Assembly: GCA_964020085.1 (NCBI GenBank)
Contig: OZ026602.1
Location: 28,735,177 to 28,799,176, forward strand
Source: Micromussa lordhowensis
Taxonomy: Eukaryota; Cnidaria; Anthozoa; Scleractinia; Lobophylliidae
DNA length: 64,000 bases
Reading direction: 5' to 3'
Shown here: one piece after another, positions 1-64,000 of the stretch
How positions within the stretch are numbered: the first letter of the stretch is position 1
Layout: every line of letters starts with the position of its first letter
The notes under the pieces: model-generated
The model's database searches: none
What the model was told of the DNA's origin: nothing
What the model saw: only the letters and a program-made list of their open reading frames with translations
Program-made: the position numbers and the translations under genes

Positions 1-39
1 ATGATGGTATTAAAAGCTATGCTTATGAGCATAAAAAAT

Positions 40-607
40 TTAATCATTTTTATCTTCTGCTGTGTCTTTCTTTTCCTGAGTCTTTCCTCTCCATAGTGCA
101 TTAGTGTCTTTGCTATTTGAATCGATGTATTCTTGTGATTTTTTGATTGATTCGTTTTCTGATTCACTTTCTTCTGGAATGAAATTTAATTTTTTGTTTG
201 AATTGATGTATTCCATAATTTTTTTGATTGATTCATTGTATGATTCATTTTCTTCTGTGATGACTTGTAATTTTTTTATGTCTCGTAATTTTTTGTCTTG
301 TTTTTTGATGTCTAGTTTTTTTAATTAATTCACGCTTCAAAGTTCTCAGTCTATATTGAAACTCTTCAGCAATATCATCAAACATCAAATAAAATTGTTC
401 ACTGTATACTTTTTCGAATTTTAATGAATCCATTATTTTTCCATTTTCATCATCTAAATGATCATCAATTACATTTTTGTAATCTTCAATGGATTTTTTG
501 TGCATTTTGTCGATGATTTCAATTAAACCTAATAAAGTTTCTTTTTCAAAGCTTTCAATTCTTAGTTCAAGTCTCTTTTTGAAATAACCCTCACATATGA
601 AATCCAT
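40..607 (-). pseudogene. Terminal-repeat gene, left copy (charged protein of unknown function)
   Basis: The intact reading frame runs 607 to 245 (120 aa). Its protein is plainly homologous to the one at 21065-21487: both share a helical, charged N-terminal half of about 95 residues ending in RTLKRELIKK. One extra base in an A/T run near 315-321 throws the left copy out of frame. Past the shift, another frame continues to a stop at 40-42 and encodes a Ser/Glu/Asn-rich tail with repeated NESIKK-like units, as in the right copy. No domain is recognised. The gene faces outward, away from the element's core, and is divergent from the small gene at 642-956. Confidence 0.65.
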
Positions 608-641
608 TGTATATATTATATATTGTATATTATTTTTTTAA
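608..641. promoter_or_regulatory. 34-bp divergent spacer, left end
   Basis: The 34 bases between the two divergent start codons are almost entirely A and T, with TATATTATA-like runs and a single G. The spacer at the other end of the element (21031-21064) has the same length and, inverted, nearly the same sequence. A shared bidirectional promoter is inferred. Confidence 0.5.
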
Positions 642-956
642 ATGGAAATCACATGCGTTCATGATGTCGATCTTTCATTGCGTGACTTTCTCGGAAATTC
701 AGTTGGTTGAATTGAAAATGGAAATTATGAAAATTAATTAAAATTATATGAATATAATGTATATGAAAATACTCAGAAAATTGTTCAAGAAAAAAAAGCA
801 AACTATATTGGATGTTAAAAAAAGCAAACTATATATGATCCTGAATTTGAATGTCATATATGTGGTGAGAAGAATTTAAAATTGTTTCAGAAATGGGCTC
901 ATAACAATAAACACAAAACTGGGATCTTTCATGTAAGACGATGTCCATATGCATAA
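642..956 (+). pseudogene. Inward-facing small zinc-binding gene, left copy
   Basis: The start codon at 642 opens a 22-codon frame beginning MEITCVHDVDLSLRDF, which is matched by the right-end gene at 20905-21030. Coding-like sequence then continues in other frames to a stop at 954-956. It ends in a CHICGEKN zinc-finger half followed by a histidine/cysteine-containing tail (HNNKHKTG...RRCPY). A tandem duplication of about 26 bp around 789-836 (two copies of AAAGCAAACTATAT) and at least one frameshift break the gene. Its 3' end overlaps the tail of the polymerase gene on the other strand. Original length of roughly 90 residues is an inference. Confidence 0.5.
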
Positions 957-3900
957 CTTATCACACCATCATCATTTAAATATCTCTTGTCATCAAAACA
1001 GCTGAGTGATACTTTGTTTATCTCATAACTACCAAGCTCATGATTTTCACTTCTGATTGTTTTCATTTTATGGCTCATTTGTTCAGCATTGAAAAGTGTA
1101 TTCTTATAGTTTTCATGCGTAATATCTTTTTTGATAATATTCTTTTTTATTCGTTTTGCTGTCTTACCACCTTTTTGATTATCTTTAATGTAACTATACA
1201 TTTTAGATCGCAAACCAACAAATTCACAAATGGGAACTCCAACAGCTTCATCTTTGAACTTACCAATAACTTTCTTATTTGTATTATCAAAATATTTAGA
1301 ATCTTTTGAGTAGTCACTATTATCAAATCTGTCTTTATCCTTCCAAAAGTCTTTGTAAACATCTTTTGCTTCAATTTCATATGTCAAACTATCAGTATCT
1401 GTGAATAATAACTTAGCTTTTTTCCCATACTTCTTTTTAATGTAGTTATAATGAAAATCATACATTAATGTCTTACTCAAATCTAAGATGCACATCCCAA
1501 CATATGCCGGCCTGTTGAGAGTTAGTGTTTCTTTGATCTTGTGAACAGCCACTAGATTTTCATTGAAGATTTTACTGCTTACATAAGTTGGTTTACTGGT
1601 TAGCTTCAAAAATTTCTTCTTATCAGTTACCAATCTAACATCAACACGTTTTCTGATATTTTCCATTGTCTTACCAAATACACTATTATTCATTACTTTG
1701 AAAAAGTCTTTCTCAAAAGCATTTTTAGCATTCTTTCTTTTCTCAGTGTTAAAATCAATGTACTGCTTTAACCATGGTGATTGATCATATTTTAGTACTC
1801 GATGAACTTTCGTAACTTTCAATCCGAGATTCATATATAATTTCAAGTTTTTATAATGTAGAACATACTTTTCCTTATTTCCCAATGTTGGAATGAGCTT
1901 GCTGACTAATCCAACTGATATTCCATATTTCTCAGCTATTTTCTTACCATAATCAGATAACATGTCTTCTGTTACTTTAACTTTTTCTGGTCCCAATGGA
2001 TAATCATTATGTAAGTCATGCAGTTCTTTTGGATATTCTAAATCAACTTCTAATATCAAACCTTTTTTACTATCTTCTTTATATTTACCAAGATCTAATT
2101 TATCAATATGTTCTTGCTTCATCCATTTGAATCCACCAGTTGGAAGATATTGGCTCATAGCCCATCCGTATAGGTTATTAGCATCAAGATACATAATATA
2201 TTTTGAAGGCTTATTCTTATTATAATCTTTCATGTATTTATTATTTGCTTTACCATAACGATTAACGATCAATATCTGTCATCAATTCAAGTTTAATATC
2301 TGTCATTTTCAACATAGCATCCCAAGATAATCCTGGAGATGTGAAATAATGACATGGATCTAATTTATAATATTCCAAACAAGTTTTTCTGAAGTTTTCA
2401 AATACATCAGCTAAAAGAAGTATATCTGATTGCAAGTACAAATCATGGTATTCACCCATATTTTTCATGGAGAACATTTTCCAAACATTTTTAGCATGTT
2501 GATAATCTTCATATGATATATGTTCATCGTTCAATAAACTATAAAATTGATCTTTGGTTGGTAAAACAGTATCTTCAAACCTCTTGAAACTGTCCATGTA
2601 GTCATATGGATAAACACCTTTTCTTATCATCAAATCAAACTTATCACCTTTGAATCGCTGTGAGGTATATTTTAATGTTTCTTTTGGTAAATTACTAACA
2701 AGTTTTTCAAGACTGGAACTCATGAATTGGAAACTATCAATAAAGGTAAGATGATTACCCAACATGAATGCCATGTACTTTTCCATATTATTTGGAATAG
2801 CATTGATATTCATTTGACATTTTTCACCGTTCTTTTTTGTGTATGTATTATTCTTAACTATTTCACCAATCTCTTGCATTATAAAATGACTATCATAACC
2901 TCTTAGATTATGGAATATAACAGGTATTTTTAATTGTTCAGGATTTACTCTCAGTTTCAGATTGCATTCTTGATGAGCAGATCCTCTATAATTACCAGTA
3001 ATGTGACAGTGATCTCAAACTTTAATATCTTCATCAGTATATTTTTTATTGCAAATATAACATTCTTCAGCTTTTTCAAATTTATTCTCATCATCTTTTG
3101 TCATTTTCAGTGGTTTGTTGAATTCCTTTTTCATAACTTTCTTACAATATTTTACTTCTTTCAACATATCTTCCAAGAATCCATAAACTGCTTTTTCACC
3201 TCTATATATTCTCAAAGGTTTGCTGTATTTATCATCATAACAACAAACAAGTTTATAACCATATCCACAATCTGTATGCTTTTGATAAGCATTTGTATAT
3301 GATTGATTATCATCTGGTTGACAATTGGATATTTTTTCTGTTATAGCTTCAAAATCAGCATATATAACAAATGGTACTTGTTGTTTATGGAAGTTATTGA
3401 ATTGTAATATATTTTTACCCTTCTCAGGCATTTTTACTGCTTGTGTTCCATTTACTGCGATACAGTTATCTTTATGATTATTTAATACTTTTTCAGAGCT
3501 GAAACATTGTAGACAATGCATACAGAAATGCTTCCTACATTCATGCTTTGTTTTGTGAAACATGAATCTATTGAAATCTTTGATCAGAACATAATGTTTA
3601 TTTTCATTTTCAGTTATTAATAATAGTTCCATATGATCTGCATATTTTTCTTTTGAAACATAAATTGGATATGGTTGTTTGTTTTTATATCCAAATACAT
3701 TAATATTTATTTCATTTTGTTTCTCAATTTTATTGTACTGCTTGATGGTTACTGGGAATTCAATTCCAAAGTAATCCAATTTATTAATGTATCCTTTATC
3801 AGATTTTTTAATTTGCTGTGGGTTTTTATCTTGAGGATTCAAATGTCTGATGTGGCACCATCTGAAGCATTCATCATCCTCATTTTTCATATTGATCAAT

Positions 3901-4671
3901 CCCTTTTGATGATGTTTGAGTTCTGTTGGAAGTTTAATATATGAAGAACCTTTCATTGGTTCATATTGTACAACATTGATATAATGATTGTCAACTGATT
4001 CAACAGTCCAACCAGAACCTTCAGATATCCATACAGCTACCAAGTTCAATATTTGTTGTTCTGATAATTGTAGTGATCCAAAGATTTCTGTGTTGTTGAT
4101 AATAGTTTTGTGGTTTGCTATTGAAATATGCTGATTTATGAATTATTTCTCCACCTGACATTTTTGTAAATGTTACCTTGAGTGTTTGTACAAATTTTAG
4201 ACCTTTCTTTGATTCAATAATATTTTTGATATGATTTTCAATAGCTTTTCTTGTGTTTTTCAACTGTTCTAAGGGATCTTTGTTGTTTTTAATATTGATT
4301 TCATAAGACTTTGTGTAACCCTTCATTGCTTGTGCTTTTTCTTCAATTTTAGTTCTCAATAATGGAACTGGTTTCTTAGTCCTTGGTTTTGGCGTTGGTT
4401 TGTAATCATCCCTAAATTCTATAGGTGGAAGAATTATGTTTTCTTCATAATCTTGTACCATCTGTTTTACATTTTTTCTTGGTTTTGGGATTGGTTTTTT
4501 GTTGTTGTCATTTATAGTCTGTTGTTCTAACTGTTTTATTTTCGCATTTTGTTGCAACAACAGATTAATTAGTTGAGATTTATGCAATCTCTTTAGATTA
4601 GTTAGCTCGAAAGCCGCATTTTTGGGTGATACATTTTCTTTCATTTTTGTATAATATTTCCTACGTGCCAT
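929..4671 (-). pseudogene. polB: Protein-primed DNA polymerase B (Polinton type), broken
   Basis: Replicates the element in the family. The N-terminal segment (4671-4120) is basic and proline-rich (IPKPRKN, PKPRTKKP). The middle segment has a zinc-finger pair (CRKHFCMHC) and the exonuclease motif YADFEAI. The C-terminal segment (2272-929) holds polymerase motif A (LDANNLYGWAM), motif B (NNSVFGKTMEN) and motif C (FTDTDS). Three breaks are visible: an extra base in an A-run at about 4106-4109, an in-frame TGA at 3015-3017, and a small deletion with frame change near 2262-2272. Start is the ATG at 4671. The catalytic motifs are intact, so decay looks recent relative to loss of function. The gene lies downstream of the integrase on the same strand, but a recombinase gene is now wedged between them. 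Confidence 0.9.
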
Positions 4672-4705
4672 CTTCTTAAGTGTCTTTTTTCTATACTATA
4701 TTTAA

Positions 4706-4884
4706 CAAATAAAGAAGCCTAAGCCGTGTATTACACTGTGATAAAACACGACGGGCATTTGAGAACACGAGGGAAATGTAGAAAACACGAGCCGCAGGCG
4801 AGTGTTTTCTACATTTCCCGAGTGTTCTCAAATGACCGGAGTGTTTTATCACAGTGTAATACACGGCTTAGGCTTCTTTATTTG
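4706..4884. repeat. 179-bp near-perfect hairpin (foldback element)
   Basis: The outer 44 bp (CAAATAAAGAAGCCTAAGCC...) reappear inverted at the other end without a mismatch. The inner arms, separated from the outer by a few unpaired bases, pair again around CATTTGAGAACACG and its complement, leaving a short GC-rich centre (GCCGCAGGC). It sits just upstream of the polymerase start codon. This looks like a foldback/MITE insertion or one end of the insertion carrying the recombinase gene; no target duplication was found. Confidence 0.8.
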
Positions 4885-5224
4885 CTTTATGACATAGATT
4901 TCACACGCCGCTAGTAGAAACAACAAAGCACAGAGATCGACAAACTGACGCCATTTAATACCAATAAAGTGCTACATGCAAACGCCAGCAAACCTCTGAT
5001 TGGGTAGCATGCTAAATCCAGTCATTTGATTGGCTACTCTAGTCCTCAGCTGTCAATCTGTCAAATGTCGATTGCCCGAACAAAGAACTTCAGATCGCAC
5101 ACAGTGAAAGTTTTAAGTGAAAAACGCAAGTGTTTTTTCTCTTAAAGTACTCAAAGTTTGTAGAAATGTATACAAATCCAGACAGAAGCTATAAACTTAG
5201 TAAACAAAACTGAACTGAGGGCCG
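4885..5224. other. Non-coding stretch downstream of the recombinase gene
   Basis: No coding frame is convincing here. Two ATTGG (inverted CCAAT) motifs occur near 5000 and 5030. It is more GC-balanced than the neighbouring viral DNA and probably arrived with the recombinase gene. Confidence 0.4.
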
Positions 5225-6190
5225 TTATGGATCTTTGTTTACGAAAACATTAATGTTTTGAATTTGGCAAGAGTTGAACATGCCGCTGCTTCCAAGGATT
5301 TGAAATGGTGAATTTTGCTGTAACTGCTGCTGCTGGAACGGCTGTGTGGTTGGCTTATTTGCTGCAGGAACAACCGTCAACTGGAGCGGTTCTGGAGGAC
5401 TGACAAGCGATCCATCCTGTACCGAAGGGTTTGAAGTGCTTTGTGAGGAACACGCCGCGGACAAGACGTCCGAACATTGGCGAAGTTGACTTGACGAAGG
5501 CCTCGTGTTGTAGTGCTTGATGCTCTCTTCGTTGCGGTGACCTGAGATATTCATTATGTGACGAGAGGATATCTGGGCATCCGACCATAAAGTGATGGCC
5601 GTGGCTCTTACAGAATGATTGGTATAGATCTGCGATAATGCGGCTGCCTTGGAGATGTCTCTCATCATGCTCTGGAGCTTGTTCACGCCAAGCGGTCTGT
5701 TTTCGTACCAGACAACGTCAGACTCTTCAGCTCCTTTCCGTTTCGGGTACTGGAAGAAAGCTTCACAGCTGCCATTTCGTTTGGAAATATACTTCTTCAG
5801 GCACGATAGTCCATCCAGGTTGGGGTCGCTGGAAGTCTGGTACATTCGCCCAAATTTTTGTGAACTCTGCACATCGACAATTCCTCCAGGATGGTTCTTG
5901 GTTGCTTCGTCGACATTCATGCTAGCGTAGGGACGGCAATCTTCATCTACTTCGAACACAAAGCTGTCAGCACGGAGTTCGCGTTGACCTTCTCGGCCTC
6001 TTCTACACCAGTAGAGGGAAGTGTTGAACCACACGTTGCGTAGGAGGCCAAGCGGAGTACCGCCATGAATTACGCCCGAAGCACTCAGCTTTCGGAGATC
6101 TCCAGGAGGTATGGCTGGCTTATGTTTTATATTCTCTTTTCTGTTCTTCTTCTGGACCTTAATTTTGGAGTTCAGCATTTTATTTGACAA
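5225..6190 (-). CDS. Tyrosine recombinase (Crypton/DUF3504-like), N-terminally short
   Basis: Predicted 321-aa protein. A first catalytic arginine is likely in CRRGREGQRE (residues about 55-65). The second box is NHSVRATAITLW (about 195-205), followed by the GHRN histidine and the nucleophile tyrosine in IKHYNTRP (about 215-235). These four elements define the tyrosine-recombinase fold; DNA cutting and rejoining is the family role. The usual N-terminal DNA-binding domain seems missing, so it is probably a partial copy. The last 90 residues are Ser/Pro/Gln-rich. Codon use is more GC-rich than the viral genes on either side, and it lies between integrase and polymerase where the family has no such gene, so it is very likely a later insertion. 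A host-derived retrocopy is an alternative. Confidence 0.65.
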   Translation of the reverse strand: MSNKMLNSKIKVQKKNRKENIKHKPAIPPGDLRKLSASGVIHGGTPLGLLRNVWFNTSLYWCRRGREGQRELRADSFVFEVDEDCRPYASMNVDEATKNHPGGIVDVQSSQKFGRMYQTSSDPNLDGLSCLKKYISKRNGSCEAFFQYPKRKGAEESDVVWYENRPLGVNKLQSMMRDISKAAALSQIYTNHSVRATAITLWSDAQISSRHIMNISGHRNEESIKHYNTRPSSSQLRQCSDVLSAACSSQSTSNPSVQDGSLVSPPEPLQLTVVPAANKPTTQPFQQQQLQQNSPFQILGSSGMFNSCQIQNINVFVNKDP

Positions 6191-6220
6191 CTGAAAGGCT
6201 TCACCTTTTGCTATTTATGT

Positions 6221-7189
6221 TTATACATGTTGTAAATCCTTCATTGGAACCCAGCTATTAAATTCATCACTGTATCCCTTCCACTTTATCAAAGCTTGTT
6301 TCTTCTTATGATCCCTACGAATGACCTTATCAATACGGAAAACATCTTGCTTGGCTTTTAATAATTCAGGTTCATAGAAACTCCCTTGAATATCTTCATC
6401 ATTGAGATCCTTTATTTTGTATGTTATTGGATTAGTGTATTGAATCTTGTCAACTGTGAATACTTCTTCTGTCCAATTTGGTGTATAACCCTTATCAAAA
6501 ACATTCCATTTGTATTTAGATATTCGGACCTTATCACCTATTTTAAATTTTGGCTTCTGCTTTGATATTTCCATATCACCATATAGATTGAAGTAAACAG
6601 TTCCTTCATTCTTCTTATTGGATGCTTCTATGGGTGTCATTTTGATGCTTGAATGTTTAGTATTATTATACTGTTTCAATATTTTAGGTAACATATCGAG
6701 ATACATTGTATTACCTTGAACTGTGAACTGTTTCCACATTTTGGATTTAATCGTTCTATTCCATCTTTCAACCACTGATGACTTCTCTTCATTCTCAGTT
6801 GAGTACATTTGTATCCCATTTTTCTCTAATAGGTCCTTCACATGTTTGTTGTAATATTCTTTACCTTTATCAACCCATAAATACTGTGGTTTTCTACCTT
6901 CGTTTAATATTGTTTTAAATGCTTCAGCAACAGATTCACCTTTCTTATCCTTCAATGGTACAATCCAACCGTATTTACTGAAAACATCAATAATCATTAG
7001 AAGATATCGGTAACCTTTATTCCATTTACTGAACTGTTGCATTTCAACTAGATCACTTGCCCATATTTCATCAATATGATTTGTGATTACACGCCACCGA
7101 GTGAAATTACGTTTTATGGGTGTATATAATTCATCAGCTAATTTTTCTTGCCAGTTTTCTTCACTCGGCGGCTTTTTGCGTTTTTGGAC
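6221..7189 (-). CDS. int: Retroviral-type integrase with C-terminal chromodomain
   Basis: Inserts the element into host DNA in the Polinton family. The frame is open from 7189; the first ATG is only at 7042, but upstream codons contain conserved-looking sequence (KPPSEENWQEKLADEL), so the true protein begins before that ATG. Catalytic residues: D in IWASDLVEM, D in LWVDKGKEYY and E in VVERWNRT. An SH3-like region (KIGDKVRISKYKWNVF) follows. The chromodomain comes last (DKVIRRDHKKKQALIKWKGY...SWVPMKDL), suggesting chromatin-guided targeting. The N-terminal 50 codons overlap the end of the PLA2 gene in the -1 frame, with no ATG of their own. No internal stop is seen. Confidence 0.88.
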   Translation of the reverse strand, partial: VQKRKKPPSEENWQEKLADELYTPIKRNFTRWRVITNHIDEIWASDLVEMQQFSKWNKGYRYLLMIIDVFSKYGWIVPLKDKKGESVAEAFKTILNEGRKPQYLWVDKGKEYYNKHVKDLLEKNGIQMYSTENEEKSSVVERWNRTIKSKMWKQFTVQGNTMYLDMLPKILKQYNNTKHSSIKMTPIEASNKKNEGTVYFNLYGDMEISKQKPKFKIGDKVRISKYKWNVFDKGYTPNWTEEVFTVDKIQYTNPITYKIKDLNDEDIQGSFYEPELLKAKQDVFRIDKVIRRDHKKKQALIKWKGYSDEFNSWVPMKDLQHV

Positions 7190-7806
7190 TTAGCACCCAT
7201 ACCCAATTTAGACTTGGTTGCTATAGCATTGCGAGCTATCGCATGTCCCCATTGTCTTTCTTTCCAAGGAATAGCATCAAGAGCCTTAACCATTTTACGA
7301 TCTGCATCATTCTTACATTTTACTTGGTTACTTTTTGGTTTGTTTCCACAGACTGAGTAATCAACATCATGCTGCATACTTACTGCATCTGTTTTACCTG
7401 TTGGTTGTTGATATATCTCAAGTATCTGACCAGTATTTGGATCATACCTCAGTTGCTGTTCGAGAGGATTACCAGGACCTGTATATCTATGTCCAGGCAT
7501 CACAAAACCTTTCTTTGGCGCAACGTTTAATATAGCCTTATGTATATCTATTGCACCACCAGTCGGTGATATATTTGATGCGAAACTGTCAAGGACTTGA
7601 TCAAGATACTTATTTGCAAAATTTTTTATCTTCTTCTTTGCATAATCTGATTTGATAGCTTTTGCAACGCCCTTTCGAGCAAGGTAAGCCCCAGAATTGG
7701 CCAAACCTTTCAAAGCAATCTCACTAAGAGAATGACTATCATGAATATCAAACAAACTGCCCCCAGCTAGTGAGGGCTCAATCAGTTTCCCTGATTCTTG
7801 ACGAAT
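7138..7806 (-). pseudogene. Parvovirus-like phospholipase A2 virion protein
   Basis: The calcium loop (RYTGPGNPLEQQ) and the catalytic His-Asp box (MQHDVDYSVC) are the two PLA2 hallmarks, as in the VP1 unique region of parvoviruses and in adintovirus/Polinton capsid genes. The family role is endosomal membrane breach during entry. The C-terminus is very basic (AKSRRVKKTGKKN), a likely nuclear-localisation signal. The frame is open from 7806 but has no ATG; the TTG at 7755 is not a credible start. The small zinc gene just upstream (7937-7782) ends in an overlapping frame, so the two were probably one protein split by a frameshift near 7785-7805. Confidence 0.75.
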
Positions 7807-7937
7807 TTAGTCTTTGTTATCCCACATTCAGCACATGTGCAAAAAAACATCAACCTCCCATTCTTTGCTTTTTTGTAACCAGATGGTTCAACACATTCAG
7901 TTTGTTTCTTCTGTTTAACACAATATGATTTTACCAT
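7782..7937 (-). CDS. Small zinc-ribbon protein (DUF5679-like), likely N-terminus of the PLA2 protein
   Basis: A 51-codon frame starts MVKSYCVKQKKQTEC and contains a C-x-C-x2-C cluster (CTCAECG) followed by TKTKFVK. The layout resembles small DUF5679 zinc ribbons found next to PLA2 genes in Polintons. The usual second cysteine of the first knuckle appears to be Gln here, so zinc binding may be impaired. It runs into the PLA2 frame, shifted by one base. Assignment rests on pattern memory. Confidence 0.5.
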   Translation of the reverse strand: MVKSYCVKQKKQTECVEPSGYKKAKNGRLMFFCTCAECGITKTKFVKNQGN

Positions 7938-7941
7938 TAAG

Positions 7942-8394
7942 TTAGATATTTTTGAAATAATTTATGATGAATCTATGATTGACACTTGTATCTGACATAT
8001 CAAATTTACTGTTATGTATTGTATCAAGAATGGATCTTCCCTTCTGTCTTTCAAGTAGATAATACAAACACCAATAACCACATAATACTGAATCACGTTC
8101 TTGTATCTCATCCCCTGAATATACTAATTGTTTTCCACTTGTAGCCATATATTTACTGACCTCTGTTGGCATCATTAATCCAAATGAGTCGAAGTATTCA
8201 CAAAATCTGTCAATGTTTCTGTAACATACCCAATGTGTGCCAGGTCCTATATGGTCATCAAGATTGATTATTCCGCAGTCTTTGTTTTTGATTTGTTTTG
8301 GTAAAACATCCTTGCTGAAAACACCTCTAAAGTATTTTATCCCAAGTTGTTTCACCCAATTTTTCAGATCATAGTTGGATAATGGTTTATTTAC
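7942..8394 (-). CDS. Adenain-like capsid maturation protease
   Basis: Cysteine protease of the adenovirus protease family, which processes virion precursors. Catalytic His is in GPGTHWVCY, the acidic residue follows in CEYFDSFG, and the nucleophile Cys is in SVLCGYWCLYY, in the family order. About 150 aa, shorter than adenovirus protease (about 200) but usual for Polintons. The frame is open upstream of 8394 into the neighbouring gene with no in-frame ATG; residues VNKPLSNYDLKNWV look like the natural N-terminus with the start codon lost. Confidence 0.85.
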   Translation of the reverse strand, partial: VNKPLSNYDLKNWVKQLGIKYFRGVFSKDVLPKQIKNKDCGIINLDDHIGPGTHWVCYRNIDRFCEYFDSFGLMMPTEVSKYMATSGKQLVYSGDEIQERDSVLCGYWCLYYLLERQKGRSILDTIHNSKFDMSDTSVNHRFIINYFKNI

Positions 8395-9089
8395 AAAATG
8401 GCTCCAACCAATGGAATGTTGTTGAATGGACTGTTTGGACCTAGCAGAAGACCTTTTCCCTTTCTCTTTTTTTTGGTGGGCTTTTTTTTTATTCCAGTCA
8501 AAGCTTTCAAAACCATAGGAATTCCAATACTGGCAAGTAAAGTACCAAGTAAACCACCTGATTGTTTCAATGTTGGTTTCACAAAAACACTTGAACCTGA
8601 TTGAAGAGCAGCAACGATTTCTTCTTTCTGTTTCTTTGATAGAAGATGTTTGTTTGCGATTAGTTTATCAATCTTATTCTGTGGTATGAGAAAACCACCT
8701 TTTTGTTTTCCAAATATTTTATTAATACCAAGACTTCCAAGAGCTGATAATGCTCCTGTTGCTAATGCTGGGACTGCTTTGGATACAGCTGTGGTTGCAT
8801 ATGGTAATAGTTTTGTACCAAGAGAGAACAAACTGCTCCACAAAGAACCACCTTCAATGACCGCCTTTCTGATTTGTGTTTTGGATATCTTGATTTCTGA
8901 TCCATTCCCCAATCTTTTAGCTTTCTTCAATTTCGCTATTTGTCTATTGGTTAACATGAGCTGGTCACTTCCGCTTAACTCATCATTACTCAATCTAATG
9001 GTAATGGCTGAATTATCTCTGTAAGCTTTTGCTAGTTTCTTTTTCTGTCCTTCTGACAGTTTTACTCCATGTGGATGATAATTACTCAT
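8391..9089 (-). CDS. Minor virion/core protein, glycine- and lysine-rich (unassigned)
   Basis: Intact 232-aa frame with ATG at 9089. Residues 1-75 are polar with a repeated LTNRQIAKLKKAKRL-type basic helix. A hydrophobic, glycine/alanine-rich middle (about 80-125) resembles membrane-active segments of minor capsid proteins. A second hydrophobic stretch (GGLLGTLLASIGIPMVLKAL, 178-197) precedes a very basic KKKPTKKKRKGKG tail. It lies between protease and major capsid. Possible counterpart of adenovirus pVI/pX-type proteins; that is an inference from position and composition only. Confidence 0.55.
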   Translation of the reverse strand: MSNYHPHGVKLSEGQKKKLAKAYRDNSAITIRLSNDELSGSDQLMLTNRQIAKLKKAKRLGNGSEIKISKTQIRKAVIEGGSLWSSLFSLGTKLLPYATTAVSKAVPALATGALSALGSLGINKIFGKQKGGFLIPQNKIDKLIANKHLLSKKQKEEIVAALQSGSSVFVKPTLKQSGGLLGTLLASIGIPMVLKALTGIKKKPTKKKRKGKGLLLGPNSPFNNIPLVGAIL

Positions 9090-9153
9090 ATTTATATAAT
9101 AGGTTATATAAATATGATCATTAATTGAATATGATTTATGAATTAGTAAATGA

Positions 9154-10449
9154 TTACATTGACCTCAGGATCGTTTTATTCTTAATCGTTATCATTTCAA
9201 CATCCTGTTCATAAAGGACAAGTGCATAAACTGAGTATTCTTCATTTGTAGCAGCACTTAGTGTATATTTGAAAGTCAGTTTGGTCATACCATCTTTGAC
9301 ATCCATCGGTTGCTTCGTTAGATCAAAGTAAATAAATGGAAAAATGGTAGTGAAGTTATTCCTATTGAGGAGAGTATCATGAGCATATTCACTGTTAACA
9401 TGGACATACCTCAAAACATCTCGGAATACGCGTGTTGGTTCCTCATTTGGTTTGTAATGAACTTCTGGATAATCTTTTCCATTTCCCACTTCAAGATGGC
9501 AACTCATTAATTTCTTATCGTTAACTACGTTGAAAGTGTTATACAAGAATTTATTGACAGTTTGTGTTTCAAGATCATTATCATTTAGAATAAAAACAAA
9601 AACGTGTCTTGGTTTGTTAATTGATGTTGAAATACGGAAGTTGCCCGACTGTTGTTGTGTTGAATTACCTCTCTCAACCAATTCACGAAGATAGGTCCAC
9701 TTTCTTGTATTAAGGTATTCTCTCATGTACAATGACTTTCCATCTGCATTGAAAACAATACGAGGGACTATCAACTGAAATTTGGTAAGGACCACACGAC
9801 AATCATTTCCACCTACCCGCCAGGCAATGTTGTCGTCACTCTCAAGATCGATTGTTATCTCAATTCGAGAACTTGGAAGAAGTTCACCATGAAGGCTTTC
9901 AAAAAAGCCATACCGATTAAGTGGTATTTCTGCATTCACTGTAGCACCACCGTTCAGCAACAATTTTCTAGCAGCAAAACCTGAATTGTAAGTTGCAGCT
10001 TGAGCTGCATTTGTTCTTTCTTCAGCATTTCTGTTTTTGTCAATGTGAAAGAATTCATTTGTGCCTTGACTTTTTGAATAACATTTTGAATATTCCAGAA
10101 GATTTTTGATGTTTGTTGCTTGATTTGCATTTGAACAGTTATAAACATCAACTCCATTCATCTTGACATTCAATTTATTGATAAGAGCAGAGGCAGAATT
10201 GACTATCCCCATATGATCATCAGCTGCTACATTAGTTCCATCTGCTGACTTCTCCAAAGTCATATCAACATTGAATCTGGCGTGATACCAATCAAAAGGA
10301 GTTGTTTCTCCAATATTGTCAACAACAAAACGATTATTAAGTTTTGTTTGATGAGCATTGTTATCAGGATTCACTTTCAATGCTGTTTCCAGTTCAAAAA
10401 AAACATCTTCATACCTTTCTATAAACTTTGAGTTTTGATAACTTGTCAT
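9154..10449 (-). CDS. Major capsid protein, double jelly-roll
   Basis: Intact 431-aa frame. Position and size, flanked by protease, penton-like and packaging genes, and the beta-rich sequence (many alternating hydrophobic segments, FNVDMTLEKSADG, VNAEIPLNRYGFF, RHVFVFILNDND) match the double jelly-roll capsid of Polintons/adintoviruses, which forms the icosahedral shell. No transmembrane segment or zinc motif. It is one of the few virion genes here with no break. Fold assignment is inference; a structure prediction would settle it. Confidence 0.8.
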   Translation of the reverse strand: MTSYQNSKFIERYEDVFFELETALKVNPDNNAHQTKLNNRFVVDNIGETTPFDWYHARFNVDMTLEKSADGTNVAADDHMGIVNSASALINKLNVKMNGVDVYNCSNANQATNIKNLLEYSKCYSKSQGTNEFFHIDKNRNAEERTNAAQAATYNSGFAARKLLLNGGATVNAEIPLNRYGFFESLHGELLPSSRIEITIDLESDDNIAWRVGGNDCRVVLTKFQLIVPRIVFNADGKSLYMREYLNTRKWTYLRELVERGNSTQQQSGNFRISTSINKPRHVFVFILNDNDLETQTVNKFLYNTFNVVNDKKLMSCHLEVGNGKDYPEVHYKPNEEPTRVFRDVLRYVHVNSEYAHDTLLNRNNFTTIFPFIYFDLTKQPMDVKDGMTKLTFKYTLSAATNEEYSVYALVLYEQDVEMITIKNKTILRSM

Positions 10450-10460
10450 ATATCATATGT

Positions 10461-10859
10461 TTAGATAAACTTCCTTCTTCTGAGTTTTCCACCTGAAAGT
10501 ATCTGATTCACTCTTTCATTTATCTCATAATCAGTTAATTCTTTTGGTTCTGATGGTGATATATTTGGTTCCATCAGAACTGATGGAGTTTTATTCTTGA
10601 TAAGAAGCTCGACTATTTTATCACCAGCCTTCTTGCCAGCATATTCACCAGTTGCTGTAGCTGCATTTTTTGCTGCACTTTTTGCTGCACTTTTGGCTGC
10701 TTTCTTTGCAGTTCTTCCCAAGATTTTCCTTCCAACTGACTTGAAAATATCGCTCAAACCTTTACCGTATGCATCACTCATATCTTCATCGTAAATGTGT
10801 TTTTTTACATACATACCCAAATTTGGATCATAGTGTTCTCTAAATTCACACTGTCTCAT
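10461..10859 (-). CDS. Small basic virion-associated protein (unassigned)
   Basis: 132 aa with ATG at 10859, 11 bp upstream of the capsid gene. An Ala/Lys repeat (KKAAKSAAKSAAKNAATA) forms a probable amphipathic or DNA-binding helix at about residues 52-70. The C-terminus is basic (GGKLRRRKFI). No catalytic motif. Its place between penton and major capsid suggests a minor capsid or DNA-condensing role; this is an inference. Confidence 0.55.
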   Translation of the reverse strand: MRQCEFREHYDPNLGMYVKKHIYDEDMSDAYGKGLSDIFKSVGRKILGRTAKKAAKSAAKSAAKNAATATGEYAGKKAGDKIVELLIKNKTPSVLMEPNISPSEPKELTDYEINERVNQILSGGKLRRRKFI

Positions 10860-10875
10860 ATATTATGATATTACA

Positions 10876-11662
10876 TTATATCTCTGTGGATCGAACAAAC
10901 AGTTCAATGTACCAATCCACCCCATTCAAATCAATTGGAGTCCCAGATGAATCAGTAACATAAAACCGCATTGAAGATATCAAATGACCTGATACTGGAC
11001 TATATGCAAGAAAACGAGGTTTGTTAGTAAATGGAAGGGATCTGACAAGATTTTCAACAGGAATAACTGCTACTGTGTTTGAAGATTCACCATCAACAAT
11101 ACTTTCTGTTACCTTATCACAGTTGATATGTACCTCATCCGCCCCTCTTGTAATATCAGGGAGATTTATTCCATACTCTGTCTTTTCAACCTTTTTTGAA
11201 TCAAAGCCAATCAGATTTCTGAAATCAAAGTCTGTGAGATCTATTTGATAATTATCATCCAATTCACTGAGTACTCAATAAGTAGATAAAACAAAAAAAC
11301 AGATTGAAACCGTATACATCTTTTCCATCATTATCAGCGGCTTTCTTGACAAGATCTCCATTGTCTTTCATAGCCTTTTTGATGTATTCATCAATGTCAT
11401 CATAGCTGTACATACCATCAACAAATGTGATTGTTTTCCAATTTGCTCCTTTATCAGGACTGTATTTTATTTGATTGTTACCATATGATTGTCTGATGTT
11501 ATACCAGCTGTATGTCATTGATATTATTCTCACAGCCATCTCATGCTTCTTGTCATATGATAGTTTAATAGTCTCATTAAATCTTGTGGTGAAGTCATGA
11601 CTAAAACTTACACCTGACTTTTGTCTATTTTTTGATTTAAAATGCAACAAGAATTCACTCAT
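10876..11662 (-). pseudogene. Penton-like minor capsid protein, frameshifted
   Basis: Two adjoining frames (11662-11264 and 11262-10876) look like halves of one protein of about 262 aa. The first starts MSEFLLHFKSKNRQKSG and has a beta-rich core (HEMAVRIISMTYSWYNIRQ). The second continues with a DDNYQIDLTDF segment and ends DWYIELFVRSTEI. The join is a one-base frame change near 11265-11290. The location beside the capsid gene and the single-domain size fit the single jelly-roll penton of Polintons that occupies the five-fold vertices. ATG at 11662 follows the previous gene by only 3 bp. Confidence 0.65.
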
Positions 11663-11665
11663 ATA

Positions 11666-12888
11666 TTAATAGATTAGATATACTTTGATCAGATCACTCA
11701 TTTGTTCGTTATTTATGATTTTCAGTTTGTTCAACTTATGCACTATATTTGAAAACTCTTCTCTGACAGCATTACTGTTGTTTCCAGCAGACATAGACCC
11801 TCCAAGCAGCTCTAATCGTGAAAGTAAATCTTGCGGATCATTATATAGAAAACGCCTGATCCAAGTTTTGAATACTTCTTGGATGTCCTGTGGATTGGTA
11901 TTTCACTCAGTCTGTTAAGGTCATTGAACACGGTTCTTGCCAGTTGAGAGTAGTTCTTTCTGCTGTTGAATCGTTTTGTTAGAAGATCAAGTGTGTCAAA
12001 GTCAGCTTGTTTGTCATACACTTTTTGATCATTTTTATGAGCCACAACTTTCAAATGACCATGTAGTTTTGGAAGATCAACGATCAGTCCACCATACTGT
12101 CCCTTTTGTGATATCTTATAAGCGTTTCTCTTTTTCTGAGTGTAAATGCCTTCACCCATATATTTTGGGGCTGCTTTGACATGGTTCAATCTTTTCAAAT
12201 AATCTTTGAGGTATGGTGTTTCCACTTTATGTAGCTGATATGTTGATAATTGTATTTTCTTCAATTTTTTAAGAGGCTGACCCTTTTTTGTTGAATGTGA
12301 TTCAATATAGTCTTCATTTCGTTTTATTTTGTTATTCACTTTTGTTATGAATTTGTCTGGATCTAAACCTTCTTTGAGGATTTTAGATGGTAAAGGTAAC
12401 CCTTTTTCTTCCAACAAGTTTTTATATTCACCTTTATCTAAATTGATAATTCGAAGTTTCTTTTCACTTGTGCTTGGTTTGACCTCTTCATCATCACCTT
12501 CATCATCACCACCTTTACCTTCATCGTCACCACCTTCATCATCACCACCTTTATCTTCATCTTCATCTTCATCTTCATAATGCTTCCATTCCAAGGCCGG
12601 CAATTTTTTACCCTCAAATGTGATAGCCTTTGTAGGGTCAAATTCAATAGCTTCGACTATTTTTTCTTGATTGTTTTTCAACTGTTCAATCAATTCATCC
12701 TGTTTTTTGTCAACACTTTCTTTGATTGACTTCTGAACATCAATAGTGGGTTTAAATATTTCTGCTGTATCATCATACATATCCCGTTTTTGTGTTTCAT
12801 GAGTCTTAACGACTTCGCGGACTGCTTTTACCATATTTCCAGCTTCAATTCCACTGGTAAGAAGTTTTTTCATTCGTTCAATATCCAT
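11666..12888 (-). pseudogene. Acidic-repeat virion protein (unassigned), frameshifted near its end
   Basis: The main frame runs 12888-11812 (358 aa). After a helical N-terminal third comes a strongly acidic Gly/Asp/Glu repeat (KGGDDEGGDDEGKGGDDEG, about residues 113-131), then a Lys-rich region. Near 11848-11853 a 2-base expansion (TATATAA) shifts the frame. The original frame resumes as NDPQDLLSRLELLGGSMSAG and runs to a stop at 11666-11668, so the intact protein was about 405 aa. This conserved-looking tail supports a recent break. No known domain. It is divergent from the packaging ATPase across a 73-bp spacer. Confidence 0.6.
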
Positions 12889-12961
12889 ATATGATTGGGT
12901 TAGATAAAAAAACTTATCTCAACTTATCTTAATTATCCAAACTTATCCAAACTTATCATAT
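12889..12961. promoter_or_regulatory. 73-bp divergent promoter with repeated ACTTATC motifs
   Basis: Between the start codons of the acidic protein (minus) and the packaging ATPase (plus) lie five closely spaced TTATC (GATAA on the other strand) motifs, four of them as ACTTATC, every 9-12 bp. Such an array in the only spacer between two virion gene blocks suggests a shared late promoter bound by one factor. This is read directly from the sequence; function is inferred. Confidence 0.5.
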
Positions 12962-13370
12962 ATGGAAATACCAAACTATGATAGCGGTGAAAGATTAGAC
13001 AACGGCTTCAAACGATTACATGAATACATGCCGAAAAACACATTCAGGATGCTTTTAGCGGGTAATTCCGGATCGGGTAAAACGAATCTATTGAGTCATA
13101 TTTTACAATCTCCATTGATCTATTATGATCAGATCCGTTTGTATGCCAAAAATCTCGATCAGGATAAGTACACAAATTTAATTGATAAGATGAATGGAAT
13201 AAGTGAACATGTTGGTTACCCAGTTTTGATAGCAAGCAATGATGAAATAATATCTGTCGACCAGCTGCAAGATACCGATATGCAAAGAGTTGTTATATTT
13301 GATGATTATGTATGTGAAAAAGTACAGAAACCTCTGATAGACTATTTCATTGGTAAAGGTAAAGAATCCG

Positions 13371-13515
13371 ATCCCACCGATGCGTCGACCAACACGTCGG
13401 CCAACGTGTCGGTCGACACACCACCGACACACTACCGACACGTCGGCCAACACACTACCGACACGTCGGCCGACACACTACCGACGCGTCGGCCGACACA
13501 CTACCGACGCATTCA
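13371..13515. repeat. Left subterminal repeats of the Merlin element
   Basis: A 23-bp unit (CGACACACTACCGACACGTC plus GGC) occurs three and a half times, preceded by related CGTCGGCCAACGTG units. The units share the CGTCGGC/GCCGACG core with the right-end repeats, in inverted sense. They are probable transposase-binding sites. Confidence 0.7.
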
Positions 13516-13784
13516 TCGAAAAACTTACCTGTCTTAACGCTTATTTTGTTACGTCTTTCAGTTGGAAGCAAGAACAACGTCACAAGAAAGGACGAAAACA
13601 TGAAAGTTAAACAGCCGCCATTTTGAAAATGAAACACTAGTACCTAGGTCTTCTCGATTTATTTTTCAAGGGTCGGTTAACAAAGGGAGTCGGCCGACAA
13701 GTTAATCACATGTTTATTTATTATTGATCACATGTTTATTTATGTTAAAACTCTTTATTGATCATTGACTTTTCAATATGTGGT

Positions 13785-13800
13785 GGCTCCTAAAGGAGCC
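13785..13800 (-). terminator. Histone-type 3' stem-loop of the transposase gene
   Basis: On the minus strand, about 20 nt after the stop codon, lies AAAAAACGGCTCCTTTAGGAG followed by CCACCA. It forms a 6-bp stem and 4-nt UUUA loop flanked by AAC and ACCA. This is the layout of replication-dependent histone mRNA 3' ends, which are bound by SLBP and cut without polyadenylation. Downstream comes GAAAAGTCAATGATCAATAA, which also contains an AATAAA signal. Histone-type processing is an inference from the match. Confidence 0.6.
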
Positions 13801-13820
13801 GTTTTTTGTTTTTTGCAGTT

Positions 13821-14708
13821 TTACTGCTGTGGAAACTGTACAGCGATGTCTTCCAGCAACTGCTCGAATGCTCGGTCTTTCCCAAAGTTCCGGAACCAGG
13901 TGAACTCGTCTAGGTAGCTGGGTATGTATTCATACAGGGTACCGCACATCCACTTCAACTTCTTCTTCACCAAAGCCCACACGCCTTCGATGGTATTGGT
14001 GTGTGCACCACTGTCGGGGTCAACAAAGTTCTTAGAGTGATTCACCAATAGATGGATGTATCCTAGCTGGTTGAGTGGTATGTACGGAGTGAATTGATCT
14101 GAATAGATGACAGTTCCAGGTCGGATATGCGTTGTGATAAGACGATGAACAAGTGTCTCTCTAGTTCGGTCTGGAACACGGAAGAGCAGCACTTTCTGTG
14201 ATCCTCGCTCCACTACTCCAAACACCCACGGACCTTCCGAGACTCTCCCTCTCTTATACTTTCTCTTTGCACCAAACTTGGACTCGTCAATTTCCACGGT
14301 CTTTCCTAAGCCTCCAAGCTTAATTCCAGCATTCAGGACTTTGTAGGAACAGATTGTTTTCAGCTCACTTAGCGCATGGATCACAGTAGGCTTTGAAAGG
14401 CTGGTAAGTCGCGCGATTTTGCTTCCTGAAATCTGCATAGCCCAGAGGAACATCAGATGCAGCCAGGTACTTAACGGGATATTAGATCCCTCGAAGAAGG
14501 AGCCCGATCTTATTGAAAGCCATGTTCTACACGGCTTATTCGTACAGCGCCACATGTATCCGTCGTTCACCCGTGTTGTCTCTGTTAGTTCCATATTAGA
14601 ACCACATCGAGAACACTGCCGACAGCTCGCTAAAAGCTTCTGACTTACGAAGAAATTAAAAACATTCTGGAAACTTCCCAATATTACAAAAAGATCACTG
14701 AACTCCAT
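13821..14708 (-). CDS. Merlin (ISXO2/IS1016-like) DDE transposase
   Basis: Intact 295-aa frame with ATG at 14708. An N-terminal zinc ribbon (CRQCSRCGSN...RCTNKPC, about residues 30-60) precedes a helix-turn-helix-like segment (KIARLTSLSKPTVIHALSEL, about 96-115). Catalytic residues are likely D in VEIDESKFG, D in VIYSDQFTPY and E in HTNTIEGVWALVKKKL, the ISXO2-like order. It cuts and pastes the element that carries it. No stop or frameshift is seen and the element ends are intact, so the protein could be functional. It has no introns. Confidence 0.9.
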   Translation of the reverse strand: MEFSDLFVILGSFQNVFNFFVSQKLLASCRQCSRCGSNMELTETTRVNDGYMWRCTNKPCRTWLSIRSGSFFEGSNIPLSTWLHLMFLWAMQISGSKIARLTSLSKPTVIHALSELKTICSYKVLNAGIKLGGLGKTVEIDESKFGAKRKYKRGRVSEGPWVFGVVERGSQKVLLFRVPDRTRETLVHRLITTHIRPGTVIYSDQFTPYIPLNQLGYIHLLVNHSKNFVDPDSGAHTNTIEGVWALVKKKLKWMCGTLYEYIPSYLDEFTWFRNFGKDRAFEQLLEDIAVQFPQQ

Positions 14709-15063
14709 GTTCTAGAAAGTCGTGATCTAATGCTAGAGGATAATGAAATTAGGATCAAGTGTGGATTTAGTGAGGATCAAACTGTAATTAATTTAGGATC
14801 GAATTAAACCAATCACAGTTGCGAAAAAGCAGCGAATCAGAACGCTTATTACTAAACCAATCGAATACAAGGCATAACAATGGTAATTAATGTGAAACAA
14901 GTTAGGATCAAATTAAACCAATCACCGTTGCGAAAAAGTAGCAAATCAGTACGCTTCTTATTAAACCAATGATATGAAAGGAACATGGTATTAAATGTAA
15001 CAACTCAATTAACTTGACACCATTAGCATCTATTTGCAACTACGCTCTCTATAATACTCGACA
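14709..15063. promoter_or_regulatory. Bidirectional CCAAT-rich promoter of the Merlin element
   Basis: Two tandem copies (109-bp period, starting 14793 and 14902) each contain TTAGGATC, AAACCAATCAC, TTGCGAAAAAG and a second ACCAAT. The four CCAAT boxes sit at 14809, 14857, 14918 and 14966. GGATC motifs recur also near 14751 and 14774. An octamer-like ATTTGCAA at 15032 resembles the histone H2B octamer. The stretch separates the two divergent genes, so it should drive both. CCAAT arrays are typical of S-phase and histone promoters; the regulatory reading is an inference. Confidence 0.55.
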
Positions 15064-15871
15064 ATGTCTCAACGTCTAACTAAGTGTACTGTCTGCGGAC
15101 AAACTGGTCACACAAGAATCCACTGTTTAGTCATGTGCGGTTCTTGTAGTGGCGACAGTCGCAAATGTGATTGTCAACAGCCACCAGCAAAAAAAAAAAC
15201 AGAAGAAGGGGAAGGCAAAGAGAGCAGCAGAACAGGAGCAGCCGCAGGAAGCCGCAGCCCCAGGGTCTCCAGAGGTTGAGCCAAATTATAAATCTGTTTG
15301 TCGGCAGCTCCAACAAAAAAAACAGCAACTTGGCAAAGCCTACCAGCATCTTAAGGCCAAGTTCGACGAGCTAGAAGCCAATTGTCAGGAGGGGGAGGAA
15401 CAGCTTGCTCAGGCTCAACAGGACGCCGACGAGATGGCAGACTTAGTCCGACAGAACGAACAGCATCTCCAGGCCTACAGAGAGGAGTTGAGGGAAAAAG
15501 ATGAGTGCATTAAGGCCCTGGAGCAGCAGCTACGAGCCTTGCAGACCTCTAGTACGGCACCGTCAGCTGCAGATAGCCATGAAGCTGCTGCGAAGGTTGA
15601 CCGGAATGACCTTGCCGAAATCCATCGACGCTATGCTGCTGTGCTCTCAACTCTAAATGAGAAGAAGTGCAGCCTCAATAACGCCTACCGACTCACGGGC
15701 ACAGCACGCAGCACGATAAGGGACTTCATCGGCATAGCGGAGCTCAAAATCGTCAACGAAGTCACTTATCAAAGCACCCTGGAACGGCTGGGAGACCCGA
15801 AACTTTCAGTGAAAATGATCGAGCGGGAGTGCCGAAGACAGCTGGGTGATCTGTTGCCGTTAGTGAAATGA
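15064..15871 (+). CDS. Zinc-knuckle / coiled-coil companion protein of the Merlin element
   Basis: Two overlapping frames. The first (from ATG 15064) encodes a zinc knuckle (CTVCGQTGHTRIHC) and a second Cys cluster (CGSCSGDSRKCDC), then loses coding quality after an A-run at about 15188-15199. The other frame (open by 15149, stop 15869-15871) encodes a Gln/Glu/Ala-rich coiled coil (roughly residues 50-130 of that frame) and a helical C-terminus. The two are probably one protein split by an indel in the A-run, or joined by frameshifting there. The protein is not recognised; the zinc knuckle suggests nucleic-acid binding and the coil self-association, perhaps a transposase cofactor. Confidence 0.55.
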
Positions 15872-15953
15872 CTTCGCTCCGCGAAGAGGCTATTACCACT
15901 GGCGTTGGAGGATGCCTTCTATTCCTAGAGGGCTCTGTCAACAAAAAACAAAC

Positions 15954-15969
15954 GGCTCCTTTAGGAGCC
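15954..15969 (+). terminator. Histone-type 3' stem-loop of the companion gene
   Basis: GGCTCCTTTAGGAGCC, preceded by ACAAAC and followed by ACCAAG, lies 82 nt after the stop codon. Stem, loop and flanks match the stem-loop after the transposase gene on the opposite strand. The following TTAAAAAGTCAATGACC and AATAAAG are also shared. Both genes therefore end in the same signal in their own sense. Confidence 0.6.
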
Positions 15970-16059
15970 ACCAAGTATTAAAAAGTCAATGACCAACTCA
16001 ATAAAGTTTACCTAATAAAGATTTAAGTCTCGGCCAAAAAAGTCAATAATAAGTATTTA

Positions 16060-16500
16060 TTGACAGTCGGCCGACGCGTTGGTCGACAGTCGGCCGACGC
16101 GTTGGCCGATAGTCGGCCGACGTGATTGCAAACGTGAGAACTGGGTTCTAATAACACTTGTCGTAATGGGAACTGGGTTCTAATGACACGAAAAACAAGA
16201 TGGCAGTCAAAAGTATATTTCTTAGTTAGATATCCTAGTGAAAATTTTCTGTTGAAGACACTTCAATTCAGTTTGGAAAAGGTATGTTTAGCATTAAGTT
16301 CAATAAGGCCCAAATAAGTCACCGACACGCCGCCGACGCACCACCGACGTATCTTGTACGTTATAAGTTCAAAGAGTTGTCAACGTGTCGGCTGACAGTC
16401 GGCCGACTGTTGGCCGACTGTCAGCCGACTGTCGGCCGACTGTCGACCGACTGTCGGTCGACTGTCGACCAACGCATTGGCCAACGTGGCCGACGCGTCG
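16060..16500. repeat. Right subterminal repeats of the Merlin element
   Basis: Two clusters. At 16064-16122, CAGTCGGCCGACGCGTTGG units occur about three times. At roughly 16405-16470, an 11-bp unit (GACTGTCGGCC and variants) occurs about six times in a row, followed by CGACGCGTCGGTGGGATCG at the end. The palindromic core GTCGGCCGAC recurs throughout. Between the clusters (16130-16320) the DNA is AT-rich, with a duplicated AACTGGGTTCTAATRACAC unit near 16140 and 16169. Confidence 0.75.
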
Positions 16501-16797
16501 GTGGGATCGTATTCTTTACCTTTACCATTTCATTCAAGGACGTCATAAAAACTGCTCTGTGATATATCTCACACAATCTTTTTATGGATGCCCTAAAGCA
16601 ATCAGATTGAATTGTAGCCATTTCTGTTTGTATGACTTTCCATCCTCAAGAGAAAGAAATTTAATATCTCAAGAATTGGGAATTGATAAAGAAAAATATA
16701 TTAGGGCAACCAAGAAACCATACTCTTTCTGTTATGTGGACAAACCGATGAAAACAGTGAAGAGAAACTTCTATGGAAATGTATAATATACTTGTAT

Positions 16798-19665
16798 ATG
16801 GGAATATTCAATGACAATTCACAAAACGATCATCTCGGTCATTTAAAATTTTCCACTGAAAGAGGACCACCAGGACCACAAGGACAAAGAGGATTAAACG
16901 GATTAAAAGGACCATAAGGACAACCTGGTGTTGGATATAAATTGACGCCTGATGGTAATTATGATATTGATGGAAAACGATTGACTAATGTTGGAGAACC
17001 AACTGGAGATGGTGACGCTACAACAAAAGCTTATTTTGAATCTGAAAACTCTAAAAAAGCTGATAAAACCTATGTTGATTCAGAAATTTCTAAAGTAAAA
17101 GTTCATTCATCTCCAAATTATCATTTACAACAAAGTTTCACTTTTTATAAAGATTATGGTGATAAAGCAGAGTTAACTAAATCAAACATTTCAATCACCA
17201 ACCATACAAATCATTTGGATTTATTAGAGATATCTCAACAAGGTGTTAAAGATGGTTTTGCTTATTCTAATGTGAAATTGACAAACAATATTAATCCAGG
17301 TACTTATTCCATTCTTTTTGAAATTTTTGGTTATAATGGTTCCAATATCGTTACTGATGGTGACAGTGATCGTCTTTTATTTTATAATGTTGAAGGTGAT
17401 ACAATAATATCTGATTTCAGTCATGATTGGTTTTCAAATTATGCTAAAGCGTATATAATTTTCAACAATTCTAAAATAGATGTTGGCATCACTCTCCAAT
17501 TTCGTTATTATGGCTCCAGCAACTCAAATTTCAAGTTTCTCTTTTTCAGCAGATGTGTTAAAGGAGTACAAAAGACTGGTTTTGATCACGCCCTTTTTAA
17601 TGTCCCTGATGTCCAAGATAATCATAAGATTCTCTATTTTGAGAATTTGAATCTCAATGGTAATCTTATTGATGGTTTAGGTGATCCTGTCCATCTGGAT
17701 AGTGCTACTAATAAAAAATATGTCGACACTGAAAATATTCGACAAGATATTGCTATTAATGATAAAGCTAGTAAATCATATGTAGATGCAGAAATAGCAA
17801 AAGTCCATATAGATACAACACCATTATTACCAAGAGATGGTAGTAGAAGCATGACCAGTGATTTAGACATGGATAACAATCATATTCTCTCTGTGAAAAA
17901 TTTAAATGATCATAAAGTTGATGATGCTTATGAGGTTAGAGTTAGAGATTTGGGAAGCGTTGTCAACAAAGAATATCAGAATGAAAAATTTCTCAAAGTG
18001 GACAAAGATGGTAATTATTTTGATCTAAAACAAAATACTATCAAAAACTGTGAACCTTACTATGATGGACTTTTTGATGATAACAGTTTGGTCAGTAAAG
18101 CTTTTGTAGATGCTGAAATTAGTAAATTACCAAAGCCTGCTACTGATGTCTTGAAATTAGATGGAAGTAAAGCTATGACTGGTAATCTGGATATGGGAAA
18201 TAATGATATTGATAATCTGAAGACTGTTGTTGAAGATGATGGAGCAAATCCGAATTATGATAAAATAAAATGCAAAGCAATAAATTTTGAATTGTTAAAG
18301 AGCACAAGGGACTATCTAGTTCACACCATTACCAATACTGAAGCTGATCTGCTTCCAAAAGATGGTAGTGAGGCAATGACTGGTGATCTTAATATGACTA
18401 ATCATGGTATCATCAATCTCAAAGATCCAAAACCATCAGATAATAGTCATGCAGCTTCCGTTAATTTCGTCAATACTACTATTAACAATAGTAATACAAT
18501 CTTGAATGGTATAATCGACAAGAAAATAAAAGAATCTGAAACAAGTTCCATTGATTTAGTCGACCAAGAAAATGTCTTCAAAATAGTGATGGATGATGAC
18601 CTGTTCAAAGAAGATGATGATGACATTCACAAAATTGGTGTTAAGAATAAAGATTTTCATTTGGTTAACAAAAAGACTTATGAATTTAAGATTGATTATG
18701 ATTCAAGCATTGGTTATTATAGTACCAGACTATCAATTGATTTAATCTATTTAGATGCTGGCAACTATACGATGGTATTTGAAATGTATGTGGAAGATGG
18801 AATTACTATTGATCAAATTGAGGGTACTAGTGGTACTCTATCAGGAATAACCACCAAATCAAATATAGATGGTACTAAGACAAGAAGCATAATCCATTTT
18901 AGCTACAATCGTTTAGCTTCTGGTTTCAATGATTTGGATATTGATATCAAGCTGAAAAGTAAAACTGATCCTCAAACTACCATTTATGTTGTTGTTTACG
19001 GTGTTAAAGGCAATGTTAATAATGTCTCTGTTGGTTTATGGGATCGATTATACTATTATGACAACGATTCCATTGAATATGAGGTTCCAATCGATATGAA
19101 AAATAGACAGATAAAAAATGTTGGAGATGGAAATGAAAATGCTGATGCTGTCAATTTCAAACAATTAAATGAAGTTGAAAAACAATTTATCATTGTTAAT
19201 AATACAGTCGCGAGAAATAATGCTAACATCACAACTATTAATGTAAATAATGGTTATTATTATTTTACAAATCAGTTGAATCATAACAACTTGAATACCG
19301 TCTCATTTCCAAATATTACGAATTCTTACCCTTATTCAAATGGTAAAAACACTGTTACAGGTAACAAAACATATTTGGTGTTGAGGATATTACTTAGTGG
19401 TAATTATCAAATCATATATACTGATTCTTATAAAAATGGTGGTAGTTTTGTGATTCATGATAATACAAATGGAATTGACTTATTTGTTGTCGGACTTAAT
19501 AATAAATTAGGATGGACACCAATCACAATAAATGCTGTCATTCCAATTAATGTAGACAATGGTTTTAATCACGCTGATATACAATTGATGATACGAACCA
19601 CTAATAATGCCATTTTAGATGGATCCGGAAAAAGTACATTTCATATAAAATATTTAGGCGCTTGA
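16798..19665 (+). pseudogene. Spike/fibre protein with collagen-like neck and tail-fibre repeats
   Basis: ATG at 16798. Codons 23-45 are a collagen-like Gly-X-Y run (GPPGPQGQRG, later GQPG), interrupted by a TAA at 16915-16917. Reading resumes in the same frame to 19665. The body has at least three copies of a phage-tail-fibre-type unit: an L-x2-DGS-x-AMT-x-x-L-x-M head followed by asparagine-rich residues (near 17830, 18165 and 18355) and paired with DAA/A-x-x-YVD-like segments. The remainder is beta-rich and Asn-rich, ending in domains likely to bind cells. Trimeric receptor-binding fibre is the expected role. The stop is one substitution away from a sense codon, so it may be recent. Confidence 0.7.
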
Positions 19666-19687
19666 GACTAAAATATAACATAAATAT

Positions 19688-20176
19688 ATGAAAGAGCCAC
19701 GAAACAGTATATTCAACTGGAATCATATTTCAGATGAACTAACGGAAGAACAGATTGAAGAATTAAAATCTTACTACCGTACATATCATGAAAAGTGTTG
19801 GGCATACAAACAAGCATCGAAACACCTCAAAAAATGGAAACTATTAGGTAACTCACTGTCTATCATATTTGCATCTGGAGGTTTTGCTAGCAGTCTAGCA
19901 ACTGGCGGCATTAGTTTGATCGCAATCAGTACAGCAGCACTTTTGATTCAGGGTTGGATGAAGCATAAAGACCTTGATCTTAAGATCCAAAATTGTACAT
20001 ATGCCCACCAAAGCTATCAACATTTGCTGAATGAAATAAAAGACATGATGAGAAGTGGAAATTTCAATTCATCTCATATTTACAACACAATGAAAAACAT
20101 TGATGATTACGTTACAGACAACAGTCCAATTGTTGACAAGTATTTGATAAAATACGATGAAAAATTCATACGTTAA
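19688..20176 (+). CDS. Small membrane protein (unassigned)
   Basis: 162 aa, ATG at 19688, 22 bp after the spike gene. A hydrophobic stretch at about residues 52-85 (SIIFASGGFASSLATGGISL and on) could form a helical hairpin in membranes. It is flanked by amphipathic helices (LTEEQIEELKSYYRTYHEKC; IQNCTYAHQSYQHLLNEIKD). The layout recalls small holin/SLATT-like membrane proteins. It overlaps the end of the opposing zinc-ribbon gene by 11 bp. Function unknown. Confidence 0.55.
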   Translation: MKEPRNSIFNWNHISDELTEEQIEELKSYYRTYHEKCWAYKQASKHLKKWKLLGNSLSIIFASGGFASSLATGGISLIAISTAALLIQGWMKHKDLDLKIQNCTYAHQSYQHLLNEIKDMMRSGNFNSSHIYNTMKNIDDYVTDNSPIVDKYLIKYDEKFIR

Positions 20177-20744
20177 CTATCGACTGAATTCTATCTCCTA
20201 TCAATAATTGAATCTTTTCCCAATATTGTTCGTAAGATTTTAATGTCCTCTTCGACTTCGTTACACTGATATCTTTGTAAGGAAGCCCGAGCATCTTGAA
20301 TAATTGCTTGATAATATATTTGATACTCATCATCCGTTTGCGTCCATTTTCAACCTTATGTGAAACACTGTCCATCTCAATGAATACTTTGTGGATCTGC
20401 TTTCTTTGTTTATGAGTTGAACAGATATTATGCTTAAAAGATATACTATCCAACACATTTTGAATATGGTATTTCCGATGATAAACCGATTTCCGTCGCA
20501 TCCTATACAAATTCTCATAAAAGTCAAAAGACTCTGTGGTATAATAATTACCATGAACAAAACCACAATTTATACAAGTATTCATACCATCAATGATCTC
20601 TAACTCCTGTTCACCACAACATAACTCAGCCGCTTTGTTAACTTCTACTAATAGTTGATCACAATAAGGACAAGTACACTCTTCCATATTCTTCAATTCA
20701 TCATGGATTTGAGAATTACAATTCATTTCTATAATATCATACAA
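20166..20744 (-). CDS. Zinc-ribbon transcription factor resembling poxvirus VLTF3
   Basis: 192 aa, ATG at 20744 (an internal ATG follows six codons on). Zinc ligands: CPYCDQLL near residue 25 and CINCGFVHGNYY near residue 57. Then comes a motif of the kind seen in VLTF3 late transcription factors, FDFYENLYRMRRKSVYHRK, with further helices (SIKYIIKQLFKMLG). VLTF3-like proteins activate late genes in large DNA viruses. No stop or shift is seen. The assignment rests on the zinc ribbon plus the Y-x-R-x-x-H-type motif; TFIIB-like is the alternative. Confidence 0.6.
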   Translation of the reverse strand: MYDIIEMNCNSQIHDELKNMEECTCPYCDQLLVEVNKAAELCCGEQELEIIDGMNTCINCGFVHGNYYTTESFDFYENLYRMRRKSVYHRKYHIQNVLDSISFKHNICSTHKQRKQIHKVFIEMDSVSHKVENGRKRMMSIKYIIKQLFKMLGLPYKDISVTKSKRTLKSYEQYWEKIQLLIGDRIQSIVNV

Positions 20745-20769
20745 GATTATATTTTCATGTCACTACATA

Positions 20770-20793
20770 TGACGTCACGCCACAGTTGTGGCG
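20770..20793 (-). promoter_or_regulatory. CRE-like site and hairpin upstream of the VLTF3-like gene
   Basis: A perfect palindromic TGACGTCA (20770-20777), the consensus for CREB/ATF factors, is followed directly by CGCCACAGTTGTGGCG, a 6-bp stem with a 4-nt loop. They lie 26-49 bp before the start codon. Use of a host CREB/ATF-type signal by the element is an inference. Confidence 0.45.
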
Positions 20794-20904
20794 GTCTATA
20801 AAGTCCATTTCATTTAAAGTTGACTTCAACAACAAATTTCAGCATAAACTTTGTGAGTAAAGTTTACTTACAAAATTTATAATTAAAACACTTGAAACAC
20901 AATA

Positions 20905-21030
20905 TCATGGACTTCCTGTTTTTCCAAACATGTTCAGACCTGCTAGTGGGGATTCCCCGAATATAACATCTGGTTTTCCAAGAAAGTCATGCAATGAAAG
21001 ATCGACATCATAAACGCGTATGATTTCCAT
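20905..21030 (-). CDS. Inward-facing small gene, right copy
   Basis: A 41-codon frame (MEIIRVYDVDLSLHDFLG...) is homologous to the start of the left-end gene at 642. The C-terminal part differs (IFGESPLAGLNMFGKTG) and there is no zinc half, so this copy is either truncated or has a different tail. It is divergent from the gene at 21065. Confidence 0.45.
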   Translation of the reverse strand: MEIIRVYDVDLSLHDFLGKPDVIFGESPLAGLNMFGKTGSP

Positions 21031-21064
21031 TTAAAAAAATAATATATAATATATAATATATACA
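21031..21064. promoter_or_regulatory. 34-bp divergent spacer, right end
   Basis: Nearly pure A/T spacer, with a single C, between two divergent ATGs. It has the same length as the left-end spacer (608-641) and inverted sequence similarity to it. Confidence 0.5.
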
Positions 21065-21487
21065 ATGGATTCAACACGCGAGAGTTATTTTCAAAAAAAA
21101 TATGAACTAAGAATTGTATGCTTTGAAATAGAAACTTTATTGGGTATGGTTCGTACAATTGATAAAATGCACAAACACTCCATTGAAAATTACAAAAATG
21201 TAATTGATCGTTATTCAAATTGTGAAAATGGAATAATAACAGATTTAATAAAATTCAGGATTGAACACAGTGAACAATTTTATTTGATTTTTGATAATAT
21301 TGCCGAAGAGTTTCAAAATAGACTAAGAACTTTGAAGCGTGAATTAATTAAAAAACTAGACATCAAAAAACTAGAAATAAAAAAATTAAAAGCCATCACA
21401 GAAGAAAATGAATCAGAAAGTGAATCAGACAATGAATCAAATAATGAATCAATTAAAAAAATACCAAAAATTTATCGATTTAAGTAG
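21065..21487 (+). CDS. Terminal-repeat gene, right copy (charged protein)
   Basis: Intact 140-aa frame, homologous to the left-end gene over its whole length. The N-terminal 95 residues are helical and charged. A basic stretch (KKLDIKKLEIKKLK) follows, then a Ser/Glu/Asn-rich tail (ENESESESDNESNNESIKK). No known domain. It faces outward from the element. Conservation at both ends suggests it is a real gene of the element and not filler of the inverted repeat. Confidence 0.65.
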   Translation: MDSTRESYFQKKYELRIVCFEIETLLGMVRTIDKMHKHSIENYKNVIDRYSNCENGIITDLIKFRIEHSEQFYLIFDNIAEEFQNRLRTLKRELIKKLDIKKLEIKKLKAITEENESESESDNESNNESIKKIPKIYRFK

Positions 21488-21841
21488 ATTGTCCATGATG
21501 AAAAGAGAGTGAATTTTATTCTCCTGCAGGAGAAAAAAAAGCAGCAATAGTTGTGAGAAATTGATTGGTTGATATTTGCATGGCAGCTGTGGGTGTTATA
21601 CATAATTTATCACCTGCATTGGTAGGTATTTGCATAGCACCTAGGATTTTGTGTTTTCCGTGTTTGATTCAGCCGACTGAATAAGTTGACTGAATTATGG
21701 ATTTGATTTCCGTGTTTGACCTTGGTATTGGATTTTGTGTTTGATATGGATTTGGATTTATTTTTGAAAAGTGAGTTCAAAAGTGTGCTGGATTTTGTGT
21801 TTGATTCAGTAATTGTATATAGATTTGGGAAAGTGTGCTTA
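21488..21841. other. Non-coding flank of the virus element
   Basis: No gene is visible. A degenerate GGATTTTGTGTTTGATATGG-like unit recurs several times between 21640 and 21800. Confidence 0.4.
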
Positions 21842-22483
21842 AACCACCAACTCTATAACTAGTAATGCATTAATTCAGCCATTATTTGAATATTGTTGCA
21901 CAGTGTGGGGAAACACCAAAAACGAAAATCTACTTCGATTATTAAGAGTTCAAAAACGCTGTGCCAGGCTAATTTTAGATGCTAGTTTTTCTGATAATTC
22001 TGTTGAACTTTTCAGTAAGCTAGGTTGGTGATCCATCGATGACGTCATAAGAATAAGAAAGCTTTGTTTAATGCACAAGATCGTTAATGGCTGTTGCCCT
22101 CAGTACTTCAAAGATTATATCTCCTATGTTAATGATAAGCATAGACATAATACAAGGGCGTCAACAAATAATAATTTATTCATACCCCTTTCTCGTACCA
22201 ATTCTGGTCTACACACTTTTTATGCAAGTGCCAACCGATTATGGAACACATTAGATGATGGCACAAGAAGTATTTCAACTCTAAGGAATTTTAAAAAGCA
22301 TATAAGTAATAAATATGTAGTTAATAATTCTAAGCTCGATCATTTTACTATTCATAGAACCTTCTAATTAACTTATTTTGGGAGTACTGTGTGGATATTT
22401 TTACTTTTTATCAATATTATTATTAATGGACTACTGAATTTTTAGTAATTGTGTCATCCAATAAAGTTATTATTATTATTATG
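21842..22483 (+). mobile_element. 5'-truncated LINE fragment (CR1/L2-like reverse-transcriptase tail)
   Basis: Coding traces begin with PLFEYCCTVWGNT and RLLRVQKRCARLIL, typical of the end of non-LTR reverse-transcriptase proteins. They continue after an in-frame TGA near 22029 (FSKLGW then stop) as HKIVNGCCPQYFKDYISY, and end in a RLWNTLDDGTRSISTLRNFK-type tail. The 3' end is a short ATT microsatellite preceded by AATAAAG (about 22460-22482). This is a dead 3' copy. Confidence 0.75.
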
Positions 22484-24155
22484 GAAAAGGAAGTTCTGGT
22501 TCTGACTCTGGGGGAAAAAAGTTGCCACTTTCAATCAGGATAAAGCTAATTCAAAAGCTAGTGAAAGCCTCGATTTGATGCTTTTAAAGCTTACGTGACC
22601 CTCTTGAAACAGCAAAAGTGGAGCAGTCTGAACATAAATTAGTATTTTTTGTTAATTTGGTTATGGAGCGGTAATAGTATTCTAAAAGCGTCAAAATCAT
22701 TTTTTCTAAACTAACCTCACTTCCATGGTCATTCAGTCACGTGACCAATCATATGGTGGTTACGTATGTGTTCATGATATTAAAGGTAACATTGATTTCC
22801 GTCTCTCCTGCTATTTTGCTCACATTTTATCCATAATAAATGAGGTTGGAGTGTGTTTTATGCCGTAGCCTCGTTTTCATGCGTGTTCTAAAGGGGGGGT
22901 TTCTAAAACATCTCCTAAAAAGCCCCATAGCAGGTTGCAAAACCGGCAACATGTATTTTCCTATTCCTTAGGGCTACCTCAACATACCTAGAGCAATGGC
23001 TTGCTTTCAGCAAAAAATGCCCACGGAAATACAGATGCTGCCAGACTATTACATAACAGAAACAAATGGAACGGTGTTGTCCTAAAAAAATAGTAAATAA
23101 TTACTAGCAATGGCAGTTGGTATGTGAAAACTATACGAGACTTATCAAGGGAAAATCAAATTGAACATAATTATATATTTTTTTACTGACCCCCTTTACA
23201 CTACAGCAGTTTTTCGAGTTGCCATCGCCATAATAAACTTCTCCACACAACCCACATACAACATCATCCATGTTTCTTCGGGTCAAGGCTTCAAAACTGT
23301 AGAATGCATTGTACATTACATCACAGATGTAGTTAACTGTGATTGGACTAGGTGTGTGATCCTGCAAGAAGAAAAATGAAGTATATTATTCAGGGAATCG
23401 CATGTTAATTTTCTAACAGCTGCAAATAAAGTTAACATAATTGCTTTATTAATATATTAACATAACATTTGGTAAAGAAATGCTGCATTAATCAAAAAAG
23501 TAGCAATGAAGACTAACTTAAAATATTACTTAGTTTTTTGTCCATCCAGATCATTTTTCAAAGATTACCAGTATATTATTAATGAGCTTTCATCTACATG
23601 TACTACTCAATTTTCTACCTTTTGGGATTTCTTAAAGACATTTTTCCCCAACGAAGATGTATAAAATGAAGCTTATTCTACCAAGAGCAAACATGTCTAA
23701 GTATGCCCTTAGGAAAACTTTTATACTTAACCTGGATTTAATGAGGTTAATAGTGAATTAACATATACTTTAAAGTGTATCTAATACATACCTGTTGTGC
23801 TGTTCTTAACTTATACCTGATCCTTATAAAAAAAACAGTCCAGCGTAATACTGTACTTAATAGCCACTTAAGGTATCTGCACTGGCAAATTTTCAACATT
23901 TTCTTTTAAGTTCAAAATCTATTGACAGTAAGTTTAGGTCATGTAATATGCATATCTATCTCTTTTTTTAAATTAAACCATCGCATTCAAGAAAAAATCT
24001 GCTTCAAAGTTGCAAGATTTACCGGAAGTTCAAAGAGGAATATTAACTTCCGTTTCTATGGAACGTGTCCGCGGGGGCCAGCGGAAGGGAAATTTGACTC
24101 TAGTGTTCACTAGTTTACCTCTCCCGCGTGGTTCTCAAAGATTTCAAGATCGAAC
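22484..24155. other. Intergenic DNA, no gene recognised
   Basis: AT-rich with scattered stops in all frames. No repeat of note was seen apart from short A/T runs. The last 100 bp before 24156 are GC-richer and probably contain the promoter or 5' leader of the next gene. Confidence 0.4.
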
Positions 24156-25168
24156 ATGGCTGACAGTTCCGTGAACTGCGAGGCTGCTTTCCTCACTTTA
24201 AATGCCGAATTCGAACAAAACGGGTAGGTATTTTCTCCTTTTCTTTTTAGTTTTGTTGAAAGTAATATTTTTCAGAACGCTCTTTAGCGTTTTCTACTTA
24301 TAATTTGTTTAGATTTGGGAAAACACCCGAAGGTCTCGCAAATCTCCTTCGCACGACATCAAGAAAGCCTGGAGAAACGGCTGAAAAGATGCGGCATCGC
24401 ATCTACTCTCGGCTGTATGGGATTATGTGGGTAATTGACTTGTATACAATTTAATGGTAAGTTCTCAATGGTATCAAAAGGTCCCAAACATTTCTCTATC
24501 TGTACGTGGTGGTTGCATGTAACCTCGTGCGAAATTATCGAATTCTCATCCATTGTGCTTCCCGTTTTAGGTGATTGTGTCACTCGAGCAAATGCAAATC
24601 TTTTGTTTATATAATTACTGAAAATGTTTTTGCTGTTGTTGTCTTAGATATATTTTTCATTTCGCTCTTTAGCATGGATGTAAAATAGGCGGAGGTCAAT
24701 TTACTGGGGGTCAACCCACCTTTGTGTTCCCTGAATGTATCAAGAAAGTGGTGCGCGCCATTGTTCCAGAGGATGTCCGCGACTTTGAGGATCCAGTTGG
24801 TCCTCATGTAAGTTAATGCTTCTGATTTTATATGGTATCAATGACTATGAAAGGGCAAGACCAATCTCTCGATGTTCATTGTGTTTATGAACTCATTCAA
24901 TGTTCCAATGGTCTGACTTATGCTCAATCACAAGAAACATTTTTCATCTAAACGTTCGAATGGTGAAAATTTGAGAAAACATATGTTACAAGGCTGTGGC
25001 TGTAAACATGTTAGATTGTTGATGACTTCTGTGTTGTTTTAGGTGTATCACGTCACATTGCAGGACCTGGTGGAAACAAAGTGGCCAGCAGTGAAAAAGG
25101 GAAAAAAGAATAAGAATTGGCTCTCTGTTACATCAGTGACAAAATTATTATATGAATTAGAATTATAA
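24156..25168 (+). CDS. Four-exon gene of unknown function
   Basis: Exons by splice signals and phase: 24156-24223, 24313-24430, 24673-24807 and 25043-25168, giving 148 aa. Donors are GTAGGT, GTAATT, GTAAGT; acceptors are TTTAG, TTTAG, TTTTAG; the total is 447 nt with no stop. The protein starts MADSSVNCEAAFLTLNAEF. It has a basic middle (LLRTTSRKPGETAEKMRHRI), a Gly/Gln-rich part (IGGGQFTGGQPTFVF), and a Val/Ile-rich helix (IKKVVRAIVPEDVRDF) before a Lys-rich region (KWPAVKKGKKNKN). No family recognised. The consistent phases make this a credible gene, but the exon ends are my prediction. Confidence 0.6.
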
Positions 25169-25370
25169 GAAGTATAAGAATGAGAAATTATAAGAATTAG
25201 TTTTCTATTATCTCAGTGAAAAAGGGAAAAAAGAAAAAGAATTGGCTCTCTGTTACATCACTGACAAAATTATTATATGAATTAGAATTATAAGAAGTAT
25301 AAGAATGAGAAATTATAAGAATTAGTTTTCTATTATCTCAGTGAAAAAGGGAAAAAAGAATAACAATTAG
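25091..25370. repeat. 125-bp tandem repeat over the gene's last exon
   Basis: About 2.2 copies of a 125-bp unit starting GTGAAAAAGGGAAAAAAGAA (at 25091, 25216 and 25341). The first copy contains the stop codon of the preceding gene, so the repeat arose by duplicating its 3' end. Confidence 0.8.
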
Positions 25371-27429
25371 TTTTCTATTACATGTAACTGCATTCTTTAG
25401 AGCCATTGTGTGTTGCTGTTATTATTGTACTTCCTTCAAATGAGCATCCGGAAATCAAGGCTAATGGATACACATTTTCTGCCATCAGAGCATTTTTTGT
25501 GCTTGAAAATAAAATTAATGATTATTGTTATGGCCGCAATGTTTTGTTTCAATCTCCTAAATCATTATCTGTATTCTTTAGGCTGTTAGAGCCATTGTGC
25601 GTCGCTGTTATTCTTCTGCTTCCTTCAAAGGAACATTGTGAAATCAAGGCCAGTGCATACACATTTTCTGCCATCAGAGCATTTTTGTTGTGTTTAAAAA
25701 TATAAATATTGTTATGGCCACAATGCTACTGTTTTTTTGTGGCTTGATTTTACCTTGGTTTATTGTTTCAATCTGGTAAATCATAGTAACATTACCACAC
25801 CCAAGAACAAAGGAAATGAACACAACAACACACAATAAATTTGAAGCACAATATATTGATTACATTATCTTGTGGAAGTGATACTTGTACTATCTACTAC
25901 AGTAACTGGAACTGAAGACTTTCTTATGCAGACATTGAACATAAGTCTTAAAATTTCAATGTCCAAATTCATTTACACATGTATATTATAGGCAAGCAAC
26001 CCTTCAACTCTATTTCATCTCTCTAATATCATTTAGAAATAGCCCATTTTCAAATGCTTGAAATGGTGAGATTTGAAATAAGTAACCCCTAAAAAATGAT
26101 CTCTTTGATAACAATAATTGATAATAATTATTGGATGGGGTTTTTGTGAATCCAGAATAATCAAGGTCAAGGTAAGGGTTACCAGCCGAAGCTGACGGCT
26201 GAGGTTGATAATCCTTACGAAGACCTTGATTATTCTCCATATCACAAAAACCAAATCTAATAATGTTTTATTATACATTGAACAAAAAAAATTGAAGTCA
26301 TATTTTTGCTTCTTCACTGATGGGAAGCAACACAAAGTGCTTGAACCTAACATGATTACCTGTGACCTTGAGTGTCCATGAGTTGATAATTATTATTTTA
26401 TATTGTGCAGTTTCAAATATCCATACCCTTCTGAAGGGGTTCTTTTCATGTAAGGGAAGGTCTTCAACAGTCCACAGGTCCACAGAATGACAGTACATAC
26501 TTTTAAGACGTTTTCTTTTTTTTGGTTCACACCCCTTAGCTAGGTTCGCACTCTGACATTCAGCGGGTACACATGTCCCGTCCAAATTCCATTTATATAT
26601 CCCAGCATCTTTCCGGCCAGTTCAAGCATGGCGCCAAAAAGCGAAGAAGTTTACAATAATTATTCAAGGTCAGTTTTATTGTAAGCAAGTTTAGATGGTT
26701 TATCGTAGTATTCTTTTTAGAAGCAATGATATTTGAAGTTTCTGCACGAGGAAATGCCTAATATGCTATGGCTTAAAACAACCATATTAAACAATTACCG
26801 TATTGTCAACGCGAGTTGATTTTTGCCCGTATATATATCAATGTCTGATGATCGCCTAGAGCGTGAAACTCGAGTAACTAGTAATACTTTCCTTCTTTTA
26901 TGTTTGTATTTTGCTCTGCACATTTCTGCATCGAGCACTCCTAGGATAAGCGAAGCAATTTCATTTCTTGTTTATTCGTTTAAATGCTATAATAAATATT
27001 AATTTGCCATGGTTGAGGTCCAAAACCTTCTGCTGTACAGTTTAGTTCTGTCATTGACACCCAATTTGTTAAACAAGCTATGCAAGCTGTAGCTGTCAGA
27101 GAGTATATATAATTGTCATTTGATAAAATTTTATTATTTAGGGGAGTCATTTGCATCTTGGACAAAAGGGTAAAACAATAGGATGTTATTGTTCGTTTCA
27201 CACCGAACATGAGCTTTGTTGTGAATGAAATTATGGAAACACATTGAATTAAATTACCTCAAAATTGGGCAAAGTAATATTCAGGTTTTTATTCACTGTT
27301 TATTTATGAGTATGTAGTTACATTTTTGATTGATATGCGAAAAAAAAGTTATATGTAGCAGAAATGAATTTCAGTTAAATATTGTACAACATTTTATTCA
27401 TCGTACCCCTTTTTATCTTTGTAATGTAT
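25371..27429. repeat. Non-coding region with a duplicated segment and a hairpin
   Basis: Two copies of an approximately 110-bp segment (TTAGAGCCATTGTG ... CATACACATTTTCTGCCATC) occur near 25397 and 25577; each could encode a short exon-like AVRAIVRRCY stretch. An imperfect hairpin at about 26139-26252 pairs GAATAATCAAGGTC with GACCTTGATTATTC. A minus-strand frame near 26400-26585 contains coding-like residues (HSVDLWTVEDLPLHEKNPF) that may be an exon, but no gene could be built. Confidence 0.45.
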
Positions 27430-27433
27430 TTAA

Positions 27434-28061
27434 GGAGGCTCGAAAGGGTTTTTTTGTTGATGTAGTGTTTGCGAAACGATGAAAGATTACAAAGAAGGAT
27501 ATTTAATGCTGTAGGCAAACTATGTGTCTCCTTGGAACTCTAATGTTGTAATATATTTTGAAGGTGCTTATGACGTCATATTAGTTACCATGGCAACAAC
27601 CCAAGGTCCACAAAAAGGCCCTCTAAATGTCAGTTTTTGTAAAATATCTGAAAAACTAATTTGGTGACCTACCGTTTTTATTTCTTTGTTGAAAAGCTCC
27701 CTAAATTATTTATCTTTTCAGGCAGTATGAAAAAAATTTATCTAGTGGAATTTAATATATCTGTAAAAACGCACTTTATGGCTTCCAGAAAATTCTACTA
27801 GATAAATTTCCCTGAAACTTTTATATTTGAAGTGCCATCGTGAATGACGCATGCATGCAAAAAATCGAGATAGGTCACCAAGCAAACTTTCGAGCTAAAT
27901 ACAAATGTTTTCTGCAGATTTTATTTCCGGTTCGCGCGATTTTACGCAGCATAAACTTCTGGTGTACTGATTTTAATACTGATTCAGCGGACGCGTGCAT
28001 CTTAGTTATGGCTTGTGTAGATTGCGCGTGCCCGTGCAGCTGAAAACCCTTTCGAGCCTCC
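27434..28061. mobile_element. TTAA-flanked MITE (628 bp)
   Basis: Perfect 19-bp inverted ends (GGAGGCTCGAAAGGGTTTT) are bounded by TTAA on both sides (27430-27433 and 28062-28065). TTAA duplication is the mark of piggyBac and Kolobok elements. No transposase is encoded, so it is non-autonomous. An inner inverted repeat (TTTATCTAGTGGAATTT against AAATTCTACTAGATAAA) lies near 27735-27810. Confidence 0.85.
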
Positions 28062-28596
28062 TTAAATGCTTATGGAATTTCAAATCACTGTTATAAGAAA
28101 CAATGGACCAGCCGCCGACACTGTAAACCTATCAAACAACAGTGTCTCCTTAAGTGAAACCAAACAAATGGAACTTGACTGTGTAGACTTAGCCGAGGTA
28201 AATAAATACAGCATATTAATGTCAAATAGGGATCAGAAAATAATATGGAAAAAAATCTTCAAAATATATATCGCTGTGATTTCAGTTTAATTAAAATAAA
28301 ACATATTTCTATCATATAGCTTTTTGTCCACTGCGTATTAATGGTTATGTATTTGTGAATCACTTTTCTAAGAAAACTTGAACCTTTTGAGTGTTGACAC
28401 TAAAAACCTAAAATGAGTAGCAACAGTGTTTCTGAACCTGAAACGCAACAAATGTAACAACTTGACTTAGGTACTAAATAAATGGCAAATATTTATCACA
28501 TAGGTTGTCATGATGAAAATCATGAGAAAAATCTTCAGATTATATATAGACAGGATTTCAGTCAAATGAAAATACAAGGTCGTAAATTATAACTTT

Positions 28597-28785
28597 TTAA
28601 TCCCTGATGTTTTCCTGTTGCTCTTGAAGGTATTCCTTAATTCTTTCTCCAAGTGGATCCTTTGATAGCAGTTCATCCAGTTGCTGGCTTGGAAGGTCAA
28701 AGTTTTTCCTGCAAAATCCATCTTTATATGATTTGAGTGACATGTAATACTGAAGCTTTCCTTCATCAACTGCTGGAGGAACTTG
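28597..28785 (-). pseudogene. C-terminal exon fragment of an unknown gene
   Basis: One minus-strand frame reads as clean coding sequence (VPPAVDEGKLQYYMSLKSYK, then a LPSQQLDELLSKDPLGERIK segment) and ends at a stop at 28597-28599. It is cut off at about 28785, where a GC-rich repeat begins (CCGCGCGGCCATGGGCCGAG). No other exon was found. Family unknown. Confidence 0.4.
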
Positions 28786-30855
28786 TTAACCGCGCGGCCA
28801 TGGGCCGAGCGCGGTTCTTGCTCTGCACAGGTTTTTTTTTTTTTTTCGTTTTCGTGTCACCAGACGCAGACCTCCGCGGATGATGTCTTTATCAACCAAT
28901 CAGACCTCCGCGGATGATGTCTTCATCAACCAATCACAGGCCAAACTCCCACTCGGTCAAATGTCGTCAGCGAATGATGTCATCATCAGCCAATTACAGG
29001 CCATTTCTCAGCTCTTTTCCTTATACCTCCCCTCAGGAAAGTTTTGTCTACAACAATGCTTCTTATGAACTTTTATTTGGCCACAAGCTACAGTCATTGA
29101 TTGAGCTGTAATTTTCCGAGAAGTTTTGGTGTTGTTGGGCACTTCGCTTTTATCTTTTATTGATCTGTTTATGGATACTTGTTTATTATTTTCGCAGCTT
29201 TAAGTTTAGAAGGTAAGTTTTTCTTTTTTATCTCGCTTAGAGATGCGCGCATATGGTCTGTTTTCATGTATCTTGAAAATCCATCTTAGTATCCTTCGTA
29301 ATTTCGTAGTTTAACTTATACGTTAATTATGGACAACAATGACGTATTGTGGAAGGTTTGCTACAATTCTCAGAGTTAAGATGTTTTAAATTTTTATGGC
29401 AATGTCGCGGAGTAGGATGCGCCATTTCTCAACTGTTTTCGTCAGACCTCTTCTCAGGAAAGTTTTGTCTAGTTAGCGAATTGAATATATTATTCATAGT
29501 CGGGCGAAAATTCCTCGGAGATGGACGTCAGGACATTTGCAAAGATAAGGAATGTAATTTCGGACCTGTTGCTGGCTACTAAGGCTGAAATTATCTAGAG
29601 TTAAGCTGTATTTTCGTTTGCTTGCTTGTTCAGTTTCGAAGGGAATAATGAATGCGCTAGAGAAGGGCGTCTGGTGTCAGCCGTCATAAATAAGACCGTA
29701 TTTATTGTAATGTCATTACAGTCATAATTAAGATGCTGTTTACTTCGCCTCTAGTCGAACTTATAGGTTTCCCGAATTAAAGTTAAAGCGTCTCCGAAGA
29801 AAAACGTAAGAGGACAAATATGATATCCGTGATAAGAATCTACATACTGTAGTTGAATGTAGTTTTAATCAAACAGCTGGGCCCGGCGTCACACTATACG
29901 ATGCAAGTAAGCAACATGTTCACAGTAAATTTCATATTTAGTCCGTCGAAAGCAAATTTTTGGAGACATATGTTGCTTTAGAAATGAGACTAAGCAATGC
30001 ATAAACACATGGCAAATTATAGAGATGCCAAACTCTGCAAAGCGACATGCTGATAACGGCGGAAACTATGCAGACTAATGACCTCTAATGAAGAAATAGA
30101 AAATGTGTGCCAAGTTTCTATCTAGTTATCAAAAAGTGAAAAGACTGTATTGTCTCCATTGTATTGTTTTTGTTAGAAATACACTTGATCACAGTCATCT
30201 TGTTGTTTAGTTTTTCTAGATTTATTTTTGCGAATTTTGGTTCAATGAGGATTTGTTTTAATAACAAATAATAATTTCGTGCCGGAATGTAAAGGTACTC
30301 CTTATCCCCTTTTAGGATCCGTTTTGGAATACTTGTGCAGTGATGCGCTTGACATTAATTTCGGTCAATAATGCTATATTGTGCAGCGTGTTAAATGTTT
30401 TGAACTTTTATTTTGGCAATGAGCTACAGTCATTGATTGAATTGTAATTGTCCGAGTACTTTTCGTATTTTTTGGCACACTTTTCTTTGTAGCAATGATA
30501 CATCAATTAAAACCATAACTATTTGAAAGAATGAAGACAGAAGACTATCAATAAACAATATAACTGAAATCAATCTTCAAAACCTACACGAAATTACAAA
30601 CCAAAAATATTATCAATAAATGAAATCAAACACGCAATCATTACATAACGTAAACTATACAATTATCAAGGTCATGAACATACACATCAAATACATGCAA
30701 ACAAGCCATGGAATGCGCTGACAGTGATAAATAAGACCCTATTTACTGTAGTGCCATTACGCTGATTAATAAAATTAAAAGAAAAACGTTGTTGCTAAAT
30801 AATACATAATGTCTTTACAAAAACAAAGAATTAAAAGAGCGCGGTTTTAAGTTTT
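28786..30855. repeat. Repeat-rich non-coding region
   Basis: At 28868 and 28902 a 34-bp unit with AGACCTCCGCGGATGATGTC and ACCAATC occurs in tandem, followed by a diverged third unit. A segment with CAGGAAAGTTTTGTCTA at about 29034 recurs at about 29454. AGCGCGGTT occurs at both ends of the region (about 28808 and 30838), which may mark a decayed element. No coding frame is convincing. Confidence 0.4.
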
Positions 30856-33667
30856 CTAAACTTCTTGTTTAAGGAAGGCTGCTACATTCTCATTTTGGAT
30901 AAACACTCCAAAACCATGGTCCTGGAGTTCCACCATGGCATGCTCGGTCTCCTCCTTGCTTGGTCGTGAGTTGGCATTGTATTTATTTCGCAATGTTTGC
31001 ACGTTGACAACAGGGCCAGCATGCTCCAAGATTTTCTTCTGTAAAGTCTGACTTCCATTCGAGGATTGCTTGGCTTTGGAATCTAGACACTGGTTTGGAA
31101 CATAAAATTATTTAATAACACTCACTTCACTGTAACAAAATAAAACAAAGAATATACATCATGGCACATGGCAGAATATTTTTAATTCAGTTGATTGTGA
31201 TGCACAATGCACAACAGAGTAGAGTAGAACTTGAAATACCAATTTAAAAAGTCACATTGAATACCCCCCCCCCCTCCCCCTTACACAGAATAGACCTGAA
31301 TATTGTAAGCCACGGGAGATGTTACCACAAGGGCCAAGCATGAATGTTTTCACAAAAATATCTCCATTTGAACAAAGCAAAATAAAGTATCCAATATTTT
31401 ATTTCTTTTTGTTACAAAACAGAGAAGTAGTATACTTCATTGCAAGGCCTAAGGTAATGCATTTAAACCTGTAAGTAATAACCAAATTATAGTGAAAGCA
31501 ACTCAACCGGGGCCACCCAACATTTTTAAACCAATCACAAGACAAGTTCAGAACAAAAGAATCAGGGTCTTTTTAACCAGAGAATTATCATTGGTCTGTA
31601 ATCAGGGTCCACTGACTGAAAAAGGCTGATTTTTTGTTTTGGCCTTGTCTTTTGATTGACTAAAGAACGTTAGGTGGCCCCAGTTGAGTTGGTGTTACTG
31701 TAAATTCTGTTTGCAAAATTTATTAAATTCATTTCTTACACCTCACTTTCCATGCCCTTTCCTCCCCACAACAACTAGGTGAGACATAAATACCTTATCA
31801 ATGGCCTTCTTTTGCTCGCGGAAGTAGTCCTCATAAGGTGAATGGCATACTCCATATACTTTTTGCCAACAACCCTTGAAATAGTGCCATATGACCGGAA
31901 TAATGCCCTTCTTGTGTATGTAGAGAGTACATACAGAATTACAGCCAAGCGTATGACCTGACAGCGATCTTTCCCAACCTCGGCATCATCTCTCACCAGG
32001 ACACCGATACTCCACTTGCATCAAACTCGTCATAAAGGGATAATGCATCTTCTGAGAATGTGTATGTTAATCCATCCTTATGATCTCTGAACACAGCATC
32101 ATAGATTTCTGTGAGGTCATGCAGATTTGATTCTTGCAGGTTGCTCACGTGCACCTTTGGAATGGAGAGTAAAATTTAATATAGTTTTAACTTTAAAGTT
32201 TTAAAAAAATTCATGCTATGTTGTTTCTTTTTTTTTAACATAAGATTGTATATGGTAAAGAACTTCCCAGATTGAAGTTCAAAACAATAGAGAAATTTCT
32301 AGCTGTTGGAGTGATTTTCATCACTTGTAATGAGATAAAGTAGCAAAATCCAGATTAATTTCACACCAGTATGGGGCAAGATAACAAACAAGCAAACCAA
32401 CTAAAAGTATTCACTATATAAGTAGAAATTTGCAGAGTAGCTTTGCACAACAAGTACGTTTTAGTTGGTTACACAAGGTGCCCTTCACCTCCTTTTTGGG
32501 GAATTGATCTTCTCAGAAATAATTGAGGTTCCAGGCTCTAAGCAGTACATCATTGGTGGAAAATTGAAAACATGGTTTTGCTATAAATAGTACAGCTTCA
32601 TATTATAGACCTCAATTTTTATAGCTCTCAATCCATGAAACGGCTCTCCTCTTTGGGGAAGGTAATCTTACCCAGGAGAAAAATTGAGTTTTCTGAATCA
32701 ATTCGAATTTCATTTCGGTGAGTCAAGTGGATAATTCTTAACATGGTGCTACCATATATAGAACATTAAATAATAATTGACATACTTTCCTCTTTGTCAC
32801 ACTCCTCTATTTGATAAGTAGACTGCTCGGGTCACAGAGCCCCCCTCCCCCTAAAAAACACAAATCATTATGCCACCCGTCCACACACAGCGTGCCCCCC
32901 CCCCCCCCCCACCTCATGGACCCAAATAGTGTGGCTCCTCAAGTTACCCTGATTTACCTGTGTTTCTTTTCTGGTCATTGCCTTTGGCTTGATAACAGGA
33001 TACAGGAAACGCTCATCAAAACCATTTTTCGCAGAGACCATGGTAGGATATATTTCAGACACAAAGTTCTTGACTTGTATGAATCCACCAAGTGCCAGAG
33101 AGGTTTGTTCAGTGCTGACTTGCAAGGAGCTGTTACCAAGGTTCGTAGTCAAAGAATCGCCATCGTACAGCCGGCACAGAGTTCCTACCTCCTTCTCGGC
33201 AAAGACAGCTCGGATTGTCTCATACATCTCGTCTTTGATAATCGCTGCCAGTCCTTCATACTTGAGTAAATGCTGCCTAAGACCCGTGTCAGTAAATTTG
33301 TCGAGGAAAATCCAGGTACCTTCATTGACTTTCTCCACGTGCGAAAGGGGGATTTTCGCTCCGTGCTTGAACGCTTGGCTTTTTCCCGATGATGGAGGGG
33401 AAATGCAAAGACTGAACAGGCTGAAGTTTTCACTTGCAGAGATGGCTTGACGGAGGAGCAAGCTCCAAGTAGTGCAGCGATACTTGGCAGCATCGCCATA
33501 AACATCATTTCCTTCACTAAATTATGTGCGCACGAAAATTCCTTTATCCACTCAACAAAAAACGGTGGGGCTACATCAGCCCAAGGTATGGCTATGTCCG
33601 ACGCCTCCTTAGCGACTGACAGGATTAATTCCTCGCTCATTTTACTTCTTTTTGGCGGAGAAGCCAT
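30856..33667 (-). pseudogene. DUF3987-like ATPase gene, three exons, with frameshift
   Basis: Predicted exons: 33667-32958, 32155-31794 and 31089-30856. Exon 1 starts MASPPKRSKMSEELILSVAK. It reaches a Walker-A-like CISPPSSGKSQAFKHG and an acidic IIKDEMYETIRAVFAEKE box, both of DUF3987 type (a domain often beside primases and helicases). It ends RKETQ before a GTAAAT donor. Exon 2 carries AEVGKDRCQVIRLAVILYVL. Exon 3 ends VAAFLKQEV and stop. A one-base shift near 33450-33470 and another in exon 2 near 32005 suggest inactivation, though assembly errors are possible. It is head-to-head with the OTU gene. Confidence 0.6.
31499..31691. mobile_element. Short MITE in an intron
   Basis: 193 bp with inverted ends, CAACTCAACCGGGGCCACC against GGTGGCCCCAGTTGAGTTG, matching except for one base. 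It lies between exons 2 and 3 of the DUF3987-like gene. No open frame and no certain target duplication. Confidence 0.7.
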
Positions 33668-33842
33668 TGTGTGTGATCATGAGAAAAAAGGTAAATCGAA
33701 TTAGCGCGGGAATACAACGCGGGAAAATCTTGCCTTGCATTCTGGGGGTCACCTTGACGTAACTAATGAAAACGAGGGTGCGCGCGGTGGCTAAGACGGC
33801 CACGGCATGGTCAATCGGCTTTTTTTCTTTAGTCAATGAAAG
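33668..33842. promoter_or_regulatory. 175-bp divergent spacer
   Basis: This separates the start codons of the DUF3987-like gene (minus) and the OTU/CXC gene (plus). It contains a GC-rich block (GGGTGCGCGCGGTGGC) and no TATA box. A shared bidirectional promoter is inferred from the spacing. Confidence 0.4.
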
Positions 33843-36800
33843 ATGGTTGCTAGGGTATTGCGAACGTTGCTGATGTTAATCGTTCTCTATGGCTCGTTGC
33901 AAAACACTTACTGTGTCTCGCAGAAAGAAAAACATTACCGTTACATACAGGATGTACTTAATGAAGTCGCTGGAGATGTTCCGCACTTTGTTGTGGAGGC
34001 TCCACCACTGTGGTTTCGGTCGAGTCCCAGCTTCCGTCTTCCAGACCCGTATCATTACCTGAGACCATCTGTTATACTATGGGATCCTATTTCACAGCGA
34101 ACTCTACAAAATGGAATTGTAAATTGCCCCCGATGCGATCTTCGGGACGTTTGTCTTAGGCCTATACACTGGAAGGACGGTCGAAATGAAAGAAATGCTC
34201 CAAGACTGTTGTTTGCACAAAATGGCGTCACTTACTTGGTTAGTCGAGTTTACAGATGTTGCAATGGCCATGAAGTAGTGGCCCATGATAACTCCATTCT
34301 TCAAAGTTTTCCCTGCAAGGAACATTTGCCTTTCTTATTAAGCCATGTCAGTGGGATAACACGAGAGCTTTACAAGGATATTATCCTGTATAGCAGCACT
34401 GGAATGAAAATTGAACAAATTGAGTGCCTAATAGCGCAAGGGCATCTTGAATATTTCAAGGAAAGGCGAGAGATGTTTAACAATGAAATGAAATGTTGGC
34501 AGAAGGGGCAAATCGATTCAAGTGCAAGTAGCAATTCACATTTCCCCATATGCATGCCAGATGAAATGAAAGCTCCCAGTAATGATTTCATCTGTCAATG
34601 CATAATTCATGATTATAAACAGAACGAAATGGTTTATACACAGTGCATGGCACAATCAGGTGCAAGTAGTTGGATTTCATGTGACCACACTTTTAAGGTA
34701 GCAGCTAACATCGGACTTCTGCGTCAGTCAGACAAGAAATGGGAAAAGCAGTATGATTCAATGTTCTGCATTCTCAATGAAAATGGTACCGTTTTAGCTT
34801 GGCAATTAACCAAAGGAACTGCATTTGATAATGTTAAAGATCTTCTGAAAAATTTAAAAGGCAGATTTGATCAACAAAAGAACAATGTAAAGCTTTGCAT
34901 CATTGATAATTGTTGTGCATGGAGGGGAAAACTGCAAGAGGTTTTCGGCTCAGAAATGGTAGTGAAGTTAGACTTGTTTCATGCTGTACAGCGGGTTGTC
35001 AAGTGTATACCAAAGCGACACCCTTTTGCCTACCACTGCTGTCAAGCATTTAGGCTTGTGTTCCGTGACCCATCAGATACTGGAGAGAAGCGCTCTTTGC
35101 ACACTCCTTCTCCAGAGGTCATGTTGGAAAACATTGACAATTTTTTAAAAACATGGAAAGACATCTCCCATGCAAATCAAGCAGTACTTACAGTTGCAGC
35201 AATTAAGGAAATTGAAAATTTGAAAAAACATGTCAGGAAAGGTTGTCTCTCATGTATTCCTGTTGGCTGTGGAAGTGAAAGAAACGAAAACTTACATAGG
35301 TGCCTACAACAAGCAGCCTCTAAAGGACGTATAGGTGGTGCTTTGGCAGTAGCTCTTCTGACGTCATTTCTTTACAAATGGAATGAGAAACAAGCAGCCA
35401 GGAGACAAGGGTCAAAGCCAAAAGTGATACCTCCCATTAACTCAAGAAAAGCAGAGCTTTTAAAAGGTGAAACTGGTTCCACTAAAGAAACATTTGGTAT
35501 TGGAATTTCGAAAGAGCGATCCGAATGTACAGCATTTCTTCCTGCAGCTTATGACCAGTGCAGTAATTCTGTTAGTGAGATGCAAGACATTATGGGAAGG
35601 GCCTTCAATGATCAATTAGAAACTGGTGAGCTCACAACTAACATTGATGATGAAGATGCTGATAAGATAAAAGATATCGAGAATGAAGCATTTACACGGG
35701 CCCTCAACCTTTATTTTCTGACCACTGATTTACCACAAATTGTGAGCAGTGCTGTTAATTCCAATCACTTCCATTTAATGGCAAACCATGCCTTGTTTGG
35801 TTTTGGAACCATGTCATCTGATATCGCATCTGACAGTGCTTGTAAACTTGAAAACCTCCTTTCTAGCTACAATTTTGCCAGAGTACAAGTTGCGCCTGAT
35901 GGAGATTGCTTATTCTCGAGTGTCATTTTCCAGCTTAAGCAGATGGTAACTTCAGGAAATGTAGAACTTCACAACCATTTAAAAGCAATTGGATTTCATA
36001 TTCTGCTACAAGGGGAGCATAACACTGCTGTGTCTTGTTTGCGAAGTTTAATGGTTTCTGAACTGCTTGAAAACAGAGCAACCTATGACGGTTACATCAC
36101 CAACAGTGGTGTCGAATATGAAGAACAAGTGGAGAATTTCAAGCAGATGGGTGTTTACAGTGGTGAAATAGGCAATGTGATGGCTTTGTCCTTAACGAAT
36201 GTGTTGAGAGTGAACATGGTCCTTTTCACGTCAATGGAAAACTTTCCTCTTATACCAATTTCTCCATTAAAGAAAGTTTGCACCCATCAAACTTTGTATC
36301 TTGCCTTTAACCATTTGGGCAGTGGGCACTATGATGCAGTTGTAGAAGTTGCACATACAAGTGAAACTGCATGTGATACTATCGAAAGTGGTGAAAAGGT
36401 GAGAGAAAGCAGTCCAAGTTCAGAAAGTATTGAAGCCAAGGGTTGTGCTTGTGGAAGAGGAGCTGCCAAGAAAAGAAAACTTCAACCTGACGGTGATCCC
36501 ATTAACAGCACGTCAGAGGTATTCTGTTTCCAGGTACCTGGAGAACGTCGAACACTCTGTCCTTGCTACAGAGCTTTCAAGGCTTGCTCAGCCTTGTGTA
36601 GATGTTTCAACTGCTGTAATTCGATTGGTAGAAGGCCAGACTGTAGTCAAAAGAAAAGTCAACCCCGAAAACGCGAGCATCATGTACTTCAAAATGTAGA
36701 GAAAAACAGTTTAAAATTTATGCAAGGCAAGGACGAAAGGCCTGTAGAACCTAAGTGGGCAAAGCTGGAACATATACTCATTGAAGTTATCCAGGACCTG

Positions 36801-37031
36801 CTAATAGAAAGGCAAGGAGAAGTGGCTGACCGTGATGTATGTAAAGTCTTCAATAGCATAGTTTCTATTGCAGATTCAGCCAAAGAAATAAATGTTCCTA
36901 TCTCCAAGAAGACTGAAAAGTCAATTAAGAGAAAAATTAAATCTATTAAGGAGCAAGCAGTACTTTTCAGGCAGTTTTACCTAAATCAGGTTACGAAGAA
37001 TCTGTCTGGCAATGAACCAAGGGATAGTTAA
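33843..37031 (+). CDS. Transposase-like protein with OTU protease and CXC domains
   Basis: Intact single-exon frame of 1,062 aa. A zinc cluster comes first (CPRCDLRDVC ... YRCCNGHE, about residues 94-140). An RNase-H-like DDE region follows: D in SCDHTFKVA (about 281), D in CIIDNCCAW (about 357), E in SERNENLHRC (about 482). The OTU deubiquitinase-type domain has APDGDCLFSSV (Cys about 690) and LGSGHYDAVV (His about 830). A CXC cysteine cluster (CACGRG, CPCYRAFKACSALCRCFNCC) at about 866-930 suggests DNA binding. The start MVARVLRTLLMLIVLYG looks like a signal peptide, which is odd for a nuclear protein; a different first exon may exist. It may belong to a KDZ-like or another large transposon group; the superfamily is not certain. 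Confidence 0.7.
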   Translation: MVARVLRTLLMLIVLYGSLQNTYCVSQKEKHYRYIQDVLNEVAGDVPHFVVEAPPLWFRSSPSFRLPDPYHYLRPSVILWDPISQRTLQNGIVNCPRCDLRDVCLRPIHWKDGRNERNAPRLLFAQNGVTYLVSRVYRCCNGHEVVAHDNSILQSFPCKEHLPFLLSHVSGITRELYKDIILYSSTGMKIEQIECLIAQGHLEYFKERREMFNNEMKCWQKGQIDSSASSNSHFPICMPDEMKAPSNDFICQCIIHDYKQNEMVYTQCMAQSGASSWISCDHTFKVAANIGLLRQSDKKWEKQYDSMFCILNENGTVLAWQLTKGTAFDNVKDLLKNLKGRFDQQKNNVKLCIIDNCCAWRGKLQEVFGSEMVVKLDLFHAVQRVVKCIPKRHPFAYHCCQAFRLVFRDPSDTGEKRSLHTPSPEVMLENIDNFLKTWKDISHANQAVLTVAAIKEIENLKKHVRKGCLSCIPVGCGSERNENLHRCLQQAASKGRIGGALAVALLTSFLYKWNEKQAARRQGSKPKVIPPINSRKAELLKGETGSTKETFGIGISKERSECTAFLPAAYDQCSNSVSEMQDIMGRAFNDQLETGELTTNIDDEDADKIKDIENEAFTRALNLYFLTTDLPQIVSSAVNSNHFHLMANHALFGFGTMSSDIASDSACKLENLLSSYNFARVQVAPDGDCLFSSVIFQLKQMVTSGNVELHNHLKAIGFHILLQGEHNTAVSCLRSLMVSELLENRATYDGYITNSGVEYEEQVENFKQMGVYSGEIGNVMALSLTNVLRVNMVLFTSMENFPLIPISPLKKVCTHQTLYLAFNHLGSGHYDAVVEVAHTSETACDTIESGEKVRESSPSSESIEAKGCACGRGAAKKRKLQPDGDPINSTSEVFCFQVPGERRTLCPCYRAFKACSALCRCFNCCNSIGRRPDCSQKKSQPRKREHHVLQNVEKNSLKFMQGKDERPVEPKWAKLEHILIEVIQDLLIERQGEVADRDVCKVFNSIVSIADSAKEINVPISKKTEKSIKRKIKSIKEQAVLFRQFYLNQVTKNLSGNEPRDS

Positions 37032-38230
37032 AGGGGTTAGACCAATGTCAGTACCTATAAAGATACAAAGATTTGCACTACCTGTATTAAGGCTTTTTTC
37101 GACTTTGCAACCATGCCAATAATCAAACTTTCACATCGAGGGGCTTAGCTTTTTCTCGTTATGTATAATGATTGTTGATTTGCGATACTAAATTTTGTAT
37201 ATTCTTGGAAAATTCAAATATGAGTATGGATATTTTTAGAGCTGCAAATAGCATATTTATTGCAAACCATGTTTCTCCTACCACCACCAACCTTCTTCAA
37301 ATATATAACAACAAAATTAAAACACCCAACCACATCCCTTTAACAGGGGTTGGTACTAACTTTTTATGTTACCAGCTCAGTGACCAGTGACAGCATTCAT
37401 ACACAGCGTAGAATGGCCATTGTTCTTGTGACATTTACTTGCAGTTGGAAAGGTCTGTTATAACACTTGTTAATATTCATAGCGCCGAAAAGAAGCTTAT
37501 TCATTGGTTGCTATGAAAGCACGGCGATGCTCATTAGCCCGATGAAGGCGGCAAAGTAGACAATGAAACCAGTGCACTATTGTTACTCCCTTTGTTTCGT
37601 TCAGCACAAACTGCTTTTGTTTCTTACTTTGTTTGAATAGACAATTTTTCAATTCTCTTTCGTTACGTCAAAAGCGAACCTAAACACCAGCTAACATCGA
37701 TGTTCTGGTAGTCGATTTGATCCCGACAAATCCAATCGAATTGTTCGATAATCTAGCCCAAGCTAACACCAATTGTTCGGCTGCCGAATGGTCGATTATG
37801 GAGCTCAGTCGAATGTTTGATTATCAAACGATCAAAATCATTCACAGTAAATAAAATATTCTATTTTGCCGGTTCGATTACCAAACGCAAACATAAATCA
37901 TTCGATTAAGCTCGATTTTGTTAGATTAGATATGCCGGAGTTGATATGTCTCACTTCAATTTACTTTACTATACTATATTATACCGAACTGTACCTTACT
38001 TTAAGAAATCAAATAATCGTTTGGCTGCCGAACACGATTATCGAGCTCATCAGTCGAATGTTCGATTACCGAACAAACGAGATCATTCACAGTAAATAAA
38101 ATAGTCAGCGATTTTGTTCAATTACCGGCGAACACAAACAAACACTGAATCATCGATTGAGCTCGATTTTGTTGGTAGATTAGATATGCCAGAGTTGATA
38201 TGTCTTATTACTTCACTTTACTTAACTTAA
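37032..38230. repeat. Non-coding region with a 254-bp tandem repeat
   Basis: 37032-37700 has no gene. From about 37780 to 38230 two diverged copies of a roughly 254-bp unit follow each other, rich in TCGAT/ATCGA and sharing CATTCACAGTAAATAAAATA and ATTAGATATGCC. The second copy ends about 235 bp before the chromodomain gene. Confidence 0.6.
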
Positions 38231-38357
38231 CTTTACTTTAAGAAATTTCCAGTTTATTTCGAATTACAAGCGTATTTCAGTCTCGACTTTTGATCGCAAA
38301 AACTAAGTGATAGTAAAGATTGTATGAAACTAATATAATCTCGATCGGTTAACCACG

Positions 38358-38432
38358 ATTGGTCGGAACAAAATTTTTTGTCAAGAACGTGATAGCCATT
38401 GGTGCATTTCGATCCGTCGAAAATAGTATAAA
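38358..38432 (+). promoter_or_regulatory. TATA/CCAAT promoter of the chromodomain gene
   Basis: TATAAA at 38427-38432 lies 33 bp before the start codon, so the 5' leader must be very short. Inverted CCAAT boxes (ATTGG) sit at 38358-38362 and 38398-38402, and GATCCGTCG follows at about 38411. Compact TATA plus CCAAT architecture is usual for replication-dependent histone genes. Confidence 0.6.
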
Positions 38433-38464
38433 TTTCAGTTGTCAACAATTCAAATCGTGTAAAC

Positions 38465-39091
38465 ATGGAAAAATGTTCTCGTCCGCCTCAGGGCTACTAT
38501 AAGAGCCTTGAAACTTCTGCGATCTCCCGAGCCGGCACTATGTGCGAAAGTAGCCCTGAAGTTCTTGGCGTCTATCAGGCTGAACGTATAGTTGCCAAGA
38601 GGATCCAAAATGGTAAGCCGCTGTTCATGGTCAAGTGGCAAGGATACTGTGCCAGTGAGAACACATGGGAGCCCAAGCCTCACCTACCACCAGAGCTGAT
38701 TGAAGCCTTCGAGAATCCTGACCCCGACCCAGTACGTGTGGAAGAGGCCCGTGAAAGGATCGCTCTTGTTTTCGAGAGGGGGGTGAAAGTTCTGCTACAA
38801 CACGAGGAATCGATCGAGATTCGTCATGACGTAGTCCGTGTTCTGTTTCCCAACGTACCTGCACAGATTCAGTTAAAACCCACAGAGATCAGCGACCAAG
38901 AGTTAGAGGACGCTGGACTAGGTCCGTACGTGGAACGGATAATTAACGCCAACGGAAGCCGCTGCCGGGTCATACAGTTAACATTCCGCCTGCTGTTGTC
39001 AAAGTCACCTTCATTCTACCATGGGGAGAAGAAAATTTCCCGTCCAGTGGAGCGCCTTCATATTGTCTTCAGAAAGAAATACCTTGCTTGA
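38465..39091 (+). CDS. Intronless chromodomain protein with histone-like mRNA end
   Basis: 208 aa, ATG at 38465. The chromodomain spans about residues 35-75: YQAERIVAKRIQNGKPLFMV, KWQGYCASENTWEP and HLPPELIEAFE, with the aromatic cage positions Y, W and Y/W present. This domain usually reads methylated lysine on histone H3. The C-terminal 120 residues are not recognised (LIQLTFRLLLSKSPSF-like). No introns, strong codon bias towards GC compared with flanking DNA, and a histone-type stem-loop 40 nt after the stop. It might be a host chromatin gene made in S phase, or cargo of a lost element. Confidence 0.75.
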   Translation: MEKCSRPPQGYYKSLETSAISRAGTMCESSPEVLGVYQAERIVAKRIQNGKPLFMVKWQGYCASENTWEPKPHLPPELIEAFENPDPDPVRVEEARERIALVFERGVKVLLQHEESIEIRHDVVRVLFPNVPAQIQLKPTEISDQELEDAGLGPYVERIINANGSRCRVIQLTFRLLLSKSPSFYHGEKKISRPVERLHIVFRKKYLA

Positions 39092-39130
39092 CCCGTCTGA
39101 GGTAGAACAAGCGGGACGCTAAAAACAAAC

Positions 39131-39146
39131 GGCTTCTTTAGAAGCC
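39131..39146 (+). terminator. Histone-type 3' stem-loop of the chromodomain gene
   Basis: GGCTTCTTTAGAAGCC, preceded by AAAAACAAAC and followed by ACAACATGAAATAAAGCAAT. Loop UUUA and flanks equal those after the two Merlin genes, with a compensatory change in the stem (T-A in place of C-G). The downstream CAATGACCAAC is also shared with the Merlin companion gene. Confidence 0.6.
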
Positions 39147-39164
39147 ACAACATGAAATAAAGCA

Positions 39165-52302: not shown

Positions 52303-52306
52303 GGTT

Positions 52307-52313
<7 letters not shown>

Positions 52314-52346
<33 letters not shown>

Positions 52347-55300
52347 CGAGCAGACCCAGGGGAATTTGACATTTTCATGGAAGCCAGAGTCAAATTCCCC
52401 ACCCCCAGGCACCTACTGAATGTCAAATTCCCACCCCTAGGTTAACTTTTTCCATGGGAGTCAGGTTTTGGTAATATAAAGGATAGGAAGGATATTGCTT
52501 TTCCAACCTCACATGGCTTTCACTGCAATGCAAGAAATACAGTCCCAGGAAATAGCATCATCTTCAGGGCACAAGGATAGTGGACAAGATTCTTGGTGGT
52601 ACCACATGTCACATGTGTCACACAGGACCCACAGGATTTCTTCTTAGGCATTATCAAGATCCTCATTCTTGCACATTTGGCAGACCTATAGATTGGAATC
52701 AAGACCACTTACAAGCCATACACATATTTTTTAACCTTGTAACATAACTTGAAAACATGTACTTCAAATGTAAAATTAGTCAACAACTGCACTGACAATA
52801 CAGTAACTAACCTGTGTATTTTGGTTCTGTCTTTTTGTTTAATCCCTGTTCCTTCCTAGTCTTGGCTGCCTTTGATGCACCACGTTTTCGATTCTCCTGA
52901 ACAGTTTGAAGATGCTGGGACCACATGAATACCTTGAGAAGGAAAAGGAAAATGTAAAGTCACAGCAACATGTACATGTAAACATATTGTAAATGCATGC
53001 AACAAGGTCTAACCTCGTTTTGGGGAGGAGTACTTTAGCTGCTGCTCCTTCAGTGTTCCATCTATCAAAGAGTTCTTTTAATACTTCTGTTGGAGGTGAA
53101 GACGTTTTAATGGTTTCATGAGAATGTTTGGCAAACAACTCTTCAGGCTTCATATAATGGCCAGAGCAGAATCCATTGCACTCCTTACAGGCTGGATTGC
53201 CATACCGTCTGTAAAAAAAAATGAAATTTCAACTTTTGTGTTTTGTACTTTCTCTACACTGATCAAGTCATGCAACACTAAAACTTGTAAATAGTTTATT
53301 TATTTTGTCCTACCTGTTTGGATCTTGTACAGGAAGAGGGGTACCAAGTTGGTTTGACAGCTGGGCTTTCTTCCTTGCACAGTGGGTGAATACAGTCATC
53401 TTGGTAGCAGCAGGTTAAATGGAAGACATACTTATCTGGTAAACCAGGAACCAGGTGACGGGCTCGAAGCTTCCATATATCTTCTATCCACTGGTACTCC
53501 CTAGGATGCTCTTCTTTTAGCTTTCTTTTTAAGCTGGGTTTTCCCTTGATAAAAGTTTTCACCATTGTTCTCAACCTTTGGTTTTCTGAGCTGTCTGTAC
53601 CCTTGTAAAGATGTATAACTGTATCTGCACATTGTCATTTGTTCACTCGGCTTATGCATCACTGAGGTTACGCTTTAATTTTGCTTCATCAATGTTGCCG
53701 CTTTGCAAATCCAAACAAGAGCCATTCAAGGTAGACGGTATGAATAAATTAGAATGGGCGAGGACAAGACACCCATTTTGGAGCTCCACTCTGTTTTTGT
53801 TACTTGAACCACTGTCTTGTTGTAAGAATGAGAACTCAAGAGGCTTTATTGAGGTGGTAGCATGTCCACCAAAACTGGACTTCCTTGTGAGTGGGGCCCT
53901 CGTCATGACCACCATCAACACGGACACAAACCTTTGTCTTTCGCTCTCCAGTGAGGCAGTTGAAAAAAGCTGGTTGAACATCAGGGTGGGTCTCAGTCTC
54001 ATTTAAATCGTGGAAATGTTGGGCAGGATTTTTGCTGTGCAGTGGTACGGCTTTAACAAGTGTTGTGCCAGTTCCCAAGAAGTTGTACGAGGTGGTCTGT
54101 AAGGTCGATGGATATTTATTAACATAGTCTGACTTGGTTGTCAGTGGTGCCTCTTCAGATATGCATAACGTGGCATGTTTGCTATGTGTTACAAGGGTAT
54201 CCAGACGAAAGCCTGCTTGGTCATCACGGTTAATAGTTAGGATATCAGTTCCATCCTTAAGCTGCAAAGCATCTAGCCCCCCCCCTATAAAATGCTGCTG
54301 ACCAGTGCTGGTCCGGATTGTATCTCAAACTGAATCCTTTTCTTGCTCTTCTACATGTGACTCTTGCAAGACCTCTATAGCGCATAGATGACTTTCTTCG
54401 CTCGTTTCTAGCAACACAAAGCTCGACAACGGTACCATACCCAAATTTCCTACTGTATACCATTTCTAAGTGCTCTTTGATTCTGCTAAACGTTGGTTTC
54501 CTCTGCACTTTGCGATTGCCATCAAAGGTGAGGACGCCTGTCCTGCGCCAACTGTCTGCCCCAGCACCAGCACTCTTGACATAATTTTCTATTGTTTGAC
54601 CAATGTCTGGACACTCTTTCAGTATCTTAATGACATTCTTACCCCTCCTCCTACTTAGAAATCTTGCCTGTGCAATTTTCTTTGCTGCTTGTCTCTTGGC
54701 ATTCGAGCGCATGTTCCTTATCGTTTGTGTAATTGCTGACTTTACTTCCTTTTGCATTGGGTCATGGATATTTCCCCAGTCAACCTCCACCTCTTCTGCT
54801 TCTGAGAGTGCAGCTTCATTATCCCCATCAAAGTTGTCTTCTTGTTGAAGCCTCTGAGACGCTCTGAGACGCTCTTCCCTCTCTGTTAAGTTGACCACCA
54901 AAATCAAGCAGCAACTGATCAATAGCTTCTTTAGAGTAATCAATCATCTTTTCTTTGATGACTTCAACAAAACTAAACCAATTCAGCTCACAAGACCTGA
55001 GAAGATCCATTAACTGGTGGGAATTTTGGTAACAAGTGGACTCGGTTACTTCTTTGCTCAGTGAGAACTGATGAGCCATATCACCTATAATGTCAGTGTT
55101 TTGAGAGGGTGAAAGTCTGATTACTGAATCATTCAAAGCACTGTCTTTCTCATTAATGTATCCACCTTCTGGCACATTCCGGGTGGTACTCACTGTTCCA
55201 TTATTAAATCTATTTTCTGATGACACAAGGTCTGTCTCACTTACAGATCTGCTCTCTGATGCACTTAAGGGTGCATGGACCATTTCAATAGCAGGTGTTT

Positions 55301-58300
55301 TTTCTGCTTCAGTCAATGCACAGTCCTCCTCACCATCCACATCCGTGTCTGTTTCACTCTCATCATGCTCCAAATCCTCATCACTTTCAACTTCAATTCC
55401 AAAAGATTGTAAAATAGCTTTGTCTTGAATGCTGACGATTGATGCCACTGCCTCTCTGATCCCTCGTATTTCACGCAGAGCATCCTCCACCTTTCCCTGT
55501 CTTTGTTGCAGATTTTCAAAGCCATATAGTTGCCTCAATTTTGTGTCACTAAGACCCGATGCTTTTACAATACCATAGGTTAGTCTTTCCCGTTCTGCCT
55601 CCGACTCTGAAGCTGATAGCAACTCCCTCACTAAGCTTGCAGACATTTGGTTACCAGTATTCTTTGAGCCACAATCCTTTTTTTCCAGAAGGCTTTTTGC
55701 CAGTTTCAGGTTACTCCCCTTAGCGACCAGATAAATGGCATCACTGTTGGCTTCTTTAATACGCAGGGCAGCCAGAGGCATCTGCAACAGCTTCCTTTTT
55801 GCATCCTTTGCTTTGTATTTTATACCAGGACTTGACATAGTAAACGCTTCATTCAATTTTAAGAAACCTTTTTGAAGGATCTGCTTTGCAACACCTATAA
55901 GGCCAACCCATGCTTTACATGGCTGCTTATGTTCTTCATAACATATGTTCTCTTTTGTAACAATGTACATATCCAGGGAGAATCCGTCTAATCTGGATAC
56001 ATCAGTAAAATCATCAAGTTTGATGTAATGCGATAAGTCTTGAAAACTTTTCAGTGACACAATGTCATTCTCACAAGGCCCTCTCATAGATTTTGAAGTT
56101 TATAGAGGGGGCTTTCCAGAAAACCCTGGTCCTCTTTATTTGTAGTTTGTATCTGGCTACAGGTTTCCTGCACACTAATGATCATTTCTTGAGGATCAGC
56201 CCCTTTTCGACCTCCTGTTTCTACTATTTTGACTTTCTCGTTCATCTTTTTATGATTAATGCTTTGAAAGAGACTTCTCTGTTTCTTCCCCTCACCAGTA
56301 GTACTCTCTTCTCCATCTTCACACTTTTTACATTTCTTATACCACTTCGACTTTTTCTCCTTTGTTTGTAACAATTTTAACTCTTGCTGACACTTATGTA
56401 ATTCTTGCCTGAGTGTGTTCATTTCTTTATGAAGTTTGTCACAAGTCTCCCAGTCTTTTGAAGATTGAGCTTTGTTTCGATGCAACATTTTGAACTTCAT
56501 TTGTTTTTGCTTTCCATCAATATCTTCCATAAGTTTGGTAATATGCTCTTTCCTGATTGAATCACTTGTATACTTTCTCTCTACTGATTTCTCTACATCT
56601 TTGTCACTAAACAAGTTTGATCTCGACTTACCCTTTTTGAAAGTAAAACTGGTATCATTCCTGACAACCTCTTTAGCCTTTTCATAAAGCACATCTCTCT
56701 TTACTACCAGGGAAGGATCTTCTAAAGCCAGAAGCGTCATTGACAGCCGTTTCATAAGGTGTCAAAACCCTTGTTGTTCCTTTCCCATAGATCTGAGAAG
56801 ATTCAATAATCTGGAGGTTGCTACTGGTTGAAGAAGATTCCTACAATATTAAAGAAGAAAGATGTCCTATTAACTGATTTTTACTTCAGTATACACAGTA
56901 ACTATGAAAAATACTTTCTGTACTGCCTTTGAATGAAGAGAAATGATCAATGTACATCCATACAAATGTACATACAGACATACATCTCAGGGATAATTTT
57001 AACATAACACAAACATGGCTAGATGCTGCACTAACCTGTACTTTTGGGCCAATTTGCATGTTGCCATTATTGAATAAAATAGTAGCCTGGACCTGTCCAG
57101 AGCTGCCTAGGGCTGCTGACCTTGCCGATCCAGCTGTTATATATAAAGACGTATACAAAAGATTTTAAGTAATCAAGTATGTGTATGTTTTCCCAACTAG
57201 TTTGTATTGTAGGATTGAAGTCTCACTACAAAGTGTTGTAGTGGAAGATAAACTGCCTAAATTCGGTTCTGCTTTATTTAAATACAGGCCACTGACAAGA
57301 TGGAAATTGTAAGAAAAGTGCTAGCATTTCCAATTTGGAGTCAAAGTTCCATCTTTCTTGAAAAAATTGGAGGACATGGAAACAAACTTAACTTTCTTTA
57401 GCACACTTTCCAGAAATTGATAAATTTCCGAGTGATGCATCTAATGAATAAAATTCAATGTTACATAAATGGGAGGAAACTGCACTTACTTTTGGATGTT
57501 GAGGCACAAGTGGTAGAAGTACAGGTCAATGTAGAAGAGTTTGACACCTTGGTGGTTTCTTGTTTTGATTTCTGGGGTAGCAAGAGGTAAAACAAATCTG
57601 GCTTTTAGAATACTGTTCTTACAATTCATGAAGTGTCTTTTTGAAAAAAGGTTTTAAATAGGAATTTTTTAAACAGAACTTGTATAGTTACCTTTTCTTT
57701 CAAAACAACACGAAGTTTTGTCTTGTCTTTTAAAGATAATAAGTCAACCTCCTCTATGTCAAGGTATTCGCCCCACTCCTCATCAAAGCCTTGCAGCACT
57801 ATTGTTTCTTCGCTATCAATAGCAAATTCCTTTTTGACAACTAATGCAAATGTGTCACTGAGGACGAGGACTTTTCGTCGCTCACCGTATTGAACAAAAA
57901 CCTTAATACAGAGCAAAAAAGCATTAATATTAATCAGCTTTTGTAGTCAATCAAGCATACACAATTTATAGACTAAAAACTTAATGAATATGCAAACATA
58001 TACAAACAGCAATTCCCGAAAACCAAACCAAACAAAGACTCTTCTATTTGTAAGCACACAGGCGTAGATTAAAAGAAGTGATGGCCTATATTTACAGGAA
58101 AATAAAACGGATTCGCTTACCTTTCTTTTGCTCATCGTCAATATTTGGTAGCAAAATGCAGAAATTGATAGCTCCTGGTGACTTCTGGGTGTGATCGTGG
58201 CTGACTTATTTCCAGGTTATCTCGGTCTTCCAAGATGGCGGACATGTCAAATTCCCGACCCTGGGGTAGCGGCAAGTGTCAAAATCCCTTCCCTGGGGAA

Positions 58301-58329
58301 GGCTCTCTGAATCAAATTCCCGCAGGTAG

Positions 58330-58362
<33 letters not shown>
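52314..58362. mobile_element. 6-kb DNA transposon with 34-bp perfect inverted repeats
   Basis: Both ends read inward TATCAATGTTAAGCCCCAGG, then GTGGGGGGGGGGGC, identical for 34 bp including an 11-G run. Subterminal CAAATTCCC units repeat (52390-52432 and 58237-58320). It is inserted between the Gypsy LTR and gag. No clear target duplication: the flanks are ACC on the left and GGG on the right. It holds one long multi-exon gene on the minus strand. The superfamily was not recognised. Confidence 0.85.
52509..58135 (-). pseudogene. Eight-exon transposase-like gene (beta-grasp, DDE, PHD)
   Basis: Predicted exons (minus): 58135-58121 (MSKRK), 57901-57692, 57571-57490, 57133-57036, 56840-53314, 53208-53014, 52932-52812, 52685-52509, most with GT/AG ends. 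Exon 2 is a beta-grasp (PB1/ubiquitin-like) domain (VFVQYGERRKVLVLSDTF). Exon 5 is long: helical and coiled-coil first, then a basic part, then an RNase-H-like core with NRDDQAGFRLDT, VRVDGGHDEGPTH and NRVELQNGC as candidate D, D, E. Cys pairs (CCYQDDCIHPLC; CKECNGFCSGH) follow. The last exon is a PHD-like finger (CQMCKNED, CDTCDMWYH, WDCISC). Frame changes near 56750, 54900, 54260, 53950 and 53640 and a stop in exon 8 show decay. Confidence 0.65.
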
Positions 58363-58364
<2 letters not shown>

Positions 58365-58416
58365 GGGGCCTTAGATACGGCGTTTTATGGGCTGCTTGCC
58401 ATTGCCACCATGTAGT

Positions 58417-58533
58417 ATAAGCCAGAGAAAACAGGAAAACGTGTTTTACACAAACAAGATGGCTACTCCTTTATTGCACGTGGTCCCCGCATGCATTTGG
58501 ACCCAACTGTTATGTAATAATCCTACACATTAG
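58417..58533 (-). repeat. Short LTR of the Gypsy element
   Basis: On the minus strand it starts near TGTAGGATTATTACATAACA and ends CTTATACTACA, with AATAAAG inside. The length of about 115 bp is short but known for this kind of element. It abuts the alpha-kinase fragment. No matching second LTR was found at the other end. Confidence 0.55.
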
Positions 58534-58847
58534 AAAAAGAAAAATTTGCAAGCGGGACCTTCCGCAATGCTTACGAGGCAAATTCACTGTCCGGAATTCA
58601 GAATGGAAAGTATGTATTGAAAAAAATGAAGGAAAATCAAATTCATGACATTGAACAGTTGTTTAATAGCGTGGAAGATCATACACATAAAGCTGTTCAA
58701 ATGAATTCGCTTGCCCGGAATTTCCCTAAGAATTTAGAATTGAATAAGCCACAGGAGTCTGGTGACACATTCTCTTACACGAAAGTGTACTTTGGCAAAC
58801 TAAATGGAGAGTGTCTCACTGTGCAGGGCTCGTCTCCCCCCTTGTAG
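58533..58847 (+). pseudogene. Alpha-kinase domain fragment
   Basis: One frame from the LTR junction to a stop at 58845-58847 (about 104 codons). It reads FASGTFRNAYEANSLSG, GKYVLKKMKENQ, VEDHTHKAVQMNSLARNF and TKVYFGKLNGECLTVQG, the pattern of the N-terminal lobe of alpha-kinase (eEF2K/vwkA-type) domains. The C-terminal lobe is absent and the 5' part is cut by the Gypsy LTR. Likely a gene copy destroyed by the insertion; family call from memory of the motif. Confidence 0.5.
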
Positions 58848-59534
58848 GACAAATGTCCTAAAATTTTTAATTCAATAAATGACGAAATAAAAAACTTATT
58901 AAATCTTAAAGAATTTACTTCCAAATCGAAATCCACGTTCTTGGATTAGAGTGCTAACACTTGCTCTTGCTTCTGTTGTTGCTGCGCTGCTTTTTATCCT
59001 AAACACATGGTTCAATTATAAATTCTGTATTTATTTATTTAGTTTCTGCCACTGACAGTTTACATTCTAGTTTTTTACTCCTTTTCTTAAGGCAGTCCTT
59101 TAAATAAGCAAAATAGCTTCCTGGACTGCCTGCCAAATGTATGATAACTATATGTAATTTAGCATTATAATTTATAAAAGCAAATAAAATAAAATAAAAA
59201 AAATGAACTTAGAAAAAAAAGCCAGGAGCCAGCTGGCTCTTAAGTTTTTAGATTTGGTCACCAGCACAAGTTTTTGGTCGCCAAAAATGTTCGGCCTTTC
59301 GGGCCAAAATTTTGAAGTAAAAAATTTTGGCATGTGAAACAACTGAACTAACCACATAAAATGACAGAAGGCAAAGGCACACTATGACTTGCTAAAACTA
59401 CATGTTGCTTTCAACTTGTTAAAACATAAAGCTACCTCGTGCAAGAATGGTAGACCCTAAAAAAAGTATGCACATTTTTAACAAAGTATCCTGACTTTTT
59501 AGTTTCAACAATCTATGATTTCAGAAATATTTCA
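58848..59534. other. Non-coding, with a decayed repeat
   Basis: No gene. A segment at 59220-59330 (TTGGTCACCAGCACAAGTTT, TTGGTCGCCAAAAATG) resembles one at 61235-61330 (GTGGCCAGACTGGCGACC, AGTCGCCAGC) in theme but not closely. Confidence 0.35.
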
Positions 59535-59951
59535 TCACTGAGGCAGATTAGCTACTATGCAATTGCCATCCCCTGTTGTTCTTAACGCAATGTTATCCTG
59601 TCCGGAAAATGTGTCCCTTGGAATGAGTGTCGTTTCAACTTCATCTTGGTTCATTCCATACAAATGGTGATTTCCACTCCCGCCAAAACAAGAAGACAAC
59701 TTGACTTCATACTCTGAAACAATCTCTCCACAATAAACCTCCTCAGTATTTCTAACCCGTCCTCGATCTCCATTACTACAAACTGAGAAAGGATCAGTAA
59801 AAATATGAATTACACCGTCCCGACGTTTGTTTAATATACAAACTGTCAACTCTGCCCTTCTCTTATCGCTTCTCCTATCGCTCTTATCTCTATCACTTTG
59901 CATTTGCGTGGATTTCTTCAGCATGAAGGAAAAGAAAAGATGAAAAACCAT
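59535..59951 (-). pseudogene. OTU-type protein fragment
   Basis: 138-aa frame. It begins with a basic stretch (SDRDKSDRRSDKRRAEL), continues ELTVCILNKRRDGVIHIFTD and ends with TLIPRDTFSGQ and LRTTGDGNCIVANLPQ. GDGNC is the catalytic motif of OTU proteases, and the frame stops nine codons later, so the catalytic domain is cut off. Sequence upstream of the ATG was not joined to any exon. Confidence 0.5.
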
Positions 59952-61843
59952 ACGGAAAAAGAAAACCCTTAATGTTGTATGTTTTGTTTCATTTTTGTTT
60001 TCATTGACCAGTTATAAAAAAATAATTTATTTTAGTGCAGGAAGAGAATGTTTTAATAGTTTTAATATGCAGGTTTCCGTGCTCATTGATGTGTGGCGAC
60101 TGCATGTCACAATTCCATGTGCGCGTGTGAAGCAAATATTTCAATTTGCATCCGTGGGAATTGGAAGAGTTCAAAACGACCTGTAAGCTTGTATTCAATT
60201 GTTTTTGGAAGCCGTTAGTCAATTCCATGTATTTTCTGTACAAACCAAACGAAACGTTACATTTGAACATAAGTCGTAGCGAAAAAAAAAAACGGTTCAA
60301 TGCTGAAATACGCCTTCCTTATTCAAATTGGTTTGATCATCTCTCTTTTTTTTATTTGCCGTTTAAGCAGTTTATTTCAAGTTGAAGTCTTTGAAGCTAT
60401 TCAACACATCTTGACGAGGCGAGCCGGGTGGAAAATTCCAAAGCGTGTCGACGTGCTAAATGTGGTAATTGAATTCAATTGCAAGCGGGAATAATTTGCT
60501 ATTTGCTATTTGCTATGCTATTTCTGTTAAAGCGTTAAAGCTTGAGATACACTGCATGATTGAAAGAAAAGTTAAATTTACATCAAATGACCAAAATACT
60601 AACCGATTTTTAGAAAACCTAAAAATATTTTAACTGGAGAGCATGTGAAATTTTTTTCTGTTTCAGCGAGACAAGGAGGAATCAGATATCTGCAGAAAAC
60701 AAACAAAATGCTAATGCCCGTGTCGGAGGTTTGCGTTTCGGCCGTTCACAATCTACCATCAATGTATTTTATTTCTTTTGCACGCTCTGTAGGAACTACA
60801 AAATATTGCCAATGAAAAAGGAAAACCATAATTTTATTCATGAAAAAGCTGCGACAAATATACAGTAACTACATGGATTCAGTTTCTTTTAGTGTTTTCG
60901 TAATTAAAATAACTCCCTACTCTTTTCCTACAACATACCGCTGTTAAAACTGTAGAGTGAAAACGAATCTTATTTCTTAAATAAATGGTAAATTATTCTT
61001 CTTTTTGCAAAAATCGCATTTTAGGAACAAATGTTACTTCAGGAATAGTTTCAACCAAACATGTATATAACTGATAACTTAATAGTAATTATAGTAAAGG
61101 CGATTTAAACGGCTCTGTACATGAAACTGATACAAAATTACATTGTCTGTGCATTCCTCATGGTTTACAATTAACATTCATAATTCATTTCGTCATGGAT
61201 CTTAGTAAACAAAAAAATATAAATAATGATAACTTGAAATCGTGGTGGCCAGACTGGCGACCAAACATGAAAAGTTAGTCGCCAGCATACCAAATGCAGT
61301 CGCATTGGCAACCCCACAGGTCGCAACGTCTCGCAACTCTTCTCAAACTTGATCAAGAGTAATATGTTTCTACAGAAGAATGTAACATAGTTTTCAGTAC
61401 TGACATATGTTTTGTGTTTATGTTTCCTTGTTGCTCATTGTTGTGTTGCTTGTTGTGTTGCTCTTTCCTTGCATTGATAGAGTAGTTCTTAGTCATGATA
61501 ATCTCTGTCTGTCAGGTGAAAAAAAATTACAATGCTGTTATGAATACACAAGATACAAGTGTTCCAATGAAATGCAACACTGCTATTGTAATAAGTTGGA
61601 GCCGGGCAATAACAAATATGAATTACTGTAATCACTTGACAGTTCTAAGGGGCTGACCAGGTAACTTTTGAGGGGTGATTTTGAAGAAATATTTCCTGCA
61701 AGCACTTGTCTTGTTGGAAGAAAAAAATACACGCGGCACTAAATGGAATACAAAAAATTGTGTAAATGGGTATAAGATTAGGTTAAAATCTCATTACAAG
61801 TTCAAGTTAAAAAGCCGTTAGTTTACTTTATCACGGCAAAAAG
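59952..61843. other. Intergenic DNA, no gene recognised
   Basis: AT-rich throughout. A TTTGCTATTTGCTATTTGCTA mini-repeat (about 60497-60521) is the only regular feature. A GC-balanced part at 61235-61345 is probably an old repeat. Confidence 0.35.
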
Positions 61844-63083
61844 TCAAACCCTGTTGGAATCAAAATAAGCTTTTAAGTACAAGTAGGCATTTGCAGCCTC
61901 GCTAGGTTCTATCTCATCAGTGTCCAGGATATGCCTTGCACATTCCATGCAAAAATTTGGCTTCAAATAATCATCTGTGTCATCTAACACATTTGACAAA
62001 TTCGCAACTTACACAAGTTGTTGCTCTGTTATGGGGAAACCACAGTTTTCACCACCATACTGCTCTGGACAATGGTAAATGTGCTCTGGTATTCCGGTGG
62101 GAAGCTGAATAAACTTTTAAATCAGTTGTTAGATAATTTTAGTAGCATATTATATTGTTGAATTATCCTTTCTATCAATTCAGTGGTTTTATCATTGACA
62201 AGCAAATTGAGGCCAATATCAATACATTGACTTTGGGGAAGAGGGGTGGGGGGGCTTCCAGGTTTTCAAGTTCGATCTGTCTAACCTGCTGGCATATGTA
62301 ATTAAAGAAAATCAGTTCCACATGTTTATCAGGGCCTTAACCTGAATATTCATGAATGTTGACTTATTGCATTTAAGGCAATAAAAGCTTTTACCTGTCT
62401 TGTTTGTTAGTAGAGTCATAGTCACCATCTTCAACCAATGTGGACAACTGCTTTTTAAAAAACCTTTCCTTTCCATTCTGTCCCTCCACCACCTTTCAAT
62501 TTTGTTTTGGGTTGAGGGACCATACAATACACTTCTAAATTACCATGTTTGGCCCAAAGGAAACAGTGCATGGTGGACATAATGTCAGTTTCTGTACCTT
62601 AATAATTAATATTAATATTTTGTCCAATTGTTGGACAAGATAATTTTAATTAACTTCTCTATGGTAGGGGGATTATTTCAACATGTCTTGCTTGAGTTTA
62701 AAGGCTTATAAAGGAAGTAAAAAGTTGTGGTTTGCTTACGTTTGATAGAATTGCATATACTAGATTTCTCGGCACACTCAAGCCATGAACTTCACAGATT
62801 TTCTGAAGCAAAGCTCTGTAGCCGAGTAGACTGCCAGGACCATTATCTCTTCCTCAACAGCTTCGCGTACATCATCAATATCCACGCTATAATCAGTAAA
62901 CTGGATGCCGAAATATTGGAGTCGACGAGTGAGAGTACGAGGGCTCCATGCATACATAGGATAGTTGATTTGAACTAAGTCTAAAATCTCCTTTCGGCGC
63001 AAATTTTGCCTAACATATTTGACCAAATCAGCCCTCAAATTCTCATCTTCTTGGCAACCGCTATTTCTCACTCTCGCGGCCAT
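61844..63083 (-). pseudogene. Integrase-core (rve-like) host or transposon gene, degraded
   Basis: Pieces of one gene: 63083-62740 (MAARVRNSGCQEDENLRADL, TLTRRLQYFGI, then, after a one-base shift, SLLGYRALLQKICEVHGL to a GTAAGC donor). Next is about 62530-62390 (YGPSTQNKIERWWRDRMER, then a shift). Last is about 62110-61844 (LPTGIPEHIYHCPEQYGG ... CARHILDTDEIEPSEAAN, stop 61844-61846, with an in-frame TAA in the middle). Exons encoding the first catalytic aspartates are missing. PSTQNKIERWW carries the likely last catalytic Glu. The function of the family is uncertain; retroviral-integrase-like DNA transposition or a domesticated gene are options. Confidence 0.55.
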
Positions 63084-63329
63084 TTTGTCTTTCCCGAGAA
63101 ATTTACCGTCTGTGTATTTTTTGGTAGTATATTATAACAGGAAGAACATTTTAAAAACTAAATAGATAAGAACAAAAACAAAAAACAAAACAAAAGAAAT
63201 GGAAAATAAAAAGTAGAAAGAAAAAAAAGTAAAAAAGTAAAGTAAAATTGAGAAAAAAATAGGAAAGATATAAAAAAACTCTATGGCCCTAATGGGCCAC
63301 CATACACGTCAACTAACACAATCGTAAAC
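63084..63329. other. Divergent spacer, A-rich
   Basis: It separates the broken integrase-like gene (minus) from the zinc-finger exon (plus). 63170-63280 is almost pure A/G on the plus strand. No promoter motif was recognised. Confidence 0.35.
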
Positions 63330-63614
63330 ATGGCATCCAGGTGGATTTGTGTGTTTGCCTGCCTAGTTTTAAGCCAGATGTTAAGTCATATTCGACAAGT
63401 TCACTCTGGTGATGAAGATTTTCAAATTACCTGCAGTATTTCAAACTGTGAGAAGTCATACAACAAGTTCGATAGTTTTTATCGGCACGTCAAAAATCAC
63501 CACCATGTGCTTCTGGAGATTCCTGCAACAGAATTAAATGATGTGGATATTTCAACAGCTTTGAGGTTTCCAAGTGAACAGCTTGATCAAGAAATCAGTC
63601 CCGAAGAATTTCAG
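63330..63614 (+). CDS. First exon of a C2H2 zinc-finger gene
   Basis: 95 codons from ATG 63330 to a GTGCGT donor at 63615. It contains a C2H2 finger (CSISNCEKSYNKFDSFYRHV then KNHHH, C-x4-C and H-x4-H spacing) and, before it, a degenerate half-finger ending LSHIRQVHS. The tail is acidic (ATELNDVDI, QEISPEEFQ). Reading on past the donor gives only ten codons, so splicing is likely; later exons are outside the window. Confidence 0.5.
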
Positions 63615-64000
63615 GTGCGTTTCTGCGGTTGTGATAAATGTATGTAGAAGGTTATACATTTTGAGAAATATATTCCCATTTGGCGTGAGAAAAATAATGT
63701 GATGGGTTGGGCTGGGATAGGGGGTGGGGGACAGGAGGTAGGGGCTAGGGCTCACTGTTCCCGGAGCAGTTTGGCTGTTTTTTATTTTTCCCAAATTTTA
63801 TGAATTTTTATTGCATTATACAAGATTTGGTAGCTATTCACACTGCATACATTAAAGCAACGGATATAAGATCGGTGCATGTGAATAAATTATCACTTTG
63901 GCTCAACTGCCATATGGTGCGGGTCGTTTTCTTTCCGTTCCTCGTAATTCCTTTCCTTATATTATGGCGAACATACAGTATCCTGCGGGACGAGGAGCTT
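63615..64000. other. Presumed intron start / non-coding end of window
   Basis: Follows the predicted donor. It contains a G-rich stretch (GGGATAGGGGGTGGGGGACA, about 63713-63732) and no coding frame of note. Confidence 0.35.

Follow-up and report, generated by a model that had tools for sequence, protein, structure and literature searches.

The 3' ends of replication-dependent histone mRNAs (Rfam RF00032) belong to the SLBP and U7 pathway, and such an end is usually regarded as a signal of the replication-dependent histone genes. Merlin elements, a superfamily of DNA transposons related to IS1016 and IS1595, are characterized by a target-site duplication of 8 or 9 bp and a terminal GG according to PMC8101967, in the main text of which the word 'histone' occurs 0 times. 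A literature search for histone-type ends in transposons, with most subscription papers outside its coverage, found no work on the subject among the papers listed, as judged by titles and abstract openings.

Within the 64 kb of DNA analysed here, which we refer to as the window, a 3,175-bp element (13352-16526) is a Merlin cut-and-paste transposon. In common with the superfamily as described there, it has a DDE_Tnp_IS1595 domain, terminal inverted repeats that begin with GG (the window copy and copies L033, L034 and L035 have GGTAAAGG at either end), and an 8-bp target-site duplication, a length also found in L033, L034, L035 and a 389-bp derivative when the truncated L036 and L037 are left out. 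It differs from the superfamily in that two divergent genes share a promoter region and have 3' ends of the histone type. Its parts are arranged as follows.

13344..13351: target-site duplication ATTTCATT, left-hand copy, which falls within an ORF for a Polinton-type packaging ATPase
13352..16526: Merlin transposon with inverted ends GGTAAAGGTAAAGAAT; related copies L033-L037
13762..13773, minus strand: downstream element AAAAGTCAATGA on the transposase side
13785..13800, minus strand: histone-type stem-loop GGCTCCTTTAGGAGCC of the transposase gene (Rfam 38.1 bits; host-histone model 64.4 bits)
13821..14708, minus strand: transposase, 295 aa (DDE_Tnp_IS1595, Pfam PF12762, E 3.6e-23)
14709..15063: shared divergent promoter region, with four AACCAAT, four GGATC and a direct repeat of ~110 bp (81% identical)
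14796..14813, minus strand: ATTGG-N8-GATCC module 1, like host H2A upstream regions
14905..14922, minus strand: ATTGG-N8-GATCC module 2
15149..15871, plus strand: partner ORF, with a CCDC106 match below cut-off
15954..15969, plus strand: histone-type stem-loop GGCTCCTTTAGGAGCC of the partner gene (Rfam 35.1 bits; host-histone model 72.4 bits)
15981..15992, plus strand: downstream element AAAAGTCAATGA on the partner side
16527..16534: target-site duplication ATTTCATT, right-hand copy

The transposase matches PF12762 at 82.7 bits (Pfam cut-off 27), and a candidate DDE triad, picked out by eye, lies in the stretches EIDES, YSDQF and NTIEG, which begin at residues 139, 202 and 238. In the window copy, a break near an A-run interrupts the reading frame of the partner, and a CX2CX4HX4C stretch begins near 15064 in another frame than the partner ORF; in L022 and L023 the partner frame is open up to the limits of those loci. 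No relatives of the transposase and partner proteins were found in the viral contigs scanned, and phage records gave no match. Two stretches in viral contigs fit the stem pattern, but both score too low for the Rfam cut-off and have the look of chance matches.

Each gene is followed, in its own sense, by the same hairpin, which lies 20 nt past the transposase stop on the left and 82 nt past the stop of the partner ORF on the right, with AAC on its 5' side and ACC on its 3' side in both cases. Both ends exceed the curated cut-off of 34 bits for RF00032 (Histone3), and no other Rfam family rises above its own cut-off within the window. GGYYYYTTTARRRRCCACC is observed twice (shuffle mean 0.00) and GGYYYYTTYHRRRRCCA three times (shuffle mean 0.02), a count reached by 0 of 100 shuffles. 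The preliminary description had placed one stem-loop on opposite strands, downstream of each gene, and the coordinates, the AAC and ACC flanks, the shared AAAAGTCAATGA and the Rfam scores all agree with it.

These ends match those of the host's own histone genes. A model trained on nothing but 14 of the host's histone 3' ends gives the two Merlin ends the scores listed above, its training histones 66.3-81.2 bits, and the window's fourth place 19.2 bits. The loop UUUA, AAAC on the 5' side, ACCA on the 3' side and a CAATGACC-type element are common to Merlin and most of the 14 host ends; a hairpin identical to Merlin's is found on some host H2A, H2B, H3 and H4 genes, and the right end's AAAAGTCAATGACCAA is present on two host H3 genes. 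The comparison with host loops and flanks that had been proposed as a check thus brings out no difference. What the element has in common with replication-dependent histone mRNA 3' ends is the stem, the loop, the flanks, the downstream element and the short distance from the stop codon, whereas its coding genes are a transposase and a partner, not histones. The SLBP RNA-binding domain, PF15247, has two matches in the host (54.8 and 35 bits, cut-off 27; G000:C1:24383960-24384487) that are probably two exons, the weaker of which has stops within the matched stretch. The U7 snRNA profile RF00066 has no match in the host, a result that is uninformative since 14 control genomes are likewise negative.

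Four CCAAT motifs lie in the promoter region, a number reached by 0 of 2000 shuffles. The layout resembles that of the host's divergent H2A-H2B pairs, in which back-to-back genes are likewise separated by ~310-380 bp (355 in Merlin), CCAAT and GATCC motifs are present and a hairpin stands at both ends; the Merlin proteins are, however, unrelated, and the promoter comparison covers a short module. Merlin has two instances of this module, ATTGG-N8-GATCC, and three complete host H2A-H2B pairs have one each; it was not found in either of the two H3-H4 pairs read. The module is not confined to histone genes, for a narrower form, not fitted by Merlin's own modules, occurs at 253 places genome-wide, partly in arrays.

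Both hairpins are present in all five further copies fetched, each of which was located through one end. Over the checkable part of two chromosomes, C1 and C2 (to 42.0 Mb), a hairpin lies 22-30 nt past the transposase in 6 of 6 members of the same family with an intact transposase end, two of which have no second hairpin listed on the partner side, and within 600 nt in none of the 22 divergent Merlins, of which 14 extend as far as the transposase end. By this count of sequences, the histone-type end is the mark of one Merlin lineage. In the closest other lineage, at 60% protein identity, the stem persists with a single change in the loop, inside a 3' UTR that has otherwise diverged; another fragment from the 60-65% lineage has lost the hairpin to a deletion. 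Among six copies, the left hairpin-plus-element region (4 of 59 columns variable, mean divergence 0.023) varies more than its subterminal neighbour (11 of 399, 0.009), and what is invariant is the 16-nt cores only. Covariation in the stem, another check put forward earlier, cannot show among near-identical Merlin copies; among 41 distinct ends of many genes, both loop-closing pairs vary in each of their two partners with pairing in all cells, although these ends were gathered by hairpin-like searches and the pairing is therefore partly built in.

A Tc1/mariner transposase and Polinton-type genes are followed by the same type of 3' end, as is a chromodomain gene that lies within the window.

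38398..38415, plus strand: ATTGG-N8-GATCC module upstream of the chromodomain ORF
38465..39091, plus strand: chromodomain ORF, 208 aa (Pfam Chromo E 2.3e-12)
39131..39146, plus strand: third histone-type stem-loop GGCTTCTTTAGAAGCC, then GCAATGACCAAC (Rfam 33.3 bits, below the cut-off of 34; host-histone model 60.1 bits)

The chromodomain ORF looks intronless. Genome-wide, an 18-nt form of the hairpin occurs at 879 exact places (control 0), and the best 30 Rfam Histone3 places fetched from the genome include 6 histone genes and 5 members of the window's Merlin family, a point of relevance to the annotation of histone ends. The presence of this end on a Tc1/mariner family and on Polinton-type genes suggests repeated capture.

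Other accounts of the hairpins can be weighed against these data. The hairpins could be subterminal inverted repeats that bind transposase as DNA, with an incidental likeness to histone ends, and 58-bp arms near both ends of the element are indeed inverted copies of one another (88% complementary). We consider this very improbable: the flanks are asymmetric, run with the sense of each gene and agree with those of host histones, the Tc1 transposase and chromodomain genes have the hairpin at the gene end, and the reading is weakened because the 389-bp derivative, which is non-autonomous and has its own 8-bp duplication, is without a histone-type hairpin, and the palindromes that a relaxed scan finds in it are all of the GGCC or GGTC type. 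Bacterial-type terminators or contamination, for which a similar hairpin size might speak, are scarcely credible, as the hairpin is followed by A-rich rather than U-rich sequence and host histone ends have the same form; this candidate was dropped because the 580.8-Mb assembly to which the window belongs contains histone arrays.

An unlikely, if less far-fetched, account is that a single capture of histone 3' DNA left a relic that is functionless now, with messages polyadenylated downstream. AATAAA does occur downstream, 41 nt (left) and 46 nt (right) from the hairpin start, the copies resemble one another too closely to allow a rate test, and the left region is no more conserved than its surroundings; yet the stem is retained at 60% protein identity and the association with gene ends separates the family from divergent Merlins. 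Since 8 of 13 host histone genes likewise have an AATAAA no more than 150 nt away, its presence near the Merlin hairpins does not decide the matter. H2AX yields a hairpin-ended mRNA in dividing cells and a poly(A) mRNA otherwise, and it is possible, though we advance it tentatively, that the Merlin genes have dual ends of this kind: both signals are found at both gene ends, but the host's core histone genes combine them as well. This possibility overlaps with the explanation that we prefer and is not its alternative.

That explanation, which we hold to be the most likely by a good measure, is that a Merlin with two divergent genes carries host replication-dependent histone 3' signals, its transposase gene having in addition a histone-like promoter module, and that its messages are processed by SLBP and U7 into non-polyadenylated, S-phase mRNAs. 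SLBP would bind the hairpin of the Merlin pre-mRNAs and the U7 snRNP would pair with the CAATGACC-type element; a cut between the two would leave a non-polyadenylated mRNA. Made and stable in S phase, such mRNAs would put transposase at hand during DNA replication. The interpretation given in the preliminary description is supported: hairpin, flanks and element match those of the host, while cleavage, absence of a poly(A) tail, timing in S phase and any gain for transposition are what we infer.

The best reading of the data is that the histone-mRNA pathway has been commandeered by selfish DNA. With less assurance, we lean towards a broader view in which several unrelated selfish DNAs of one animal lineage (the Merlin lineage, a Tc1/mariner family and Polinton-type proviral genes) each captured this pathway, so that their proteins would be made in S phase from non-polyadenylated messages and their movement coupled to replication, and today account for many of the histone-type 3' ends in the genome. 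Replication is the time when cut-and-paste movement can increase copy number, and a histone 3' end, downstream element and histone-like promoter module on transposase genes would offer a direct, testable route to replication timing.

Both genes of the Merlin element, a DNA transposon with a transposase gene and a divergent partner gene, end in a histone-type 3' stem-loop (hairpin).

13352-16526, Merlin element, flanked on both sides by ATTTCATT
Minus strand, transposase of Merlin/IS1595 type, 295 aa

Downstream of each gene, in its own sense, AAC-GGCTCC-TTTA-GGAGCC-ACC is followed by AAAAGTCAATGA. Both sites score above the cut-off of the Rfam Histone3 model (RF00032; 34 bits), bearing out the preliminary description of a histone-type stem-loop and a shared downstream element at both ends, and both are predicted to fold into a 6-bp stem with a 4-nt loop (-11.4 kcal/mol; 0/200 shuffles that low). 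The insertion splits a Polinton-type packaging ATPase, with Pfam Pox_A32 matching the left piece above cut-off (profile 9-107, 26.4 bits) and the right piece under it (profile 123-166, 18.3 bits). The partner gene (+ strand) matches CCDC106 under cut-off; its frame, which begins with CX2CX4HX4C, is open to the limits of two fetched loci (L022, L023). Subterminal palindromic repeats rich in GTCGGCCGAC occupy the Merlin ends (13352-13537 and 16051-16526) and are shared by a 389-bp Merlin derivative.

The window corresponds to G000:C8:28735177-28799176 of the 580.8-Mb host assembly. A Histone3 search of this genome scored 75 of 99,737 first-look candidates, 74 of them above cut-off; the control search gave a match in 1 of 14 genomes, under cut-off. 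In the tandem histone repeat of L053, a single unit comprises H1, H2B, H2A, H4 and H3, every gene with a hairpin. The proposed likeness to histone 3' ends holds within the same genome: exact GGCTCCTTTAGGAGCC lies on H4 and H3 (L053), H2A and H2B (L014), H4 (L015) and H2B (L059), with GGCTCTTTTAGGAGCC or GGCTCTTTTAAGAGCC on others. The Merlin right end, at the partner gene, shares AAAAGTCAATGACCAA with H3 of L025 and of L053, and the left end, at the transposase gene, is one base away. We also built a model trained solely on 14 host histone 3' ends, which themselves score 66.3-81.2 bits on it. The three best places in the window are the two Merlin ends (72.4 and 64.4 bits) and the end of a chromodomain ORF (60.1 bits); the fourth scores 19.2 bits. 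The host genome encodes an SLBP RNA-binding domain.

Both hairpins are present in 5/5 further Merlin copies (L033-L037), which were chosen because one end scored in the Histone3 search. The transposase itself gave 135 genome matches, from which 20 divergent transposases were picked for near full length or closeness. A hairpin lies downstream of only the closest relative (60% identity, partial copy, loop UGUA) and was not found downstream of the other 19 (35-50% identity); the 20 are not independent cases because 11 (L061-L070, L072) form one similar family by eye. Another fragment of this closest lineage (60-65%) is without a hairpin owing to a deletion. We then tested association on C1 and C2, using the first 100 hairpins listed from a genome-wide pattern search, which span C1 and C2 to 42.0 Mb; 32 of the 35 transposase matches on C1 and C2 fall within that span. 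Among own-family matches, 6/6 that extend to the C-terminus are followed on the same strand, after 22-30 nt, by a hairpin; four of these six have a second, partner-side hairpin among the matches listed. Of own-family fragments lacking the C-terminus, 2/4 have a hairpin within 600 nt. None of the 22 divergent matches, 14 of which extend to query residue 282 or further, has a hairpin within 600 nt. The search pattern throughout was one exact 18-nt form, so variants are missed. We read the histone-type ends as a derived trait of a single Merlin lineage.

The preliminary description had proposed surveying other Merlin copies for covariation in the stem. We aligned 43 of the 64 hairpins from the window and fetched loci, mostly omitting repeats within families. 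In 41 distinct rows from mixed ends, 246/246 cells are paired, which is partly built in because the ends were gathered through hairpin-like searches; two pairs are altered on both sides (11 cells), and the covariation score is reached by 0/500 shuffles that keep relatedness among rows. The Merlin copies themselves are too alike to show covariation: in six copies the 16-nt core is unchanged at both ends. Of their 59-nt ends, the right has no variable column and the left has 4/59, varying more than its neighbourhood.

The 355-bp Merlin intergenic region contains four CCAAT (shuffle mean 0.31) and four GGATC motifs (mean 0.19; 0/2000 shuffles reach four in either case), which sit in a direct repeat of ~110 bp. 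The combined module, ATTGG-N8-GATCC, occurs three times in the window (shuffle mean 0.13), twice in transposase sense and once ahead of the chromodomain gene. Twelve of 59 fetched loci carry it, namely the Merlin copies, one Polinton-type stretch and, in H2A sense, the three complete H2A-H2B pairs. As a putative histone-like promoter signal in Merlin the module is suggestive only, because it was not found in two H3-H4 pairs (L015, L053) and a narrower form occurs at 253 places genome-wide (control 0). In the same assembly, ATTGGNNNATTTCGATCC forms inverted pairs ~72 bp apart, with an array on C2 near 1.85-2.22 Mb.

The same 3' end is found on other genes and elements. The best 30 Rfam Histone3 places (L003-L032) comprise six histone genes, five Merlin family members, one chromodomain relative and 18 others, mostly Polinton-type small genes. 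Exact GGCTYYTTTARRAGCCAC occurs at 879 places genome-wide, all gene contexts pooled (reversed-pattern control 0). In Polinton-type stretches, small genes stop 17-32 nt ahead of hairpins, and a Polinton-type integrase is present in 7/15 non-Merlin fetched loci (L038-L052). Small genes of 96, 108 and ~138 aa stand directly before hairpins in proviral Polinton-type loci (L039-L042, L044, L045, L047); the three proteins scanned match no Pfam family above cut-off. A Tc1/mariner transposase (Pfam DDE_3; L056-L058) has two hairpins 72 nt apart, the first 3 nt past the stop (L057, L058; 23.5 bits on the host-histone model), the second with the downstream element (69.4 bits). At 38398-39146 of the window, the chromodomain ORF is unbroken and comes with a histone-type 3' end and a module identical to that of the L014 H2A; in L030, a relative that matches in part (77% across 35 aa) likewise terminates in a hairpin. 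Hairpins end another repeated family too (L050, 4186; L051, 4765), whose 141-aa ORF (L051, 4837-5262) has no Pfam match, and a tandem array at G000:C2:35583989-35593768 holds five same-strand hairpins ~2.4 kb apart.

With their 60-nt ends compared, these elements may have acquired histone-type ends by repeated capture, or one ancestral capture may have been followed by exchange among them. For the Merlin lineage, the SLBP/U7 pathway leads us to infer that its mRNAs would be cleaved 3' of the hairpin and lack poly(A), with S-phase timing that would benefit transposition.
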